Source of the DNA: Desulfosporosinus acididurans
Lineage (GTDB): Bacteria > Bacillota > Desulfitobacteriia > Desulfitobacteriales > Desulfitobacteriaceae
Length of the DNA: 64,000 bases
NCBI RefSeq assembly: GCF_001029285.1
Contig: NZ_LDZY01000002.1
Coordinates: 1 to 64,000 of the forward strand
Direction of reading: 5' to 3'
Part shown: positions 1-64,000 of the stretch, piece after piece
Layout of the letters: each line of letters opens with the position of its first letter
Position numbering within the stretch: the first letter of the stretch is position 1
Notes under the pieces: model-generated
The model's database searches: none
What the model saw: the letters and a program-made list of their open reading frames with translations, nothing else
Told to the model about the DNA's origin: nothing
Translations under genes and position numbers: made by a program

Positions 1-1
1 A

Positions 2-724
2 TTAAAGCCGGGTTACAATGTCCAAATAGGAACAGAAAATCAATTTGTCGTAGGATATAGTATCCATCAATCAGCAGGCGATACCAATTGCATGAAAGAA
101 CATCTGGAAGAATTGAAGAAAAACTTAGGGGGGAAACTCCCTGCCAACATTGTTGCCGATGCGGGATATGGCAGTGAAGAGAATTACGAATATCTGACTC
201 AAAAGAACCTTGGGAACTATGTAAAATATAATACCTTTCATAAGGAAGCAACGGCCAAGTGGAAATCCGATCCGACGCTGGTTCAGAATTGGCTCTATGA
301 TAAGGAGAAGGATGAATACACGTGCGGGTTTGGGAGGGTTCTAAGGTTCAAGCACATAAAAACTCAGAAAAGCAAAAGGGGCTATCAAAGTACAATCCGA
401 GTCTATCAAAGTGATGATTGTCAAGATTGTCCCTACCGCAAACGTTGTATTAAGCAAAGTAATAATGCGAATTTTAAGAAGCAGATCAACATTAACCCTA
501 AAGGCAATGAACTAAAAGCAGAGGCAAGGGCTAATCTGACCAGCGAATATGGGATAAAAATGCGTAGCTTAAGACCTATAGAGGTGGAAAGTGTCTTTGG
601 AGATATCAAAGGCAATTTTGGTGTGCGACGATTTATCCTAAAGGGATTGGAAAAGGTCAAGCTGGAGTGGGGATTACATTGTATTGCCCATAACATGAGA
701 AAACTGACTGTCGTCTTAGGATAG
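2..724 (+). CDS. IS1182-family transposase, C-terminal part
   Basis: The reading frame is open from base 2, so the ATG at 92 is internal and the true start lies before the window. The protein contains the end of a DDE-type transposase: the YNVQ and D-x-GY-x-S-x-EN segment near the start, a cysteine cluster CQDC-x3-KRC near residue 140 of the visible part, and the C-terminal R-x-IEVE-x-VFGDIK region with the catalytic glutamate, followed by AHN-x-RK at the end. This order is typical of IS1182-group transposases. It would cut and rejoin the element's ends. About 240 residues are visible, roughly half the usual length. A second, different copy of the same family lies at 20565-22017. Confidence 0.85.
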   Translation, partial: LKPGYNVQIGTENQFVVGYSIHQSAGDTNCMKEHLEELKKNLGGKLPANIVADAGYGSEENYEYLTQKNLGNYVKYNTFHKEATAKWKSDPTLVQNWLYDKEKDEYTCGFGRVLRFKHIKTQKSKRGYQSTIRVYQSDDCQDCPYRKRCIKQSNNANFKKQININPKGNELKAEARANLTSEYGIKMRSLRPIEVESVFGDIKGNFGVRRFILKGLEKVKLEWGLHCIAHNMRKLTVVLG

Positions 725-764
725 ACGGTCAGTCAGTTTAGCCTTCCCCATTCGAAACCTATTG

Positions 765-800
765 AGGGGCTGTGAGAAACAAAGTTTCAACACAGCCCCT
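765..800 (+). terminator. Hairpin at the right end of the IS element
   Basis: AGGGGCTGTG at 765-774 pairs perfectly with CACAGCCCCT at 791-800 across a 16-base loop and is followed by TTTGTGTT. It can act as terminator for the transposase gene and may also belong to the IS end. Confidence 0.6.
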
Positions 801-848
801 TTGTGTTGCATGAGAGTAAAGGTTAAGTTAAAGTAATAATAATAAGCA

Positions 849-1151
849 TTGTGGGAAGAAGTTAGGGATTCCACCCGTTCGGGTCCACATTGCAGGAGAA
901 TGTTTCACAAGTCGCAGCGTGGCGAAAAGCTCGTACTTCGCCACGAAGTGAATCTCTGGGGTTGGTGGCTCGGCGAAACCCTCCACCGGAGGCTTTCGTG
1001 CTTTTCGTATACACGAACACGGAAGTTAAGGATCCACACTGCAGGAGTATGCGTATGGGGACGCAGTGTGGCGAAAGGCTCATCCGCCTTTCGTTCCAGG
1101 GCCGATAATACTTGGGGCGCAGGCTCCTGGGAAAGTAGGTCATCGCCAGGT
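849..1151 (+). rRNA. 5S rRNA-like locus with large expansion segments (possible pseudogene)
   Basis: Conserved 5S rRNA pieces are present in order: CACCCGTTC (872-880), CGAACACGGAAGTTAAG (1014-1030), and the helix IV/V to helix I region at 1100-1150, ending in AGTAGGTCATCGCCAGG. CCGT (875-878) can pair with ACGG (1018-1021) as helix III. Between these pieces lie two extra stretches. One of about 130 nt (881-1013) sits in loop C. One of about 63 nt (1031-1093) follows GTTAAG and folds into two hairpins, CCACACTGC/GCAGTGTGG (1034-1042 with 1063-1071) and CGAAAGG/CCTTTCG (1072-1078 with 1087-1093). A normal bacterial 5S is about 117 nt; this one is about 300. The 5' strand of helix I is not found before 854. 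TTGGTGG at 962-968 could pair with 1143-1149, so a shorter molecule starting near 961 is an alternative. No 16S or 23S lies upstream; an IS element does. It is either an expanded 5S gene or a truncated relic of one. Confidence 0.6.
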
Positions 1152-1159
1152 AAATAAGT

Positions 1160-1186
1160 GATAGACTGCCAATGAGGCAGTCTATC
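1160..1186 (+). terminator. Hairpin after the 5S rRNA-like locus
   Basis: GATAGACTGCC (1160-1170) pairs perfectly with GGCAGTCTATC (1176-1186) over an AATGA loop. It lies nine bases after the 5S 3' end, the place of an rRNA operon terminator. The T-run after it is weak. Confidence 0.7.
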
Positions 1187-1216
1187 TGTGTAAGTGAAGT
1201 TGTTAACCGTTAGTTT

Positions 1217-1435
1217 TTAAAGTAGTGAATGAATAACTGTGGTCAGGATCTTAATGGGATTAGGCAGTTTAATACCGATAATTAATAAGAAGTTCAGGAT
1301 AAAGCCAATTGACAAAAGACTGATTACCAGAATAAGTTCTTTTCGCTGCCTGTTTTTTATAAGTGGAGGAATTTGTGAGAGAGACAAAAGCGTAAAGATC
1401 AGAATTAAGACTAGAATATAAAGAAAAACTTTCAT
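1217..1435 (-). CDS. Small membrane protein, last gene of the ger operon
   Basis: This 72-residue protein has two predicted membrane segments, at residues 2-24 and 33-55, separated by a basic loop (KNRQRKE). Its ATG overlaps the stop codon of gerC in an ATGA arrangement, so it is translationally coupled to the germination operon. Small two-helix proteins accompany some gerA-type operons in spore formers. A role in the germinant receptor complex at the inner spore membrane is inferred from position only; no family motif was recognised. Confidence 0.7.
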   Translation of the reverse strand: MKVFLYILVLILIFTLLSLSQIPPLIKNRQRKELILVISLLSIGFILNFLLIIGIKLPNPIKILTTVIHSLL

Positions 1436-2625
1436 TGAGCCACTTCTCCTTCAGTGTTTTTCGGTTGAACTGGTTTTTTAAGATACCCGGACCAATGGAG
1501 CTTGGCGTCGACAATTATATTGATTTGAATTTTCCTAAACTCTTCTCGCCAGTTTCTTTCTAATTCGGGCCATTCTCGGGGATACTTGCGATGCACGTCC
1601 GGGGCGAATTTGAAGATGTCCACGTCCCAATTTTGAGCTTTGCTGACGGCGCTGCTGATCTCCTCTTTGATATCTGTGTCTATTTGTTTTTCGATCTCAT
1701 CAAAGGATTCAGGTTTTACTAAATCGCTGCTTCCCATTTCTTCTCCAAGATTGCCGTCCAGACGAACATTAATCGTCATTATGAGATTCCCGTCAACTAA
1801 CTCCGGTACAACATTGCTGTCAGCTCTGATAATTTCAATTCCGGACTTTTTGCTTTCATTTCCGGGAGTCGCAATATCAATGATTCCGCTTTTTACTTTG
1901 CCAAGAACCCATAAGACACCCCTAGTTTCCTTTTCATTAAACCAACCAACCATTCGATCTCGTTTTAAGATCGCTGTTCCATCAAGCTTTAGGCTTTCTT
2001 CGTTTGGGTTTTTATTGTCCTCTTGGATTATGTCAATCCCGGGAACAATTGAGTCATTGGTTTTGCTGGCGAAATTTTTGAGGAGATCAATTAACTGGAC
2101 TTTGGGGACTTTAGAAGCTGCATATGTTACTTTGGCAAGCTTTTCTATTGCTTGGGCAGGTATTTTTTCCTGTTCATAATCGCTTCTAATAATATCCTCA
2201 GCTTTTCTTCTGGTAATAAAAACATAAGTTAATTTACGAAATTCAGAATCGCGACTGAATAGATCCAGTTCGTCGCTGATTCCATTCCTGGCGAGTTCTT
2301 CAGATAAAACGTAAACAGTGTTGTGAGAAAAATATGCTTTTCGATCTGTTTGCAGTGAAGCATTTCGTATAGCATCAAAAACTGTTTCTCCTTTGCTCGT
2401 GACGACCCAAACACTTTTCGTGCCACTCGCTTTTTCCGATGTTGAAGATTTAATTGCGCTAGGTTTTAAAATTTGAAGCGATACAACGATTTGTCCGTCA
2501 TTAGCCCGATCAACACCCACAGCTTCAACAATTGCCATGGTATTTAGTTCTCGCCGGTTCCAGCAACCTGGTAGAAGAAGTAACAGAAGAATAGTTGGGA
2601 TTATTAAAGTAATTTTTCTTCTCAT
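1432..2625 (-). CDS. gerC: Ger(x)C-family spore germination lipoprotein
   Basis: This is the lipoprotein subunit of a GerA-type germinant receptor. The N-terminus is a signal peptide ending in a lipobox LLPGC with the lipidated cysteine at residue 21, followed by WNRREL as in the family. The rest (about 375 residues) is the extracytoplasmic three-domain GerC body, including GVDRA near residue 37. The length of 397 residues is normal. Its ATG overlaps the end of gerB by four bases, and the small membrane gene follows with another ATGA overlap. The protein should sit on the outer face of the inner spore membrane with GerA and GerB and help trigger germination. The specific germinant cannot be read from the sequence. 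Confidence 0.93.
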   Translation of the reverse strand: MRRKITLIIPTILLLLLLPGCWNRRELNTMAIVEAVGVDRANDGQIVVSLQILKPSAIKSSTSEKASGTKSVWVVTSKGETVFDAIRNASLQTDRKAYFSHNTVYVLSEELARNGISDELDLFSRDSEFRKLTYVFITRRKAEDIIRSDYEQEKIPAQAIEKLAKVTYAASKVPKVQLIDLLKNFASKTNDSIVPGIDIIQEDNKNPNEESLKLDGTAILKRDRMVGWFNEKETRGVLWVLGKVKSGIIDIATPGNESKKSGIEIIRADSNVVPELVDGNLIMTINVRLDGNLGEEMGSSDLVKPESFDEIEKQIDTDIKEEISSAVSKAQNWDVDIFKFAPDVHRKYPREWPELERNWREEFRKIQINIIVDAKLHWSGYLKKPVQPKNTEGEVAQ

Positions 2626-3722
2626 ATGTTCTTTTCACCTTGCTTTCTAAAGAAGGCTATAGCGAGAAGCAGATAGGGGATAACAATTATGAAAATAATA
2701 TTAATCCAAACGGATATAGGATAAGACAAAAAATCATTGAGATCGGAAATGTTGCTTTGAACGGATAGACATATCGGAAGAAGTATGGTAAGGGTTGAGA
2801 TAACAAGGGGCCTATAATCCTTTATCCCAACTAAGTGACTCAATCCGATCAGAATAACATAGAGATATAAGATGGCTTTTAGATAACCACTGAGAATCCA
2901 TATTGAGAGATGAATAGATTCTATGCGTTCAATAAAATCACCAATGTTCACTAAACGAACGGCGCTAAAATAAGGAAACTGAAGCATCTTAGCTAAATCG
3001 AGTCCTAGAGTTGCCAGAACAGTTACAGTTGTAATAAGCCACAAAAGTGCTATAAGAGAATAACTGGATATCAGGACAAGCTTTGCTTTCTCTTTCTCAG
3101 ATTTTAAATGGGGAAGCAGCATAGCGAGTACAACTATCTCGGATGTTTTCAAGGCAATTGCGAATCCACCCATTCCTATGGATATTATGTTTTTTTCCAT
3201 GAATGGCATAAAAACATTGAAATCCATATCTTTAGCCAGCAGCAGAAATATAACTAAAATTCCTCCGAAGACTATAGGCGCTAGAAATTCAGCAAACCGT
3301 GAAATTACTTCAATGCCCTTGAGAACAGCATAAGCACAAAACGGGAAAAGAAAGAGGAGAATAAAAAGGACTGGAGTTTCAGGCATAACGGCAGTTGTCA
3401 AAAAGGCGCTCCATTCGTATAAAAATAGAGATAGTCCATGACAAAAATATAAGACATAAAGAAGACTGACTGCTTTACCAGCTTTGCCAAGGAGTGTCTC
3501 TGCATATTCAAAGAGTGACTGATCCGGAAATCGTTTCCATAATAGATAAAATGGAACTGTTAACAATAGACTAGCAGGAAGACTAAAAATTTCCGATATC
3601 CATACATCCTGATTTCCTGGAGGACCAGTAAAAACAGGGAAAAACGTAATTGAAACGACAAGTCTGCTTATTGCTACAAGGAAAATAAGTTGTTTGGGGG
3701 TGATTTTTGCATTTTCTAACAT
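2622..3722 (-). CDS. gerB: GerB-type spore germination permease
   Basis: The 366-residue protein has about ten hydrophobic segments and fits the endospore germination permease family (APC-superfamily fold). It begins with a short cytoplasmic stretch, KITPKQLIFLVAISRLV, typical of GerAB proteins, and has the usual length. In GerA-type receptors this subunit is thought to bind the small-molecule germinant. It starts 40 bases after the gerA stop and overlaps gerC by four bases, so the three subunits are co-transcribed. An AGGAG-type ribosome binding site precedes the ATG. Confidence 0.93.
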   Translation of the reverse strand: MLENAKITPKQLIFLVAISRLVVSITFFPVFTGPPGNQDVWISEIFSLPASLLLTVPFYLLWKRFPDQSLFEYAETLLGKAGKAVSLLYVLYFCHGLSLFLYEWSAFLTTAVMPETPVLFILLFLFPFCAYAVLKGIEVISRFAEFLAPIVFGGILVIFLLLAKDMDFNVFMPFMEKNIISIGMGGFAIALKTSEIVVLAMLLPHLKSEKEKAKLVLISSYSLIALLWLITTVTVLATLGLDLAKMLQFPYFSAVRLVNIGDFIERIESIHLSIWILSGYLKAILYLYVILIGLSHLVGIKDYRPLVISTLTILLPICLSVQSNISDLNDFLSYPISVWINIIFIIVIPYLLLAIAFFRKQGEKNI

Positions 3723-3762
3723 AGGATCTCCTTTATGGAGAGGTATATTAATTAGTTGTCTC

Positions 3763-5340
3763 CTAATTGCCGGGATTTTCCGGCGGACTGGGAGCTAATG
3801 AATCAACTTGTCTCGTTGTGTTTCTACTTAAACTATGAGGCCGTGAAGTCATAGCCCACCAAGGTTTGCGAATAATGACATCATTAAGGCCAGAACCGTT
3901 AAGTGGTACAAGCGGAGACATATAAGGCACTCCAAAGGAGCGAAGCGAGAGTTGATGAATAACAAACCCCGCAAATCCGAGCATTACTCCATATAGACCA
4001 GAAAAGCTTGACAAGATGAGGAGAACAAAGCGGGCGATAGTAGTGACATCTGTAAAAGCTGGGACGACAAAGGAGGAAATTCCTGTAAGGGCCACGACGA
4101 CAACCATGGGAGCTCCAACCAATCCGGCGGATACTGCGGCTTCCCCAATGACCAGTGCGCCGACAATACTAACGGCCTGTCCAACGGCCTTTGGCAAGCG
4201 AAGGCCGGCTTCCCTTAAGATTTCGTAAGCGATTTGCATCAAAAGTGCTTCGACAATAGTAGGAAATGGTGAGCCTTCGTTCGCACTGGCAATGCTAATC
4301 AAGAGTGATGTTGGCAGCAGTTCCTGGTGATAAGTTGTGATAGCAACATAAAGAGCGGGTACAAATGTAGAAATAAAGAAAGCCAGCCAACGGAGCCAAC
4401 GGATAAATGTTGCAAGATAAGGCCGTGAATAATAATCCTCACTATTTTGGAACGCTTCTATGAATAAGTAAGGTACCGTTAAGACCAAGGGAGTTCCATC
4501 AGTTAAAATTGCAACTCTGCCTTCCAACAATTTCGCACTGACTATATCAGGTTTTTCGCTATTTCCAACGGTAGGGAATAAGGAATAAGGAGCATCCTCG
4601 ATGAAGGACTCAATATAACCTGATTCGAGAACAGAGTCTGTCTCGATGCGGCATATTCTTTTCTTAACTTCCTGAACGACCTCGTCATTGGCAATACCCT
4701 GAATATGGACGATGGCTAATGATGTTTTTGTCTGTCTGCCGACGGTCATTTTCTCAACCATTAAATTTGGATTTTTTATTTTCCTGCGGATAAGAGAAAT
4801 GTTTGTGCCTAGAGACTCAACAAAGCCTTCTCTGGGACCACGAATAACCGATTCAGTGCTCGGTTCTTCTACACTACGTGCTGCAAAACCGCGAATTGAC
4901 GCAATAAGTGCTCTATCGGCTCCATCAATGAATAAGACGGTATCACCTGACAAAATTCCTGTAACGGTATCTTCTAGAGTTTGAACTTCCTGAACACTGG
5001 AAACAGACAATATACTTTCCTTAATGATTTCTAAAGTGGAGCCTGTAAGTTGGTTATTGTGTACTGATAGTAATGGCTTAAAGAGATTTTCGTTAACGGA
5101 ATCTTCATTAAAAAGACCGAAGATCATAACCGCAAAGGCCTGAACAGGAGCTTCGCTTCCAATAGTGAACTCTCGAATTACTAGATCGTCAGCCTTGGGA
5201 AAGGTGTTTAGAATTGCCTGCCGGTTATCCTCTAGTTTTTTAGATAGAGTTGTGGGGTTTCCCGACGGATTTTGGCAGAGTGGCTCAGAGGATTGGCGGC
5301 GTTTCTTCCTAGTAGATTTTCTAATAATTTTTGTGAGCAT
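3763..5340 (-). CDS. gerA: GerA-type spore germination receptor subunit
   Basis: This is the large subunit of the germinant receptor. The first half is a soluble cytoplasmic domain; the second half (residues about 300-450) has several membrane segments with the conserved stretch PTSLLISIASANEGSPFP and E-x-LLMQ-x-AYEILREAGLRLP. The frame is open to an ATG at 5361, but the ATG at 5340 is preceded by AGGAGGTGG at a spacing of four to seven bases, so the shorter 525-residue form is preferred. It is the first gene of gerA-gerB-gerC-small ORF. GerA subunits form a channel-like oligomer in the inner spore membrane in Bacillus; the same is assumed here. No sigma-G promoter was identified with confidence. 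Confidence 0.92.
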   Translation of the reverse strand: MLTKIIRKSTRKKRRQSSEPLCQNPSGNPTTLSKKLEDNRQAILNTFPKADDLVIREFTIGSEAPVQAFAVMIFGLFNEDSVNENLFKPLLSVHNNQLTGSTLEIIKESILSVSSVQEVQTLEDTVTGILSGDTVLFIDGADRALIASIRGFAARSVEEPSTESVIRGPREGFVESLGTNISLIRRKIKNPNLMVEKMTVGRQTKTSLAIVHIQGIANDEVVQEVKKRICRIETDSVLESGYIESFIEDAPYSLFPTVGNSEKPDIVSAKLLEGRVAILTDGTPLVLTVPYLFIEAFQNSEDYYSRPYLATFIRWLRWLAFFISTFVPALYVAITTYHQELLPTSLLISIASANEGSPFPTIVEALLMQIAYEILREAGLRLPKAVGQAVSIVGALVIGEAAVSAGLVGAPMVVVVALTGISSFVVPAFTDVTTIARFVLLILSSFSGLYGVMLGFAGFVIHQLSLRSFGVPYMSPLVPLNGSGLNDVIIRKPWWAMTSRPHSLSRNTTRQVDSLAPSPPENPGN

Positions 5341-5400
5341 AATCCACCTCCTGTTCCTCATTCCTTAAAATAGTTTTTGCGCAAAGTGGGAGATTTATTA

Positions 5401-5448
5401 CGGAACAGGCAGGAATATTGGAAATATCCGATATTCCTGCCTGTTCCG
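5401..5448. repeat. Long perfect inverted repeat upstream of gerA
   Basis: CGGAACAGGCAGGAATAT (5401-5418) is perfectly complementary to ATATTCCTGCCTGTTCCG (5431-5448), an 18-bp stem with a 12-base loop that itself contains a small palindrome. It lies between the small gene at 5635-5769 and gerA and could stop readthrough between them. There is no T-run on either side, so terminator function is uncertain. Confidence 0.7.
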
Positions 5449-5543
5449 TTACGTTATAAGTTAACTCCTGAAGTGATGCAATTCTGATAGGATTCTTCAC
5501 AAAAGGGGGGCAACAGATAAGGTCCTGCAGCCCCTCTTAGTGA

Positions 5544-5600
5544 TTTATCCAATCGTAAGACTCCCACTTCTTTAAGTGGAAGTGGGTCCCCTGTACTCTG
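5544..5600 (+). repeat. Dispersed hairpin repeat, copy 1 (partial)
   Basis: It begins TTTATCCAATCGTAAGACTC and carries the hairpin CCCACTTCTTTAAGTGGAAGTGGG. It is nearly identical to the first half of the full copy at 27359-27477. It fills the gap between two leftward genes. Inferred to be a fragment of an IS200/IS605-type element end. Confidence 0.7.
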
Positions 5601-5634
5601 ATAGTCATTGCACAAAGGGAAAGGCATGAAAGGG

Positions 5635-5769
5635 TTACTTCTTAGCGCGTAAAGCTTCCTCTTGAGAAAGGCCATGGTTATCCCTGGAATCCATGCTCGG
5701 CTGATGATTAGGCGGCGCTGGTTTTGGATTGGGATTAGGATTTTTTTCCGAAGGCATCTTTTTTATCAT
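5635..5769 (-). CDS. 44-residue Pro/Asn-rich small protein, unknown function
   Basis: The frame reads MIKKMPSEKNPNPNPKP at its start and ends SQEEALRAKK. It is very hydrophilic, with an N-P repeat (residues 10-16) and no membrane segment or cysteine. The ATG at 5769 has AAAGGAAGTG about nine bases upstream, a good ribosome binding site, and the composition is protein-like, which supports a real gene. A second ATG at 5757 is possible. It sits alone between the ger operon and nrdR, on the strand opposite to nrdR. I do not recognise a named family, and no function is proposed. Confidence 0.6.
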   Translation of the reverse strand: MIKKMPSEKNPNPNPKPAPPNHQPSMDSRDNHGLSQEEALRAKK

Positions 5770-5929
5770 AGTAATGTCACTTCCTTTCTCAGATCATGGT
5801 TTAGGTTCTAATTTATTTTGTCCCTTTTTAGAAGTAATACTACGGAATAAAAAAACAAGAAAGACGAAGATAGCAAGAAGAAACAAACAATGATTAGAAA
5901 GATAGACTCAAAACATGACTAAAGGCTAG

Positions 5930-5982
5930 TTGACATACTATATGTAGTGTGTTTAAATTGAAAAGCATACTACATATTGGGG
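5930..5982 (+). promoter_or_regulatory. nrdR-nrdJ promoter with two NrdR boxes
   Basis: A sigma-A-like promoter reads TTGACA (5930-5935), 17-bp spacer, TTAAAT (5953-5958). Box 1, ATACTATATGTAGTGT (5935-5950), lies in the spacer. Box 2, ATACTACATATTGGGG (5967-5982), covers the start of the transcript. Each matches most positions of the known 16-bp NrdR box (ACACTATATATTGTGT), and their starts are exactly 32 bp apart, about three helical turns, as is usual for NrdR. This implies autoregulation of nrdR and repression of nrdJ when dATP is high. Confidence 0.85.
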
Positions 5983-5990
5983 GTGAAGGG

Positions 5991-6479
5991 GTGCGCTGTC
6001 CATTCTGCGGAAACGAGGACACGAAGGTTTTTGATTCGCGTCAGGTTGACGAAGGAACAACTGTACGAAGACGCAGAGAATGTGACCGATGTATGCGTCG
6101 GTTTACTACCTTTGAGAAGTTTGAGGATTCACCGCTCGTGGTTGTCAAAAAAGACGGAAGACGTGATGTTTTCTCTCGTTCTAAAATGATGGCCGGCATG
6201 CGAAGAGCATGTGAAAAACGGCCAATTTCAACAGAACAAATTGAAGAGGCCGCCTATAATATTGAAAAGGCTCTGCGCAATACGCATGAGCGTGAAGTGA
6301 CGAGTGCTGAAGTTGGGGAGGCAGTCTTAGAGCAATTGTTCGGCTTAGATGAGGTGGCCTATATACGCTTTGCATCTGTATATCGCCAGTTTGGGGATAT
6401 ACAACGTTTTCTGGAAGAGTTACATGAACTTATAGAAAAACGGGGAACGTTAACAGATAAGGAAAGTAAAGAGATATAA
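5991..6479 (+). CDS. nrdR: Ribonucleotide reductase transcriptional repressor NrdR
   Basis: NrdR senses ATP/dATP and represses ribonucleotide reductase genes. The N-terminal zinc ribbon has C3-x2-C6 and C31-x2-C34, and the ATP-cone domain follows from about residue 48. The frame is open to an ATG at 5949, but that start would place promoter and operator elements inside the gene. The GTG at 5991, preceded by GGGGGTGA, gives the family's standard start (V/MRCPFCG) and 162 residues, close to the usual 150-165. It lies directly upstream of nrdJ, its expected target, 40 bp away, and two NrdR boxes precede it. Confidence 0.95.
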   Translation: MRCPFCGNEDTKVFDSRQVDEGTTVRRRRECDRCMRRFTTFEKFEDSPLVVVKKDGRRDVFSRSKMMAGMRRACEKRPISTEQIEEAAYNIEKALRNTHEREVTSAEVGEAVLEQLFGLDEVAYIRFASVYRQFGDIQRFLEELHELIEKRGTLTDKESKEI

Positions 6480-6500
6480 AGAAATATAAAGAAATATAAA
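6471..6500 (+). repeat. 10-bp tandem repeat at the nrdR-nrdJ junction
   Basis: The unit GAAATATAAA occurs three times in a row (first copy GAGATATAAA, which contains the nrdR stop codon) and a partial fourth unit follows. It fills the gap just before the nrdJ ribosome binding site. Copy-number change would alter the distance between the two genes. Confidence 0.75.
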
Positions 6501-6519
6501 GAAAGTTGGGGGATTTTAG

Positions 6520-8922
6520 TTGAATTTCGAAGGACAAGCACCAAAGAACTGGTTAAAGATAAATTTAACGCCCAATGCCCGTGTTGTGTTGGAAAAGAGA
6601 TATTTAAAACAAATTGATGGACAAGTTATCGAGACGCCGGAGGATATGATTTATCGAGTTGCCAATGTAATTGCCGCCATTGAAGAAGAAAAGTATGGCA
6701 AAGGTGAGAAAGAAACACGGGCTTTGGCGAAGGAATTTTATACAATTATGGCCAATCTTGAGTTTATGCCTAACTCTCCGACCTTAATGAATGCGGGTCG
6801 GGACCTAGGACAGCTGAGTGCCTGTTTTGTCTTACCGATTGAAGACAGTATGGAGGATATTTTTGATGCGATAAAAAATGCGGCAATTATTCATAAGTCT
6901 GGCGGAGGAACGGGCTTTAGTTTTTCACGTCTGCGTCCTAAAAATAGTATGGTTCGTTCAACAGGCGGCGTAGCCTCGGGACCAATTTCTTTTATGAAGG
7001 TTTTTAATTCGGCTACAGAAGCCGTAAAGCAGGGTGGAACTCGACGCGGGGCTAATATGGGAATACTGAAAGTTGACCACCCGGATATTTTAGATTTTAT
7101 CCAATGCAAAGAGGACAATAAGGAAATTACGAACTTTAATATCTCAGTTGGGATTACGGAAGAATTTATGAAGGCTGTCCGTGAAGAGAGGGATTATGAC
7201 CTTATTAACCCTCATTCTGGGGAAGCAGCAGGTAAATTATCTGCTCGCGAGGTTTTTGCTAAAATTGTTGATCATGCATGGCAAAACGGAGAGCCGGGAA
7301 TTGTCTTTCTTGATCGTTTAAACGAAAGCAATCCTACTCCCCAACTTGGTAAAATTGAAGCGACAAACCCCTGTGGGGAACAGCCCTTGCTTCCTAATGA
7401 AGCGTGTAACTTAGGCTCCATTAACCTTAAACTTATGGTGACTGAGAAAAATGGTAAAATGGTTATCAATTGGGAGCGATTAAGTCATGTTACCCGTCTG
7501 GCGGTACGCTTTTTGGATAACGTTATCGATGCCAATCAGTACCCGCTAAAGATTATTGATGAGGTTGTAAAAGGAAATCGTAAAATTGGCCTGGGAGTAA
7601 TGGGCTTTGCTGATATGTTGATTTTGCTGCAAACGTCTTATGCTACGGAAGAAGCCGTTGACTATGCGGAAAAAGTCATGAAATTTATTCAGACGGAAGC
7701 ACGCATCGAGTCCCAACGTCTAGCCGAAGAACGAGGAACTTTTCCCAATTATGAAAGCTCTATTTATGACGGAGTTATGAAACTGCGTAATGCCACACTA
7801 ACCACAATTGCCCCGACGGGAACGATATCGATGATTTGTGCTGCATCGAGCGGAGTTGAACCTCTTTTTGCAGTGGCTTATACGAAAACTGTCATGGATG
7901 GCACTTCGTTAGTTGAGGTAAACCCTCTTTTTGAAACTTTCGCGAAAGAGTACAATTTTTATTCACCGGAACTAATGCGTAAAATTGCTGAGAAAGGAAC
8001 GGTTCTCGGACTGCCGGAGGTTCCTAACTGGGTACAGGAAATCTTTACGACGGCTCAAGAAACTTCTCCGGAATGGCATATCCGCATTCAGGCCGCTTTT
8101 CAAAAATATACGGATAACGCAGTTTCTAAGACGATTAATTTTGCTAATTCAGCAACACGAGAAGATATTGCAGAAGCATATCGTTTAGCAGACGAGTTGA
8201 ACTGCAAAGGCTTAACGGTTTATAGGGATGGAAGCAGAGAGGAACAAGTACTTTCTACTGGAACTACAGTACCGGCAGCCGCTGAGGCCTCCAAACAAGC
8301 TGCAGGCGGGGATCAAGGACAAGCCCTGACCTCTTCAGCTGGTCAGATAACTGCCCCCAGTACCCCGTTTGTTCCTGAAGTGAATACCGTAATGCCTCGT
8401 CCACGCCCGACCACAACTATTGGGGTTACAGAGAAAATTAAAATTGGCTGCGGCAATCTTTATGTTAGTGTTAATGCTGATGAAAAGGGAATATGTGAAG
8501 TATTTACAAATACCGGCCGGGCTGGAGGATGTTCTTCACAATCAGAGGCCACAGCTCGCCTGATTTCTATTGCTTTACGTTCCGGTTTGTCTGTTGATGC
8601 CATTATTGAGCAAGTCAAAGGAATTCGCTGCCCTGCTTGTATGCGACGTGAAGGGGTAAGCGTGACTTCCTGTCCGGATGCAATTGCCCGTGTCATTAAG
8701 AAATATAATGAAGTAGGCATCAATGTTACACAAGTCCAGGCTGTTGAAGGGCAAAATGCAAGCGGACTTTCAAAAGTTACGGGTCCCTCTGGAAAGATTT
8801 CTGCCAAGAAGTCCCTTCCGGGCGTAGCTCCAGCGAATGCCTGCCCAGAGTGCGGTATGCCGATTAACCATGAAAGCGGCTGCGTTGTCTGCACCCATTG
8901 CGGATATTCGAAGTGCGGATAA
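6520..8922 (+). CDS. nrdJ: Adenosylcobalamin-dependent (class II) ribonucleotide reductase
   Basis: This enzyme reduces ribonucleotides to deoxyribonucleotides using coenzyme B12. The body (residues about 1-590) is the ribonucleotide reductase barrel, with the NPCGEQ active-site motif near residue 285 and GTISM[10 protein letters not shown] near 430. A TSCPD domain (about 640-735, ending VTSCPD) follows a Pro/Ala/Thr-rich linker, and the C-terminus carries a cysteine motif, CPECG to C-x-HCGYSKCG, used for redox exchange and zinc binding in this group. The length of 800 residues is normal. The start is TTG at 6520 with GGGGGA six bases upstream. It is co-transcribed with nrdR and works with or without oxygen, but needs cobalamin, fitting the cobalt/nickel uptake genes at 28.8-31.6 kb. 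Confidence 0.95.
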
Positions 8923-8937
8923 TAAAAGTGTTCACTG

Positions 8938-8975
8938 ATAATAAAGTCTGACACTGAATAATAAAGTCGGACACT
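8938..8975. repeat. Two tandem 18-bp copies resembling an IS end
   Basis: ATAATAAAGTCTGACACT (8938-8955) and ATAATAAAGTCGGACACT (8958-8975) differ at one base and are 20 bp apart, starting 15 bp after the nrdJ stop. Repeated TGT-type terminal motifs of this kind occur at ends of some insertion sequences, so this may be a solo IS end. No transposase is adjacent. Confidence 0.5.
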
Positions 8976-9038
8976 ATTGGACAACCGATGTTGACTTTGA
9001 AAAATTAATAACTATCAGGACTAACCAAAATGCATCTT

Positions 9039-9070
9039 AGCCAATAACTGAAATATTACGGTTATTGGCT
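9039..9070 (+). terminator. Terminator of nrdR-nrdJ
   Basis: AGCCAATAAC (9039-9048) pairs with GTTATTGGCT (9061-9070), followed by TTTGTTTTTA. A near-identical stem is found at 26905-26939. The rest of 8976-9411 contains only the 29-bp repeat copy and AT-rich DNA; no gene is seen. Confidence 0.8.
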
Positions 9071-9132
9071 TTTGTTTTTACTATTATGCATTTATAACCG
9101 TTTTATCTATAATTGGAAGCTAAGTGTTTAGC

Positions 9133-9161
9133 TTGGGCTAAGTCATAGTTAGTAGGATAAT
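9133..9161. repeat. 29-bp exact direct repeat, left copy
   Basis: The sequence TTGGGCTAAGTCATAGTTAG plus nine more bases is identical to 20320-20348, which spans the last codons and stop of the UvrD-like helicase gene. Here it is in non-coding DNA. The two copies bracket 11.2 kb of accessory genes. Confidence 0.85.
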
Positions 9162-9411
9162 GCGAATCAGATAATTAAGCGAACCATCTCCAAATAAACG
9201 AGACTACGTTAACTTAATACTGGTTTTCTATGATTGAATATTTAAGTTAGTAAGCGCATCAAAAGATAAATTGTCGTACACAGAGGAATTTGGAAGAAAA
9301 CGGAGAATAAATTTTAATCGTCTTCTTTATTAGACCAAATTAATGTGTTTTAGAATATATTTCTCGTCTTACACTCTTAATGTAAATATTTATTAGAAAG
9401 AGAGTATTAAC

Positions 9412-10728
9412 GTGGGTTTTGCATTTTTTAAATGGGGGATTTTACTTATTAGTATTGGAATTGTTGTCTATTTAGGATTAAAAAAACCGAATACTCTAAT
9501 CTCGTTACTCGTTGGGGTGGTCGCTTTAGATATTTCCGAGACTTGGTTTCCGCTGTTGGAAAAACTCAGCTCCCAGCCTGTATTTACTCTAGCCCGTATT
9601 CTTAGCCTCGGTATTATCTTGTCTGCGCTTAGACGTTTATGGATTGAACCTAAGAAATATCAAAATCTGAAAAAGATTCTAAATCATTTTTTATCTCGTG
9701 CCCTAATGATTTATATTACAATTGGGGCATTTAGCATTTTTTATTCCATTGGACGGGGACTAACCGTAGTTGAGGTTGTTCGATTGCTGACGTTTTTTTT
9801 GCTTTACCTCAGCATCTGCCTTATTGCGGAACGTAAATACACCCTTTTTCCCTTTCGGGTAGTCCATTGGGTCGGGGTGGCACTTGTTCCACTCACACTG
9901 TATGAAGGAATGACAAAACATTTTATCTGGCGGGGATATTTAGCAGTGGGAGAGATTGCACGCGTTAATTCAACCTTTTTGGACCCAAATATTTTTGCCC
10001 GCTACCTTGTATTAGGCATTGTGGCGAATTTAATTCTCCAAATCTATAACGTTGAAACCTGGAAGCGCCTTACGTATTTTATGTCGCTATTAGGATTGAT
10101 AGGAGCGTTAGCAATAACATTATCGCGCAGTGGAGAAGTAACTTTGGCTATCATCTTAGTTTTTATTCTCTTGCTTATTCCGAGAAAACAAATAGCCCAG
10201 TCGATTGGGCTAATGGGAGTAATTGGGTCCATTATCGTGGCTATGAGCCCGACCGTCCAGCATCGTCTGCTTACCTTTAGAGAGGGGCTGGGAGCGTTAG
10301 ATGCCCAGCGTAAATATTTAGGGAAAGTGGCTTGGGCAATGTTTACGGACCATCCGATTTTTGGAGTTGGTTTGGGTGGCTTTGAGAAGATGTTTAAAAC
10401 CTATTACATAAGCTATAAGACAGTTGCTGAAGGGGCAACTCGCTCACATACAACTCTTTTTACAATAGCAGCTGAGCTTGGATTATTGGGACTAACTGCA
10501 CTCGCGTTGATTTGGTTTGCGCTCATACAGATTCTTCGAAGTTTACGAAGTCTCGACCAAAATCGATTAGACTGGTATATTCCTGGTGTGGGGTACTTTT
10601 TATGGATTTTGACTATTTTTATTAGTTCTCAGTCCGAAGCGCGTTTCTTTGAAGACCCTGTACTCTGGGTTAGCATGGGTATGATACTCAGATTGTTGTT
10701 TGGTGTAGAGAATGATATGAAGACGTAA
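9412..10728 (+). CDS. O-antigen ligase/polymerase-family membrane protein (Wzy-like)
   Basis: The 438-residue protein has about eleven membrane segments and the O-antigen ligase (Wzy_C) domain. The motif N-x-TFLDPN-x-FARYL near residue 185 and the large extracytoplasmic loop ending in HPIFGVGLGGFEKMF (about 310-325), followed by SHTTLF, are typical. Members polymerise or ligate surface polysaccharide on the outer face of the membrane. Start is GTG at 9412 with an AAAGAGAG ribosome binding site. It stands alone with no glycosyltransferases nearby, so the substrate is unknown; a role in cell-surface glycan or teichuronic-type polymer assembly is inferred. Confidence 0.85.
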   Translation: MGFAFFKWGILLISIGIVVYLGLKKPNTLISLLVGVVALDISETWFPLLEKLSSQPVFTLARILSLGIILSALRRLWIEPKKYQNLKKILNHFLSRALMIYITIGAFSIFYSIGRGLTVVEVVRLLTFFLLYLSICLIAERKYTLFPFRVVHWVGVALVPLTLYEGMTKHFIWRGYLAVGEIARVNSTFLDPNIFARYLVLGIVANLILQIYNVETWKRLTYFMSLLGLIGALAITLSRSGEVTLAIILVFILLLIPRKQIAQSIGLMGVIGSIIVAMSPTVQHRLLTFREGLGALDAQRKYLGKVAWAMFTDHPIFGVGLGGFEKMFKTYYISYKTVAEGATRSHTTLFTIAAELGLLGLTALALIWFALIQILRSLRSLDQNRLDWYIPGVGYFLWILTIFISSQSEARFFEDPVLWVSMGMILRLLFGVENDMKT

Positions 10729-10873
10729 GTTTGGAATTTTCTATTAAGGCTGTCTGACTAATGCCCGTGGTGGATTTGAAATGACTCAAGTGAATTTTCG
10801 GCGATATTAAAGGCGTTTAGAGTTTTAAAAAGCGGAAGGAATTTGTTCCCATTATTCTTAAACCCTGTAGTAG

Positions 10874-10911
10874 AAATGCCGTCCAACCTCTATGTTAGGT
10901 GGACGGCATTT
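10874..10911 (+). terminator. Terminator hairpin after the Wzy-like gene
   Basis: AAATGCCGTCCAACCT pairs with AGGTGGACGGCATTT with one bulge. The core ATGCCGTCC/GGACGGCAT recurs near 12058-12092 and, imperfectly, at 14153-14176, so it belongs to a small hairpin family local to this region. Confidence 0.65.
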
Positions 10912-11185
10912 GTAGGATTTGGGGAAGTTGTATTATTAGCTCTCGAAAGTCTTAAAGTAAGCAATAAGAGTGAGTGTGTGAAATTTTTTTTACACGCTCC
11001 CTTTTGCTGAAGCTGAGCGAGTGCTCTTCTATCACTTCTTCAAAAAGTTCATGTTCAATCTCATTTAAGACCTTTAAAAATCATTTGTACTTCCGATTCA
11101 ATAATTAAGAAGTTTGCTTTAACTTTAACGAATTTTGGTTCCAGAAGAAAAAGAACCAGCGTGTATACAGACGTCGCAGTGCAAA
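10912..11185. other. Non-coding gap
   Basis: No convincing gene is present. A 43-codon open stretch on the minus strand (about 10960-11085) has no start codon or ribosome binding site and was not recognised; it may be a remnant. Confidence 0.4.
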
Positions 11186-11223
11186 AAAGCGCCTCAAGCC
11201 AAATTTGAACTTGTAGGCGCTTT
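11186..11223 (-). terminator. Terminator of the cupin gene
   Basis: AAAGCGCCT (11186-11194) and AGGCGCTTT (11215-11223) form the stem. Read on the minus strand it follows the cupin stop codon and ends in a run of six T residues. Confidence 0.75.
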
Positions 11224-11227
11224 ATCA

Positions 11228-11575
11228 TTATACATTCGCATCTGTTGCAAAGGCCTCTGAACCCATTGGTGATATTGTGACAAAAAGACGTAAGACCTCT
11301 TCACCGGTGTTTATAACCTGCAAGCTTTCCTGCCCATCAACCTGCATTAACTCGCCCACCTGCAACGAGGTTTCATTGCCATCCGTGACAACCTTAGCAT
11401 TACCCTCCATGACCTGCAGGAAAAGGGTTGATTCTAGATGCGTATGCCCCGGTAGCATTTCCCCTTTTGCAATGTTTAGAACAAAAGCAATTATATTATC
11501 GCTGGTGAAAAGCATTCGCTTGGCGATTTTCCCCAGTGGCTCTTGAAAATAATCATTGAAAATAAACTTGTTCAT
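11228..11575 (-). CDS. Small cupin-domain protein
   Basis: This 115-residue protein is a single cupin barrel. The metal-binding first motif is PGHTHLEST (about residues 42-50) and the second motif is around VGELMQVDGQESLQV. It lacks one of the usual histidines in motif 2, so metal binding may be altered. Cupins of this size are often small-molecule binding or detoxifying proteins; the substrate is unknown. An AGGAGG-like ribosome binding site precedes the ATG, and a clear terminator follows. It lies 115 bp downstream of a truncated alpha/beta hydrolase on the same strand. Confidence 0.8.
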   Translation of the reverse strand: MNKFIFNDYFQEPLGKIAKRMLFTSDNIIAFVLNIAKGEMLPGHTHLESTLFLQVMEGNAKVVTDGNETSLQVGELMQVDGQESLQVINTGEEVLRLFVTISPMGSEAFATDANV

Positions 11576-11690
11576 AGATAAATCCTCCTATAATTCTAAA
11601 CTAAACTTTAATATACCCAATTTGAATATTGTTACGAATTCCTTTTCTACAAAATGTTCAACTATCTTATAAGGAAGTAACCAAGTCAAA

Positions 11691-12011
11691 TCACAATAAA
11701 CTACCCAAAGCGATGCGGCCTCCCAAGGAAATGCCTAGAATATTTCCCCTATTAACCCCAACAGCACGTATGAGTTTTGCAGTATCATTTGCCATCATTT
11801 CAATGGTATAAATAATATCAGGCTTGTCAGTACGACCTGAACCACGGTTATCAAAGGCTAGGACTTTAAATTCTTCAGAGAGTTGATTAATAATTTCCTT
11901 ATAGACAGTTAAATCTGTCCCTAGTCCTGGAATAATCACAAGTGAATTGGCATTTTTTTCACCGTGAAATTCATAATACATGGTTATATCTTCGACTTTT
12001 ACAGTAGGCAT
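11691..12011 (-). pseudogene. Alpha/beta hydrolase, truncated after the nucleophile
   Basis: The frame shows the N-terminal half of an alpha/beta hydrolase: VIIPGLGTDLTVY with the oxyanion region, then AFDNRGSGRTDKP, and the nucleophile elbow GISLGG near the end. It stops ten residues after the elbow, where family members continue for about 150 more residues with the catalytic Asp and His. The product is only 106 residues from the ATG at 12011. A longer start at 12113 would read through a non-coding hairpin. The short read-through frame after the stop is only weakly hydrolase-like. It is most likely a deletion remnant and inactive. Confidence 0.75.
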
Positions 12012-12210
12012 TATTTTATAACTCCACAAATTAATTTCTAACCCATAACCGAACATTGATGCCGTCCCGACAAAGTGTTGGACGGCATTCATAGCATCGG
12101 AATAAAGTTCCATACTTTATACGTATTTTTCGGTAACAAATAACGGAAGTTATAGAGGTGGTTAATTCATTTGACATAGCATTAAAGTCAGTTTAAGGTG
12201 GAGAGAAAAC

Positions 12211-12420
12211 ATGGCAAATAGAAAATGGTCAATTGAAGAAATTGACGAGTATAGGAGAACTCACAATCAATATGTTTTCTATTTTAACCCAGATGATGCT
12301 AATTTTGTAGTTCCAAAAGCAAACGGACTGGGACGGACAAACAACTGGGCACATCCAGCTTCATGGTTAATAATTTTAGCAGTTGTAATTTTAATGGCTT
12401 ATCATGCATTCTTTAAATAA
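12211..12420 (+). CDS. Small DUF5808-type membrane protein
   Basis: This 69-residue protein starts with a charged region (WSIEEIDEYRR), then YFNPDDANFVVPK-x-NGLGRTNNWAHP, and ends in one membrane helix (about 48-66). The NPDD, VPK, G-x-G-x-T-x-N and HP pattern matches DUF5808, which also occurs as the C-terminal part of some DUF1648 membrane proteins. GGTGGAGAG lies upstream of the ATG. The function is unknown. It could be a stand-alone fragment of the longer family, but the good start signals argue for a real gene. Confidence 0.75.
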   Translation: MANRKWSIEEIDEYRRTHNQYVFYFNPDDANFVVPKANGLGRTNNWAHPASWLIILAVVILMAYHAFFK

Positions 12421-12541
12421 CCGAAATCTAATGTAATGGTTTTACTGGTTACTTCTTCTAATTCTTAAACCTTACGCGTCGGTGATGTTATGACACATCT
12501 ATAGCACAATAAGTTATAAGTTTCTTAAGAGGTTTTTGTGT

Positions 12542-12961
12542 ATGATTTTAGAGAAAATATTGAGGATTTTCCTTAAATTAAATATTTTAAGTGCTATATA
12601 CGCTCTGGCTTTATTTGCCCAGATTCAACTTATGGGAAATATTTATCGAATCGCTAGAATAACAAATTGGTCTGTTAAAACTGCTAATATACGGGTCGGT
12701 ATCTTGATTCTAATGATAATTATAGTTACATCAATTTTATTTTACCTAATCACAAGTAGGTATCTAAGTAAAGCAAAATTGAGATTTATAATAACACTTC
12801 TTTGGATTCCTTATTTCGTTATCTTCACTTTATTTTTATCTCCCGCAATGGTTCGGGGAGAAGAACCTCCTCCAGTCTTGGGGCTATTATTGATTGGTGT
12901 TTTTCTTATCTATCCTTTTTATATAGCATTTATCAATGTGATTTCCTCTGAAACCAAGTAA
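12542..12961 (+). CDS. Hypothetical membrane protein
   Basis: The 139-residue product has four predicted membrane segments, at about residues 10-30, 48-70, 80-100 and 112-132. The ATG at 12542 lies nine bases after AAGAGG; a TTG six bases earlier would be too close to it. No family was recognised and there are no catalytic motifs. It sits between the DUF5808-like gene and an AraC regulator with its own gaps on both sides, so no operon can be inferred. Confidence 0.6.
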   Translation: MILEKILRIFLKLNILSAIYALALFAQIQLMGNIYRIARITNWSVKTANIRVGILILMIIIVTSILFYLITSRYLSKAKLRFIITLLWIPYFVIFTLFLSPAMVRGEEPPPVLGLLLIGVFLIYPFYIAFINVISSETK

Positions 12962-13137
12962 TAAATGTTTTGCTATTTATTCGTATTCTACTCTTATAGC
13001 GTAGCATGGCAAGTTCTGCTAATTCTTAGACACATCAGTAAAATATGGAGTAATAATTATCCGACATAATAGTGCATGGAATATCGGGAAGATGAATTCA
13101 AATCCTGCTATTCTGTTACTGAAAGGAGGTTAAACTA

Positions 13138-14013
13138 ATGGATTTGCTTAAGAACCTGAATCGAGCATTGCAATATATTGAGGAGAATCTTGCTAATGAC
13201 ATCGATTTAAAGGAAGTAGCTAAGATGGCTATATGTTCTGAATACCATTTTTCAAGAATGTTTTCTTTCCTTGCAGGTATTTCTCTTTCAGAGTATATCC
13301 GTCGTAGACGACTAACTCTTGCTGCATTTGAACTTAAGAATAGTAGCATTAAAGTCATAGACATTGCAATGAAATACGGGTATAACTCCACAGATTCCTT
13401 TTCAAGAGCTTTTCAAAATCTGCATGGTATAACACCGACAGAAGCTAGGAAAAATGGTTGTCCACTTAAGGCTTATCCACCAATGACCTTCCAGCTATCA
13501 GTAAAAGGGGGAATTGAAATGAACTACCGAATTGTAGAAAAAGGTACATTTAGTATTGTTGGTATTAAAAAAAGAGTTCCTATAATTTTCAACGGGGTGA
13601 ATCCAGAGATTGCCTCAATGTGGCAGAGCCTTAACGATGAAACAATCAAACAACTTAAAGGACTTTCTAATATAGAGCCATCGGGAATAATAAGTGCATC
13701 GATTAACTTTTCAGAAGGACGTATGGAGGAAAAAGGAGAGTTAGACCATTATATAGGTGTAGCAACAACGAAAGAGTGTCCAGATAATTTCGCATGCCTC
13801 GAAGTTTCAAAATCTAAATGGGCTGTGTTTGAGGCAGTCGGACTATTCCCGGATGCACTACAAAATGTTTGGGGACGTATCTATGCTGAATGGTTCCCGT
13901 CTACAAATTACGAGCTGGCACAAGGGCCTGAAATTTTGTGGAATGAAAACAAAGATACATCCTCATCAAGTTTTAAAAGTGAGATATGGATACCAATAGT
14001 CGAAAGGTTATGA
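13138..14013 (+). CDS. AraC-family regulator with GyrI-like ligand domain
   Basis: The N-terminal 105 residues form the double helix-turn-helix of AraC/XylS regulators, with C-x-EYHFSRMF and the second recognition helix region [11 protein letters not shown]-x-LHG-x-TP. The C-terminal 165 residues are a GyrI-like (SOUL/BmrR-type) domain that binds hydrophobic drugs in related regulators. The length of 291 residues is standard for this architecture. AAAGGAGG lies seven bases upstream of the ATG. Such proteins usually activate multidrug or stress genes, but the target here is not evident; the following gene is on the opposite strand. Confidence 0.9.
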
Positions 14014-14078
14014 GAAATACTCAACAATGCGAAGTAAAACTTACTTCGAATTGTTCTTATTAAGCCTACTAACCAAAT

Positions 14079-14123
14079 AAACAGCTGTCCTCCACTGATA
14101 TTCAGCAACGAGGACAGCTGTTT
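14079..14123 (+). terminator. Terminator of the AraC-family gene
   Basis: AAACAGCTGTCCTC (14079-14092) is perfectly complementary to GAGGACAGCTGTTT (14110-14123). A second small hairpin, CGAAGTAA/TTACTTCG, lies closer to the stop codon at about 14031-14049. Confidence 0.75.
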
Positions 14124-14217
14124 AATTATAATTTGATACCCATCAGTATAAAATGCCTTCCCGCCTTGGACGGCATGAGTAGAAGTTGGTTTTTTTTGGT
14201 CCTGGATTTATAACATC

Positions 14218-14772
14218 CTACTGTGGATAGTAAATAACCATACACAATGTGCAGACTTCACTGCCCGAATTTTTATAACTATGTGGACTATCAGCCTTAA
14301 ATCGAATTGAATTGCCTGTAGTTACTAAGAAGTTATTGTTGTTTAAGCTTATTATAACCTCACCTGAAAATACGGTAATAAATTCTTGAGTACCATGAGG
14401 GTGTGCTTCTGCATCCAGATGACCACCACTATCAATCTCAAGAGAGTACATTTCGAATCTTCTTTTGCTATCAAAAGGAAATACTGGGAAATTCCTAAAT
14501 CTTCCGTTATCTTCAATAAGCGGTTGTATTTCGGTTTTATCAATACACTCAATATCTGCTTCTGGTCTGCTCATTAACTGGGTAAAGGATATTTTAAGCC
14601 CATTGGAAATTTTCCATACCGTTGATACTGTGGGGTTTACCTCGCCCCTTTCAATTTGACCAAGCATACTTTTGCTAACACCCGAAAGCCTTGATACATT
14701 ATCAAGGCTTAACTTTCTCTCTTCACGAAGTCTTTTTAAGTTTTCGGCGATAACATAATTCAATTTATCCAA
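14218..14772 (-). CDS. XRE-family regulator with C-terminal cupin domain
   Basis: A helix-turn-helix (about residues 6-60, LKRLREERKLSLDNVSRLSG) is followed by a cupin sensor domain in the last 80 residues (HPHGTQEFI). This HTH-cupin architecture controls small-molecule metabolism or export genes. The frame extends to a GTG at 14808, but that start overlaps an inverted repeat in the intergenic region. The TTG at 14772 has GGTGGG eight bases upstream, giving 184 residues, a usual size. It is divergent from the LysE exporter, which it probably regulates. Confidence 0.85.
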   Translation of the reverse strand: MDKLNYVIAENLKRLREERKLSLDNVSRLSGVSKSMLGQIERGEVNPTVSTVWKISNGLKISFTQLMSRPEADIECIDKTEIQPLIEDNGRFRNFPVFPFDSKRRFEMYSLEIDSGGHLDAEAHPHGTQEFITVFSGEVIISLNNNNFLVTTGNSIRFKADSPHSYKNSGSEVCTLCMVIYYPQ

Positions 14773-14802
14773 AATATTATCCCACCGTCCATTGACAATA
14801 TA

Positions 14803-14830
14803 GTGCACATAAAGTATTATTATATTGCAC
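14803..14830. promoter_or_regulatory. Candidate operator between XRE-cupin gene and lysE-like gene
   Basis: GTGCACATAA (14803-14812) and TTATATTGCAC (14820-14830) form an imperfect inverted repeat in the 120-bp divergent intergenic region. The right arm overlaps a TTGCAC that could serve as a -35 for the rightward gene. This is a candidate site for the XRE-cupin regulator; the assignment is inference. Confidence 0.5.
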
Positions 14831-14892
14831 GGTATGCTGTATAAAGATCATATTGTATATTATATCACACAAAATAGAGAGAGGGGAGTCAT

Positions 14893-15489
14893 ATGCCGAA
14901 TTTTACTGCTTTTTTATCGTATGTAGTTATTACAACCTTTACCCCAGGACCAAATAATATAATGTCCATGTCAAACGCCAGTCGTTATGGATTTAAGAAA
15001 AGTATATTTTTTAATATTGGAATTTTCTTTGGTTTCTTTACAATAATTGCTCTTTGTAGCACTTTTAGTGTAACACTTTTCCGCCTTATTCCCTCTATAA
15101 AACCAATTATGACTTGCATTGGAGCTGTTTATATTCTATGGCTTGCATGGAAGACATATAAAAATGACCCTCACAGTAAGGGTAATAGTGATAGCAAAGA
15201 CAAAAAGAAAACAAACACTTTCCAAGCGGGATTTCTTCTTCAGTTTGTAAATCCGAAGGTTATCCTTTACGGAATTACAACCGTTTCAACTTTCATTGTG
15301 CCGTACTACAGGTCTGCGGTTGTACTAGCAATATTTTCGGCAATTCTCGCTTCTGTTGGGTTTATAGCTACTTGTTGCTGGTCACTATTTGGTTCTGTAT
15401 TTCAAAAACTTCTTGTTCAAAACGAAAAGATTATCAATATTGTTATGGCATTACTACTTTTATATTGTGCTATTTCATTGTTCCTTTAA
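14893..15489 (+). CDS. LysE-family amino-acid/metabolite exporter
   Basis: The 198-residue protein has about six membrane segments and the family signature near the start, T-x-TPGPNN-x-MSM (residues 15-25), plus the central F-x-LQF-x-NPK motif near residue 115. These fit the LysE/RhtB translocator superfamily, which exports amino acids or related compounds using the proton gradient. GAGGGGAG precedes the ATG. It is divergent from the HTH-cupin gene, an arrangement common in Firmicutes. The exported substrate cannot be named. Confidence 0.88.
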   Translation: MPNFTAFLSYVVITTFTPGPNNIMSMSNASRYGFKKSIFFNIGIFFGFFTIIALCSTFSVTLFRLIPSIKPIMTCIGAVYILWLAWKTYKNDPHSKGNSDSKDKKKTNTFQAGFLLQFVNPKVILYGITTVSTFIVPYYRSAVVLAIFSAILASVGFIATCCWSLFGSVFQKLLVQNEKIINIVMALLLLYCAISLFL

Positions 15490-15660
15490 TTAGAAATGTA
15501 AATCGACTTTCATTTTCTAAAAATACAAGATTTCTACTACGCAATACCGATTAGTTTATATTATATTTATACTCTGTCGAATTGATTGAATAATTGAAGA
15601 TTAGGTAAAAATCATTGGTTATATTTATTAATCATTCTATATTAATCGGAGGTAGGTACG

Positions 15661-16170
15661 ATGGAAAAAGATGTTGTTATAAAAAAGTATATAGAATTAC
15701 TACAGAGTTTAGGTTCGGATAGTATAAAATCAATCGATACTAAATCAATTGTAACTGCTCCTTGGACAATCTATAAATGCCAATTTGGATGTGGACGATA
15801 CGGTAAAAGTTGGTGTTGTCCGCCAAAATCCCCAAGCTACAAACAGACTCAAGAAATAATAGATTGTTACAATATGGCTATTCTTTTTAGGTGTCATGAT
15901 ATGTCTATTGTGACCGATATTGCCGTGAAGATTGCTAAAGAAATGTTTCTCGATGGGTATTACAAGGCAATTGCCTTTGGTAGTGGTCCATGTATGCGAT
16001 GTAAAGAATGCAATACACAGGGGTGCAATTTTCCCGACAAGATAGCACCTGCCATGGAAGCTTGCGGAATAGACGTTTATCAAACCGTAAGGAATAATGG
16101 CTATGAAATTACAACTTTACGGGGAAAGGATGAAGTTCAAAATCATTTTGGACTAATACTTATAGAATAA
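15661..16170 (+). CDS. DUF2284 cysteine-rich metal-binding protein
   Basis: This 169-residue protein has conserved cysteine clusters: CQFGCGRYGKSWCCPP (about residues 40-56), and C-x2-C-x2-C-x4-C near residues 117-127, followed by F-x-DKI-x-PAMEACGIDV. The pattern matches DUF2284, a predicted metal- or Fe-S-binding protein widespread in anaerobes. The biochemical role is unknown. It has its own GGAGG ribosome binding site and stands alone. Confidence 0.88.
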   Translation: MEKDVVIKKYIELLQSLGSDSIKSIDTKSIVTAPWTIYKCQFGCGRYGKSWCCPPKSPSYKQTQEIIDCYNMAILFRCHDMSIVTDIAVKIAKEMFLDGYYKAIAFGSGPCMRCKECNTQGCNFPDKIAPAMEACGIDVYQTVRNNGYEITTLRGKDEVQNHFGLILIE

Positions 16171-16627
16171 ATAGTTTTCACATTAACTAGGCTGGTTTAT
16201 ATTGACGCCGAAAATCGCTAATAATCTATATCGAAAAAATTGCCTACATCCGTACGCTTGCAATTATTACCATTATTCCCATTATTCTCATTTATTACAG
16301 TACATTCCCGCCAACCGAACTGCACATTATCCATAAATTATAAACAATAAACAATAATATAGTCATGGAAGAACACTATCTCATAATTAAGCGCGCTTAC
16401 GGAGTCAGAGAACAACGAATTGTCCATCCCTCAGGAGAATCGTATGCATAGCAAGTAAATATCTTAACTATCGAATTATTTTTTGCCTTAGAGGTTAGTA
16501 TAGGGGTATGAAAAATCAATTGGCTTTTTTCCCGACCCCTTACGAGGATGAAGACTTAAAAGTTTAATATTTCGGTACCATATTCGTTCCTGCAAAGTTA
16601 TTTATAGAAAATTTTCTAGTTGCGTTT
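16171..16627. other. Gene-poor gap before the tnpB remnant
   Basis: No intact gene is seen. A short tract with repeated CCATTATT-like units occurs at about 16262-16295. A 25-codon open fragment ending at about 16450 (containing GVREQRIVHPSGES) reads like the tail of a protein but was not identified. Confidence 0.4.
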
Positions 16628-16756
16628 GATTATCAATTTTGTGGATATCGAGAACACCGTGATATTCACGGAGCCAAGAATATCTTGAGCAATTACAAAT
16701 ATGGAGTGTTTCGAAAAGTGCATGTAGAAGAGCAAAAGTATCTACGGATTGCCTAA
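16628..16756 (+). pseudogene. Remnant of TnpB (IS200/IS605-type RNA-guided nuclease), C-terminus
   Basis: The open stretch encodes [20 protein letters not shown], the zinc-finger end plus the last RuvC motif (normally D-x-N-x-A-x-NI) of TnpB, and ends at a TAA at 16754. The catalytic Asp position is retained ([10 protein letters not shown]), but everything upstream of the RuvC-III segment is missing, so no active protein can be made. It marks a past IS605-type insertion, relevant to the dispersed hairpin repeats in this window. Confidence 0.8.
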
Positions 16757-16873
16757 GGTGAGAAGTAGTAGAAAGTTCTGTTGGACAATAGCGGCAAGTC
16801 TATCAATGGACTTTCACCAGATTTTTGTGTAAAATCATTATTTGGAAAACTAAAACGGATTGAGTGATTTAAG

Positions 16874-18049
16874 ATGGAAAATAAAATGAAAATGGGTGGA
16901 CATCCGCACGGTAAAGGTGGTCATCCGGGTGGGCACCCAGGAATGAACGTTGACTACGATAAGAACCCGTTCATCGTAATCTGGGAAACTACTCGTGCCT
17001 GTGGGCTTAAGTGCCAACACTGTCGTGCAGATGCCCAGCCTGATCCGCATCCAGAGGAGTTAACGCACGAGCAAGGTATTGCGCTAATCGATGAAATCTA
17101 CGAAATGGACAATCCGATGCTAGTTTTCACCGGTGGGGACTGCATGCTTCGAAAAGACCTTTTTGAATTAGCAGACTACGGTATTAAAAAAGGAATGCGT
17201 GTTTCGATGAGCCCAAGTGCTACTGTGGAAGTAACAAAAGAGCGCATGGACAAGGCGAAAGAAGTTGGGATTTCTCGTTGGAGTTTCTCCATTGACGGTG
17301 CAGATGCTAAGACGCATGATGCTTTTCGTGGAATTGAAGGAACTTTTGATTTAACAATCGAGAAAGTTAAGTATTTAAATGAAATTGGTATTTCTCACCA
17401 AATCAACACTTGCATTAACAAAGCAAACTTACACCAACTCGAGCAAATGTCTGAATTGATGAAAGAGTTGAAGACATCAGTTTGGTACATTTTAATGATG
17501 ATTCCAACTGGACGTGCTTCAATTGATGATTGCATATCAGCTGCTGAGCACGAAGAAGTATTCAAGTGGCTATACCAGTTAAGTAAAGTTGCGCCTTATG
17601 ATATAAAAACAACTGCAGGTCAGCACTATCGTCGTGTTGTATTCCAACAACGTGCTAAGGAAAATGGTACTATAGGTGGAGAAATCACCTTCGAAGGCAC
17701 TAAGACACGTGACATGGCTCAGTTCATTGACGGTCTGGCAAGAGCACCAAAAGCAGTTAACGATGGAAATGGTTTCATCTTCGTATCACACACAGGTGAC
17801 GTTATGCCAAGTGGATTTTTACCATTAGTTGTTGGTAACGTTAAGGAAGATAGACTGCGCGACATCTACCGTGAAAGCCCTATTTTAAAAGACTTGCGTT
17901 CACCAGATAAGTACGAAGGTAAATGTGGTATTTGTGAGTATAACAAAGTTTGTGGTGGATCAAGAGCACGTGCCTACGGCGCAACTGGAAACTATATGGC
18001 ATCAGAGCCATTCTGCGTGTATATTCCAGAGAAGATGAGAAAGAAATAG
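16874..18049 (+). CDS. Radical SAM/SPASM protein with His-rich N-terminus
   Basis: The radical SAM cluster motif is C43-x3-C47-x2-C50, followed by the GGD motif (FTGGDCMLR). The C-terminus has a SPASM-type cysteine set, CGIC-x5-CGGSRARAYG and a last cysteine near residue 385, for a second Fe-S cluster. The best match by motif is the NirJ/AhbD-like, TIGR04053-type group of putative heme- or peptide-modifying enzymes. Residues 8-23 are a Gly/His/Pro-rich tail with HPHGKGGHPGGHPG, absent from most relatives, which could bind metal. The enzyme would cleave S-adenosylmethionine to start a radical reaction; the substrate is unknown. It has no obvious partner, lying between a tnpB remnant and a helicase gene. 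Confidence 0.88.
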   Translation: MENKMKMGGHPHGKGGHPGGHPGMNVDYDKNPFIVIWETTRACGLKCQHCRADAQPDPHPEELTHEQGIALIDEIYEMDNPMLVFTGGDCMLRKDLFELADYGIKKGMRVSMSPSATVEVTKERMDKAKEVGISRWSFSIDGADAKTHDAFRGIEGTFDLTIEKVKYLNEIGISHQINTCINKANLHQLEQMSELMKELKTSVWYILMMIPTGRASIDDCISAAEHEEVFKWLYQLSKVAPYDIKTTAGQHYRRVVFQQRAKENGTIGGEITFEGTKTRDMAQFIDGLARAPKAVNDGNGFIFVSHTGDVMPSGFLPLVVGNVKEDRLRDIYRESPILKDLRSPDKYEGKCGICEYNKVCGGSRARAYGATGNYMASEPFCVYIPEKMRKK

Positions 18050-18061
18050 AATTATAGTGTG

Positions 18062-18086
18062 AACGCCTGCGATTTTCGTGGGCGTT
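18062..18086 (+). terminator. Terminator of the radical SAM gene
   Basis: AACGCCTGCGA (18062-18072) pairs with TCGTGGGCGTT (18076-18086), with two G-T pairs and a TTT loop, followed by TTTTA. Confidence 0.8.
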
Positions 18087-18157
18087 TTTACTATGATATA
18101 ATTCTTGTAATTCTTGGTGCATGAATTCAACTTCTGAGGTATCGGGAAGTAGCAAAG

Positions 18158-20335
18158 GTGTTACAAATACATAGTGGGAGATATAAGGTGATTAGCGAGA
18201 AGGATTTCTTTGCAGAGATCAAGGCTAGAGGTTTTGATTTAACTGAACAGCAAAAACGGGCTGTTGTCCATAACCAGGGCCCTCTTTTGCTTTTAGCTGT
18301 TCCCGGTGCAGGCAAGACGACGGTTCTCACTGTTCGTTTAGCCTATTTGATTCTTGTCAAAAACATAGATCCTCGAAGAATTCTTTGTCTAACCTTCGGA
18401 CGGGCAGCAGCCAGGGAAATGCGTGAACGGTTTGTTGAGAATTTTGGAGCAATGGTCAGCAGTAAAAATGAAGGCTGTGGGGAAATTCAATTTTCTACGA
18501 TTCATAGCTTTGCTTATGAAGTAGTTCGAACCGCTTTCCGACAAAGAGGTACCAGATTTGAACTTATTGAGGAACAAACAGGTGCTGATAGTAAGATGGG
18601 AGTTCTTCGTAAAATCTATGAAAAGCATAATGCTTCCGCAATTACCGATGAGCAGCTGGAAGGGTTGCAGAATTGCATTTGTTACGTAAAAAATACCTTA
18701 AGCAAACCTGAGGAGCTTTTAAATTGTGACATTAAGAATTTCCCCCTTATTCATAATGATTATGAGATCTATAAGCAAAGCAGCCGGCCGCGTTTGATTG
18801 ATTATGACGATATGCTTTTTCTTGCCTTTCAAGAGTTAATGGAAAATCCGAAGTACCTAGCGTATTATCGAAAGCGATTTGACTATATTCTTACGGATGA
18901 GAGCCAAGATACGTCTCTTCTACAGCACAAAATCATTGAAATGATCGTTAAACCCAAGAGCAACATTTTTGTAGTGGGGGATGATGATCAATCAATATTT
19001 GGATTTCGAGCGGCTGAACCAAAGTACCTTTTAGAGTTTGAACAGACCTACCCCGGTGCAAAGATCCTGCGCATGGAGCAAAACTTTCGCTCGACTCCGC
19101 AGATTGTGGACGTAGCCTGTGGTTTTATTCGTTCTAATAAACTGCGATTTGATAAGGATATGTTTACTGAGAATCCTAAGGGAGACGTTCTGCGGATTAA
19201 GCAATTTGAAGGAATTACAGAACAAAATCAATTTATTATTCAGAAACTCAAGGGCCAAAAGGATTTGGCAAAAGTAGGGGTTTTGTACCGAAATAATTTA
19301 TCCGCCATTTATTTAGCAGATGCGTTGGATCGGGCTAATATTTCCTTTTATATGCGTGAATCAGGTAAACAGAGGTTTTTTACCCACTGGGCCATTAACG
19401 ATATGTTAAATTTCCTTCGCTTCTCATTTAACGATAAGAGCTTGTCCGTTTTAGAGCGAATTTGGTCTAAGTTAAGTTGTCCTATACGTAAGCAACATCT
19501 TGATTTACTAAGGCAAATGCCAATCGATCGTTCAATCTTTGAAATCTTAGCCGAACAACCGGGAGTGACTTTAAAGGAAAGATCAGAGTACTTAGACTTC
19601 AAAAAGTGGTTTAAGGAGCTTAATGCTCTTTCGCCTGCTCAGGCGATCCATTATATCCGAAACCAACTGGATTATGATAAAGCAATGAAGAGAATATGTG
19701 AGTCGTTAGGGTTTTCTGAAGAATATGTCAGAAGTCTCTTGGAGCTTCTGAGTTCAATTGCCCAAAACGAATGTACAATTGTGGATTTTGCCAATCGATT
19801 AACGTATCTTGAAGAGCAGATGACGTCTTCGTATAAAAATAAGCACAAAAATGCCGTGACCCTTTCAACCATCCATTCTGCCAAGGGTTTAGAATGGGAA
19901 CAGGTCTTCCTAATTGATCTTGTCGAAGGGATTATTCCTGAACGAGAGACGATCAAGGCTGAACAAGGCGGAAAGAACGAATTATTAGAAGAGGAGAGAC
20001 GTCTTTTCTATGTCGGCATGACGAGGGCTAAACGCCAGTTAACCTTATGCTCTATGAATTATTATCATCATAAACGAGTGAAAGTTTCCCGTTTTATCCG
20101 TGAGGTCAATCATGTGCTGCAGGGTAAAAACCCTCAAGAGGTGATTCGGCAGGAAGTATCAAGCCCCATGAGCGATTTCGTTGCAGGATTGGTTATACAA
20201 CATAAATCATTTGGAGAGGGAGTCATTGTTAACGATGAGGGAAATGTAATGGTAGTTCGTTTTAAGAACGGTTCACAGCGTTCGTTCATGAAAGATATCT
20301 GTGCCAAGCAGAGGTTGATTTGGGCTAAGTCATAG
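18158..20335 (+). CDS. UvrD/PcrA-like superfamily 1 DNA helicase
   Basis: The 725-residue protein carries the UvrD-type helicase motifs: Walker A VPGAGKTT (residues 48-55), LTFGRAAAREM (Ia), DESQDTS (II, about 248), GDDDQSIFGFRAA (III), and late motifs TIHSAKGLEWEQVF (V) and FYVGMTRAK (VI). It unwinds DNA 3' to 5' using ATP in repair or replication restart. It differs from canonical PcrA in sequence and has a short C-terminal beta-rich tail, as in a second UvrD-like paralogue common in Clostridia. A GTG start at 18158 has GGGAAG eight bases upstream; a GTG at 18188 is an alternative. Its 3' end is duplicated as a 29-bp repeat at 9133, and an IS element has inserted into its terminator. Confidence 0.92.
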   Translation: MLQIHSGRYKVISEKDFFAEIKARGFDLTEQQKRAVVHNQGPLLLLAVPGAGKTTVLTVRLAYLILVKNIDPRRILCLTFGRAAAREMRERFVENFGAMVSSKNEGCGEIQFSTIHSFAYEVVRTAFRQRGTRFELIEEQTGADSKMGVLRKIYEKHNASAITDEQLEGLQNCICYVKNTLSKPEELLNCDIKNFPLIHNDYEIYKQSSRPRLIDYDDMLFLAFQELMENPKYLAYYRKRFDYILTDESQDTSLLQHKIIEMIVKPKSNIFVVGDDDQSIFGFRAAEPKYLLEFEQTYPGAKILRMEQNFRSTPQIVDVACGFIRSNKLRFDKDMFTENPKGDVLRIKQFEGITEQNQFIIQKLKGQKDLAKVGVLYRNNLSAIYLADALDRANISFYMRESGKQRFFTHWAINDMLNFLRFSFNDKSLSVLERIWSKLSCPIRKQHLDLLRQMPIDRSIFEILAEQPGVTLKERSEYLDFKKWFKELNALSPAQAIHYIRNQLDYDKAMKRICESLGFSEEYVRSLLELLSSIAQNECTIVDFANRLTYLEEQMTSSYKNKHKNAVTLSTIHSAKGLEWEQVFLIDLVEGIIPERETIKAEQGGKNELLEEERRLFYVGMTRAKRQLTLCSMNYYHHKRVKVSRFIREVNHVLQGKNPQEVIRQEVSSPMSDFVAGLVIQHKSFGEGVIVNDEGNVMVVRFKNGSQRSFMKDICAKQRLIWAKS

Positions 20336-20348
20336 TTAGTAGGATAAT
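20320..20348. repeat. 29-bp exact direct repeat, right copy
   Basis: It overlaps the last codons and stop of the helicase gene and is identical to 9133-9161. The bases flanking the two copies differ, so the match has sharp ends. Confidence 0.85.
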
Positions 20349-20456
20349 TAGAAGTAAATTTCTAAGACGATGGCTATGATTTTAATCGTTATAACTCCTT
20401 ATCCTATTATCATTTTTGTTCAATGCATCATAAAAACACCCTCCCAAATCTGGAGG

Positions 20457-22140
20457 CCACTGAAAAAGTCCTTATAGTAAAAAGGTATAACACCTCATAA
20501 TATAGAGGAAGTTATACCTTTTTTGTTTTATAATTATAGTATCAATTTCATGTAGGTGAGTTCTATGATTCAAAAACAACAATCAATGATCCTCAGTCCA
20601 TTTATGGATATATATAATATAGTCGTACCAAAGGATAATCTATTGAGAAAAATGAACGAACTGGTTGACTTCTCCTTTTTTGTATGACGAACTTAAAGAT
20701 AAATATTGTCTTGATAACGGTCGAAATGCCATCGACCCTATTCGGATGTTCAAATATTTATTGTTGAAGACTATCTATGACTTGTCGGATGTTGATGTAG
20801 TTGAGCGTTCAAAATATGACATGTCTTTTAAGTATTTTCTTCATATGGCACCAGAAGAGGCAGTTATTGAGCCGAGTTCATTGACCAAATTTCGCAAACT
20901 GCGTTTGAAAGATCTCAACCTTTTGGATATGTTGATCAATAAAACCGTAAAAATTGCGATCGAAAAGGAAATCATCAAAAGCAAAGCTATTATCGTTGAT
21001 GCCACTCATACGAAATCTCGCTATAATCAGAAGACCCCCAAGGAAATCTTGATGGATCGGTCCAAAAAGCTAAGAAAAGCCGTTTACAAAATAGATGAAT
21101 CAATGAAGGACAAGTTCCCCGCCAAAAACACAACTGATGTATTGGAAGATGAACTATCCTACTGCCAAAAGCTTATTGAAGTGATCGAAAAAGAAGAAAG
21201 TATTTCCCAGTATCCAATAGTAAAAGAACAGCTAAACCTATTAAACGAAATCATCGCTGAAGATATCGAACACCTCTGGATCTCGGGCGATCAAGATGCG
21301 AGAGTTGGACACAAAACTGCGGACTCCTCATTTTTTGGGTATAAGACCCATCTCGCAATGAGTGAAGAACGAATCATCACCGCAGCGACTGTCACAACAG
21401 GCGAAAAAAGTGACGGGAAAGAATTAGTTACACTGATTGAAAAAAGTGTGGCTGCTGGCATGGAAATTGAGACAGTCATTGGAGATGCAGCCTATTCAGA
21501 AAAGGAAAATATTAAATATAGTAAGACCAACAACATCAAATTAGTTGCTAAATTAAATCCTTCGATTACTCAAGGGAATCGGAAAAAGGAAGATGAATTC
21601 AATTTTAATAAAGATGCCGGAATGTATGTGTGTAAAGCAGGTCATATGGCAATCCGGAAGGCCCGACAAGGTAAAAAAGGTCAAAGCAAAAATCAAACGG
21701 ATACATATTACTTTGACATCGAAAAGTGCAAGAGATGTTCATTTAAAGATGGTTGCTATAAGGAAGGGGCTAAAAATAAAACTTATTCTGTATCTATTAA
21801 ATCAAATGAACATACGGAACAGGCAAATTTTCAAGAAAGCGATTATTTTAAAGGAAAATCTAAAGAACGATATAAAATTGAAGCTAAAAATAGTGAGCTA
21901 AAGCACAGGCACGGGTATGATGTTGCATCATCCTCGGGTCTAATTGGCATGGAATTACAAGGGGCGATGGCCATATTCAGCGTAAATTTGAAAAGGATAT
22001 TAAAACTAATGGAATAAAAAAACTACATACCCGCATACAAAGGTTATAAAAAGACGATCTTCATTCGAATAAAGAATGAGGACCGTCTCTTTTATTTGAT
22101 TACTTAACTACCAAGAAGAAAAACGTAGGTTTTTCAGTGG
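20457..22140 (+). mobile_element. IS1182-type insertion sequence inside a terminator
   Basis: The element has an 11-bp terminal inverted repeat, CCACTGAAAAA at 20457 and its complement TTTTTCAGTGG ending at 22140. It is flanked by a 17-bp direct duplication, CCTCCCAAATCTGGAGG (20440-20456 and 22141-22157). Joining the flanks gives a perfect terminator stem, AACACCCTCC/GGAGGGTGTT, which would follow the helicase gene, so the element entered that hairpin and copied its core. Hairpins near both ends (about 20484-20519 and 22052-22093) could block outside transcription into the transposase. Confidence 0.9.
20565..22017 (+). pseudogene. IS1182-family transposase with a frameshift
   Basis: The gene starts at ATG 20565 (MIQKQQSM...), but the frame ends at a TGA at 20685, just after a run of six T residues at 20676-20681. 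The expected continuation, YDELKDKYCLDNGRN, is in the +1 frame and runs open to 22017. One T fewer would restore a protein of about 484 residues, the normal length. The rest is intact: IVDATHTKSRYN with the first catalytic Asp, VIGDAAYSEKEN with the second, and KNSELKHRHGYD with the Glu region, plus the C-x2-C-x3-GCY cluster. Either a real inactivating frameshift, a homopolymer sequencing error, or recoding on the T-run. Confidence 0.85.
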
Positions 22141-22222
22141 CCTCCCAAATCTGGAGGGTGTTTGCTTCAACTGTTTATTGGATTAATTCTTTGCGATTAG
22201 CGGTTTAAGGTTGTCTATCAAG

Positions 22223-23569
22223 CTAGTTATGATTATAAAGTCTATAGTTAAATAGAATATATAGAATTAGCCCAACAATAAAAGTGATAACTTCGGTAAC
22301 AGTCATAGACCATATTACCCCATGCAATTCAAAGAACTTATGCAATATGATTATAACTGGTATAAAGAGAATCCCTTGTGTAACAGACATAATAATGGAA
22401 GGTATCCCTTGACCTGATGCTTGAAAAATTCCTATAAATAATGTTGTAAATCCATTAAATAGTGCAGAAATAAGCATAGCAGTCATAATATATACGCCAA
22501 CAATCAATAATGAAGAATCACTTGAGAATAGATGTATTACTGTTGTTCGGAAAATATAAACTAAAGCAACAAATACACTAGACAGTCCTAATATCCATAA
22601 AGATGATTGTCTGATACCTTCTTTTAATCTTTGAAAATTTCCATTAGAAAAATTGTATGCTATTAACGGAATAACCCCTAATGACAGACCCATGGAAAGA
22701 AATTCAGGTACTTGTACAATTCTCAATGCTATACCAAAACTTGCTACTACACTATCCCCGTATCCAATCGAAAAATTATTTAAAAGAAGGGTTGTAATAA
22801 TAAGAAAAATGGCCATAAATAACTCAGAAACGCCAATTTTGTATATTTCTATTTTATCTTTTAAGGAAGTTCTAAAGTAATTAATAAATCCCTTTAAATG
22901 TTCGCTTCTTGTTTGTAAGTAATAAATATAATAGATAGATGAACCTAGATTAGATAAAATTAATGCTAATGCTACCCCCGTAACATTTAAATTCAATATT
23001 AATATGAATAGTGGGTCAAAAATAAGATTCAACACCGTGCTGATAACCATTCCATACATAGATTCCTTTGAGGCTCCTTCAGCACGTACAACCTGTTCTA
23101 ATGCAAAATTTAATATTATAGTAAAGCCACCAAAAAACATAGTTAAAGCGTAGTTTTTCGTATAACCAAAGGTAGCAATATCTGCACCCAAGGTCTTAAC
23201 AATAGGATTAATTATAAGGTAAGCAATTATAGCGATTAAAATTGAGGCTATAATACTGCTATAAAAAGTATATCCTGCAACTCCCTTTGCTTCTTCTACT
23301 TTCTCTTGTGCAATAAGACGAGTAACAAATGTTCCCCCACCTACTCCAAACATATTCCCAAAAGCCATTAATATAGTGAAAATCGGTAAACCTAAAGTGA
23401 CAGCAGTTAACATTTCTGTATTATGCATTAATCCGATGAAGAAAGCATTAATTACGTTATATACTGTACCAACTGACATCCCAATCATCATTGGAATTGA
23501 TAAATGTGCAATTGCCTTATTAATGGGAGCCTTATCTAAATAATATTCATTTGTTAATGTTTGTTCCAT
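22223..23569 (-). CDS. MATE-family efflux transporter
   Basis: The 448-residue protein has twelve membrane segments in two similar halves, with AIAHLSIPMMIGMSVGTVYNV at the start and the G-GG-x-FVTRL motif near residue 90. MATE proteins export drugs or metabolites with sodium or proton influx. The frame extends to 23605, but the ATG at 23569 follows AGGAGGG at good spacing and gives the family's usual N-terminus. A palindromic operator lies at 23685-23697 in front of it and matches the two operators before the upstream marR-like gene, so it is probably controlled by that regulator. Confidence 0.92.
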   Translation of the reverse strand: MEQTLTNEYYLDKAPINKAIAHLSIPMMIGMSVGTVYNVINAFFIGLMHNTEMLTAVTLGLPIFTILMAFGNMFGVGGGTFVTRLIAQEKVEEAKGVAGYTFYSSIIASILIAIIAYLIINPIVKTLGADIATFGYTKNYALTMFFGGFTIILNFALEQVVRAEGASKESMYGMVISTVLNLIFDPLFILILNLNVTGVALALILSNLGSSIYYIYYLQTRSEHLKGFINYFRTSLKDKIEIYKIGVSELFMAIFLIITTLLLNNFSIGYGDSVVASFGIALRIVQVPEFLSMGLSLGVIPLIAYNFSNGNFQRLKEGIRQSSLWILGLSSVFVALVYIFRTTVIHLFSSDSSLLIVGVYIMTAMLISALFNGFTTLFIGIFQASGQGIPSIIMSVTQGILFIPVIIILHKFFELHGVIWSMTVTEVITFIVGLILYILFNYRLYNHN

Positions 23570-23684
23570 TTTTACCCTCCTGTATTCCTTTTTTGTACAA
23601 AACAATGATTAACTATTTAGCCGCCAATATTAATAGAATGCTACATCCTAATAATAATATTTCTAATCATTAGTATTATTACTA

Positions 23685-23697
23685 TTAGAATTCTAAC
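23685..23697 (-). promoter_or_regulatory. MarR-type operator upstream of the MATE gene
   Basis: TTAGAATTCTAAC contains a perfect TTAGAATTCTAA palindrome and matches the two sites at 24212-24224 and 24242-24254. On the minus strand it is followed by AATACT-type -10 candidates. Confidence 0.75.
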
Positions 23698-23750
23698 AAT
23701 AACCCTGCTAATAGTCCACATAAATTCGAGTATACTTTTAGATTTGGTAA

Positions 23751-24188
23751 TTATAGATTTTGATTTACCTTCGCTAATAGAGACAATAAAGTGTCCTTTT
23801 CACTTTCGGTCAAATTTTCAGTAATACTTTTCTCTACTTCCCCAAATGCTTCATTAAAATCTTGTATTAATTCAACACCCTTTGGTAATACATAAATATT
23901 TTTTTGTCTTTCATTATTAATGGTAATTCTTCTTTCAATGTATCCTTTTTTCTCTAATCCTTGAAGCATACTAGTAATACTTGCTCCTTTGCGTTCAAAA
24001 ACAACTGCTAAATCTTTTTGAATAATTCCACTATCTTGGTGTTCATAAATATAACCAATCATACGACCTTGTTGTGAATTCAATCCTAATGCGTTTATAT
24101 TTTGGTCAGCCTTTGCTTTTGCTTTCCAAGCAATACTTCTTATTAAATCAGAATATGGATTTTCTAAAAAGGAACTATTTTTTGTCAT
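23751..24188 (-). CDS. MarR-family transcriptional regulator
   Basis: The 145-residue protein has the winged helix-turn-helix of MarR regulators: GIIQKDLAVVFERKGASITSMLQGLEKKGYIERR (split here only for description, residues about 53-87) and a C-terminal dimerisation helix. GGAGGT lies upstream of the ATG. It precedes the MATE exporter on the same strand, 180 bp away, and two copies of a palindromic site lie across its own promoter. It should repress itself and the exporter until a ligand releases it. Confidence 0.92.
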   Translation of the reverse strand: MTKNSSFLENPYSDLIRSIAWKAKAKADQNINALGLNSQQGRMIGYIYEHQDSGIIQKDLAVVFERKGASITSMLQGLEKKGYIERRITINNERQKNIYVLPKGVELIQDFNEAFGEVEKSITENLTESEKDTLLSLLAKVNQNL

Positions 24189-24211
24189 TAAAGTACCTCC
24201 TGCGACTTGTA

Positions 24212-24260
24212 TTAGAATCCTAACTATTCATAGTATAATAATTAGAGTTCTAACAGTCAA
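24212..24260 (-). promoter_or_regulatory. marR promoter with two operators
   Basis: On the minus strand the promoter reads TTGACT (24260-24255), 17-bp spacer, TATACT (24237-24232). One operator, TTAGAGTTCTAAC (24242-24254), fills the spacer. A second, TTAGAATCCTAAC (24212-24224), lies downstream of the -10. The two are exactly 30 bp apart, which puts both on the same DNA face. Confidence 0.8.
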
Positions 24261-24323
24261 CATTTTTTTATATCTATCTTTTTCGTCATATACTGCTAAT
24301 TATTCATAGCCAATTATCCGAAG

Positions 24324-24569
24324 TTAGGTACAAAAATTAAGCTTGAAGTAGAGATTGAGTAACTTAAAACCTGGCAATGCCCCTGTTACGAAAAATACTG
24401 GTTGAAAACCAAGGTTCTCTTCGATAAAACCGCCAATGATAGGACCAAGCAGAGAACCGGCGATACCCCCTGTTGAGAGTGTGCCCAAAGCCTATCCTGC
24501 GTGTTCCTTGTCCGTTTGCATTGCAATCAAGGCGGTACAAGCGGTACTAAAACCTGTGACAACACCCTC
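24324..24569 (-). pseudogene. MFS transporter remnant
   Basis: The minus strand reads GFSTACTALIAMQTDKEHAG, an in-frame TAG, then ALGTLSTGGIAGSLLGPIIGG and FIEENLGFQPVFFVTGAL. This is the middle of an MdtG/YfmO-like major facilitator transporter (helices 4-6) with motif-C-like G-x3-GP-x2-GG. Both ends of the gene are gone and a stop interrupts it. It is a decayed relic next to the functional MATE gene. Confidence 0.8.
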
Positions 24570-24597
24570 TATTTATTCATGTTCAAATTGTCTGATC

Positions 24598-25251
24598 TCA
24601 ATCATATTGAAGGACAACAATCTCTTTATCTTCTTTGTATTCTTTTATACTGGCTTTATCAATGTCCAGTTCCTTACAATGTCTGGCCTTTAATCCTGAA
24701 GCAGCAATGAATTTATCGACCTTTTCAAATATAAAGCCAAGTAGCCCGAACGCCTTTGTACGGTAATGCATTGGGATCACAATTGCCGGATTTAGCTGCT
24801 TCACGACTTGAACAGCATCCAGTGCATCAATGGTGGCACGTCCACCAACGGGAAGCAGGAGTATATCCACAGTCCCGATCTCCTTAATCTGAGTATCTGT
24901 GAGCACATGTCCCAGATCGCCGCAATGACAAACATTGATTCCATCAATACTAAAGTTATATACCGTGTTTTTTCCTCTCTTGCTCCCCAAAGCCTTATCA
25001 TGAAATGTTGCTACCCCTTTTAGAGCAATATCATTTGCCGCAAGAGTACCCAGTTCGTTGAAATGGGTAAAGCTGCCTTTGACAGCATTAATATTATTAT
25101 GATCGCTGTGATTGTGACTGGTAGATACGATATTCGCTTCAATCTCAGGTAACTTGTAACCCAACATATTTTTGAACGGGTCAGTGAGTATTTTTGTGCC
25201 ATTTTCCGAAGTTATCAGAAAACACGATTGGCCGAACCATTTGATTTTCAA
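24598..25251 (-). CDS. Metallo-beta-lactamase-fold hydrolase (UlaG/YtkL-like)
   Basis: The 217-residue protein starts with MKIKWFGQSCFLI and has the metal-binding motif SHNHSDHNN (HxHxDH, about residues 45-52), further ligands HCGDLGH near residue 108, and PMHYRTKAFG near 160. It fits the UPF0173/UlaG-like branch of the superfamily. The HxHxDH set is complete, so it is probably an active metal-dependent hydrolase; the substrate is unknown. The frame lies against the MFS remnant downstream. The intergenic region upstream contains a long hairpin at 25361-25409. Confidence 0.85.
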   Translation of the reverse strand: MKIKWFGQSCFLITSENGTKILTDPFKNMLGYKLPEIEANIVSTSHNHSDHNNINAVKGSFTHFNELGTLAANDIALKGVATFHDKALGSKRGKNTVYNFSIDGINVCHCGDLGHVLTDTQIKEIGTVDILLLPVGGRATIDALDAVQVVKQLNPAIVIPMHYRTKAFGLLGFIFEKVDKFIAASGLKARHCKELDIDKASIKEYKEDKEIVVLQYD

Positions 25252-25360
25252 TTTACAGCACCCCTTTTTATAGTTCTCGATATATTAGTAGACGTCCATT
25301 TATCCATTGCCAAAACAACTGCTTGACATATACTGTGCAACTCCTTTTCAGTAAGCTAAT

Positions 25361-25409
25361 ACAAGTGGAGCAATCTCCATTTAATATAAACGGGGAATGC
25401 TCCACTTGT
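25361..25409. repeat. Inverted repeat between divergent genes
   Basis: ACAAGTGGAGCA (25361-25372) and TGCTCCACTTGT (25398-25409) are perfectly complementary with a 25-base loop. It lies between the leftward hydrolase gene and the rightward NTF2-like gene. It could be an operator or a decayed element; the rest of 25252-25617 holds nothing recognisable. Confidence 0.55.
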
Positions 25410-25617
25410 CAAGAACAGCTCTATATTATATAATTTAGAGTAATAATTTTGCGAATTGTGTGAAAACTACCTGAATTCGAACTGGACATCGCAATGCAGT
25501 TACCAATTTGATTAAAAACTTGGGGCGTTATTATGCGAATGAGCATGAAGAACATGTATGTGAAACCGTACACGGGGAAACTATTTAAGTTTTCTTATGG
25601 CGAAGGGGGGATTGAAA

Positions 25618-25995
25618 ATGGGATCATCACTCCACGAACAAATATACGATTTAGAAGACAGATTATTACAACCTGAGATTCGCCGATCAGGAGAAGAAAT
25701 TTCAATGCTATTAGCAGACGATTTTGTTGAATTTGGAAGTTCCGGGCGCACGTATGATAAAATACAGGTTGTGGAGGGATTGCCACATTCTCCTACTGTT
25801 CCAACGGTTATTGAGGATTTTCAAGTAAAAGTTTTATCGACATATGTGGTACTAGCTACTTATCGTGCAGTTAAGGCTAACGAATCTAGAGAAGAGATGA
25901 GGAACTCATTACGCAGTTCAATTTGGAGGTTCACAGATGGAAGGTGGCAAATTGTTTTTCATCAAGGAACTAGATCAATGGAATTCTGTAAGTGA
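25618..25995 (+). CDS. NTF2-like (DUF4440) protein
   Basis: The 125-residue protein has a SnoaL/DUF4440 fold signature: [25 protein letters not shown]-x-EFGSSG at the start (read in pieces), then a beta-sheet region ending in [20 protein letters not shown]. Such domains bind small hydrophobic ligands or act as enzymes or dimer modules. The start at ATG 25618 follows GGGGGGA at seven bases; the upstream ATG at 25597 lacks such a site. The role is unknown. It may be a nuclease-like or stress accessory protein, but nothing in the context says so. Confidence 0.8.
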
Positions 25996-26078
25996 CACGA
26001 TTCCTGTTGTTGGGATGAGAAACTTTCAAGCGAGAATTGTTAGTCAAAATATCGTTTTAGTTTGATGCAGGAGACGGG

Positions 26079-26771
26079 ATGCTGATGATGAAATTTGTAT
26101 TGGACCAAAAATATTGCTGGGCGGAGCAGTTGGGTCCGTCGGACCAGCCGGTGCCATTGGTGATTTTGCTGTCCGGTGACGATAGTATGCAGCAGTTGTC
26201 GGAGATCCGTGAAATGCTGTTGCTCCGGATCGCTGCCGGGGATTGCCGGCCATTTCTAATTACGGGATTTGGTCCCATCGATTGGGATCGTGACTTTACA
26301 CCATGGTATCTGGAAGGTACAGGCGGTCGGATTTTTGCCGGGAAGGCCGATGAAATGCTGGACTTTATGAAAAATGCCCTGCTGCCGATGCTGCAGAGCA
26401 CTTTTTCCCTCAGCGGGGAAGTGTATCCGGTCGGTTATTCTCTGGGAGGGTTGACTGCTTTGTATGGCCACTGCAGGTCGGGTTTTACCGGTTGCGGCAG
26501 CTGTTCCGGATCGCTCTGGTTTCCAGGATGGCTGGAATTTTTGCAGAAGCACCTGCCCCCCGGCAAAGTCTACCTGAGTTTGGGCGGCAAAGAAGAAAAG
26601 ACTAAAGATCCTTTGATGTGTGAAGTGGGCAAAGCCACACAGAAGTCCAAGGAGTTGCTTGCAAAGTCTGCCAAAGTGATTTATGTTAAAGAGCCCGGCG
26701 GCCATTTTCGGGAAATACCCCAGAGAATCGGCAGGGCTATTTTATGGCTGCTGGAGCCGATTCAAAGGTGA
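26079..26771 (+). CDS. Putative alpha/beta hydrolase, horizontally acquired
   Basis: The 230-residue protein resembles esterase-type alpha/beta hydrolases: nucleophile elbow VGYSLGGL (about residues 116-123), an aspartate in a strand before it, and the last histidine in PGGHFREIP near 213. AGGAG lies six bases upstream of the ATG. The codon usage is visibly more G/C-rich than in all neighbours, which suggests recent transfer. The substrate is unknown. It stands alone downstream of the NTF2-like gene with an 80-bp gap. Confidence 0.75.
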   Translation: MLMMKFVLDQKYCWAEQLGPSDQPVPLVILLSGDDSMQQLSEIREMLLLRIAAGDCRPFLITGFGPIDWDRDFTPWYLEGTGGRIFAGKADEMLDFMKNALLPMLQSTFSLSGEVYPVGYSLGGLTALYGHCRSGFTGCGSCSGSLWFPGWLEFLQKHLPPGKVYLSLGGKEEKTKDPLMCEVGKATQKSKELLAKSAKVIYVKEPGGHFREIPQRIGRAILWLLEPIQR

Positions 26772-26904
26772 ATCTTAATATTTGGGACGAGCTCGGCTAA
26801 TCCAGTAACTAAGTGTAATGTTTCACGAGATTATCCCTGAGTTGCATACTACACGCTTTACCTTGTAACAACATGAAAATAGAATAATATCATCCTAGAT
26901 AATT

Positions 26905-26939
26905 AAAGCCAATAACCAAAAATTATGGTTATTGGCTTT
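26905..26939. terminator. Bidirectional terminator
   Basis: AAAGCCAATAACC (26905-26917) pairs with GGTTATTGGCTTT (26927-26939). It separates the convergent hydrolase and the leftward gene at 26956 and resembles the nrdJ terminator stem at 9039-9070. Confidence 0.75.
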
Positions 26940-26955
26940 GGCAGTTATAATTGGC

Positions 26956-27324
26956 CTACTTTTTTCCTTTGAGGAATTGTCGAAGGGCAGTGTCACTAAC
27001 GACATAGATATCGTCGATGAGGTAATAATGCTGAGCACCGGCGATTAATTCTTCGGCCTCTGTCCGCCCAACTTCTGTGTAGGCAGTTAACTCGTCATTT
27101 TTGATGGTAATCAGGATAAAGGTCTTTTCCGGAGAATCGTCAATATCCGAAAGCTGAGAAATTCCCTTCATATTAAAGGCAAATAATTCGTTCTCCTGAG
27201 ACACGGCTTCAATCTCCTTAAAGATTTTGCCCAGATCATCAACTCCTATATCTTCGCGAATGATAAGATTTCCTTCCCTGCCAGGATAAAAGATACAATA
27301 CTTGGAACGTTCTGGCTTTGACAC
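26956..27324 (-). CDS. Hypothetical protein
   Basis: This 122-residue acidic protein has no signal peptide, membrane segment or cysteine cluster (only one Cys). It begins SKPERSKYCIFYPGREGN and ends in a helix with a lysine-rich tail. The GTG at 27324 has AAAGGTG nine bases upstream; a longer GTG start at 27336 would lack a site. A dispersed hairpin repeat sits right in front of the gene. No family was recognised. Confidence 0.65.
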   Translation of the reverse strand: MSKPERSKYCIFYPGREGNLIIREDIGVDDLGKIFKEIEAVSQENELFAFNMKGISQLSDIDDSPEKTFILITIKNDELTAYTEVGRTEAEELIAGAQHYYLIDDIYVVSDTALRQFLKGKK

Positions 27325-27358
27325 TTTCTTCAACACCTTTCTGTGGTTCTTGAATTGA

Positions 27359-27477
27359 TTTATCCAATCGTAAGACTCCCACTTCTTTAAGTGGGAGTGG
27401 GTCCCCCGTACTCTGCTTCGGTGGGGTAGAGTCCCCCACCGAAGTCCCGATGTTCAGCTTTAGCTGAACGAGCTTAC
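27359..27477 (+). repeat. Dispersed hairpin repeat, fullest copy
   Basis: It has three consecutive stem-loops: ACTCCCACTT/AAGTGGGAGT, CTTCGGTGGGG/CCCCACCGAAG and GTTCAGCT/AGCTGAAC, ending GAACGAGCTTACT. Parts of the same array recur at 5544, 27650, 32860 (inverted), 35002, 41145, 49434 and 51955. Inferred to be the 3' non-coding end of IS200/IS605-type elements that have lost their genes. Confidence 0.8.
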
Positions 27478-27649
27478 TATAGGTCTAACTGCGGACACAT
27501 AAAAAACAAAGCGATATGATTCTTCTCAATCTAGGTGACGCTAATATTGACCATTTATCTATTGATATTTTCTCATAGATATGATTCACTTTTATTATAG
27601 AAATAAGATCAGTTTTTTAAAAGGAAAATTTTATCCTCGTGCGACAAGA

Positions 27650-27732
27650 AGTCCCCAACTCTAAGCGTTAGCGTATCCAAAGACTTCTACTTCCACAAGT
27701 GGGAGTGGTTCCAATACCTTGCTTTGGTGGGC
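27650..27732 (+). repeat. Dispersed hairpin repeat, degenerate copy
   Basis: Shares ACTTCCACAAGTGGGAGTGG and the GCTTTGGTGGG arm with the copy at 27359, only 170 bp away, between two genes. Confidence 0.55.
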
Positions 27733-27773
27733 ACGGAAAATAGTACAATTGATAATAAGGAGGGAGCAAAGGA

Positions 27774-28304
27774 ATGGCTCGTAAGTCTAAACTATTGATC
27801 TCCGTACTGATATGTATCCTTTTTTTGCTGGGATGCAGTACTCAGAGTTCTGAATTGGCTAAGGAAAATTCTCAGCTTAAAACCGAAATACAATCTCTAC
27901 AACAACAAGTTGATACTGCGAATAATAAAGTTAAACAGCAGGAGGAACTATACAACTTAAGAAATAATTTGGATAATAACCTTCATTTAATTTTAACATC
28001 CCTTATTAGAGGAGATTATACAACGGCAGAAAAGTACCTTGATTCCTCGATGCGCATTGAAAACCACAAATTGATTACGAAATTAAGCTCCGGTAATTTC
28101 GAATTTATTATTCCAGACCGCATGATGAACCTAAGGCAAAGAGCCTATTCGAGGAATGGAAATACTTATAATGCAATCTATGAGATCTATGATGCGGGAT
28201 ATACTTCAGGTAATAAATATGATGACAGGATATACACTCTAAATGTCACGTATTCATTAATCAATGGTACCTGGAAATTAAACAGCTTGATGATTGATGA
28301 GTAA
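27774..28304 (+). CDS. Hypothetical lipoprotein with coiled coil
   Basis: The 176-residue protein has a signal peptide with lipobox FLLGC (lipidated Cys21). Residues about 26-62 form a predicted coiled coil (LAKENSQLKTEIQSLQQQV), and the rest is a globular domain of about 110 residues with an NTF2-like feel (helices, then strands ending in NGTWKLNSLMIDE). AAGGAGG precedes the ATG. It should sit on the outer face of the membrane. The function is unknown. Confidence 0.75.
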   Translation: MARKSKLLISVLICILFLLGCSTQSSELAKENSQLKTEIQSLQQQVDTANNKVKQQEELYNLRNNLDNNLHLILTSLIRGDYTTAEKYLDSSMRIENHKLITKLSSGNFEFIIPDRMMNLRQRAYSRNGNTYNAIYEIYDAGYTSGNKYDDRIYTLNVTYSLINGTWKLNSLMIDE

Positions 28305-28483
28305 TAACTGCAATCTGCAATGATTAATCGGTAAAAATAAAAAAGTTATAAATAAAGAAGGTATTTGCTCCGAACACGGCGAATATAACTAAATAATGAG
28401 CGGAATAGCAGGCCAGAAGGCTTGTGTTGACGTAATTATTTGGCTACATTATTAATACTAACTATATTTTAATACTAAAAATG

Positions 28484-28529
28484 AGACCATGGAGGTCTGA
28501 CCCACATAGGGTTCTCCATGGTCTTTTTT
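28484..28529 (+). terminator. Strong hairpin with T-run in front of cooT
   Basis: AGACCATGGAG pairs with CTCCATGGTCT (28484-28494 with 28514-28524), an inner ACCC/GGGT extends the stem, and TTTTT follows. It ends 23 bp before the cooT start and 180 bp after the lipoprotein gene. It can be the lipoprotein terminator or an attenuator in the leader of the nickel/cobalt operon. Confidence 0.8.
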
Positions 28530-28551
28530 ATTTAAAGAGGAGGGTAATACA

Positions 28552-28764
28552 ATGTGCGAAGCTAATGCGTACTTTAACAGTAATGGTCAAGAGGTCTTGT
28601 TTATGGAAGCGGTTGATGTTATTGAACCTTATGAAGATGGCTTAAAGTTAGTGGATATATTCGGGCGACAAAAGTTTGTTAAGGCTAGGATTAAAGACAT
28701 GACGCTGCTTAATCACCGAATCGTCTTGGAAGAGACTGCCGGGTTTAAGCATGATTCGGAATAA
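28552..28764 (+). CDS. cooT: CooT-family nickel-binding protein
   Basis: The 70-residue protein begins MCEANAY and continues with GQEVLFMEAVDVIEPYEDG and GRQKFVKARIKDMTLLNHRIVLEE, the pattern of CooT proteins, which bind Ni(II) through the N-terminal cysteine and were first described with CO dehydrogenase maturation. Cys2 is present. GAGGAGGG lies upstream. It is 48 bp before cbiQ and is the first gene of a nickel/cobalt uptake operon, so it likely takes part in nickel handling. Confidence 0.9.
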   Translation: MCEANAYFNSNGQEVLFMEAVDVIEPYEDGLKLVDIFGRQKFVKARIKDMTLLNHRIVLEETAGFKHDSE

Positions 28765-28812
28765 GGAAAAGGAGAGAAAGCTCAGCGACATTAGCGAAGG
28801 GGGCTAACCTAA

Positions 28813-29748
28813 ATGGAATTGCCTAACTGGTTAAGCGAAGCAAGTCCTGCGTTATGTCGCTGCGGTTGCGGTGGCAGACGGAAAGGAAATTTTATTGAGA
28901 AAACACTGCGGGACATAATCAAGATTATCCAAGAAGCGGTTTTTTCTGAGGAAATTGCCCTGCGGCCAGGATTTCTGCAGAGATTGGACGCGCGAATCAA
29001 AGTGATCTCCCTGATATACCTTTTAATTATTGTTAACTTATGTGCGCACCTTTCTCTATTATGGGGCTTTTACTTAGTTTTGCTGGCTATAGCGGTGTCA
29101 TCTAAACTCCCCCTGCGTCAAGTGGTGGCTAGGGTATGGCTGGTTATACCATTGTTTACAGGGATTATGGTACTGCCTTCAATCTTTAACTGGGTGCGTC
29201 CCGGCGACCCGCTATGGGTTATCGCTGACTTCCATCACTCTCTTCACTTGGGGTATTTATCGTTTCCTTCGGTTTTGGCAGTTACCAGCCAAGGATTGTG
29301 GGGAGGGATAATGCTGATTAGCAGGGTGGGAATCTCTGTTTCTTTAGCAGTGGTCCTTACGCTGAGCACCCGTTGGATGGACTTTTTGCGTGCCTTACGT
29401 ACCTTTTTTGTTCCTAAAATTTTTATTATGACCCTTGAGATGACCTATCGTTATATTTTTGTTTTGGTTAGCGCCATGGAAGAAATGTTTCTTGCTCGAA
29501 AGGCCCGTGATGCTGGTCAATCGGCTCCTAAAGAAGAGCGGCGATTCGTAGCTTCAGCAGTGGGAGGATTGTTTGGCAAGTCGCTGCAAATGAGTGAAGA
29601 AGTTTATTGGGCCATGACTGCACGTGGTTATTCCGGAGAAATACGCCTCCTAAAAGGTTCTAGCCTGTGTTGGTCAGATGTCTTAGTTTTGTCATTGGTT
29701 GTCTTAGCAGGACTTATTTTGATTGCTGCCAACAAAGTCATGGGCTGA
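28813..29748 (+). CDS. cbiQ: ECF transporter membrane (T) component CbiQ
   Basis: This is the T-component of a cobalt/nickel energy-coupling-factor transporter. About five membrane segments start near residue 62 (RLDARIKVISLIYLLII). The coupling motif A-R-D/A-G region is seen as LARKARDAG (about residue 228) and MTARGYSG (about 275), both typical. The N-terminus is extended and carries a dense cysteine motif, CRCGCGGRRKG (residues 15-25), which could bind metal. The 311 residues exceed the usual 225-260 because of that extension. It follows cooT and overlaps the cbiO region. Confidence 0.92.
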   Translation: MELPNWLSEASPALCRCGCGGRRKGNFIEKTLRDIIKIIQEAVFSEEIALRPGFLQRLDARIKVISLIYLLIIVNLCAHLSLLWGFYLVLLAIAVSSKLPLRQVVARVWLVIPLFTGIMVLPSIFNWVRPGDPLWVIADFHHSLHLGYLSFPSVLAVTSQGLWGGIMLISRVGISVSLAVVLTLSTRWMDFLRALRTFFVPKIFIMTLEMTYRYIFVLVSAMEEMFLARKARDAGQSAPKEERRFVASAVGGLFGKSLQMSEEVYWAMTARGYSGEIRLLKGSSLCWSDVLVLSLVVLAGLILIAANKVMG

Positions 29749-29765
29749 TGAAAGGAGATCTCTGT

Positions 29766-30548
29766 TTGGACGAAATTTTTGATATTCTTAATGTATCTTA
29801 CTCATATCTGCCCGGCTATCCCGTGCTTTCTGGGATTTCTTTAAGTATTAAAAAAGGTGAGGGTTTAGTAATTTTGGGAGCCAATGGGAGTGGTAAATCC
29901 ACCTTGCTTAAAATGCTTTGTGGCCTTATCCATCCTGAGGAAGGTAAAATTTTGGCTTTTGGGAAGGAGCTGACCGAAGATGCCTTGCGTGATCCTAAGT
30001 TTCTGCAAGATTTCAGACAAAAGGTAGGTTTTGTATTTCAAAACTCGGACGCTCAGCTCTTTTCAGCTACTGTGCGGGACGAACTGGCTTTTGCTCCCTT
30101 GCAGGCGGGGTTACCCAAAGAAACAGTACAAAAAAGAGTTACAGACATTGCTCAATTGGTTGGCATTGGTAATCTCTTAGACCGGGCCCCTTATAAACTA
30201 AGTGGAGGTGAAAAGAAAAAGGTTGCTCTGGCCTGTGTTCTCACGGTTAATCCGGAGGTATTATTTCTGGATGAACCGACGAATGGTCTTGACCCTCGTA
30301 CCCAATTCTGGCTGGTTGAGTTCCTGCAGGCGCTGCAAACAGCAGGCAAGACGGTCATTATGGCAACCCATGATCTATCTATTGTTGAAGAATTAGCCCA
30401 GCGAGTCATTATTTTCCGGGAGAATCACACAATTGCTGCGGATGGTGCACCGCTTCAAGTGCTCACGAATCGTCAATTATTGCTGGAGGTAAACTTGATC
30501 CATGAACGGTCTCATTTTCATTTGGGTGGCAGTCGGCAGCATGGTTAA
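29766..30548 (+). CDS. cbiO: ECF transporter ATP-binding component CbiO
   Basis: The ABC ATPase of the metal ECF transporter. Walker A is GANGSGKST, the signature LSGGEKKKVAL, Walker B VLFLDEPT and the switch histidine ATHDLS; FQNSDAQLF is the Q-loop typical of ECF ATPases. The frame is open far into cbiQ. Two starts are sensible: ATG 29748, which overlaps the cbiQ stop, and TTG 29766, which has AAAGGAG seven bases upstream. The TTG is preferred. It powers uptake with CbiQ and CbiM. Confidence 0.93.
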   Translation: MDEIFDILNVSYSYLPGYPVLSGISLSIKKGEGLVILGANGSGKSTLLKMLCGLIHPEEGKILAFGKELTEDALRDPKFLQDFRQKVGFVFQNSDAQLFSATVRDELAFAPLQAGLPKETVQKRVTDIAQLVGIGNLLDRAPYKLSGGEKKKVALACVLTVNPEVLFLDEPTNGLDPRTQFWLVEFLQALQTAGKTVIMATHDLSIVEELAQRVIIFRENHTIAADGAPLQVLTNRQLLLEVNLIHERSHFHLGGSRQHG

Positions 30549-30598
30549 TGTTGAGAGAAAGGAACACCTCACTTAATCGTGGAAGGAGGAATTTTTTT

Positions 30599-31624
30599 AT
30601 GCACATTCCGGACGGATATTTAAGTCCACAAACCGATGCCCTTTTAGGTATCGCCAGTGTGATTGCTGCGGCAGGGGCAGCTTATAAAACGGCTCATACT
30701 CTGCGTGCCAAATATATTCCCATGCTTTCGATCGGAGCGGCTTTCTCGTTCACAATTATGATGTTTAATGTTCCCATTCCTGATGGGACAACGGCCCATG
30801 CAGTCGGAGGGAGTCTCTTGGCGATTCTGCTTGGCCCTTGGGCTGCAATGATCAGTATTTCAATTGCTTTAATTATTCAGGCCCTCTTTTTCGGAGACGG
30901 CGGGATATTGGCCCTAGGGGCCAATATCATGAATATGGCTGTCGTACTGCCCTTTGTCAGCTATGGTATTTACCGGCTTGTTGCAGGAAAAAGCGGTGTT
31001 TCATCGAAGCGCCATTGGATTGGAGCAGCCATAGCGGGGTATGTCGGTCTATCAGCTGCAGCTCTTTGTGCCGGCATTGAATTTGGTTTACAGCCCTTAC
31101 TTTTTCATACTGCCAATGGCACTCCGCTGTATAGTCCTTATGGCTTGAACATTGCTGTACCAGCTATGCTTTTTGCTCATTTAACGATCGCAGGCCCGGT
31201 TGAGGGATTGGTTAGCGCCTTGGTTGTTACCTACTTACAACGTACCAATCCGGTAATGCTCCAACTAAAGTCGAATACAGAAAAATCGGTTGGCAGTTTC
31301 CGGTATAGAACATTGATTATCGGTTTACTAGTTCTGGCAGTACTCTCCCCTTTAGGATTATTGGCTTCTGGGACTGCTTTTGGTGAATGGGGCGGTGAAG
31401 AATTGCAAGCCAAGTTTGGTTTTATTCCCAGCGGTTTGCAAAAATTGGGGGATTTCTGGCACCATGCTTTTCTCAAAGACTATGGTATTTCAGGCTACGA
31501 CCACACCTTTTGGCAACAGGCTCTTGGTTATCTTATTTCGGCGTTTTTCGGCTTGTTGGTCATTGGCATGATCGCTTTAATCGTTCAGCGTTTCCTGGGC
31601 AGGTCTCAGGGACGGACAAGTTAG
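30599..31624 (+). CDS. cbiM: Substrate-binding component CbiM fused to a CbiN/PDGLE-like domain
   Basis: The S-component binds Co(II) or Ni(II). CbiM proteins need an N-terminal Met-His, which chelates the metal; here MHIPDGYLSP starts at ATG 30599 behind GGAGGAA. The frame extends upstream to 30548, but that start would bury the essential N-terminus. Residues 1-220 are the CbiM core with six membrane segments, and residues about 235-341 form a PDGLE-type domain with two helices, replacing a separate CbiN. The order cooT-cbiQ-cbiO-cbiM suggests nickel as well as cobalt. Confidence 0.93.
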   Translation: MHIPDGYLSPQTDALLGIASVIAAAGAAYKTAHTLRAKYIPMLSIGAAFSFTIMMFNVPIPDGTTAHAVGGSLLAILLGPWAAMISISIALIIQALFFGDGGILALGANIMNMAVVLPFVSYGIYRLVAGKSGVSSKRHWIGAAIAGYVGLSAAALCAGIEFGLQPLLFHTANGTPLYSPYGLNIAVPAMLFAHLTIAGPVEGLVSALVVTYLQRTNPVMLQLKSNTEKSVGSFRYRTLIIGLLVLAVLSPLGLLASGTAFGEWGGEELQAKFGFIPSGLQKLGDFWHHAFLKDYGISGYDHTFWQQALGYLISAFFGLLVIGMIALIVQRFLGRSQGRTS

Positions 31625-31714
31625 TCGATCCAGCGTTCTGCAATGCGGTTGCTTACGGGTTTGAAGGATGGATGTTCGTACATAGATTTTCGGTAAGTAA
31701 TTTTCGCTATAATT

Positions 31715-31745
31715 AAAGCCTCCGGCAAATAAAACCGGAGGCTTT
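31715..31745. terminator. Bidirectional terminator between cbiM and ferredoxin
   Basis: AAAGCCTCCGG (31715-31725) pairs perfectly with CCGGAGGCTTT (31735-31745) and serves the two convergent genes. Confidence 0.85.
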
Positions 31746-31749
31746 AACA

Positions 31750-31935
31750 TTATTCTAAAGTAATTGCTTCCACAGGACAGCTGTTCACAGCGTCTTTGGC
31801 TAATTTTTCAATTTCTTGGGGAACAGGATTCAAATAGGCTTCGGCAATCCCGAAACTGTTCATCCTGAAAACCTGTGGGCAAATTGACTCGCAGGAAGCG
31901 CATCCAATGCAATCAGAATTCACAGAAGCATACAT
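31750..31935 (-). CDS. 4Fe-4S ferredoxin
   Basis: The 61-residue protein has the cluster-binding motif CIGCASCESICP near residue 9 and a distant CPVEAI near 53, as in single-cluster ferredoxins of the Desulfovibrio/Clostridium type. It transfers electrons at low potential in the cytoplasm. The ATG at 31935 follows AAAGGAGG at eight bases; a TTG three bases earlier is less likely. It stands alone opposite the cbi operon. Confidence 0.92.
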   Translation of the reverse strand: MYASVNSDCIGCASCESICPQVFRMNSFGIAEAYLNPVPQEIEKLAKDAVNSCPVEAITLE

Positions 31936-32186
31936 CAACGTTGCCTCCTTTCAGTAGTTTTATCGGACTAACTTCTAATTTTACATAAGAATAACTTGGG
32001 AGTCCCTTCATAGTCAACAATAGATTTTAGCTTAAAGCGGTAAAAGTTAAGGTTGATTTTTGTTTTTACCTGGACGGGTAAGAGGTTTTGGAGCAAAGTT
32101 GAACTCGCTGAGGAAAATGGTTATAATCAATCCAATATTCCCATATTTCAATAATGGGCTATTTTTAAGACTAAGGAGAAAAAGCT

Positions 32187-32762
32187 ATGGCGCATAAATT
32201 TAATCCAGGAAATAAAAGAAAGCTCGATGACCAGTGGCGTCGACAGAATCTCCCTCCAAAACCTACATTAGAAAAACTAGGTCTTAATTCCGACGATACT
32301 CTTGCTGATGTAGGGTGTGGGATAGGGTATTTTACTATCCCAGCGGCCGAAGTGATCAAATCACCCAATAAAGTATTTGCTTTAGACACTTCAGAAGAAA
32401 TGTTGGCCGAGGTAGAAAAAAGAGCTGATGATGCCGGTATATCAAATATCGTCTTAATTAAGACCGAAGAATATGGCTTAAAGCTTCCTGATCAAGCTGT
32501 AAGTTTTGTCCTCTTAGTCAATGTACTCCACGAAATTGACAACCAAGAAGGATTTCTCGGCGAAGTGTATCGTATATTAAAAACTGATGGTAAAATAGCC
32601 CTGATTGATTGGGAAAAGAAGGCAACGGAAATGGGTCCTCCCTTAGATCATCGAATAAGCAGTCAAGATGCTCAAGGTTTGCTGCAAACAGCAAGTTTTG
32701 AGCTCTTAAAAGAAATGTCATTCGCTGAAACATTTTATGGTTTAGTAGCTATTAAGAAGTGA
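32187..32762 (+). CDS. Class I SAM-dependent methyltransferase
   Basis: The 191-residue protein has the Rossmann methyltransferase motifs: VGCGIGYFTIPAA (motif I, about residues 37-49), ALDTSEEML, then VLLVNVLHEID (motif IV, about 105) and LIDWEKK. AAGGAG precedes the ATG. The substrate is unknown; close relatives are often annotated UbiE-like or arsenite methyltransferase-like, but the arsenite cysteines are missing here. Confidence 0.85.
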   Translation: MAHKFNPGNKRKLDDQWRRQNLPPKPTLEKLGLNSDDTLADVGCGIGYFTIPAAEVIKSPNKVFALDTSEEMLAEVEKRADDAGISNIVLIKTEEYGLKLPDQAVSFVLLVNVLHEIDNQEGFLGEVYRILKTDGKIALIDWEKKATEMGPPLDHRISSQDAQGLLQTASFELLKEMSFAETFYGLVAIKK

Positions 32763-32859
32763 ACTTATTTAGCAAATGCTGAATATCGAGCTTCGGTGAT
32801 GAAAGTGTCCTGTGGACACTTTCGCCGAAAGCCCTAGCTCATAACAAATTCTATCGCGC

Positions 32860-32955
32860 TGAAGAGGATGGACTCTGCCCCCGCCGAAGAGAGAACGAGA
32901 TACCCCTGCTTTATCTTAGAAGTTGGAGCCTTGCGGTTGGACAAAAGTCTTATAC
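32860..32955 (-). repeat. Dispersed hairpin repeat, inverted copy
   Basis: On the minus strand it reads GTCCAACCGCAAGGCTCCAA, followed later by CTTCGGCGGGG and CAGAGTCC, a diverged version of the 27359 copy in the opposite direction. It lies between the methyltransferase and the GntR promoter. Confidence 0.55.
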
Positions 32956-32980
32956 CGTAAAGGATAGAGCCAATATTTTT

Positions 32981-33033
32981 GGTATACGGTATACCACTTT
33001 TCTCTTGCCTTTTGTTGTCTGATAGACTAATAT
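32981..33033 (+). promoter_or_regulatory. gntR promoter and palindromic operator
   Basis: The operator GGTATACGGTATACC (32981-32995) is a perfect palindrome around one central base. Nine bp downstream lies TTGCCT (33005-33010), 17-bp spacer, TAATAT (33028-33033). The same operator sits in front of the transporter genes at 33793, so this regulator likely controls both. Confidence 0.8.
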
Positions 33034-33079
33034 TGAATTTAGCAGAAGATTTGAAGATTTATTCTAAGGGGATAACGCA

Positions 33080-33784
33080 ATGGACTATCGATTTCCACCC
33101 ATTAAATTTAATGATCTGGGCAATATCCGTGATTCAGTGTTTTTCATTCTGAGGAATGCTATCCTTGAGAAGAAACTAGAACCAGGAGAGAGACTTGTGG
33201 AGCGGAACATTGCTGAACAACTGGGAGTTAGCAGAACTCCTGTGCGCGAAGCAATCCGCAAGCTTGAATTAGAAAAGTTAGTCACTCATATTCCACGGAA
33301 AGGAGTTGTAGTTTCCGAATTTACGAAAGCCGATATTATTGAAATTTTCCTTATCAGAGCCTCTTTAGAAGCGCTGATGGGCAGTATCGCAGCGACAAAA
33401 ATCAAACCCAAAGAGGTAGAACGCTTAGCTATGCTTGCCCAGCAGATTTCCGATGAACAAAGGAAGGGAAACATTCAAAAATCGAATCAATTAAATGATA
33501 CTTTCCATGAAATTGTCTATCGAGCAGCAGAGAGTCCGAGATTATACAACTTATTTAGTACGTTTAAAGAATATATAACAAAATTTACCCAAGTCGCCTA
33601 CTCTAAACCGGGTCGTCCGGAAGAAGTGTGGCAGGAGCACAATGAAATTATAGAAGCATTACGTGATCATGACAGTTCGAGAGCCGAAATTGCGGCAAAG
33701 CGTCATGTGCAAAATTCCAATAAGGCTTTTCTCGAGATGGCCTTTAAGGAAGATCATGAATCTATAAAGACAAATTCCTTTTAA
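33080..33784 (+). CDS. GntR-family regulator, FadR/FCD subgroup
   Basis: The 234-residue protein has a winged helix-turn-helix (LEPGERLVERNIAEQLGVSRTPVREAIRKLE, described in pieces, residues about 36-66) and an all-helical FCD ligand domain (about 80-220) with conserved Asp and His positions (N-x-FHEIVYRAA; H-x2-I) that bind metal and organic acids. It recognises sites of GTATAC type. It sits between two identical palindromes and directly upstream of the CHR transporter pair. The effector is unknown, probably a carboxylic acid. Confidence 0.92.
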   Translation: MDYRFPPIKFNDLGNIRDSVFFILRNAILEKKLEPGERLVERNIAEQLGVSRTPVREAIRKLELEKLVTHIPRKGVVVSEFTKADIIEIFLIRASLEALMGSIAATKIKPKEVERLAMLAQQISDEQRKGNIQKSNQLNDTFHEIVYRAAESPRLYNLFSTFKEYITKFTQVAYSKPGRPEEVWQEHNEIIEALRDHDSSRAEIAAKRHVQNSNKAFLEMAFKEDHESIKTNSF

Positions 33785-33792
33785 ATTATTTT

Positions 33793-33807
33793 GGTATACC
33801 GTATACC
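33793..33807 (+). promoter_or_regulatory. GntR operator before the transporter pair
   Basis: GGTATACCGTATACC is a perfect palindrome with one central base and differs from the gntR-upstream site only at that base. TTGAAA at 33814-33819 is a possible -35 six bp downstream. Confidence 0.8.
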
Positions 33808-33882
33808 GAAATATTGAAATAAAAACAGGGTATGCTTGTACAAGCAATTCTAAGGAAAAATTCATAAGTCAGGAGAGATAGT

Positions 33883-34449
33883 ATGGGAATATATTTAGAG
33901 ATGTTTATTACCTTCTTTAAAATAGGCTGTCTGGCTTTTGGCGGGGGCTATGCTGTCATTGCCATATTACAAAAAGAAGTAGTTGAATTAAAACAATGGG
34001 TTACCAATGATGAATTGACTGATATCATGGCTATTTCACAAACTTTGCCTGGGATTATTTTCGTCAATTCAGCGACGATGATTGGCTATCGAAAGAAAGG
34101 TCTCCTGGGAGCAACTGTTGCTACAATCACGTCCTGCCTGCCAACGTTCTTGCTGATCCTGCTTCTGACTTTCGTAATTTGGGGATTTACCGATAATCCT
34201 ATTGTTCATAAGGCTTTTATAGGAATTCTTCTGGGTGTTACTGCTTTAATTCTCAATTCTGTTAAGAAAACCTGGAAAACAGCGGTTAAACATTATTCCG
34301 ATGTTATCTTAGCACTTCTCTCAGCTGCCTTAATGCTTTTTACGAATATTAACGTTGTTATTGTTCTTTTACTTCTTGCGGCACTGGGCTTTGCCAAGAA
34401 TATTTACTTTTTAAAGAAGGAGGAAAAGCAACATGTCAACGCTCATTGA
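33883..34449 (+). CDS. CHR (chromate-type) transporter, first short subunit
   Basis: This 188-residue membrane protein is one half-size member of the chromate ion transporter (CHR) family: FKIGCLAFGGGYAVIAILQ at the start (the F-x-GG-x-A motif), then LPGIIFVNSATMIGYRKKG. Short CHR proteins work as pairs, and the second subunit follows with a 17-bp overlap. The N-terminal halves are similar, pointing to duplication. Chromate is unlikely to be the natural substrate; the adjacent GntR/FCD regulator suggests an organic anion, which is inference. Confidence 0.88.
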   Translation: MGIYLEMFITFFKIGCLAFGGGYAVIAILQKEVVELKQWVTNDELTDIMAISQTLPGIIFVNSATMIGYRKKGLLGATVATITSCLPTFLLILLLTFVIWGFTDNPIVHKAFIGILLGVTALILNSVKKTWKTAVKHYSDVILALLSAALMLFTNINVVIVLLLLAALGFAKNIYFLKKEEKQHVNAH

Positions 34450-34987
34450 TTTGTTTCTCGTATTTCTAAAAATTGGGGCTATTAGCTTCGGCGGCGGCTA
34501 CGCCATGATTCCTTTCTTTGAAACAGAAATGGTGTCTCATAATTGGGTATCATTAGCTGATTATGTAAAAGTTATTGCCATTGCTCAGGTCGTACCGGGA
34601 CCTTTTGCCGTAGATTCATCGTCCTATATCGGATTTAAAGTTGCTGGAATTGTCGGTGCCATAGTTGCCACCATAGCTCTCTGTATTCCTTCCTTTGTTG
34701 CTTCCGTAATTATTACTAAATTTTATACCCAGTTTAAAGCGAATAGATACGTAAATGCTCTTTTGATGGGAGTTAGACCTGCCGTTCTCGGTCTCCTTCT
34801 CAGTGCGGCCTACATTATTGGACTTAAGCCTTTATATCAAACTACTCATACTTTCATGTCTTTAACAATGCTCAAAGCCTTTATCATGGCTGTAGCTGGA
34901 TATTTTGTACTCAACCAGAAAAAAGTTAAAATTGGTACCTTCACATTTATAGCTGCGACAGCAGTGGTTGGTATTTTGTTATTCTAA
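34433..34987 (+). CDS. CHR (chromate-type) transporter, second short subunit
   Basis: The 184-residue partner has FLKIGAISFGGGYAMIPFFE and VVPGPFAVDSSSYIGFKVAG, parallel to the first subunit. GGAGGAAAAG inside the end of the first gene is its ribosome binding site. The two should form one heteromeric transporter in the cytoplasmic membrane with opposite topologies. Confidence 0.88.
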   Translation: MSTLIDLFLVFLKIGAISFGGGYAMIPFFETEMVSHNWVSLADYVKVIAIAQVVPGPFAVDSSSYIGFKVAGIVGAIVATIALCIPSFVASVIITKFYTQFKANRYVNALLMGVRPAVLGLLLSAAYIIGLKPLYQTTHTFMSLTMLKAFIMAVAGYFVLNQKKVKIGTFTFIAATAVVGILLF

Positions 34988-35001
34988 GTTTCTAAAAGTA
35001 T

Positions 35002-35076
35002 TTATCAAATCGTAGGATCCCCTCTTCTACAAGGAAGGGCTATCCTTGCTTCACCTTTAAACTGAACGAGTTCACT
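35002..35076 (+). repeat. Dispersed hairpin repeat, degenerate copy
   Basis: It contains ATCAAATCGTAGGATCCCCT and ends ACTGAACGAGTTCACTT, matching the two ends of the full repeat with a shortened middle. Confidence 0.6.
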
Positions 35077-35081
35077 TCATT

Positions 35082-35115
35082 AAAAAACGTACGAAGCAAT
35101 CTTCGTACGTTTTTT
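35082..35115. terminator. Bidirectional terminator
   Basis: AAAAAACGTACGAAG and CTTCGTACGTTTTTT form a perfect 15-bp stem with a CAAT loop, with A- and T-runs that fit termination from both directions. It separates the CHR genes from the leftward ung gene. Confidence 0.88.
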
Positions 35116-35172
35116 GTAAGTATCTGATAACACTGTGTCAGCTATTTCTGTCTAAGAAAATGCTCAAGGGGA

Positions 35173-35838
35173 TCAATCAATTTGCCAGTCAATCGGTTCT
35201 CTGCCTTGAGAGACCAGGAATTTATTAGCTCGCGAAAAGGGCCTGCTGCCGAAAAAGCCTTTGCTTGCTGATAAAGGGCTGGGATGAGCAGATTCGATGA
35301 TTGAATGGCAGGGATTCGTTATTAGTCTTTTCTTGGAACGGGCATTGTTACCCCAGAGGATAAAAACCACAGGGTCTGTCTTTTCGTTAACTAAGGAAAT
35401 AATACGGTCAGTGAATATCTCCCACCCTTTATTTTGATGAGAATTAGGTTTTCCTCCTTCTACGGTAAGCGCCGTATTAAGAAGCAGAACTCCCTGTTCT
35501 GCCCACTTTTTTAGTGAGCCATGATGAGGCATGGCGCATCCGAGGTCTGTTTGGAGCTCGCTAAAGATGTTTTGCAGAGATTTGGGTAGAGGGACCCCAA
35601 CATTTACGGAAAAGCTAAGCCCCATGCCTTGTCCGATATTGGGATAAGGGTCCTGCCCTAAAATCACGACCTTAGTGTTTTTATAAGAGGTGTAGACTAA
35701 AGCGTTAAATACGTCCTCCTTTTTAGGAAATATTTGTTTCGTTCGATATTCGTTTTTAACCCATTCCAGTAACTTAAGATAGTAATCTTTTTGTATCTCA
35801 TCCTTTAAGAGTCGTTTCCAATCTGCTTGAACTGCCAT
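35173..35838 (-). CDS. ung: Uracil-DNA glycosylase
   Basis: Family 1 uracil-DNA glycosylase removes uracil from DNA in base excision repair. The catalytic water-activating motif GQDPYP (about residue 62), the SFSV and LLLNTALTV segments, and the DNA-intercalation loop HPSPLSA near the end are all present. The frame opens at 35898, but the ATG at 35838 (MAVQADWK) follows AAGGGG and gives 221 residues, the family's normal length. It is a stand-alone gene. Confidence 0.95.
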   Translation of the reverse strand: MAVQADWKRLLKDEIQKDYYLKLLEWVKNEYRTKQIFPKKEDVFNALVYTSYKNTKVVILGQDPYPNIGQGMGLSFSVNVGVPLPKSLQNIFSELQTDLGCAMPHHGSLKKWAEQGVLLLNTALTVEGGKPNSHQNKGWEIFTDRIISLVNEKTDPVVFILWGNNARSKKRLITNPCHSIIESAHPSPLSASKGFFGSRPFSRANKFLVSQGREPIDWQID

Positions 35839-36036
35839 AATGCTGCCCCTTTCCTTTTCACTTATACTTATTCTCACAAACATGTGTCGGAAAATCAAAC
35901 TAAATTATTGCAGTAAATTGCCGGCAGAGTATTGGAAAAATATTTATAAATCTTTTAGGCAGCCTTTTGTCTGGGACATGATTTATAATAAGAATTGAAC
36001 CTAAGAAGTTAAATATTAAAGGGGTGGATTCCATCC

Positions 36037-37383
36037 ATGAGAATTTTGCATACCTCAGATTGGCATCTTGGACGAATGCTTGAAGGACGCAGCAGAATCG
36101 AGGAACAAATAAAGTTTATTGATGAACTTTGCCAAATTGTTGAAGACGAGAGAGTTGATCTTGTCCTAATTGCAGGAGATATTTTTGATACAGTGAACCC
36201 TCCGGCAATTGCCGAAGAACTGTTTTATGATGCCTTAAATCGTTTAACGTCAGGTGGAAGGCGAGGGGTCGTCGCAATTGCCGGTAATCACGACAATCCG
36301 GAACGGCTTTGCGCGTCGAGTCCTTTGGCGGCGCGGCAGGGGATTACTTTATATGGTTTTCCCAAAGATGTTTTACAGCCGAGTTTTTCGGGGTATTCTA
36401 ATGATAGAAAAGTAGTACGAAAGGCAGCGGGTCAAGGATGGGTAGAGTTACATCTCCCTGGGTGCTCGGACCCTGTAATCTTAGCCCTCCTTCCCTATCC
36501 TTCGGAATCACGGCTCAATGAGGTTTTAAATTCCAGCCTTGACGAGGAAACCCTTAGGCAAGATTATTCAAAACGTGTCCAAGAATTATTAGCTTTGTTC
36601 AGTAAACCTTTTCGATCTGATACTGTGAACTTGGCTATGAGTCATCTTTTTGTACGTGGAGGGATGCAATCAGAATCTGAGCGTCCTATTCAACTTGGCA
36701 GCGCACCGACCGTAGAAGCAGAGGCAATGCCTGGATGTGCCCAATATGTGGCTTTAGGTCATTTACATCGGGCTCAAGTTGTCAAAGGGGCACCGGTTCC
36801 GACGCGATATTCCGGGTCACCTTTGGCTTATAGCTTTTCTGAAACTGGGTATGCCAAATCTGTTATTTTAATTGAAGGGTTTCCGGGGCAGCCTGTGGCA
36901 ACTCGGGAGATTTTCCTCAGTTCTGGTTACCCTCTCGTAAAATGGAAAGTCAAAGAGGGTTTAGCTCAGGTACAGCGGTGGATTGATGACGGGAAAGATG
37001 AGCAAGCATGGATCGATTTAGAGGTTCATGTAACGAATGTCCTTAATCCTCAGGATATTCACAGCTTGCGACGTCAGAGAGAACGTCTTATTAATATTCG
37101 GCCGATTTTTCCGGAAATGGAGCAGATAACCTTAGAGGCCAGATCCAAGTTGCCTCTTGATGAACTTTTTCGCAGATTCTATCAGGATAAAACAGGTGGA
37201 GCTGAGCCGGATCAAGAGTTAGTCTCATTATTTTTAACATTGATTGATGCCGATAAGAACGAAGATAAAGGGGGCTGTTCTCAAGGTCAGAACATCGAGG
37301 AACCGGTGGAATATGAGATTCCTTTACGAGGAGGCAGTACACTGAAAGCGATGACCGACCGGGAGGGGGCCGAAACTGCATGA
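36037..37383 (+). CDS. sbcD: Nuclease SbcCD subunit D
   Basis: SbcD is the Mre11-type nuclease subunit that, with SbcC, opens DNA hairpins and processes ends. The metallophosphoesterase motifs are HTSDWHLGR (residues 5-13), GDIFD, GNHD, and LGHLH, all intact. The length of 448 residues is at the upper end of the family. The gene overlaps sbcC by four bases (ATGA), so the two are coupled. AGGGGTGGA lies upstream of the ATG. Confidence 0.95.
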   Translation: MRILHTSDWHLGRMLEGRSRIEEQIKFIDELCQIVEDERVDLVLIAGDIFDTVNPPAIAEELFYDALNRLTSGGRRGVVAIAGNHDNPERLCASSPLAARQGITLYGFPKDVLQPSFSGYSNDRKVVRKAAGQGWVELHLPGCSDPVILALLPYPSESRLNEVLNSSLDEETLRQDYSKRVQELLALFSKPFRSDTVNLAMSHLFVRGGMQSESERPIQLGSAPTVEAEAMPGCAQYVALGHLHRAQVVKGAPVPTRYSGSPLAYSFSETGYAKSVILIEGFPGQPVATREIFLSSGYPLVKWKVKEGLAQVQRWIDDGKDEQAWIDLEVHVTNVLNPQDIHSLRRQRERLINIRPIFPEMEQITLEARSKLPLDELFRRFYQDKTGGAEPDQELVSLFLTLIDADKNEDKGGCSQGQNIEEPVEYEIPLRGGSTLKAMTDREGAETA

Positions 37384-40300
37384 GACCGATCTGTTTAAGG
37401 ATTGCCGGTTTAAATAGCTTTCGTGAGGTTCAGGAGATCAATTTTACCAAACTTTGTGAGACAGGCGTATTCGGAATTTTTGGGTCAACAGGGAGCGGAA
37501 AATCTACAATTCTTGATGCTATGACTCTAGCCCTATATGGTACTGTGGAAAGGGCCGCCAATAATACCCAAGGGATACTTAATCAAGGGGAAGATAAACT
37601 CACGGTGGAATATACCTTTTGTTTAGCAGCGGGAAATCGAAGGATCACATACCGGGCAGAGCGCGCTTATCGACGTTCAGGAGACCGTACTGTTAAAGCC
37701 TCAACATGTCGGTTTGTAGAAATCCAAGGGGATACGGAATTGGTTCTGGCCTCTAAAGCCGATGAGATGACTAAAAAAGTTGAGGAAGTGTTAGGTCTGA
37801 CGGTTGAAGATTTTACCCGGGCAGTCGTTTTGCCTCAAGGGAAATTTGCTGAATTTTTAACGATAAAGCCGAAGGACCGACGTTTAATGTTGGAACGATT
37901 GTTTTCCCTTGAAGCGTATGGGCGAAATCTTACGGCCCGTCTTTCGGAACAAGCTGATAGTGCCCGCTTCCATCTAAATGGTGTCGAGCAGCGGCTTCAA
38001 GGCCTGGGAGATGCCTCAGCTGAACAGGTTTCTATGGCCGAAAAGGAGTTTGAAACCGCGAGAATTGCCTCGGAGCAATCCCTTGGGTATTTAGAGCGTA
38101 TCAAGCAAGAGTTTGAACAGGCCAAAGAACTGTGGGGGTTGCAAGAACAATTACATCAGGTTCAAGAAAGGGAATTCCGGCGTTCAGCTGTTAAACCTGA
38201 GATGGACAAGCTTTCAGAAAAGCTTGCTTTGGCAGAACGGGCGGAGAAATTACGGCCTATTTTAGAGGATCTACGCCTGGCAGAAAAAAGGCTGCGGGAA
38301 GCCCAGGAAGACGAAGAAACAGCAAGAAAAAAACTTGCACAAGCAAGAGCGAAAAAAGAACAGGCTGAGCAGCTTTGGCTGGAGATCAATCATCAGCGAT
38401 TGGAGAAAGAACCATCCTTTCTTCGCCAATTAGAACAACTAGAACAGGCGAAACGTCTGGAAACAGAGATTCAAAATCGCAGTTTGAAGTTATCTCAGAC
38501 AAGGCAGCAGTATAGCGATCTTGATCGAAAGCGTAAAGGATTGGAACAAGCATTTCGAGAGACCTTGGAAAAGAAAAGGGCCTTTGAAAAGCGGTTACAA
38601 GAGGGAAGGAGCAAGCTGAGTCAAATCACGGTCGACCCTGCCCAGCGGGCAAAAGTCAATGCTTCAGTTCAAGCCTTAGAAGCTTATGAAATTGTCTCTA
38701 AACAAGTGAGTGATTTAGAGAGAGACTTTGAAGAAAGTACAACGGAAATTAAGTCTGTAAAAACCCAGGAAGTTAATTTGGCTCGGGAAGTTAAAACGGC
38801 TCGGGAAGTCGTTACAAGACTAAAAGAAACTTTGGCGATGAGGGCCGAACACCCTCCCATACGAGAAGAGATGCTGAGCAGGCAAGCTCAGGACCTGGAA
38901 CGCAGCCGCCATGGCATTATCAATGTCGGACGGGCTGAAGCGGAGAAACAAGAAGCCGAAGGACGTTTAAAAGAGATCTCTTTGGAGTGTCAAAGAGCCG
39001 GTGCTGATTTAAATGGGTATGCTCAGGAACAAAAACTGTTATGCGCAGAAATTAACCGCCTAAAAGAATCTGTGGAGGCTAAAAAGGCCTATGTTAAAGA
39101 ACTCGAGCAGAAGTATCGGTCTAAAATACTTGCTGAGTCCTTACTGGAAGGAGACCCTTGCCCCGTTTGCGGTTCCCTGCATCATCCTTCCCCGGCTCTT
39201 AGAGTTCAGGATGGGATTATAGAAGAGGCCAATAAGGATCTTGAGGAAATCGGTAAACAGTTGCAAGATCTCGAGAAACTTGAGGCCGAGAAGGCGACAA
39301 GACTTGCAGTAGCACGAGCTCAGTTGGCTGCCAAACAAGACCTAGAAAAAAATCAGTCTCAGCTTTTAGCAGATAAACTAACCGAGGTGAAAAATTATCG
39401 TGAGGGGCTCCCATTAGCTGATAAAAACCTGACTGTAGAAGAATTAAACCGATTGTTACAGAAACAAGAAGAGAATTTAGAGGTTCAGCGTCAGTGTTTG
39501 AAGGATTGGAATCAAGAACAAGAGCAGCTTATGCATCAGTTAGAGAGTGCTCAGCATAATCTGGACGGGATTGAAGAAGCATGGCATAAGCTTCAGGCTA
39601 AAAGTGCTGCGGTTACAGGTATGGGTTCGGAGATTCAAAATAGGCTCAATCAGATTTTACAAGAACAGTCTAAGCGGCAAAAAGATTTAGAGAATTTGCG
39701 AGGACATATCCTCACATCCGAGATCCGGTTATTACAGGACCAATATTCTCGTTGGGATCAAGTAACCAGAAATTTAAGCCAAGAGTTAACACAAGTCGAA
39801 ACAGAACTGGGAAAAATAAATGCAGACCAGGAAAAACTTCTCGGTGAAAAGACAGCTTGTGAGCTTGATCTGCAGAATCTTAGGACCTTAGGAAGTGAAG
39901 CTTCTCGAACCTTGGAAGAGCTAAAACTTCAGTGTGAAGCTATAACTGGAGGAAAACCTGCACAAGAGCGGTTAGAGAAGGTAAAGGAGGAGTTAGCTCA
40001 AGTTGTTACTGCTGAAGAACGACTTAAGAAGGACTATGAACAAGGGAAAGAAGTTTGGCTGCAATCAGAACAAGCTTTTGCAGTAAACGGAAAGTCCTTG
40101 GAGCTAGCCCATGAGGCTGCGGAGTTAATCCAACTCAAATTAAAGCAGGCTCTTATAGCGTCGCAATTTTCATCGGTTGAAGCAGTCCAAAGTGCTCTTT
40201 GTGAACTCTCAGACAGAAGGAACATGGAACAAAGAGTTTCAGAGTTTCAGCAGGAGGGATTGCTTCTCGAACAAAAACGAGAAGATCTTGAAAAGCGTCT

Positions 40301-40994
40301 TCGGGGGCGAAGTCTTCAATCTGAGGAATGGTTAGCTTGGCCGATAGTGTTAAAAGAGGCGGAAAAAGTGTATACGGAAGCCGTTGAAAAGCGCGGTGCC
40401 AGTCTGCAAAGACTAAATAAGCTCAAAGAAGAACATGAAGAATGGCTGCGCTTGGAAGGTGAACGTCAAGCTTTGACTCATCGTCTCAATTTACTTAAAA
40501 GCCTGCAGAATGTATTCAAAGGAAATGGCTTTATTGAGTTCCTCGCTCAGGAGCAACTGGCAAATGTCTCGCGTGATGCTTCGGAACGCTTGAAACAACT
40601 GACCAATCAGCGCTACGCTCTGGAAGTTGATACTGAGGGAGGGTTTGTAATGAGGGACGATGCCAATGGGGGAGTACGCCGCCCGGTAAGCAGCCTTTCT
40701 GGCGGGGAAACTTTTCTTACAGCTCTAGCCCTGGCCTTAGCCTTATCTACTCAGATTCAACTGCGCGGAGAATCTCCCTTGGAATTCTTCTTTTTGGACG
40801 AAGGCTTTGGAACCCTTGATCCCCATTTGCTGGAAACGGTAATGAATACTCTGGAAAAACTGCGTTTTCAAAATATAGCTATTGGGATTATCAGCCATGT
40901 ACCGGAATTGAGGAATCGACTGGCGAGGCGTTTGCTTGTTTCGCCTGCTGAGGCCGGCGGAGTCGGGAGTAAAGTCAAATTAGAGATAGAGTGA
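37380..40994 (+). CDS. sbcC: Nuclease SbcCD subunit C (Rad50-type ATPase)
   Basis: The 1204-residue protein has the split ABC ATPase of SMC/Rad50 proteins: Walker A GSTGSGKST (about residues 34-42) at the N-terminus, and signature SLSGGETFLTALALAL and Walker B FFFLDEGFGTLD at the C-terminus. Between them are long coiled coils with the zinc hook CPVCG near residue 594. The hook dimerises two SbcC chains. It is longer than B. subtilis SbcC but complete. It works with SbcD upstream. Confidence 0.95.
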   Translation: MRPICLRIAGLNSFREVQEINFTKLCETGVFGIFGSTGSGKSTILDAMTLALYGTVERAANNTQGILNQGEDKLTVEYTFCLAAGNRRITYRAERAYRRSGDRTVKASTCRFVEIQGDTELVLASKADEMTKKVEEVLGLTVEDFTRAVVLPQGKFAEFLTIKPKDRRLMLERLFSLEAYGRNLTARLSEQADSARFHLNGVEQRLQGLGDASAEQVSMAEKEFETARIASEQSLGYLERIKQEFEQAKELWGLQEQLHQVQEREFRRSAVKPEMDKLSEKLALAERAEKLRPILEDLRLAEKRLREAQEDEETARKKLAQARAKKEQAEQLWLEINHQRLEKEPSFLRQLEQLEQAKRLETEIQNRSLKLSQTRQQYSDLDRKRKGLEQAFRETLEKKRAFEKRLQEGRSKLSQITVDPAQRAKVNASVQALEAYEIVSKQVSDLERDFEESTTEIKSVKTQEVNLAREVKTAREVVTRLKETLAMRAEHPPIREEMLSRQAQDLERSRHGIINVGRAEAEKQEAEGRLKEISLECQRAGADLNGYAQEQKLLCAEINRLKESVEAKKAYVKELEQKYRSKILAESLLEGDPCPVCGSLHHPSPALRVQDGIIEEANKDLEEIGKQLQDLEKLEAEKATRLAVARAQLAAKQDLEKNQSQLLADKLTEVKNYREGLPLADKNLTVEELNRLLQKQEENLEVQRQCLKDWNQEQEQLMHQLESAQHNLDGIEEAWHKLQAKSAAVTGMGSEIQNRLNQILQEQSKRQKDLENLRGHILTSEIRLLQDQYSRWDQVTRNLSQELTQVETELGKINADQEKLLGEKTACELDLQNLRTLGSEASRTLEELKLQCEAITGGKPAQERLEKVKEELAQVVTAEERLKKDYEQGKEVWLQSEQAFAVNGKSLELAHEAAELIQLKLKQALIASQFSSVEAVQSALCELSDRRNMEQRVSEFQQEGLLLEQKREDLEKRLRGRSLQSEEWLAWPIVLKEAEKVYTEAVEKRGASLQRLNKLKEEHEEWLRLEGERQALTHRLNLLKSLQNVFKGNGFIEFLAQEQLANVSRDASERLKQLTNQRYALEVDTEGGFVMRDDANGGVRRPVSSLSGGETFLTALALALALSTQIQLRGESPLEFFFLDEGFGTLDPHLLETVMNTLEKLRFQNIAIGIISHVPELRNRLARRLLVSPAEAGGVGSKVKLEIE

Positions 40995-41028
40995 GAGAAT
41001 TGATTTTTCATTATCCAGTATTTAATGC

Positions 41029-41091
41029 TTGACTATAATTTAAAGAAGTCATACTATTCAAAGTAAGGAGATATTTTGAAACAGGGTTTCT
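41029..41091 (+). promoter_or_regulatory. iclR promoter with IclR-type box
   Basis: TTGACT (41029-41034), 17-bp spacer, TACTAT (41052-41057) form a sigma-A-like promoter. The box TGAAACAGGGTTTCT (41077-41091) lies 19 bp after the -10. It matches the palindromes before glcF and the citE-like gene, so the regulator is probably autoregulated. The gene starts 250 bp further on; a dispersed repeat lies in between. Confidence 0.8.
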
Positions 41092-41144
41092 CAGTAATTC
41101 GAAGTTGTTTCAAGATGTAGTCATAATTGTAAATCTTTATCTAA

Positions 41145-41220
41145 TCATAAGAATCCAATTACACGACTCCCGCAGTTGCAAGTGGGAGTCGTACCCCGTA
41201 TTATTTACGGTGGGGCTAGG
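41145..41220 (+). repeat. Dispersed hairpin repeat, copy in the iclR leader
   Basis: ACACGACTCCCGCAGTTGCA and AGTGGGAGTCGT form the first stem-loop, and CCCCGTATTATTTACGGTGGGG the second, as in the 27359 copy. It lies inside the predicted leader transcript of iclR. Confidence 0.65.
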
Positions 41221-41321
41221 TACGAAAGTATGTTGGTTCTTTGAAAATGTAATGTTTCGGAACCGAGAAATCACATCCCCTAATGGGTGATAGGAAAAGG
41301 TGTTCAGAAGGAGGACCTATA

Positions 41322-42098
41322 GTGGCAGAAAAATATGTGCAAACTCTCGAACGTTCGCTGGATGTTCTGGAGGTGCTCGCTCACGCGGAAGAGCCTTTAG
41401 GGGTAACAGAAATAGGCAATCGCATTCAGTTGCATAAGAGTACAGTTCATCGTATTTTACAGACATTATGTTACCGAGGTTATGTCGAGCGAACAAAAGG
41501 GAACGAACATTATCAATTAGGAATTAAAATTGTAGAACTGGGAATTCGCTTCTTTAACGATCTTGAGATTCGTAAAGTTGCAGGACCTGTTCTCAATGAT
41601 TTAGCAAAATTATTGAATGAGGTTGTTCATTTAGTACTGCCTGACGATGGTGAGATCGTATATATTGACAAAGCTGAAAGTTCTCATGTAGTAAGTATGC
41701 ATTCCAAGGTAGGGCGAAGAGCACCTATGCATTGTACGGCTGTAGGTAAGGCTATTCTTTCTACACTTCCCGAGGAGGAGGTTCGGCACATCTTAGAGGT
41801 CAAAGGTATGACTCGTTATACGCCGAATACAATCGTTGATCCGGAAGTTTTATTTAAAGAGCTGCAATCGATTAAGGAAAGTAAAATTTCCGTCGAGAAG
41901 GAAGAAAATGAGATCGGAATCATTTGTTTGGGAACACCTGTTTTTGATTATTCGGGACGAGCCATTGGAGCAATCAGCGTTTCAGGTCCTGCCAGCAGAA
42001 TTCAGGAAAAGGGTATCGAGCGAATTGGGCAGGAAATGAAAAAAGCCGGCGAAGAAGTTTCCACAAAATTGGGATTTAACTATTTCCAAAAACTATAA
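41322..42098 (+). CDS. IclR-family transcriptional regulator
   Basis: The N-terminus is a winged helix-turn-helix (TLERSLDVLEVLA; GVTEIGNRIQLHKSTVHRIL) and residues about 80-250 form the IclR effector domain (RRAPMHCTAVGKAILS, PVFDYSGRAIGAISVSGP). The frame starts upstream at 41283, but the GTG at 41322 follows AAGGAGG at seven bases and gives the standard 258 residues. Boxes of the form TGAAAC-N3-GTTTCA lie before its own gene, glcF and the citE-like gene, making it the likely local regulator of 2-hydroxyacid use. The effector is probably glycolate or glyoxylate, by context. Confidence 0.92.
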   Translation: MAEKYVQTLERSLDVLEVLAHAEEPLGVTEIGNRIQLHKSTVHRILQTLCYRGYVERTKGNEHYQLGIKIVELGIRFFNDLEIRKVAGPVLNDLAKLLNEVVHLVLPDDGEIVYIDKAESSHVVSMHSKVGRRAPMHCTAVGKAILSTLPEEEVRHILEVKGMTRYTPNTIVDPEVLFKELQSIKESKISVEKEENEIGIICLGTPVFDYSGRAIGAISVSGPASRIQEKGIERIGQEMKKAGEEVSTKLGFNYFQKL

Positions 42099-42148
42099 CG
42101 ACTTTTCTGATTTGACCACATTTAAGCGAACTTTTCAGAAATTTACTC

Positions 42149-42207
42149 TTGACGATTTTATACCTCAGGTAGATAATAGAGTCATAAAATTATGAAACAT
42201 GGTTTCA
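42149..42207 (+). promoter_or_regulatory. glcF operon promoter with perfect IclR-type box
   Basis: TTGACG (42149-42154), 17-bp spacer, GATAAT (42172-42177) is a strong sigma-A-like promoter. TGAAACATGGTTTCA (42193-42207) is a perfect palindrome 15 bp after the -10, at about +10. This places a bound regulator on the start of the transcript. Confidence 0.85.
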
Positions 42208-42320
42208 TTTGTAAAAACACATGGTTAAGTCCTAGATAATTCTTAAGAGTAAAGGGTGTTGCAAGTATCAGTCTATCCGTCATATGGTCTGATAATCTGG
42301 CAGAGAAGGGGGAAATATTA

Positions 42321-43571
42321 GTGGGGGTTTTGACAGAAGTATACGAAATGTTAAACACGTGTAATAAGTGTGGTGGCTGCCATACAGCCTGTAAGACCTA
42401 TAAGTTGACTGGCCAGGAAACAATGGTTGCACGCGGAAGAATCCAGCTCATCAAAGCTGTTGCCGATGGGAAATTGGAACCTAATCAAGAGTATGAAGAT
42501 GCTATCATGAGCTGTTTGTTGTGCGGTGAATGTGCAGTAGCTTGTGCAAACGGTGTGCGAGGTAATGAGCTTGTTATGGCAGCGCGGCGAGACTTGAAAT
42601 TAAGAAAAGGAATTAAACCATTTGCTAAGTCTTTTGCTTTAAAAACATTAGCAAGCCCGAAAAGGTTGGGAATGGGATTCAGTCTTTTCGGAGGAATGGG
42701 CAAAAGTGTTCTTAATAAAATCGATGGAATGGACTATTTCCGCGGTATTGATATTCGCAACTTTCCAACAGCAAAAAAACCATTTTTGGAGCAGGTTCCA
42801 GAGAGGATTACGGTGCAGCATCCGAAACACAAAGTCGGATTTTATGTGGGCTGTTTTCTAAATTACTCTTTAGATCAAACTGCTCATTCTGTTGTTAAAG
42901 TGTTAACGAAAAATGACTGTGATGTTATTATTCCTAAAGATCAAGTGTGCTGCGGCCTGCCGCAGTACGCCTATGGCGACTTTGAAACAGCGAAAAAGAA
43001 TGCCCGCAAAACTATTGATACGTTTTTAGATAAATATAAGGATGCTGAAGTTGTTCTTTCAGCTTGTGCTTCTTGCGCTTCAATGCTCAAGCACGACTAT
43101 CTAAAGCTCTTTGCCGATGAACCATCATATCTTCCGAAAGTTGAATTATTTTGTGAAAAAGTGGTTGAGTTTTCAGAATATATGGCGAAAATTGGTGTCG
43201 ATCAAAGTCAGCTTTATAATTCAAGCCCCGTCAGAGTTACCTATCATGATCCTTGCCACATGATCCGGGGTCTTAAGGTGACAAAACAGCCTCGTCAATT
43301 GCTGCAAATGATTCCACGGGTTGAATTTAAGGAAATGTTTGAAGCAGGCCGCTGCTGCGGAGCTGCTGGTTTAATACAAGCTTTCTATCATAAGGTATCA
43401 ACAAATATCACGGATCAGAAGGTACAAAACATCAAGGATACTAATGCAGATTTGGTGGCTACAAGTTGCCCTGCTTGCATGTTGCGACTTCAAGGCGGCA
43501 TAAACAAAGCCGGTCAAAAACAAAAAGTTATGCATGTTGCCGATTTAATGGCCAACGCTTACAAAGACTAA
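42321..43571 (+). CDS. glcF: Fe-S subunit of a glycolate/2-hydroxyacid oxidase (GlcF-like)
   Basis: The 416-residue protein has two 4Fe-4S motifs near the N-terminus, CNKCGGCHTACK (residues 13-24) and CLLCGECAVACA (about 67-78), and two CCG domains (CCGLPQYAYGD near 212; CCGAAGL near 352) that bind the unusual heterodisulfide-reductase-type cluster. It passes electrons from the flavin subunits to the membrane or another carrier. Start is GTG 42321 behind AGGGGGA. It is the first gene of glcF-glcE-glcD behind an IclR-box promoter. Lactate (LutA/LldE-like) is the main alternative substrate. Confidence 0.88.
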   Translation: MGVLTEVYEMLNTCNKCGGCHTACKTYKLTGQETMVARGRIQLIKAVADGKLEPNQEYEDAIMSCLLCGECAVACANGVRGNELVMAARRDLKLRKGIKPFAKSFALKTLASPKRLGMGFSLFGGMGKSVLNKIDGMDYFRGIDIRNFPTAKKPFLEQVPERITVQHPKHKVGFYVGCFLNYSLDQTAHSVVKVLTKNDCDVIIPKDQVCCGLPQYAYGDFETAKKNARKTIDTFLDKYKDAEVVLSACASCASMLKHDYLKLFADEPSYLPKVELFCEKVVEFSEYMAKIGVDQSQLYNSSPVRVTYHDPCHMIRGLKVTKQPRQLLQMIPRVEFKEMFEAGRCCGAAGLIQAFYHKVSTNITDQKVQNIKDTNADLVATSCPACMLRLQGGINKAGQKQKVMHVADLMANAYKD

Positions 43572-43657
43572 TTAACCAAAAGAATCACATTGACTTTGTA
43601 TAATTGCGGAACATGCTGACCGCAAGTTCTAGTAAATTAGTGGAAGGGCGGGTAGTC

Positions 43658-44962
43658 ATGAGTAACGTCAATATCAGTAAGCTGAAGGCGATTGTCGGTG
43701 ATAATAATGTCATTGATTCGCCTTCCGAAATGGCAAAATACCTAAAAGGTCAAGGTAAGCCTGCAGTCGTTGTCTTACCAGGAAATACTTCAGAAGTTTC
43801 GAACATCGTTAAACTGGCAAATGAACAGAATGTAAAAATAGCAGTAGGCGGGGCAGGCGTCGGGACCAAGGGTCTTAGCGGCGGAATTGCGATGGTTATG
43901 TCCCGGATGAACCGCATTTTAGAAATGGATCATCTAAACCTTGTGGCATACGTTGAACCCGGACTTCTTCACAAAGAATTTCTGCTTAAAGTTGGGGAAG
44001 CCGGCTTAAACTTTCCTCCTGAGCCTTATGAAGTCGAAACCAGTTCTATTGGCGGCTGCTTTTCGATTGGGGATTCAGACTCGAAATCTTTCGAATATGG
44101 TCCTACCAGGACGTTTCTTTTGGGATTTGAAATGGTGCTCCCGACAGGGGAAATCCTGGAAATTGGGAATAAATGCATTAAGAACGTTTCCGGTTTAGAC
44201 TTCATTCACTTCGCTGTGGGGAGCCAAGGAACGTTTGGGATTTTTACCAAACTTTTGGTGAAGCTCTTGCCTGCACAGGAAGCCAAAAGAGCAGTAATTG
44301 GCACATTTACATCAATTCATAAAGCTAATGCGACGTTCAATACGTTGATTAAGCGGAATATACAGCCGACCCGCATGAACCTCCTCAATGCCTCTCTTGC
44401 CCAAAATGCGATACCTGGAACGGAAGGGCAACTGGTAATTATTGATTTACAGGGCTTTAAAGAGTCGGGTAAAAATATTGCTAATGAAATTGCTGCAGTT
44501 CTCACCTTGGGCGGAGGCACTGATGTCAAAATCATTGAGGATGAGGTTGAATATGATCAAGTGGTCAATGGTTGGCTTAAGGTCCGTGCCGATCTCAATG
44601 GAAAACCGGAGCGAACTGTGGAGTTTCTGGTTGGCCCGGCGAAAATGCCTCAAGCCTTAACTCAGCTCGAAGCGCTTACAGGAGATTTGGGAACTTACCC
44701 CGGTGTAGTTGTCGAAGGACTTCTTGGATATGTTTGTTTGGCTCTGCCCGAGGGAACTGATAAACTTGCTTTAGCTGCTAAAGTAAATAGACTGGCAATG
44801 TCCCTGGGCGGAAATGTGAAGGGCCTCTTGGGTCACAAGCTCAAATCTGAAGCTTACAATGATGCGGAAATGTGGCAGCAAACCGTAGGCTTGCTCCAAG
44901 AACTGCGTCAACAATTTGACCCCAAAGGGATTCTTAGTCCTGGGGTAAGTCTAGAGGCTTAA
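43658..44962 (+). CDS. FAD-binding oxidase subunit (GlcE/GlcD-like)
   Basis: The protein has an FAD_binding_4 domain (about residues 33-200, with GGAGVGTKGLSGG and SSIGGCFSIGDSDSKSFEYGPTRTF) and a C-terminal FAD-oxidase cap (200-434). The start at ATG 43658 is preferred over the longer frame at 43604, and gives 434 residues. It resembles GlcE, the second flavoprotein subunit of glycolate oxidase, though GlcE is usually shorter, so it may be a second GlcD-type subunit. It lies between glcF and glcD with small gaps. Confidence 0.82.
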   Translation: MSNVNISKLKAIVGDNNVIDSPSEMAKYLKGQGKPAVVVLPGNTSEVSNIVKLANEQNVKIAVGGAGVGTKGLSGGIAMVMSRMNRILEMDHLNLVAYVEPGLLHKEFLLKVGEAGLNFPPEPYEVETSSIGGCFSIGDSDSKSFEYGPTRTFLLGFEMVLPTGEILEIGNKCIKNVSGLDFIHFAVGSQGTFGIFTKLLVKLLPAQEAKRAVIGTFTSIHKANATFNTLIKRNIQPTRMNLLNASLAQNAIPGTEGQLVIIDLQGFKESGKNIANEIAAVLTLGGGTDVKIIEDEVEYDQVVNGWLKVRADLNGKPERTVEFLVGPAKMPQALTQLEALTGDLGTYPGVVVEGLLGYVCLALPEGTDKLALAAKVNRLAMSLGGNVKGLLGHKLKSEAYNDAEMWQQTVGLLQELRQQFDPKGILSPGVSLEA

Positions 44963-44980
44963 GAAGAAGGAGGTCTGAAT

Positions 44981-46357
44981 ATGTTAAGCCAAACAGTTGT
45001 GAATCGCTTGAAGGAAATAGTCGGAGAAAAAAATGTAGTTACAGACAAGGTCGGCTTGTTGACCTATGGCTATGATGGCACGTTATTATCTGGTGAGGCC
45101 TTAGGAGTCGTTTCTCCGCATACAACGGAAGAAGTTGTTGAAATCGTCAAATTGATGAACGAGCATAATATTAAACTTGTGCCGCGAGGTGCCGGGACGA
45201 ATGAGAGTGGCGGTACAATTCCAACTCAAGATTCTGTGGTCATCAGTTTTACTAAAATGACAAAAATTCATGAAATAGATACTGAAAACTTTGTGGCAGT
45301 TGTTGAGCCTGGAGTGATCAACTTTGACCTTCAAGTTGAACTCGAAAAGCAAAATTGTTATTTCCCTCCCGATCCGTCGTCCTATAAAGCTTCGACAATA
45401 GGCGGGAACGTTGGCGAATGTTCCGGCGGACCGAAATGTTTTAAGTACGGGGTTACACGAGATTATATTTTGGGCCTGGAAGTTGTTCTCCCCAATGGCA
45501 AAGTTATCCAAACGGGTGGACGTAATTTCCAAAGTGAGCCAGCCTATGATTTAACTCGAATTATTGTTGGCGCGGAAGGAACCTTGGGATTAGTTACTAA
45601 AGTCTTCGTCCGTATCATCCCCTTGCCCAGAGCTAAGAAAACAATGCTGGCAATTTACGACAAGGTTGAAGATGCTTCGCAAACTGTTGCTGATATAGTT
45701 GCTGCCGGTATTATTCCCACTACTTTGGAATTGATGGATAATCTGCTTATCAATACGACTGAGGATTTTAGCCATGCCGGGCTCCCTCGTGACGCCGGGG
45801 CGGTTCTCATTATTGAGGTTGACGGATATCCCGAAGATATGGATCCTCAAGTTAAGACAATCAGTGAAATTTGCAATAAAATTGCCAAAGAGTTTAAAAT
45901 TGCTCAATCGGCAGCTGAAGTTGATCAAATTTGGACTTCCCGTCGCTGTGCTTTCGGATCTGTTGCTCGTGTCAGACCGTCATATGGCGTTAATGATATT
46001 ACGGTTCCGAGGAGTAATTTCCCCAAAGCAATTCAGGGAGTTCTTAAAGTTGCCAAAGAGTATGGTGTCACCATCGGAGTTGTGGCTCATGCCGGTGACG
46101 GAAATCTACACCCTCTCGTTCTTTTCGATCAACGGAATAAAGAGGAAGTTGAAACCGTTCATGCTGCAGAAAAGGCACTTTGCATGATGGCTCTTGATCT
46201 TGATGGTACAGTAAGTGGAGAGCATGGAATCGGGCTCGTTAAGAAGAAGTATCTCGATTCGGAGTTTACGCCTGCTGCTATGGGAGCCTTTAGAAAGATT
46301 AAGAGAAGCTTTGACCCAAGCAATCGCTTTAACCCGGGAAAGGTCTTCGAATTATAA
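44981..46357 (+). CDS. glcD: FAD-linked glycolate/D-2-hydroxyacid dehydrogenase (GlcD-like)
   Basis: The 458-residue protein is a full GlcD: FAD_binding_4 domain with LVPRGAGTNESGGT (about residues 66-80) and ASTIGGNVGECSGGPKCFKYG, then the C-terminal oxidase domain ending VSGEHGIGLVKKKYL and FDP-x-NRFNPGKV, as in GlcD and D-lactate dehydrogenases. AGGAGG precedes the ATG by eight bases. With GlcF and the GlcE-like protein it should oxidise glycolate to glyoxylate. A terminator follows at 46438. Confidence 0.88.
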   Translation: MLSQTVVNRLKEIVGEKNVVTDKVGLLTYGYDGTLLSGEALGVVSPHTTEEVVEIVKLMNEHNIKLVPRGAGTNESGGTIPTQDSVVISFTKMTKIHEIDTENFVAVVEPGVINFDLQVELEKQNCYFPPDPSSYKASTIGGNVGECSGGPKCFKYGVTRDYILGLEVVLPNGKVIQTGGRNFQSEPAYDLTRIIVGAEGTLGLVTKVFVRIIPLPRAKKTMLAIYDKVEDASQTVADIVAAGIIPTTLELMDNLLINTTEDFSHAGLPRDAGAVLIIEVDGYPEDMDPQVKTISEICNKIAKEFKIAQSAAEVDQIWTSRRCAFGSVARVRPSYGVNDITVPRSNFPKAIQGVLKVAKEYGVTIGVVAHAGDGNLHPLVLFDQRNKEEVETVHAAEKALCMMALDLDGTVSGEHGIGLVKKKYLDSEFTPAAMGAFRKIKRSFDPSNRFNPGKVFEL

Positions 46358-46437
46358 GGGCCTAAGGAAGGGTATTCAACAACTTAATAGGTAGTCTTAA
46401 AATAATTCGCAATTATAGAATTATGATAGAACTTTGG

Positions 46438-46480
46438 TGAAAGCAGGATGTTGGTCAAAAAATTCTAACGCCTGCTTTCA
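46438..46480 (+). terminator. Terminator after glcD
   Basis: TGAAAGCAGG (46438-46447) pairs with CCTGCTTTCA (46471-46480). The T-run after it is poor. Confidence 0.65.
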
Positions 46481-46550
46481 TATTTACTACGAACATTCCA
46501 ATAGTGACAGATGTTAACCTGAGAAGGGCTAATTCTTAAAAGTAAAAGAA

Positions 46551-46676
46551 TAAAACCTTGTTTCATTCCATAAATTAATTTTATTGTAAGTCTTGGCGGG
46601 AGAGCTAATTAAATGGTTGACTAATCTGGAGATACGTACGATAATGAAATAGGAATAATAATGAAACCAAGTTTTG
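46551..46676 (+). promoter_or_regulatory. citE-like gene promoter with two IclR-type boxes
   Basis: TTGACT (46617-46622), 17-bp spacer, GATAAT (46640-46645) form the promoter. One box, TGAAACCAAGTTTTG (46662-46676), lies 16 bp after the -10, the same geometry as at glcF. A second, TAAAACCTTGTTTCA (46551-46565), lies about 100 bp upstream of the start. The pair suggests looping. Confidence 0.8.
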
Positions 46677-46951
46677 AGGAATGAAACGAAACCGATAACA
46701 ATTAAACCAAAGACATTGCTTATTTGAAGTACTATACATAGCAAGCCCTGATGCCAGTAACGTAACTGCGGAGAAGGGAGGGTCTTCGATAAGTTTAATT
46801 GAGCACCTATTCCGGTCTGGGTTTCGAAGGTTGGTTTAAGATTCTCTCGTGCATTGCGGAGATAACCGCTGTTAATTTTCTTCGTTGATCTTTCCTGGAT
46901 ATCGTCTGGGAATCAATAATAAATTATATTTATTAGGGGGTATAAAACGTT
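46677..46951 (+). other. Long untranslated leader of the citE-like gene
   Basis: About 300 nt separate the predicted transcript start near 46652 from the ATG at 46952. No gene is seen here. The region 46741-46880 is more G/C-rich than its surroundings and may be structured, but no known riboswitch was recognised. Confidence 0.45.
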
Positions 46952-47845
46952 ATGGCTATCATGAGATCAATTCTGTATATTCCTGGTAACAACCCAAAAA
47001 TGGTGGCAAAGGCTCCGGAGTTTGTTGCCGACATCATTACTCTTGACCTCGAAGATTCCGTACCACCTGCTGAAAAAGAAGCTGCCCGGAAATTAGTTGC
47101 TGAAAACCTCAAATATGCTGGCTCTAACGGAGCACAAGTATTTGTTCGTATTAACAACTGGGAGACTGAATTAACCAATGATGACCTCGAAGCTATCGTT
47201 TATGAAGGACTTGCAGGCGTAACCTTAGCTAAAACCGGATGTGCTGCAGATGTTCAACGTCTCGATTGGAAACTTGAAGAACTCGAGCGTCGTCGCGGAT
47301 TAGAAGTAGGAAGCGTGAAAATCTCCATGCTTCTGGAAACTGCTAAAGGTATTATACATGCTGCAGAATGCTGCTTAGCCAGTAAACGTAATGTTAATGC
47401 TATCTTCGGTGCTGTAGACTATTGCCGCGATATGCGCGTAAAATTAACCAATGAATCCGTTGAGCAACAATATGCTCGGGCTCACATGGCTGTTGCCTGC
47501 CGCGCAGCTGGAATCGTCGCTATCGACGCTCCTTTCGTAGATTTCAAAAATATTGAAGCCTTTGAGAAAAACGTTGCCGAAGGCCGTCAAATGGGTTATG
47601 AAGGCCGTATGATTATCCACCCAGGACAAATCGAACCTTCCAACCGTATGTATGCACCAGATCCGGCTGACGTAGAATGGGCACGCGGTGTTGTGAAAGT
47701 CTTCGAAGAAGAAGGAATTGCCAAAGGCAAAGCTTCCGTTTCTTACAATAACAAAATGGTTGATACCCCGGTTTATCTCAATGCTAAAGATATCTTAGCA
47801 GCACAAGCCGAGATCGACACCAAAAACGCATCCAAAAAAGCCTAA
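46952..47845 (+). CDS. HpcH/HpaI aldolase-citrate lyase (CitE-like) family, likely malyl-CoA lyase
   Basis: The 297-residue protein has the CitE-type TIM barrel: RSILYIPGNNPKM at the start (phosphate/CoA contacts), ITLDLEDSVPP with the metal-binding acidic residues, RINNW, LLETAKGI, and GAVDYCRDM near residue 158. The family includes citrate lyase beta, malyl-CoA lyase and related CoA-thioester lyases. No CitD/CitF partners are nearby, so it is not a citrate lyase subunit. Between glycolate oxidase genes and a malic enzyme, malyl-CoA formation from glyoxylate and acetyl-CoA is the best guess. GGGGGT lies upstream of the ATG. Confidence 0.85.
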   Translation: MAIMRSILYIPGNNPKMVAKAPEFVADIITLDLEDSVPPAEKEAARKLVAENLKYAGSNGAQVFVRINNWETELTNDDLEAIVYEGLAGVTLAKTGCAADVQRLDWKLEELERRRGLEVGSVKISMLLETAKGIIHAAECCLASKRNVNAIFGAVDYCRDMRVKLTNESVEQQYARAHMAVACRAAGIVAIDAPFVDFKNIEAFEKNVAEGRQMGYEGRMIIHPGQIEPSNRMYAPDPADVEWARGVVKVFEEEGIAKGKASVSYNNKMVDTPVYLNAKDILAAQAEIDTKNASKKA

Positions 47846-47854
47846 GGTAAGTGA

Positions 47855-47884
47855 AGCCTGGTCACTTATTTGAGTGGCCAGGCT
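47855..47884 (+). terminator. Terminator of the citE-like gene
   Basis: AGCCTGGTCACT (47855-47866) pairs with AGTGGCCAGGCT (47873-47884) with one G-T pair, followed by TTTTTCTT. Confidence 0.88.
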
Positions 47885-48093
47885 TTTTCTTACAAGTTAT
47901 TTATTATAAATTGCATGCAACAACGACTTCGCTTTCGCTAAGGCTCGGAGAAGCCGGTTTTTCTTTATACTATCAGAAAGTATAGCCTGCGGTTGATACT
48001 TTCCTTTAGCATAAATGCAGTTAACTTGTTCCTCCTGCGCCAGTTAAGTTTTGTTATAAAAAATAATCTTATGTTGAAAGGATTGGTGTAGAT

Positions 48094-49323
48094 ATGGGCC
48101 TTCGTGAAGATGCTCTCGCTCTCCATAAAGACAATAAAGGCAAAATTGCTGTTGTAAGTAAAGTACCTGTTCGTAATGGAGAAGATTTAAGTCTCGCATA
48201 TTCCCCAGGAGTTGCTGAACCCTGCTTGGAAATTGCTAAAGATCCTGCTGTGGTTAATGTTTATACAAATCGTGAAAATTTAACGGCTGTTGTATCTACG
48301 GGTTCTGCCGTTTTAGGTCTCGGAAATATTGGCGCCCGCGCTGCCATGCCGGTTATGGAAGGAAAGGGAATCCTTTTCAAAACCTTTGGTAATGTAGATG
48401 CTTTCCCAATTTGTTTAGACACCCAAGACAGTGATAAAGTAGTTGAAGCCGTAAAGCTTCTTGAGCCAACATTTGGTTCAATTAATTTGGAAGATATTAA
48501 GGCTCCTGAGTGCTTCTATATCGAAGAAAAACTCAAAGAAATTTATGACGGACCAGTTTTTCACGATGATCAACACGGAACAGCTGTCGTTACTATGGCT
48601 GGATTGATCAACGCTTTGAAAGTGGTCAAAAAAGAACTGAAAGACGTTAAGATCGTCGCTAATGGTGCTGGCGCCGCTGGTATGGCCATCGTTAAACTCT
48701 TAATGAGCATGGGACTTCAGAATGTAATTATGCTCGATACTAAGGGTACGATTTACGAAGGCCGTAAAGAAGGTATGAATAAATACAAAGAAGAGATTGC
48801 TTCTAAAACAAACCGTGAATTACTCAAGGGTAATTTAGCGGATGCCTTAAAAGGCGCTGATGTCTTTATTGGCGTATCTGGTGCAAATCTCGTCACCAAA
48901 GAAATGGTAAAATCCATGGCACCGAATCCGATCGTGTTTGCTCAAGCAAATCCTGTTCCGGAAATTTGGCCGGCTGATGCTAAAGAAGCAGGTGCTGCAG
49001 TTGTAGGAACAGGCCGTTCTGACTACCCGAACCAAGTCAATAACGTATTAGCTTTCCCGGGAATTTTCCGTGGTGCTATTGATGCCGGTGCTAAAGCGAT
49101 CAATGAAGAAATGAAAGTTGCAGCGGCTTATGCTATTGCCAGCATCGTCAGTGCCGAAGAACTCAATGCTGATTATGTAATACCTAAGTCCTTTGATTTA
49201 CGTGTTGGACCTGCCGTTGCTGCTGCTGTTGCTAAAGCAGCTATGGATACGGGAGTTGCAACTCACAAGGTTGATCCGGAGCAAGTTGCAGCTAACCTGC
49301 GTAAATATTACGAAAGTAAATAA
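48094..49323 (+). CDS. NAD(P)-dependent malic enzyme
   Basis: Malic enzyme oxidatively decarboxylates malate to pyruvate. The 409-residue protein has the N-terminal malic domain (LAYSPGVAEPC, near residue 33, with the catalytic Tyr), and the NAD-binding domain starting VANGAGAAGMAIVKLL near residue 190. It ends TGRSDYPNQVNNVLAFPGIFRGA and a short helical tail. The length fits the bacterial small malic enzymes. AAAGGA precedes the ATG. It follows the citE-like gene behind its own terminator gap and no IclR box was seen here, so regulation may be separate. Confidence 0.92.
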   Translation: MGLREDALALHKDNKGKIAVVSKVPVRNGEDLSLAYSPGVAEPCLEIAKDPAVVNVYTNRENLTAVVSTGSAVLGLGNIGARAAMPVMEGKGILFKTFGNVDAFPICLDTQDSDKVVEAVKLLEPTFGSINLEDIKAPECFYIEEKLKEIYDGPVFHDDQHGTAVVTMAGLINALKVVKKELKDVKIVANGAGAAGMAIVKLLMSMGLQNVIMLDTKGTIYEGRKEGMNKYKEEIASKTNRELLKGNLADALKGADVFIGVSGANLVTKEMVKSMAPNPIVFAQANPVPEIWPADAKEAGAAVVGTGRSDYPNQVNNVLAFPGIFRGAIDAGAKAINEEMKVAAAYAIASIVSAEELNADYVIPKSFDLRVGPAVAAAVAKAAMDTGVATHKVDPEQVAANLRKYYESK

Positions 49324-49395
49324 TTCAGACTTTGAACCATAGTGATTTCAATAATGTTAGGCTACCCTCTAATGTATCATTAAATTATGAAGAAC

Positions 49396-49428
49396 AAGCG
49401 GGATCTGCTCAGATAGCAGATCCCGCTT
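49396..49428 (+). terminator. Terminator of the malic enzyme gene
   Basis: AAGCGGGATCTGCT pairs with AGCAGATCCCGCTT, followed by TTAAAG, 75 bp after the stop codon. Confidence 0.85.
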
Positions 49429-49433
49429 TTAAA

Positions 49434-49500
49434 GTTTATCCAATTGTAAGCAAGCCTCCCACTTCTCCAAGTTCATTCATTGACCGAACTATGGCTAACT
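49434..49500 (+). repeat. Dispersed hairpin repeat, truncated copy
   Basis: TTTATCCAATTGTAAGCAAG followed by CTCCCACTTCTCCAAG and CCGAACTATGG is a shortened version of the repeat at 27359. Confidence 0.6.
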
Positions 49501-49541
49501 GATACGATGGGAAAAATTAAATAATTAGGGGAGGAACTTGC

Positions 49542-50045
49542 GTGTTTTCGTCAATTGCTTCATTTCTGGAAACTTGGAAAAGAGAATCAGAACTAACCCT
49601 GGAAATTTTCAAAGCTTTAACGGATGACTCACTGGATCAAAGAGTCACGAAGGAGGACCGTACTTTAGGACGATTGGCATGGCACATAGCCATAACAATC
49701 CCTGAGATGATGTCTAAGACAGGGCTGGTATTTGAAGGATTTCTGGAAGATGCTCCGGTACCAAGCTCAGTTAAAGATATAATAAACTATTATGAAAATG
49801 CAAGTGAGAGCATGAAAATGGGAATTATACATCAGTGGAATGATCAAACACTCTTAGAAGACCGTAACATGTATGGGGAGAGCTGGACAATTGCCATGAT
49901 TTTAAACGTTCTTGTTAATCACCAGATCCATCACCGCGGACAAATAACCGTTTTAATGAGGCAAGCAGGTTTAAAAGTACCGGGTATTTACGGCCCTGCG
50001 CGGGAGGATTGGAGTAAATTCGGCATGGAGCCTCCGTTAATATAA
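49542..50045 (+). CDS. DinB-family protein
   Basis: The 167-residue protein has the four-helix DinB fold with the three metal-ligand histidines: WHIAITIP near residue 47 and NHQIHHRGQITVLMRQAG near 127-135. DinB proteins bind a divalent metal; many are thiol S-transferases or have unknown functions. GTG start at 49542 behind GGGGAGGA. It is not the DNA polymerase of the same name. Confidence 0.88.
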   Translation: MFSSIASFLETWKRESELTLEIFKALTDDSLDQRVTKEDRTLGRLAWHIAITIPEMMSKTGLVFEGFLEDAPVPSSVKDIINYYENASESMKMGIIHQWNDQTLLEDRNMYGESWTIAMILNVLVNHQIHHRGQITVLMRQAGLKVPGIYGPAREDWSKFGMEPPLI

Positions 50046-50146
50046 AGAGAATAGAAGTTAAATTTTCCTAAAACAAGAGGTATAACATCATTAAAGAACA
50101 ATAGCATTGAGTCTAAATTCAAGATGGGTTAAACAAGGAGTTAAGG

Positions 50147-50467
50147 ATGATGTCAAAAATGCTGGATCAGGAAAAGAAAACAGTAAGAACAATGCTTAGA
50201 CTATATTGTAAAGATCATCATCATACTCAAGAGGGTCTCTGTCCGGAATGTCAGGTGCTTGAGAGATATGCTATGACTCGTCTGGACCACTGCAGGTTTG
50301 GAGATCAAAAAACATCCTGCGGGAAATGCCCTGTACATTGCTATAAACCTGAGATGCGAGAAAGAATGGTTAAGATTATGCGTTATGCAGGACCTAAAAT
50401 GGTGTTTTCCCATCCTCTCATGGCCTTTAGGCATTTAATTACCGGAATTAAAAAGCCGTCAAAGTGA
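50147..50467 (+). CDS. YgbA-type (nitrous oxide-stimulated promoter family) protein
   Basis: The 106-residue protein has a cysteine set, LYCKDHHHTQEGLCPECQ, C-x-FGDQKTSCGKCPVHCYKPEMRE, matching the YgbA/nitrous oxide-stimulated promoter family, thought to bind a metal or Fe-S cluster and linked to nitrosative stress. Nine bases of its 3' end overlap the end of the convergent MFS gene. Function is not established in this group. Confidence 0.85.
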   Translation: MMSKMLDQEKKTVRTMLRLYCKDHHHTQEGLCPECQVLERYAMTRLDHCRFGDQKTSCGKCPVHCYKPEMRERMVKIMRYAGPKMVFSHPLMAFRHLITGIKKPSK

Positions 50468-51682
50468 GCTGCCGCTGCGTTCCATGAGTAAAGAACGAAT
50501 ATACTTACCGTAGAAAAAAAACATGACTATAGAGATCGACATGAATGTGAGAGCAAGGATCCAAACGCAGGATCCTCCCCCGTAGTCGAAAAAGACACCT
50601 CCAAGGAAAGGACCTATCATGCGCCCGCCGGCAGAAGCCCCTCCAACAATACCTTGATATACGCCGGTTTTTCCCTGAGGGGCGAGTTGAGCAGAGGCCG
50701 CAGGAACTGCCGGTAAGATTAACATTTCACCCAGTGTTAAGATGAGCATGGCGATAATATAGGATACATAGGGCAGTTTCGCCCAGATAATAATGAAACC
50801 AATCGATAAAAGTATGGCCGAAAGATAAAACTGTCGCTGAAAGGTCTGAGCATAAGTTCTAATCACCCAATTAATGAGGGGTTGTAATGTAACGATAAAA
50901 ACACCATTCAGCGTCCAAAGAATGCTGTAAGAAAAGAGGGAAAAACCTAATTGATTCATGACCACCGGCAAAATAGATACAAGTTGGATGTAAGCACCCC
51001 AGACAAAGAAAATACCTCCTCCTAAAGTAAGGAGCACTTTAAAGCCACGGTCTTTATACAAACTTCCTGAGTGACGTTTCGCAGGCGTTGAGGAAATCGA
51101 TTTCATCTTATGCTCTGAAATTCCAAAGGACACTAAAAGAAAGTAAATGAAAAAGGCTGAGGCATTTAAGGAAAAAGTAAGCCGGAATGATACTTGAGCA
51201 ATTATCCCTCCAATTGCAGTACCGATTGCTACGCCGGCGTTGTTAGAAACATAGAGCATATTAAAGCCGCGTCGCCCGCCTTCAGGCCAGACGGCATGAA
51301 TGAGCGCGTTTAAAGGGACTAAAATAAATGCTTGGGCTAAGCCAAAAAGGACAAATCCGGGCATATAAACTTTCCAGACAGGGAAAACTCCGATGGCCCC
51401 AATGGATAAAACAGCACCTATAAGTCCGATAATCATAATTTTTTTAGAACCAAAACGATCTGCTAAAAAGCCGCTTAAGAATTGTCCCAGCAGAGAGGCT
51501 GCTGACTGGAGAGCTAAGAGGCTGCCTGCCTCCGTTAGAGTACGACCTAAAATATTATGCATAAAGAGGCTATTTAACGGCCACATCAGAGAATTCCCGA
51601 TGGATTGGATGAAACCTCCGATAATCAAGATCACAACGGCTTGGGGGATATCTGGACGTTTAAACTTCAAATGAAAAACCAC
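50459..51682 (-). CDS. MFS transporter, drug-efflux type
   Basis: The 407-residue protein has twelve membrane segments, with motif A-like FLADRFGSKKIMIIG between helices 2 and 3 (about residues 70-85) and PLNALIHAVWPEGGRRG later. It fits MDR-type proton-coupled exporters such as YqgE/BcbE-like Clostridial proteins; the substrate is unknown. The start is the ATG at 51682. It is convergent with and overlaps the YgbA-like gene. Confidence 0.88.
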   Translation of the reverse strand: MVFHLKFKRPDIPQAVVILIIGGFIQSIGNSLMWPLNSLFMHNILGRTLTEAGSLLALQSAASLLGQFLSGFLADRFGSKKIMIIGLIGAVLSIGAIGVFPVWKVYMPGFVLFGLAQAFILVPLNALIHAVWPEGGRRGFNMLYVSNNAGVAIGTAIGGIIAQVSFRLTFSLNASAFFIYFLLVSFGISEHKMKSISSTPAKRHSGSLYKDRGFKVLLTLGGGIFFVWGAYIQLVSILPVVMNQLGFSLFSYSILWTLNGVFIVTLQPLINWVIRTYAQTFQRQFYLSAILLSIGFIIIWAKLPYVSYIIAMLILTLGEMLILPAVPAASAQLAPQGKTGVYQGIVGGASAGGRMIGPFLGGVFFDYGGGSCVWILALTFMSISIVMFFFYGKYIRSLLMERSGSSL

Positions 51683-51817
51683 CTTCTAAGAGCTTATATA
51701 ATTACTTCGACAAACGAATAAAAAACCCTTTACTCGAAGATCTCAGGTCGGCCATCCTCAGTAAGCCGCACTTTTAGTAGGCTGTTGCATAATGAATATT
51801 CGTCCGTTATTATAAAT

Positions 51818-51866
51818 AAAATCCTGCATATGTGGAGGATTTAAACCACTAATTATGCAGGATTTT
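51818..51866. repeat. Inverted repeat upstream of the MFS gene
   Basis: AAAATCCTGCAT (51818-51829) is complementary to ATGCAGGATTTT (51855-51866), with a smaller GTGG/CCAC stem inside. It may be a bidirectional terminator or part of a relic element. Confidence 0.6.
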
Positions 51867-51954
51867 GTTTAATAAGAAGCGTTTACGCATTTTGTAACAG
51901 CTCCTCTTTATTATTTTAAAACATATTATTTCATTAACTCTTTAATCTAGTGTA

Positions 51955-52105
51955 AGGCTCCTATTTTGAGTGGGAGTGGTTTTCATAACTCACTTCGGTG
52001 GGGATAGAGTCTATCCTTCAAAGTATCGAATGTTAGGGGCTAGACGCTTTTGTTATTGAAGCACCAATGTTCAGCTTTAGCTGAACGAGTTCACTTACAG
52101 AAATG
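51955..52105 (+). repeat. Dispersed hairpin repeat, long copy
   Basis: It keeps the middle and right parts of the repeat: GAGTGGGAGTGG, CACTTCGGTGGGG and the end GTTCAGCTTTAGCTGAACGA GTTCACTT (split). It lies between the MFS and the universal stress gene. Confidence 0.7.
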
Positions 52106-52217
52106 TAGTTGCAAAATAATTAATTAATGAACATAAATTATAGCTGTCGTGTTGGAAATATTGAGAATAGGATATAATAAAGGAAAGATGTCCATTTTAT
52201 GTAAGGGAGTGATAGGA

Positions 52218-52646
52218 TTGTTTAAAAAAATTCTCGTCCCTACGGATGCCTCTGAATTTTCGCGGCGTGCTCTGAAGGCCGCCATAGACTTAGCTCAAAC
52301 TGTTCAGGCTGAGATAGAACTTCTACATGTTAGTTTTACCCCCCAGGCGTTTTGGGGGTATACGATTTCATATGGTATTACGGTAACTCAGGATCAACTG
52401 GACAAAAGCGGAGACCTGGCTCTCGAGGCAACTCTGACGGGTATCGATACTTCAAAGGTTGTAATTAAGAAGACGCTGAAATCAGGTCATCCCGTGACGG
52501 TGATTCTCGATGAGATCAAAAATGAGGAAATCGATTTGATAATTATGGGAAGTCATGGCTATGGAGCTATCACAGGGTCAGTATTAGGAAGCGTAAGCCA
52601 AAGGGTGCTTCAGAAAGCCGGATGTCCGGTTCTGATCATTAAATAG
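52218..52646 (+). CDS. Universal stress protein (UspA family)
   Basis: The 142-residue protein begins FKKILVPTDASEFSRRALKAA and ends IIMGSHGYGAITGSVLGSVS (split as read), the ATP-binding motif G-x2-G-x9-G-S/T of UspA proteins. The TTG at 52218 is preferred: AAGGGAGTGA lies six bases upstream and this gives the family's standard N-terminus, while the frame itself opens at 52149. It helps cells under stress; the exact role is unknown. Confidence 0.9.
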   Translation: MFKKILVPTDASEFSRRALKAAIDLAQTVQAEIELLHVSFTPQAFWGYTISYGITVTQDQLDKSGDLALEATLTGIDTSKVVIKKTLKSGHPVTVILDEIKNEEIDLIIMGSHGYGAITGSVLGSVSQRVLQKAGCPVLIIK

Positions 52647-52720
52647 AAATTAGGAAGTATTATAAACCTTTGACACAAACTATGCTGCAATTCCGTGATT
52701 TATAGCGAGCAAGAAAGACA

Positions 52721-52747
52721 AAATCCCTGCATTCATTGCAGGGATTT
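52721..52747 (+). terminator. Terminator of the universal stress gene
   Basis: AAATCCCTGCA (52721-52731) pairs with TGCAGGGATTT (52737-52747), followed by TTAG. Confidence 0.85.
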
Positions 52748-52866
52748 TTAGTCTAAGGGCGAATAGCAGAGATAGAGAAGTAATACACAGATCTTGGGGC
52801 AATTAACTTACGATTTGGAGGTGCCAAGCGGGGCCTTTGTAAGAAAAGGGTTATCGCTTTACGTTC

Positions 52867-53184
52867 ATGAAAGAGCATAATATTTGGCTGAGTCAAGAAG
52901 AACTCCAACAGATGTTGCATGGCTCCATACTTTGGGCGGATATTGCGTGCCGCACGTCGACGTCTCGGATCGGAATGCGAAGGTCAGAAGAACTAGCTAG
53001 AGAGCCAAGACCTGTTCCTGAAGAAACAGCTCAAATCCTCGAACCAAAGGTTTTTGCTAACATAGAGGATAAAAACACAGATGGAAATAAGCCCTTAGAA
53101 GGGCAGCCTGTTGTTTGGCTGCTTGGCAGTATTGGTTTGCTAACGGTGTCATCTTGGTTTTATTTTGTCTTGTTTTCAAAATAG
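52867..53184 (+). CDS. Hypothetical protein with C-terminal membrane helix
   Basis: The 105-residue protein has a charged N-terminal part and one membrane segment (about residues 80-103, VVWLLGSIGLLTVSSWFYFVL) with a short Lys tail, so it is a tail-anchored type protein. Codon use looks coding. The start ATG at 52867 has only a weak ribosome binding site. No family recognised. A small hairpin follows at about 53211-53228. Confidence 0.55.
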   Translation: MKEHNIWLSQEELQQMLHGSILWADIACRTSTSRIGMRRSEELAREPRPVPEETAQILEPKVFANIEDKNTDGNKPLEGQPVVWLLGSIGLLTVSSWFYFVLFSK

Positions 53185-53314
53185 TTGTTAAACAATGAAG
53201 TTTATCTAAGGACTGTCTATTGACAGTCTTAATTATTTTCGGCAGACCATAAAACTAATAAGTAACTAATAAGATTAATTTTTTATGAATTTTAATGTTT
53301 TTAAGAAAAATCCT

Positions 53315-53370
53315 TTGCAAATTTTGAGGAAAATGGGTATCATATAAGCAGAAGGTCAGGAAAGGTCAAT
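53315..53370 (+). promoter_or_regulatory. ctsR operon promoter with CtsR-type heptad repeat
   Basis: TTGCAA (53315-53320), 17-bp spacer, TATCAT (53338-53343) form a sigma-A-like promoter. GGTCAGG-AAA-GGTCAAT (53354-53370) is a heptad direct repeat with a three-base spacer matching the CtsR operator pattern (GGTCAAA-N3-GGTCAAA) near the transcript start. CtsR would repress its own operon until heat stress. Confidence 0.8.
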
Positions 53371-53421
53371 GTTTGTTGGGCTGGCTTAGGCAAAGATTAT
53401 TTGACAAGGAGTACATCAAAT

Positions 53422-53892
53422 ATGGGAAATCTTGCGGATCGCATTGAAGAATATCTTAAAAGAATTCTGGAACAAACGCCAGATGGGTATATTATATTAC
53501 AACGTAGCGAGCTGGCGGGAGAATTTGACTGCGTTCCATCTCAGATTAACTATGTATTGGATACTCGGTTTACCGTTGAACGAGGTTATTTAGTGGAAAG
53601 CCGCCGAGGGGGCGGAGGATACTTGCGAATTGTCCGCTTAGGATTAGGCATGGAAGGTCAATATCAGCAGATTATGCGTCAATTAATAGGTGAGCAGCTT
53701 ACACAGGTGCGTTGCAATGGACTGGTCGATCGATTGCTTGATGAACAGTTGGTGACGGTTCGCGAAGCGGCTCTAATTAAAGGAATTCTCTCTGGAGGGG
53801 CTTTGAGCGGAGAATTTAGCGATTGGAATGTACTTCGTGCTCAATTAATGAAGAGTATTTTAACCACGTTGAGCAGGGATGATTTGCTTTAA
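53422..53892 (+). CDS. ctsR: Heat-shock repressor CtsR
   Basis: CtsR represses clp genes and is inactivated by heat and by McsB. The 156-residue protein starts NLADRIEEYLKRILEQ, has the winged helix with LQRSELAGEFDCVPSQINYVL (split) and the GGGGYLRI wing tip glycine loop that senses temperature. The ATG at 53422 is favoured over the TTG at 53401 because it gives the standard N-terminus. First gene of ctsR-mcsA-mcsB-clpC. Confidence 0.94.
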   Translation: MGNLADRIEEYLKRILEQTPDGYIILQRSELAGEFDCVPSQINYVLDTRFTVERGYLVESRRGGGGYLRIVRLGLGMEGQYQQIMRQLIGEQLTQVRCNGLVDRLLDEQLVTVREAALIKGILSGGALSGEFSDWNVLRAQLMKSILTTLSRDDLL

Positions 53893-53905
53893 AGGGGGAT
53901 TTGAT

Positions 53906-54421
53906 ATGCTTTGTCAACATTGTCAGCAAAGAGAAGCTAAAGTACAGATAATGAAGACAGAAAATGGGGAGACCCGTGAAGTTTATCTTTGTGAAGTTTG
54001 TGCAAAACAAACTAAGGAAGTCAGTTTTATTTTCCATCCCGTTATTGTTCCCGAGTTCCTTCAAGCTTTATTTGGTTTAAATCCTAAATTACCGGAACAA
54101 CCTTCGGAGAAAGTTTGCCCGAAGTGCGGTATATCCTTCTCCAAAATAACTCAGGCCGGTAAGCTTGGCTGCAGCACTTGTTATGAAACCTTCGAAACGC
54201 AGCTTGAACCATTGCTTCGCAGGATACATGGCGGAGGGCAAAATGTAGGTAAAGTTCCTGTCAGACGAGGAAGTGCTATCAAAAACCGTTTGGAAGAGCG
54301 AAAGCTTAAAGAAAAGCTCCAGCTATTAATTCAGCAAGAAAATTTCGAAGAGGCAGCTTTGGTTCGGGATCAAATCCGCGAGATCGAACAGCTCAAGGGA
54401 GAGGAAAACCATGACACGTAA
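53906..54421 (+). CDS. mcsA: Protein-arginine kinase activator McsA
   Basis: The 171-residue protein has two zinc-finger-like sets, C-x2-C (LCQHCQQREA, residues 2-6) with C-x2-C (LCEVCAKQ) and CPKCGISFSK with CSTCYETF, and a C-terminal UVR domain (LIQQENFEEAALVRDQI). It activates McsB. The frame opens at 53879, but ATG 53906 follows AAAGGGGGA at eight bases. It overlaps mcsB by eleven bases. Confidence 0.93.
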   Translation: MLCQHCQQREAKVQIMKTENGETREVYLCEVCAKQTKEVSFIFHPVIVPEFLQALFGLNPKLPEQPSEKVCPKCGISFSKITQAGKLGCSTCYETFETQLEPLLRRIHGGGQNVGKVPVRRGSAIKNRLEERKLKEKLQLLIQQENFEEAALVRDQIREIEQLKGEENHDT

Positions 54422-55451
54422 AGAACTTCTTTTGCAAACTAGTGCTTGGATGGCTGAATCGGATTCCCCTGTCGTGATTAGCAGTCGTGTACGGTTAGCC
54501 CGTAACCTTGAGAACTATCCTTTCCCTCATGTTTTAAATATAGAAGGGGCGAGTCAGCTGGAACAGATCTTGGCGCAGGCTCTTACAACGATTCAGTTGG
54601 ATCAGGACTCTTTACAGTATATGTCTCTGACGAATCTGACCAGCATTGAGCATCAGGTGTTGATTGAAAAGCATTTAATCAGCCCAAGTCTGGGGGAATC
54701 TTCCGGATCAAGCGGGGTAGCTCTTGCTCAGGATCATAAATATGCCGTGATGGTCAATGAAGAAGACCATTTAAGAATTCAAGTTCTTTTGCCGGGAAGA
54801 CAATTGCTGGAGTGCAATCGTTTAGCAATGGCCTTAGATGACGCTCTGGAGGAAAAACTCGATTTCGCTTATCGGGAAAACCAGGGATATCTTACAGCCT
54901 GCCCGACCAATGTGGGAACGGGTCTAAGAGCTTCGGTTATGGTTCATTTGCCCGGTTTAGTAATGACTAAACAGGTGCAGCAAGTTTTGGGAGCTTTGAC
55001 GAATTTAGGCTTAGCTATCCGAGGATTGTATGGAGAAGGATCTCAAGCCTATGGGCAGATGTTCCAAGTCTCTAATCAGATTACCCTAGGAAAAAGCGAA
55101 GAGGATATTCTCACCCATTTAGAAGCAGTGACCGGACAAATTCTAGAACATGAACTTCAGGCCCGTGAATATCTTCGCAGACAGATGCCCTTATTCTTAG
55201 AGGATAAAGTTTGGCGGGCCCGAGGAATTCTGAAAAATGCCCGTCTGCTAACTTCTGAGGATGCGATGCAGTTATTATCCCAAGATCGTTTGGGAACAGA
55301 TATGGGAATATTACCTAAGAACAAAGAGAGTTTTGCAACGCTGCTTGTCAATACTCGTCCGGGATGTTTGCAATACATTCTTGATCGGGAATTGGATCCC
55401 AGTCAGCGAGATGCTGAAAGAGCCCGTTTGATTCGAGAACAGACAACATGA
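54411..55451 (+). CDS. mcsB: Protein arginine kinase McsB
   Basis: The 346-residue phosphagen-kinase-like enzyme phosphorylates arginine residues and marks proteins for ClpC. Motifs: SSRVRLARNLENYPFPHVL near residue 23, NEEDHLRIQ near 116, ACPTNVGTGLRASVMVHLPG (about 163-183) and GLYGEGSQAYGQMFQVSNQ (split) near 200. All catalytic positions typical of the family are present. Fits the operon with ctsR and clpC. Confidence 0.94.
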   Translation: MTRKELLLQTSAWMAESDSPVVISSRVRLARNLENYPFPHVLNIEGASQLEQILAQALTTIQLDQDSLQYMSLTNLTSIEHQVLIEKHLISPSLGESSGSSGVALAQDHKYAVMVNEEDHLRIQVLLPGRQLLECNRLAMALDDALEEKLDFAYRENQGYLTACPTNVGTGLRASVMVHLPGLVMTKQVQQVLGALTNLGLAIRGLYGEGSQAYGQMFQVSNQITLGKSEEDILTHLEAVTGQILEHELQAREYLRRQMPLFLEDKVWRARGILKNARLLTSEDAMQLLSQDRLGTDMGILPKNKESFATLLVNTRPGCLQYILDRELDPSQRDAERARLIREQTT

Positions 55452-55530
55452 TCGAGGCATGAAACAGGAAGCGGGAAAACAAACACTAAATAGAATTACT
55501 TCTTAAATGTTAACGGAAAGGATGAACGCA

Positions 55531-57972
55531 ATGAAAGGACGCTATACAGAACGTGCAGAAAAGGTTTTAATGATAGCTCAGAGCGAAGCTAAACGCATGG
55601 GACACAAGGTTGTAGGCACTGAGCATATTTTGCTGGGGCTTATTCAAGAAGGGGAGGGAATTGCTGCCCAAGCCTTAAAAAATTTGGGCCTGGATCTTGA
55701 AAAAATCCGGAAAATGGTTGAAGAAGTCACAGGTATAGGTCAACCCAACATGGGAGCTGTAGAACTGACACCGCGGGTAAAAAAAGTCTTAGAGTTGGCC
55801 AATGAGGAAGCCCATCGCCAAGACGTCAATTATATTGGTACAGAACACCTTCTTTTAGGTCTTATCATGGAAGGAGAGGGAATTGCCGCTCGAATTTTGG
55901 CTAATCTAAATGTTAATCCGGAAAGAGTTTGGAAACAAGTGGTTAAATTGTTGGGCGGAGAATTAGATGAATCTGCTGTTCCGTCTTCCAACTCAGTTCC
56001 AGTCGGCAAAAACGCTGGGCCTGCCAATACTCCTTCCTTAAATGAATTTGGGCGGGATCTCACGCAGCAAGCCCGTGAAGGCAGACTGGATCCTGTTATC
56101 GGCCGAGAGCAAGAAATAGAACGAGTAATCCAAGTCTTAAGCCGACGAACAAAAAACAATCCGGCGTTAATTGGCGAGCCGGGGGTAGGAAAGACGGCGA
56201 TTGCTGAAGGTTTAGCACAAGGAATTATCAACAATCGAGTACCTGAGATCCTTAGCGGCAAGCGGGTAATAACGCTGGATCTTTCGGCTATGGTTGCAGG
56301 CAGCAAGTATAGAGGAGAATTTGAAGAACGTTTGAAAAAAGTTATGGAAGAAATCCGGGCAGACGGGAATATTATCCTCTTTATTGATGAATTGCACACT
56401 CTTATTGGAGCAGGTGCAGCTGAGGGAGCCATTGACGCGGCCAATATTTTAAAACCGGCCCTAGCTCGTGGAGAATTGCAGTGTATAGGTGCTACGACTT
56501 TAGAAGAGTATCGTAAATATATTGAGAAGGACTCAGCCTTGGAACGCCGTTTCCAACCTATCACGGTCAGTGAACCCACGGTAGAGGAAGCAATCTTAAT
56601 CCTGCGCGGCTTACGAGATCGTTATGAAGCCCACCATAGGGTTAAAATTACCGATGAAGCCATTGAAAGTGCAGTACGGCTGTCTGATCGCTACGTATCA
56701 GATCGTTTCTTGCCGGATAAGGCTATTGACTTAATGGATGAGGCTGCGTCAAAAGTTAGGCTCACCAGTTATATTGCCCCCCCGGATTTAAAAACGCTTG
56801 AAGAGGAAATTGAACGACTGAAGAAGGAAAAAGAGTCTGCTGTTACGAGTCAGGAATTCGAAAAGGCTGCTCAATTAAGGGATCGGGAACACAAACTGAA
56901 GGAAGAGCTTGCCAAACAACGGGAAGAATGGGAAAGCAAGCGCCAGAAAGAAAACTCAACGGTTACAGAGGATGATATTGCGCAGATTGTAGCCAGCTGG
57001 ACCGGAATCCCTGTTAAAAAATTGGCTCAAGAGGAAAGTGAACGGCTTCTGAACCTTGAGGAAATTCTTCACCAGAGAGTTATCGGACAAGACGATGCAG
57101 TAACTGCTGTCGCACGAGCAGTTCGACGGGCGCGGGCAGGTTTAAAGGACCCTAAACGACCAATTGGCTCCTTTATTTTCCTGGGGCCTACAGGCGTCGG
57201 AAAAACAGAGCTTGGTCGTTCTCTAGCTGAAGCTATGTTCGGGGATGAAAAAGCGTTAATTCGCATTGACATGTCGGAATATATGGAGAAACATGCTGTT
57301 TCTCGTTTAGTGGGAGCTCCTCCCGGCTATGTGGGGCATGACGAAGGCGGACAACTTACAGAAGCGGTCAGAAGAAAGCCTTACAGCGTTGTCTTGTTAG
57401 ATGAAATTGAAAAAGCACATCCCGAGGTGTTCAATATTTTGCTTCAAGTTCTTGAGGATGGGCGTTTGACGGATACGAAAGGGAGAACTGTTGATTTCCG
57501 CAATACAGTCATCATCATGACATCCAATGTTGGTTCATCTTTTTTGCGTAAGGAAGCCATGGGTTTTGCCGCTCAGAAGGATGAGAAAACGGAATATAAA
57601 AATATGCGTGGTCAGGTTATGGAAGAATTAAAACGTACTTTCCGTCCTGAGTTCCTGAATCGTATCGATGAACTGGTGGTCTTCCATTCTCTGAAGAAAG
57701 AGCATCTGGCGAAAATTACGGAAATTCTTACTCTGCAGATGAATAAACGTCTGAAGGAGTTTGGCCTGGAGCTTCAGATCGATCCAAGTGCCATTGAGCT
57801 AATTGCCAAAGATGGCAATGATCCAACCTTTGGAGCTCGCCCCTTACGCAGGGCAATTCAACGCTTAATTGAGGATGCATTGTCTGAGAAGATCCTTCAA
57901 GGTGAGTTTAAAGTTGGAGACAAAATTTGTGCACGAGCAGATGAGGATAAAATAGTCTTCTCGCACTGCTAA
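55531..57972 (+). CDS. clpC: Clp protease ATPase ClpC
   Basis: The 813-residue AAA+ unfoldase has two Clp-N repeats (about 3-140), Walker A1 GEPGVGKT, Walker B1 [13 protein letters not shown], a UVR/M-domain with the McsA-like [15 protein letters not shown], Walker A2 GPTGVGKTE and the C-terminal D2-small domain. ATG 55531 ([11 protein letters not shown]) with GGAAAGGA at eight bases is preferred over 55507. It ends the ctsR operon and a strong terminator follows. Confidence 0.95.
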
Positions 57973-58034
57973 TTGATAGCGGACTTCTGCAAAAGTATTA
58001 AATGGCAGATATTAAGGAATAATGAATTTTGAGA

Positions 58035-58066
58035 AACGGGGTTGTAACTTTGATTACAACCTCGTT
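58035..58066 (+). terminator. Terminator of the ctsR-clpC operon
   Basis: AACGGGGTTGTAA (58035-58047) pairs with TTACAACCTCGTT (58054-58066) along the full 13 bp with one G-T pair, followed by TTTAAAC. Confidence 0.88.
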
Positions 58067-58257
58067 TTTAAACATCAGCCGGAAAACAACCCCCATTTAT
58101 AGAAGCAGGGGCCTTAAGAACTGAATAAATGGACCTTCAATAGTAATTAATGTTTAATACACGAGAAAATGTAAAACAGCACCTAAATACACCAGATTAT
58201 TACTAAATGATTATTAAAAAAGTGAACATACTAAAAATTAATAAGGAGGTGGTATCA

Positions 58258-58848
58258 GTGCTCATGAAAGCAATAAGTTTATTCAATAGACTGGGCAAAA
58301 CTCAAGATTCCATTTTGACAGGATTATTGGGAGGTCTGGTTGGGACTATCTTTATGGATATATCAAATGAAGTAATCTATCGAGCTGGGAAAACGGAAGG
58401 ACGTTATGCAACAATGGCAGGTCAGCTGTTTGTAAGTCCAATCAGAACGAAGCAGAAAAAGAATTTCATTCTAGGGCAAATTCTACATTTGGCAACAGGT
58501 TCGATTTTTGGCCTTCCACTAATGTACATTTTAAAGAAGACAGGTAAGGACCATTATGTGGCCAAAGGGCTAGTATCATCTATCATAACCTGGGGTGTTT
58601 TATATACGGGTGGTCAAAAAGTGGGCTTATATAAAAAGACCCACCTAACAAAGTCTCAGTATTCGGCGATGTTCAATAATTTGATTTATGGAATAACTTC
58701 TGCCAAGGCTATGTTAATGATGGCTGATTCAAATGTTTTTGAAAAACGTGAACGTCTAAATCCAACAACGTTTGACACGAAGGGTGATTATCAGTACTTG
58801 ATCGAAAATGGTCTGAGTACGGATCAAAAACAGACCTATTTACATTGA
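58258..58848 (+). CDS. Hypothetical membrane-associated protein
   Basis: The 196-residue protein has three to four hydrophobic segments (TGLLGGLVGTIFMD near residue 23; GSIFGLPLMYIL near 88; SIITWGVLY near 110; LIYGITSAKAML near 145) and a charged C-terminus. The GTG at 58258 follows AAGGAGGTGG at seven bases, so the frame starting at 58207 is too long. No family identified with confidence. It interrupts the usual clpC-radA order. Confidence 0.65.
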   Translation: MLMKAISLFNRLGKTQDSILTGLLGGLVGTIFMDISNEVIYRAGKTEGRYATMAGQLFVSPIRTKQKKNFILGQILHLATGSIFGLPLMYILKKTGKDHYVAKGLVSSIITWGVLYTGGQKVGLYKKTHLTKSQYSAMFNNLIYGITSAKAMLMMADSNVFEKRERLNPTTFDTKGDYQYLIENGLSTDQKQTYLH

Positions 58849-58885
58849 TTAATTTTAAAACAATTGAAGAAATCTATCGACTAAT

Positions 58886-58926
58886 ACCGGGTAAGACTTG
58901 AAATGTGCAAACAGTACTTACCTGGT
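58886..58926 (+). terminator. Terminator after the hypothetical membrane gene
   Basis: ACCGGGTAAG (58886-58895) pairs with CTTACCTGGT (58917-58926) with one G-T pair, followed by TTTTTTG. Confidence 0.85.
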
Positions 58927-59085
58927 TTTTTGATTCGCATTTGTGAGCTGATACTATATACTTCTCCTTCTCATAAAGCATTATAATAAGAGTAAGATCC
59001 AAAAGTGAGAGACATAATCCATAGATAGTAGTATTAAAACAGTGATATCCCTGAGGTACTGGTAAGCATCCTAAGGGATTATGAA

Positions 59086-60480
59086 ATGGAGTTTGGTATG
59101 AAAGTTAAGATCATTTATCGTTGTTCGAACTGCGGCAGTGAGAGCCCAAAATGGATGGGAAAATGTCCAACCTGTGAAGAATGGAACACCTTTGAAGAAC
59201 TTATTAACCAACCAATATCTTCTCAGAGTCCAACAGTGAAACAGACGGGTTCTGTCAAGAGGTTATCTGAAGTTTCAGCCGCTAATAGTGACAGAATTGT
59301 TACCAGCATTCTTGAGTTTAACCGAGTTCTAGGCGGTGGCATCGTTAAAGACTCGATTATTATACTTACAGCAAGACCGGGAGCCGGAAAGTCAACCTTG
59401 TTGTTACAAGTAGCTGATGATGTGGCATCTCAAGGATATAAGGTGCTTTATGCATCGGCAGAAGAAAGCGATACGCAAATAAAAAATAGAGCCGATCGAA
59501 TTTTAAAGGGAATAAATGGTGATATTTGGATATATTCTAATACAAGTATGGATCATGTGCTCCTTACAGTCAATGAATTGGATCCGGATTTAGTTATTAT
59601 CGATAGTATTCAAACCTTTACGTTGGAAGAACACCATTCACGTCCTGGTTCTCCCATTCAAACTATGGGCTGTGCCAATGAACTTTTAAAAGTTGCCAAA
59701 AACAATGAACGCCCCAGAGCAGTGATTATGGTTGGTCAGATGACGAAGGATGATGAAATTGCCGGGTTACGAGCGTTAGAGCACCTAGTTGATGCTGTTT
59801 TGATCTTGAATGGGGAAAACGGGGAAGAATTACGAGGAGCCTGGTGTTCGAAGAACAGGTTTGGGAGTACGGGAGAAATCGGTTTTTTCTCTATGACAGA
59901 AAAGGGAATGTTATCCATCGATAATCCTTCAGAATTCTTCATGACCCAGAGGGAAGAAGGCCAAACGGTTTCAGGAAGCGCTTTAGCCGTTATAAAGGAA
60001 GGAACACGCCCAATTATCGTGGAAGTTGAAAGCCTTGTTTCAAAATCCTTTACCCCCTATCCCTCCAGAATTGCTGAATGTTTAAGGCGTGACCAACTAA
60101 ATACTCTTATTTCTATTCTGGAACAACGCGGAAAGATTAGCCTCTACGATAAAAATGTTGTGATAAAAACAACAGGGGGTCTTCAACTCAAAGAGCAGGC
60201 GGTTAATTTAGCAATTATTATGTGTATCGTTTCTTCAGTTATGGATAAAGCAATTCCTAATGACACAGTGTTCGTAGCCGACGTCGGGCTGACTGGAGAA
60301 CTAAAGAAAGTTCCGGCTATTGAAGCGAGGATACGAGAAATAGACCGAATGGGATTCCGGCGTGTCTACGTGGCGAGAAATACCGTACGCGATTCTTCTC
60401 GGTTTAAGAATCTTGATATAATTGAGCTTAACACTTTATATGAAGTCATAAAACATTTAGGCATGAAGGCTGGGGGATAA
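59086..60480 (+). CDS. radA: DNA repair protein RadA
   Basis: RadA promotes branch migration in homologous recombination. The N-terminal zinc finger is C-x2-C-x11-C-x2-C (CSNCGSESPKWMGKCPTC), the Walker A is RPGAGKST (about residue 103; canonical RadA has D-P-G-I-G-K-S-T), KNRFG is intact near 263, and the C-terminal Lon-protease-like domain is complete. The length of 464 residues is normal. Start ATG 59086 or 59101. It lies downstream of clpC as in most Firmicutes. Confidence 0.93.
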   Translation: MEFGMKVKIIYRCSNCGSESPKWMGKCPTCEEWNTFEELINQPISSQSPTVKQTGSVKRLSEVSAANSDRIVTSILEFNRVLGGGIVKDSIIILTARPGAGKSTLLLQVADDVASQGYKVLYASAEESDTQIKNRADRILKGINGDIWIYSNTSMDHVLLTVNELDPDLVIIDSIQTFTLEEHHSRPGSPIQTMGCANELLKVAKNNERPRAVIMVGQMTKDDEIAGLRALEHLVDAVLILNGENGEELRGAWCSKNRFGSTGEIGFFSMTEKGMLSIDNPSEFFMTQREEGQTVSGSALAVIKEGTRPIIVEVESLVSKSFTPYPSRIAECLRRDQLNTLISILEQRGKISLYDKNVVIKTTGGLQLKEQAVNLAIIMCIVSSVMDKAIPNDTVFVADVGLTGELKKVPAIEARIREIDRMGFRRVYVARNTVRDSSRFKNLDIIELNTLYEVIKHLGMKAGG

Positions 60481-60531
60481 TATGTCCGACTGTTACAAAA
60501 AACTATAAGAAATGAGCAACTCCTAAAGAAA

Positions 60532-60561
60532 AGCCGGAACACATTTTGATGCGCTCCGGCT
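60532..60561 (+). terminator. Terminator of radA
   Basis: AGCCGGA (60532-60538) pairs with TCCGGCT (60555-60561). The T-run is weak. Confidence 0.7.
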
Positions 60562-60663
60562 ATTAATATTTAACACTATTAGTAAAACTACTCTTCTAGT
60601 CATGGGTATTTAATGATAATATATAATAAGCAAAAAGTTATGATTGGGGAGGGGAAAAAATTA

Positions 60664-61932
60664 ATGGATAACCGAGAATTATGGACAGCATTGGATATGG
60701 ATTTAGAAAAACACGATGATTTTTTGGCACCGATACCCACAGTTTTTACGAGTTTATTTTTAGATCGGCCTAATCGTCCCAAAGGGATGGGATATTTTGA
60801 TACAGTGGTTGGTGATGTTCATGGAATTCGTGTTCATGAACTTTATGCTAAGAAGCAAGCCGGTGGGAAGGTGTTTTCAACCTTTTGCGTATATGTGCCG
60901 GAGGAAATTATTGTGGCGACGGGGAGTGCCAGCATTGGCCTCTGTGCCGGGGCTCAGTATACTGTTCCTTCGGGGGAAAAGGTTCTGCCCCGTAATCTAT
61001 GTCCTTTGATTAAATCGACAATGGGTTTCAAATTAGACCGCATATGCCCCTATTTCCAAGTTTCTGATTGGGTCATTGGGGAAACGACTTGTGATGGAAA
61101 GAAGAAGGCCTGGGAAATTCTTAACAAGTATATCCCTACATATGTCATGGAACTGCCGCAAAAGAAGGAAACCAAAGATGTTTCCCTTTGGGAAGAAGAA
61201 GTGCGGGAATTCGCCTCATTTATTGAACGCGAAACAAAGGTGAAATTAACTGCTGAGAATCTTGCTCAGGGAATTGAGACGATTAACAATAAACGCCTTG
61301 CCCTACAAAGATTGGCTGACTTAAGAAAACATACCCCGGCACCGATTCACGGCTTGGATGTCCTCTTAATTAATCAGCTCTCATTCTTTGATGATCCTGT
61401 ACGTTTTGCTGCACAAGTAAATGCCTTGTGCGATGAACTTGATCAGCGGGTCAAAGAGGGCATTGGTGCCGCACCTGCCGATGCTCCGAGGATATTAGTA
61501 ACGGGGACTCCCCAGCCCTTACCAGCATGGAAACTTCATGCTTTAATTGAACAGGCAGGGGCTGTTGTTGTTGGGGAGGAAACCTGTACCGGAGAACGTT
61601 ATTATAAGGATATTACTGAACGTGCCGATAACGTCGGGGATATGCTTACTAATATTGCCAAGCGGCCTTTAAAAGTGAATTGCGCTTGCTTTACCCCGAA
61701 TCAAGGACGATTCGAAGATATTGTGCACATGGCTGAAAACTTAAAAGCGGATGCTGTAATCGATTTTTCGCTTCAATTCTGTCAGCCCTATGGTGTGGAA
61801 AGTTATTTCGTGGGCAAAGAAATGGAGAAAAAACATATTCCATATCTGCGGCTGGAAAGCGATTTTTCTGAAGAAGATCAAGGTCAGCTTTTAACTCGAA
61901 TAGAAGCTTTACTAGAGATGATTCGTGTATGA
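60664..61932 (+). CDS. Double-cubane-cluster anaerobic reductase (HgdB/BcrC-like)
   Basis: The 422-residue protein belongs to the 2-hydroxyacyl-CoA dehydratase subunit D superfamily (BcrC/BadD/HgdB), and its single-chain layout fits the double-cubane-cluster protein type described from Carboxydothermus. Cysteines that would bind the clusters are at GLCAGAQYTVP, RNLCPLIKSTMGF, RICPYFQ, GEETCTGERYY, NCACFTP and LQFCQPYG. The ATG at 60664 follows GGGGAGGGG at good spacing; the frame opens earlier at 60613. No CoA-substrate genes or an adjacent activator ATPase are present, so it may act on a small stable substrate rather than a hydroxyacyl-CoA. Confidence 0.88.
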   Translation: MDNRELWTALDMDLEKHDDFLAPIPTVFTSLFLDRPNRPKGMGYFDTVVGDVHGIRVHELYAKKQAGGKVFSTFCVYVPEEIIVATGSASIGLCAGAQYTVPSGEKVLPRNLCPLIKSTMGFKLDRICPYFQVSDWVIGETTCDGKKKAWEILNKYIPTYVMELPQKKETKDVSLWEEEVREFASFIERETKVKLTAENLAQGIETINNKRLALQRLADLRKHTPAPIHGLDVLLINQLSFFDDPVRFAAQVNALCDELDQRVKEGIGAAPADAPRILVTGTPQPLPAWKLHALIEQAGAVVVGEETCTGERYYKDITERADNVGDMLTNIAKRPLKVNCACFTPNQGRFEDIVHMAENLKADAVIDFSLQFCQPYGVESYFVGKEMEKKHIPYLRLESDFSEEDQGQLLTRIEALLEMIRV

Positions 61933-62280
61933 GGCAAGTCGGATTGCATCTCGGCTCAGTGAATACAAAGTTAGTTGTTCGCTGCGTTAGGCGCAGCATT
62001 GCTTGCTTAAGCTTCGCGGGCATAGGTAGTCTATAAGACACTTACTAACAGTGATAAAGTGTTTATCCCCTTGGACTGGTGATTTAAAGGCTACAACTTA
62101 TAAGAATGACTATAGCAATAGGGGCTGTTGCAGATTCAATTTGCGCAGCCCCTTTAATCCTTCAATGGAGATATTATTAAATTTTTCAAATAAGGTTTAA
62201 AATAATACTTATAAGGCTTTGCTATTATATTTAAATTATTATAATTTAATGATAAAATAAAGATAAAAGGGGGAGTTAAG
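61933..62280. other. Gap between the reductase and rubredoxin
   Basis: Apart from the terminator at 62120-62153, nothing is recognisable. A short GCTGCGTTAGGCGCAGC hairpin occurs at about 61981-61997. Confidence 0.45.
62120..62153 (+). terminator. Terminator of the double-cubane reductase gene
   Basis: AGGGGCTG (62120-62127) pairs with CAGCCCCT (62146-62153), followed by TTAATCC. Sequence resembles the hairpin at 765-800. Confidence 0.7.
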
Positions 62281-62457
62281 ATGAGCGAAGAGAACAAAAT
62301 GTGGCAATGTCAAATGCAAAGTTGTGGGTATATCTATAATCCGGAAAAGGGTTGTAAAAAAAGTAAAGTACCTGCGGGTGTGCCCTTCGAGGAACTGCCG
62401 GATACCTGGAGATGTCCATTATGCGGAGCCAGTAAGAAGGCATTCAAACCTGTGTAA
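62281..62457 (+). CDS. Type II rubredoxin
   Basis: The 58-residue protein carries a one-iron rubredoxin site: first pair C10-x4-C15 followed by GYIYNPEKG, and second pair C45-x2-C48 (WRCPLCGASK). The usual first pair is C-x2-C; the C-x4-C spacing is known from type II rubredoxins of Desulfovibrio. VPAGVPFEELPDTW is standard. AAAGGGGGAG precedes the ATG. It passes electrons at low potential in the cytoplasm. It lies 350 bp after the double-cubane reductase, behind that gene's terminator. Confidence 0.93.
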   Translation: MSEENKMWQCQMQSCGYIYNPEKGCKKSKVPAGVPFEELPDTWRCPLCGASKKAFKPV

Positions 62458-62501
62458 AGTTTAAGACTAGAACTCTCATTTTTCTTGAGTGGAGCTTTTC
62501 A

Positions 62502-64000
62502 CTAAGAGGGTATTTCCTTTAGACTGGGATCCTTAAAACGCACAATAAATTTTGTGCCGGAAGGAGAAGTTATCACTTCAATTTTAGCATTATGTCTTTC
62601 GGCAATATTAAAACACGTAGACAGGCCGATCCCTGTTCCGCCTTTTTTCGTTGTTTGAAAAGGAGTGCCCAAACGTTCTAGAATTTCCTGACTGATGCCA
62701 GAGCCTTGGTCTTCTACCTCCAGAACAATACTATTTTTGTTTTGATAGGTCCTTAAGTTTAAAGTTCCCTTAGGGCTCATTGCTTCAAGGCCATTCCTTG
62801 TGAGATTAAGGACGAGTTGTCTCATTTCGCGTTCATCTAACATGAGTTCAGGGACTTTCTCTGCCTCAAGGACGACAAGTTTATCTTGATTGGTTGCATC
62901 AGCCATAATTAAAGGGTATAAAGAATCCACTAAGTTATTGAGTTTGACTGGTGTCCGCAATTTGGCATTAATTTTAGCAACAGATAAAAATTCATTAAGA
63001 ATGCCATTAGCCCGATCTAACTCGCTGATCATAAGATCAAAATAATCAGTGTTTTCCTGAGAAATGTTTTTGCTTTTTAAGAGTTGCAAAAAGCCGCGAA
63101 CGGTTGTCATGGGGTTTCTTACTTCATGGGCAATACTTGTTGCCAGCTCACCAACGAGGTTTAACCGATCTAAACGGCCTATTTCTTCTTCAGCAAGTTT
63201 GCGTTTGGTAATATCCAGGAGCTGCATTAGAAATAACTGAGTTCCGTCAAAATCCTCAAAAGGATGCTGATATACTTCATAAATAACATCTTTGATAATG
63301 CACTGCCATTGTAGGGGGCTGGAGGATTGGGTTTTCGATTCCATATTACAGTCCTTACAAGGACGATTTCTATTAAAAAGGAGTTCAAAACATTTTTTAT
63401 TACCAGGTTCGCCCTGAATCTCCTTAAACTTATGATTAGCAAAAACAACGTTTCCCTCAGAGGTACGCAGGTAAACTAAACCGGGGAGTCCGGCTAAAAT
63501 AGCGTGAAGACGTTTTTGCTCATCTGCCAGGGATTTCTCCAAGCACTTCTGATCGGAAATATCTCGAAAGTAGACAGAGAGGCCTTCCGGAGAAGGATAA
63601 ACGTTAACCCTAACCCAGCCGCATGAAAGCACTGAGAAAGCTTCAAAATAGATATGTTTTTGGGTAAGTTTGGCTTCTGTGAATTTCAGGAAGTACAGAT
63701 CATCTGATTCAGGGAATATATCCCAGTAATATTTCCCCAGAATTTTTTCCTTTTTTGACGATAAGAAAAGTTGGGCAGCAGAACCGTTGACATAAACAAA
63801 CTTCCATGAATTATCGAGAACATAAAAGTAATCGGATATATTGTGAAAGATGCTGTGGATTCTGATATCTGGTTTATCAGCAGCCTTATTGTTAGGAATT
63901 ATACCGTCAGCAGTCGGGCAAGCAATTGCATAAAAAACTTCCTCCGTAGGAATGGGGATCAGCATCCAGGAAAATTGCTGATAGGTGCCGTTAGAAAGAC
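62502..64000 (-). CDS. PAS-domain sensor histidine kinase, 5' end outside window
   Basis: The frame is open through the window edge, so the real start lies beyond 64000 (an ATG at 63965 is internal or secondary). Visible are a PAS domain (YFYVLDNSWKFVYVNGSAAQ), a second PAS with a cysteine pair RPCKDCNM, then the kinase: H-box SIAHEVRNPMTTVRGF, N-box LTRNGLEAM, G-boxes DQGSGISQEIL and GGTGIGLST. The layout matches KinB-type and other sporulation or redox-linked kinases of Clostridia. No response regulator is visible, so it may feed a phosphorelay elsewhere. Confidence 0.88.
   Translation of the reverse strand, partial: LSNGTYQQFSWMLIPIPTEEVFYAIACPTADGIIPNNKAADKPDIRIHSIFHNISDYFYVLDNSWKFVYVNGSAAQLFLSSKKEKILGKYYWDIFPESDDLYFLKFTEAKLTQKHIYFEAFSVLSCGWVRVNVYPSPEGLSVYFRDISDQKCLEKSLADEQKRLHAILAGLPGLVYLRTSEGNVVFANHKFKEIQGEPGNKKCFELLFNRNRPCKDCNMESKTQSSSPLQWQCIIKDVIYEVYQHPFEDFDGTQLFLMQLLDITKRKLAEEEIGRLDRLNLVGELATSIAHEVRNPMTTVRGFLQLLKSKNISQENTDYFDLMISELDRANGILNEFLSVAKINAKLRTPVKLNNLVDSLYPLIMADATNQDKLVVLEAEKVPELMLDEREMRQLVLNLTRNGLEAMSPKGTLNLRTYQNKNSIVLEVEDQGSGISQEILERLGTPFQTTKKGGTGIGLSTCFNIAERHNAKIEVITSPSGTKFIVRFKDPSLKEIPS

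Follow-up and report, generated by a model that had tools for sequence, protein, structure and literature searches.

What maintains a small array of three hairpins between the genes of Desulfosporosinus acididurans is the question raised by positions 27359–27477 of the 64,000-nucleotide stretch of DNA analysed here (the window), for which a first-pass annotation had suggested orphan TnpB guide RNA scaffolds. The evidence indicates that the three-hairpin repeat is very probably a gene-less, non-autonomous element of the IS200/IS605 type (Y1 HUH), i.e. a PATE-like MITE, and the sequences at its ends suggest that its landing site is most likely chosen via a four-base DNA guide. We know of no report of this repeat family, and no earlier description of it was recognised among the open-access papers listed for Desulfosporosinus with intergenic repeats, transposable elements or MITEs (the first 8 of 2,412 loose matches for the last two) or for PATEs.

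Anatomy of the repeat

The copy at 27359–27478 is a complete short form, read on the plus strand like all of its features given here, and the three inverted-repeat pairs previously annotated in it are present. Its left flank is the target pentanucleotide TTTAT (27359–27363) with TTAT as the predicted left cleavage site (CL); insertion 3′ of TTTAT is deduced from the empty sites of other copies and from target logos. The mobile element proper, CCAATCG...GAGCTTAC, occupies 27364–27477, and since the family consensus ends in GAGTTCAC, the right cleavage site of this copy has drifted from TCAC to TTAC. The predicted left DNA guide (GL), AAGA, lies at 27372–27375 and is based on two covarying pairs, guide base 1 with target position −3 and guide base 2 with −4, as in IS608 (PMC5934647). 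It is followed by hairpin 1, the left-end subterminal palindrome CTCCCACTT/AAGTGGGAG (27376–27397), with changes on both sides in three of ten pairs, and by the internal hairpin 2, CTTCGGTGGGG/CCCCACCGAAG (27416–27444), with such changes in four of 12. Hairpin 3, the right-end subterminal palindrome GTTCAGCT/AGCTGAAC (27452–27469), has 98.9% of cells paired in the hand-written structure described below and both-side changes in one of eight pairs. The predicted right guide (GR), GATG, was placed at 27449–27452 from the sequence and the rule given in PMC5934647, the register being the one that fits TCAC under the IS608 code; it is a weaker assignment than GL because the right end varies little.

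As read by eye, the family consensus runs TTTAT-CCAATCGT-AAGA-CTCCCACTT...AAGTGGGAG into a variable part and continues as CTTCGGTGGGGG...CCCCCACCGAAG-TCTC-GATG-TTCAGCT...AGCTGAA-CGAG-TTCAC-T, the end hairpins being of the CTCCACCTT and TTCAGC types. Both ends are sharp and common to most full copies. The middle is modular: in some other copies the region around hairpin 2 has a different, longer sequence, and extra hairpins bring the length to ~155–190 nt. Further hairpins, e.g. AAAGTGTCC/GGACACTTT, are found in the middles of the window copy at 32758–32945 and of L033, L034, L037 and L202, and are apparently exchangeable modules. At L019, tandem-like units (GTTTACGTCTTTAGACTTAAGTTTGCGTCGTTCTA) adjoin the insertion in its left flank.

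The element measures ~110–190 bp, too short for a transposase, and contains no transposase gene. Its hairpins are subterminal and terminal inverted repeats are absent, the ends TTTATCCAATCG and GAACGAGTTCACT not being inverted repeats of each other. PATEs are defined by these same features (PMC3119063), so that the repeat falls within the published definition, including palindromes near both termini, represented here by hairpins 1 and 3, both of which show compensatory changes.

Copies in the window and pairing of the hairpins

When the window was searched with a covariance model made from 39 copies, ten rows resulted, two of which belong to a single copy; the E-values are rough. There are thus nine copies: that at 27359–27478 (E 3e-33), the seven other sites of the first-pass annotation, each of which was recovered, and one outside its list at 58077–58129 on the minus strand (E 2e-4). 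The recurrence therefore stands, and the claim of a three-hairpin array at every site stands in part. The short form is complete at 27359 only, and both ends are retained in two long variants, one at 51941–52095 on the plus strand (E 1e-13; exact right-end motif at 52069–52094), the other of ~190 nt with an extra internal hairpin at 32758–32945 on the minus strand (pieces 32864–32945, E 3e-6, and right end 32758–32803). The remaining listed sites, all on the plus strand, are truncated or decayed: a left-end-only copy truncated after hairpin 1 (5544–5602, E 1e-9), a decayed copy (27667–27733, E 3e-8), a short, partly decayed copy whose 3′ end is still GAACGAGTTCACT (35001–35076, E 3e-7), a partial copy (41150–41223, E 3e-5) and the weakest, a truncated left-end copy (49435–49474, E 0.009).

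Pairing was also said to persist despite base changes, which is borne out in 24 diverse copies: pairing is kept in 94.3% of cells, a percentage that, like that for hairpin 3, leans towards the three-hairpin structure because the structure was written by hand on this cleaner alignment (22 of the 39 rows of alignment A1 plus L013 and L016 of D. acididurans, the other 17 rows, mostly with large indels, being left out). In these copies 27 cells are changed on both sides, compared with 7.0 in shuffles and 3–5 in slid controls, and the pairs changed on both sides number eight, compared with 4.3 and 3–4, respectively. Compensatory changes are found in all three hairpins. RNAalifold gave just four pairs on the gappy alignment A1, and the covariance model (R1) therefore rests mostly on sequence.

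Distribution and abundance

The D. acididurans genome contains 66 exact right-end motifs, compared with none for the pattern read backwards, and at least 44 blastn matches (40 of 311 candidates scored). The repeat is present in 26 of 40 genomes, D. acididurans included, among them 23 of the 24 of the genus Desulfosporosinus, and of 73 genomes of the order 29 contain the exact right end. Among named genomes, a scan with at least 109 loci added Acididesulfobacillus, Desulfotruncus, Tepidibacillus and Halothermothrix and Dethiobacter MAGs, among others. Searches of plasmids, phages and viral contigs gave no match. In genome G048, 15 of 29 extracted copies are identical and the mean identity is 98.8%, which points to recent movement or amplification there. 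In this MAG of 2.2 Mb, the nearly identical copies number at least 29 (L333, L381–L400), whereas the single Y1 match is a fragment close to the edge of a contig.

Insertion sites

The joined flanks of nine D. acididurans copies were searched across the genus, and clean empty sites were found for five of them, all in the sister species G008. The sequence before the junction is GTTAT (L013), TTTAT (L016), TTGAT (L018), TCTAT (L034) or TTGGT (L038), and in all five it is followed by T; therefore, exactly CCAATCG...TTCAC was inserted, before T and 3′ of a short fixed sequence that resembles TTNAT, and the target was not duplicated. Two of these sister targets (GTTAT and TCTAT) are one base off TTNAT and a third is TTGGT, which counts against the reading. 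No clean empty site was found for L012, L024, L037 and L039; at L039 the queried site held unrelated sequence, and for L037 one flank alone matched. Of 112 motifs, 107 have T directly after TTCAC, the positions beyond being mixed, and in three other genomes T follows the element in 16 of 17, 29 of 29 and 6 of 6 motifs. A +1 base preference of the same kind is described for IS608 and ISDra2 (PMC5934647).

Covariation of guide and target

IS608 has the target TTAC and the left guide AAAG, with the contacts A+16:T−3 and A+17:T−4 (PMC5934647), from which our designations guide base 1/target −3 and guide base 2/target −4 were derived. The four bases 5′ of hairpin 1 behave like the IS608 left guide: they are mostly AAGA and, with the target TTAT, satisfy the IS608 code. 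Guide base 1/target −3 was the sole significant pair of 24 scanned (p 0.002, uncorrected) among 47 Desulfosporosinus-type left ends, kept for a target ending in AT and a fitting spacer (three rows were dropped for their target, the others were unmatched) by a filter chosen after the unfiltered scan had been seen; in that scan of 56 rows, some of them out of register (e.g. L161), the pair was outside the 12 best. Watson–Crick matches at this pair occur in 33 of the 47 left ends, compared with a permutation mean of 23.4 (p 1e-4). When guide base 1 is A, position −3 is T in 26 of 31 cases; when it is G, −3 is C in six of 14 and T in five of 14. The single C faces G, and the single T faces T, a mismatch.

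For guide base 2, the Halothermothrix MAG G046 has T in all 22 left ends recovered from 31 loci and A at −4 in 20 of the 22, the guide ATGA accompanying the target TATAT and not TTTAT, and in G048 the guide AAGA accompanies T at −4 in 30 of 30 left ends. With the subfamilies pooled, the Fisher p for T/A at target −4 is 7e-18, but the switch in G046 is one subfamily or lineage event, and other left-end columns therefore changed alongside. The pooled table for T at guide base 2 has A 21, T 8, C 5 and G 2 at −4, some rows being out of register, and T at guide base 2 is found together with T at −4 in two Desulfosporosinus copies (three in the unfiltered scan). The guide and target sets are AAGA with TTTAT, GAGA with TTCAT or TTTAT, and ATGA with TATAT. 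At the right end, which barely varies, GANG with TCAC fits the code. Pairing of the target with a guide at the hairpin foot, a trait of the IS200/IS605 family, is thus reflected in covariation, from which a few copies deviate.

In the mechanism that we propose, a Y1 HUH TnpA supplied in trans would bind the hairpins at the two ends while the DNA is single-stranded. The left guide AAGA would pair with TTAT, the target, and GANG, the right guide, with TCAC; the excised single-stranded element would then be rejoined beside a new target. We infer that a DNA role maintains the hairpins and that an RNA role is not necessarily required. Counting against the mobile-element reading, a replication-strand bias was not found, codirectional copies numbering 27 of 42 in G009 (p 0.09), 17 of 40 in G045 and 14 of 24 in G007. 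Origin and terminus were assumed for G007 and located for G009 and G045 by sampling 20 windows in each genome; a bias in G009 suggested by the best-scoring rows was dropped after the fuller set.

Alternative explanations

That the repeat is of the REP/BIME type and spread by a domesticated Y1 transposase (RAYT) is very improbable. REPs are likewise palindromic and tied to tyrosine transposases (PMC2817692), and frames of RAYT-like length (~180–350 aa) with a weak Y1 match are present in many genomes of the genus, that of D. acididurans measuring 266 aa (L044). However, GTAG, the usual mark of REPs (PMC3733652), is absent at the hairpin foot, and ~110–190 bp with two distinct ends contrasts with the 20–40 bp of REPs (PMC3733652); the consensus is accordingly not a palindrome of that size tagged with GTAG. 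Furthermore, none of the RAYT-like loci fetched (L044, L117–L124) has the repeat within ~1.5 kb, and G014, with 365 first-look candidates, has no RAYT-length frame among its 14 Y1 matches.

A dispersed regulatory RNA or 3′-UTR element under host selection, such as a terminator, a processing site or a small RNA, is very improbable. It would agree with the compensatory changes in all three stems, with the mostly intergenic copies and with the copy at 41150, which, as annotated before, lies upstream of an IclR-type gene (41283–42098). The earlier wording that copies are always between genes broadly holds, with the exception that four of 29 D. acididurans copies with flanks extend more than 20 bases into an open reading frame of 80 aa or longer (83–85 aa in three of the four overlap cases, those listed). 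Against host selection, no clear preference of orientation or context was seen among 27 copies (10 on the same strand as their neighbours, 8 on the opposite strand, 5 divergent, 4 convergent), the sister species lacks the repeat at five sites, many copies are truncated, and none of the three hairpins in 27359–27478 is followed by a T-run. Individual copies could nevertheless be co-opted for host regulation.

In TnpB elements the guide scaffold is located at the right end. On a guide RNA reading, the copies would be transcribed as orphan TnpB or IscB guide RNA scaffolds, the flank past the right end being the guide for a resident nuclease. The hairpins are indeed conserved, RAGATH-18 adjoins TnpB in L100, and the 5′ flank TTTAT/TTGAT resembles TnpB target motifs. 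TTGAT is the ISDra2 target in PMC5934647. The repeat is, however, absent from the TnpB loci examined or a separate neighbour of them, and none of these tnpB elements has it as its 3′ terminus. All five D. acididurans TnpB loci with long frames (L001–L005) end in other right-end hairpins, and BLAST of ten TnpB loci of this genome and 28 of the genus found the repeat in three (L009, L092, L096), each time outside the end of the element. L092, L096, L104 and L009 had been considered as TnpA/TnpB-linked copies and were rejected, each being a separate neighbour. The covariance model, run over 46 TnpB, IscB and Y1 loci (L009, L091 and L092 not in the set), found just two copies, each of them a separate neighbour (L241, L096); its six remaining rows have E 0.17–0.86. 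In tblastn of 77 TnpA/TnpB-locus frames against 109 loci with the right-end motif, five loci matched, in every case at a distance of over 2 kb from the motif. Moreover, no PF07282 match was found in 12 of 29 genus genomes, including G009 and G012, which have 130 and 191 first-look repeat candidates; IscB is found in three of the 29 and not in D. acididurans, and the internal part, the would-be scaffold, varies widely among copies.

Rfam returned nothing at gathering scores for the repeat in the window, and no match to a known TnpB or IscB RNA family; HEARO adjoins three iscB genes, yet was not detected on either strand of the repeat. The positive control was partial, with RAGATH-18 detected beside one TnpB gene, and the silence of Rfam is weak alone because a TnpB RNA was flagged in only one of the nine TnpB loci given. 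A RAGATH-23 match on the repeat, well under the cutoff (18.4 of 92.6 bits, E 0.49), was absent from 11 other sources and taken as chance. The RAGATH-18 RNA itself lies downstream of a TnpB gene in G043 (L100, 1362–1425, minus strand) and is probably an IS607-type TnpB guide RNA, RAGATH-18 being described as the guide of IS607 TnpB (PMC11061315). With no examined TnpB element ending in the repeat, orphan guide RNA scaffolds are a very improbable explanation. The accompanying pointer to IS605-type ends was well placed, since boundaries, target and guide pairing obey IS200/IS605 rules.

A possible partner and its significance

No tnpA element with the end hairpins of the repeat was found by BLAST against the Y1 loci of D. 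acididurans, of the genus (28 of ~100 matches) and of five other genomes, which gave separate neighbours or nothing; this counts against the preferred reading as a mobile element moved in trans. The copy-rich G048 and G046, assemblies for which completeness is not stated, contain Y1 fragments only. In the repeat-rich G008 the Y1 frames are all RAYT-like (266 and 185 aa); with only such frames in G008 and none in G014, neither class of transposase alone explains the spread. Candidate partners are found among IscB elements. Four iscB (RRXRR) loci (L240–L243) are present in three Desulfosporosinus genomes, with HEARO upstream in L240–L242. The Y1 match that comes after iscB is a fragment in L240, partial in L242 and full length in L243. 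The repeat and the IscB elements appear by eye to have a common cleavage code, and the hairpin sequences of the repeat were not matched in the IS605-type loci examined; since the shared code was read by eye and the hairpins differ, the IscB elements are candidate partners only. A wider proposal, which we regard as tentative and rather unlikely, is that a gene-less family in several bacterial lineages has shifted its own landing site by guide mutation, exchanges internal hairpin arrays, and may parasitise the TnpA of IscB elements with the same target. If true, transposase, nuclease and parasite would have one site code in common.

The mobile-element reading would explain a conspicuous repeat of Desulfosporosinus genomes and remove a tempting but unsupported tie to TnpB guide RNAs. 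The IS608 pairing code rests on structures and engineered retargeting (PMC5934647), and natural guide–target covariation gives it genomic support from many insertions. The element ends would also be a simple substrate for identifying the mobilising TnpA.

Comparison with known systems

The IscB/HEARO elements L240–L243 resemble the repeat by eye in their TTTAT flank, their TTCAC end and their guides AAAA and GAAG, which fit the code. They differ from it in encoding IscB, in having HEARO in three of four cases and a Y1 match beside three of four, and in their hairpins.

Like IS608 and ISDra2, the repeat is inserted 3′ of a fixed target of 4–5 nt with no duplication, and it has a guide tetranucleotide at the hairpin foot and a +1 base preference (PMC5934647). 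Unlike them, it lacks tnpA and tnpB, and its target is TTNAT before T, whereas theirs are TTAC before C or TTGAT before G. The left and right hairpins of IS608 are the same (PMC7290912), whereas those of the repeat differ, which we count against the mobile-element reading.

The PATEs of Haloquadratum and Halanaerobium are similar to the repeat in having palindromes near their ends and no terminal inverted repeats, in the absence of target duplication and in a length insufficient for a transposase (PMC3119063, PMC7290912). For the Desulfosporosinus repeat no IS605 parent with matching ends was found among the loci examined, and it is distinguished from PATEs by its sequence and hosts, by its variable middle hairpin arrays and by natural guide changes that are matched by target changes.
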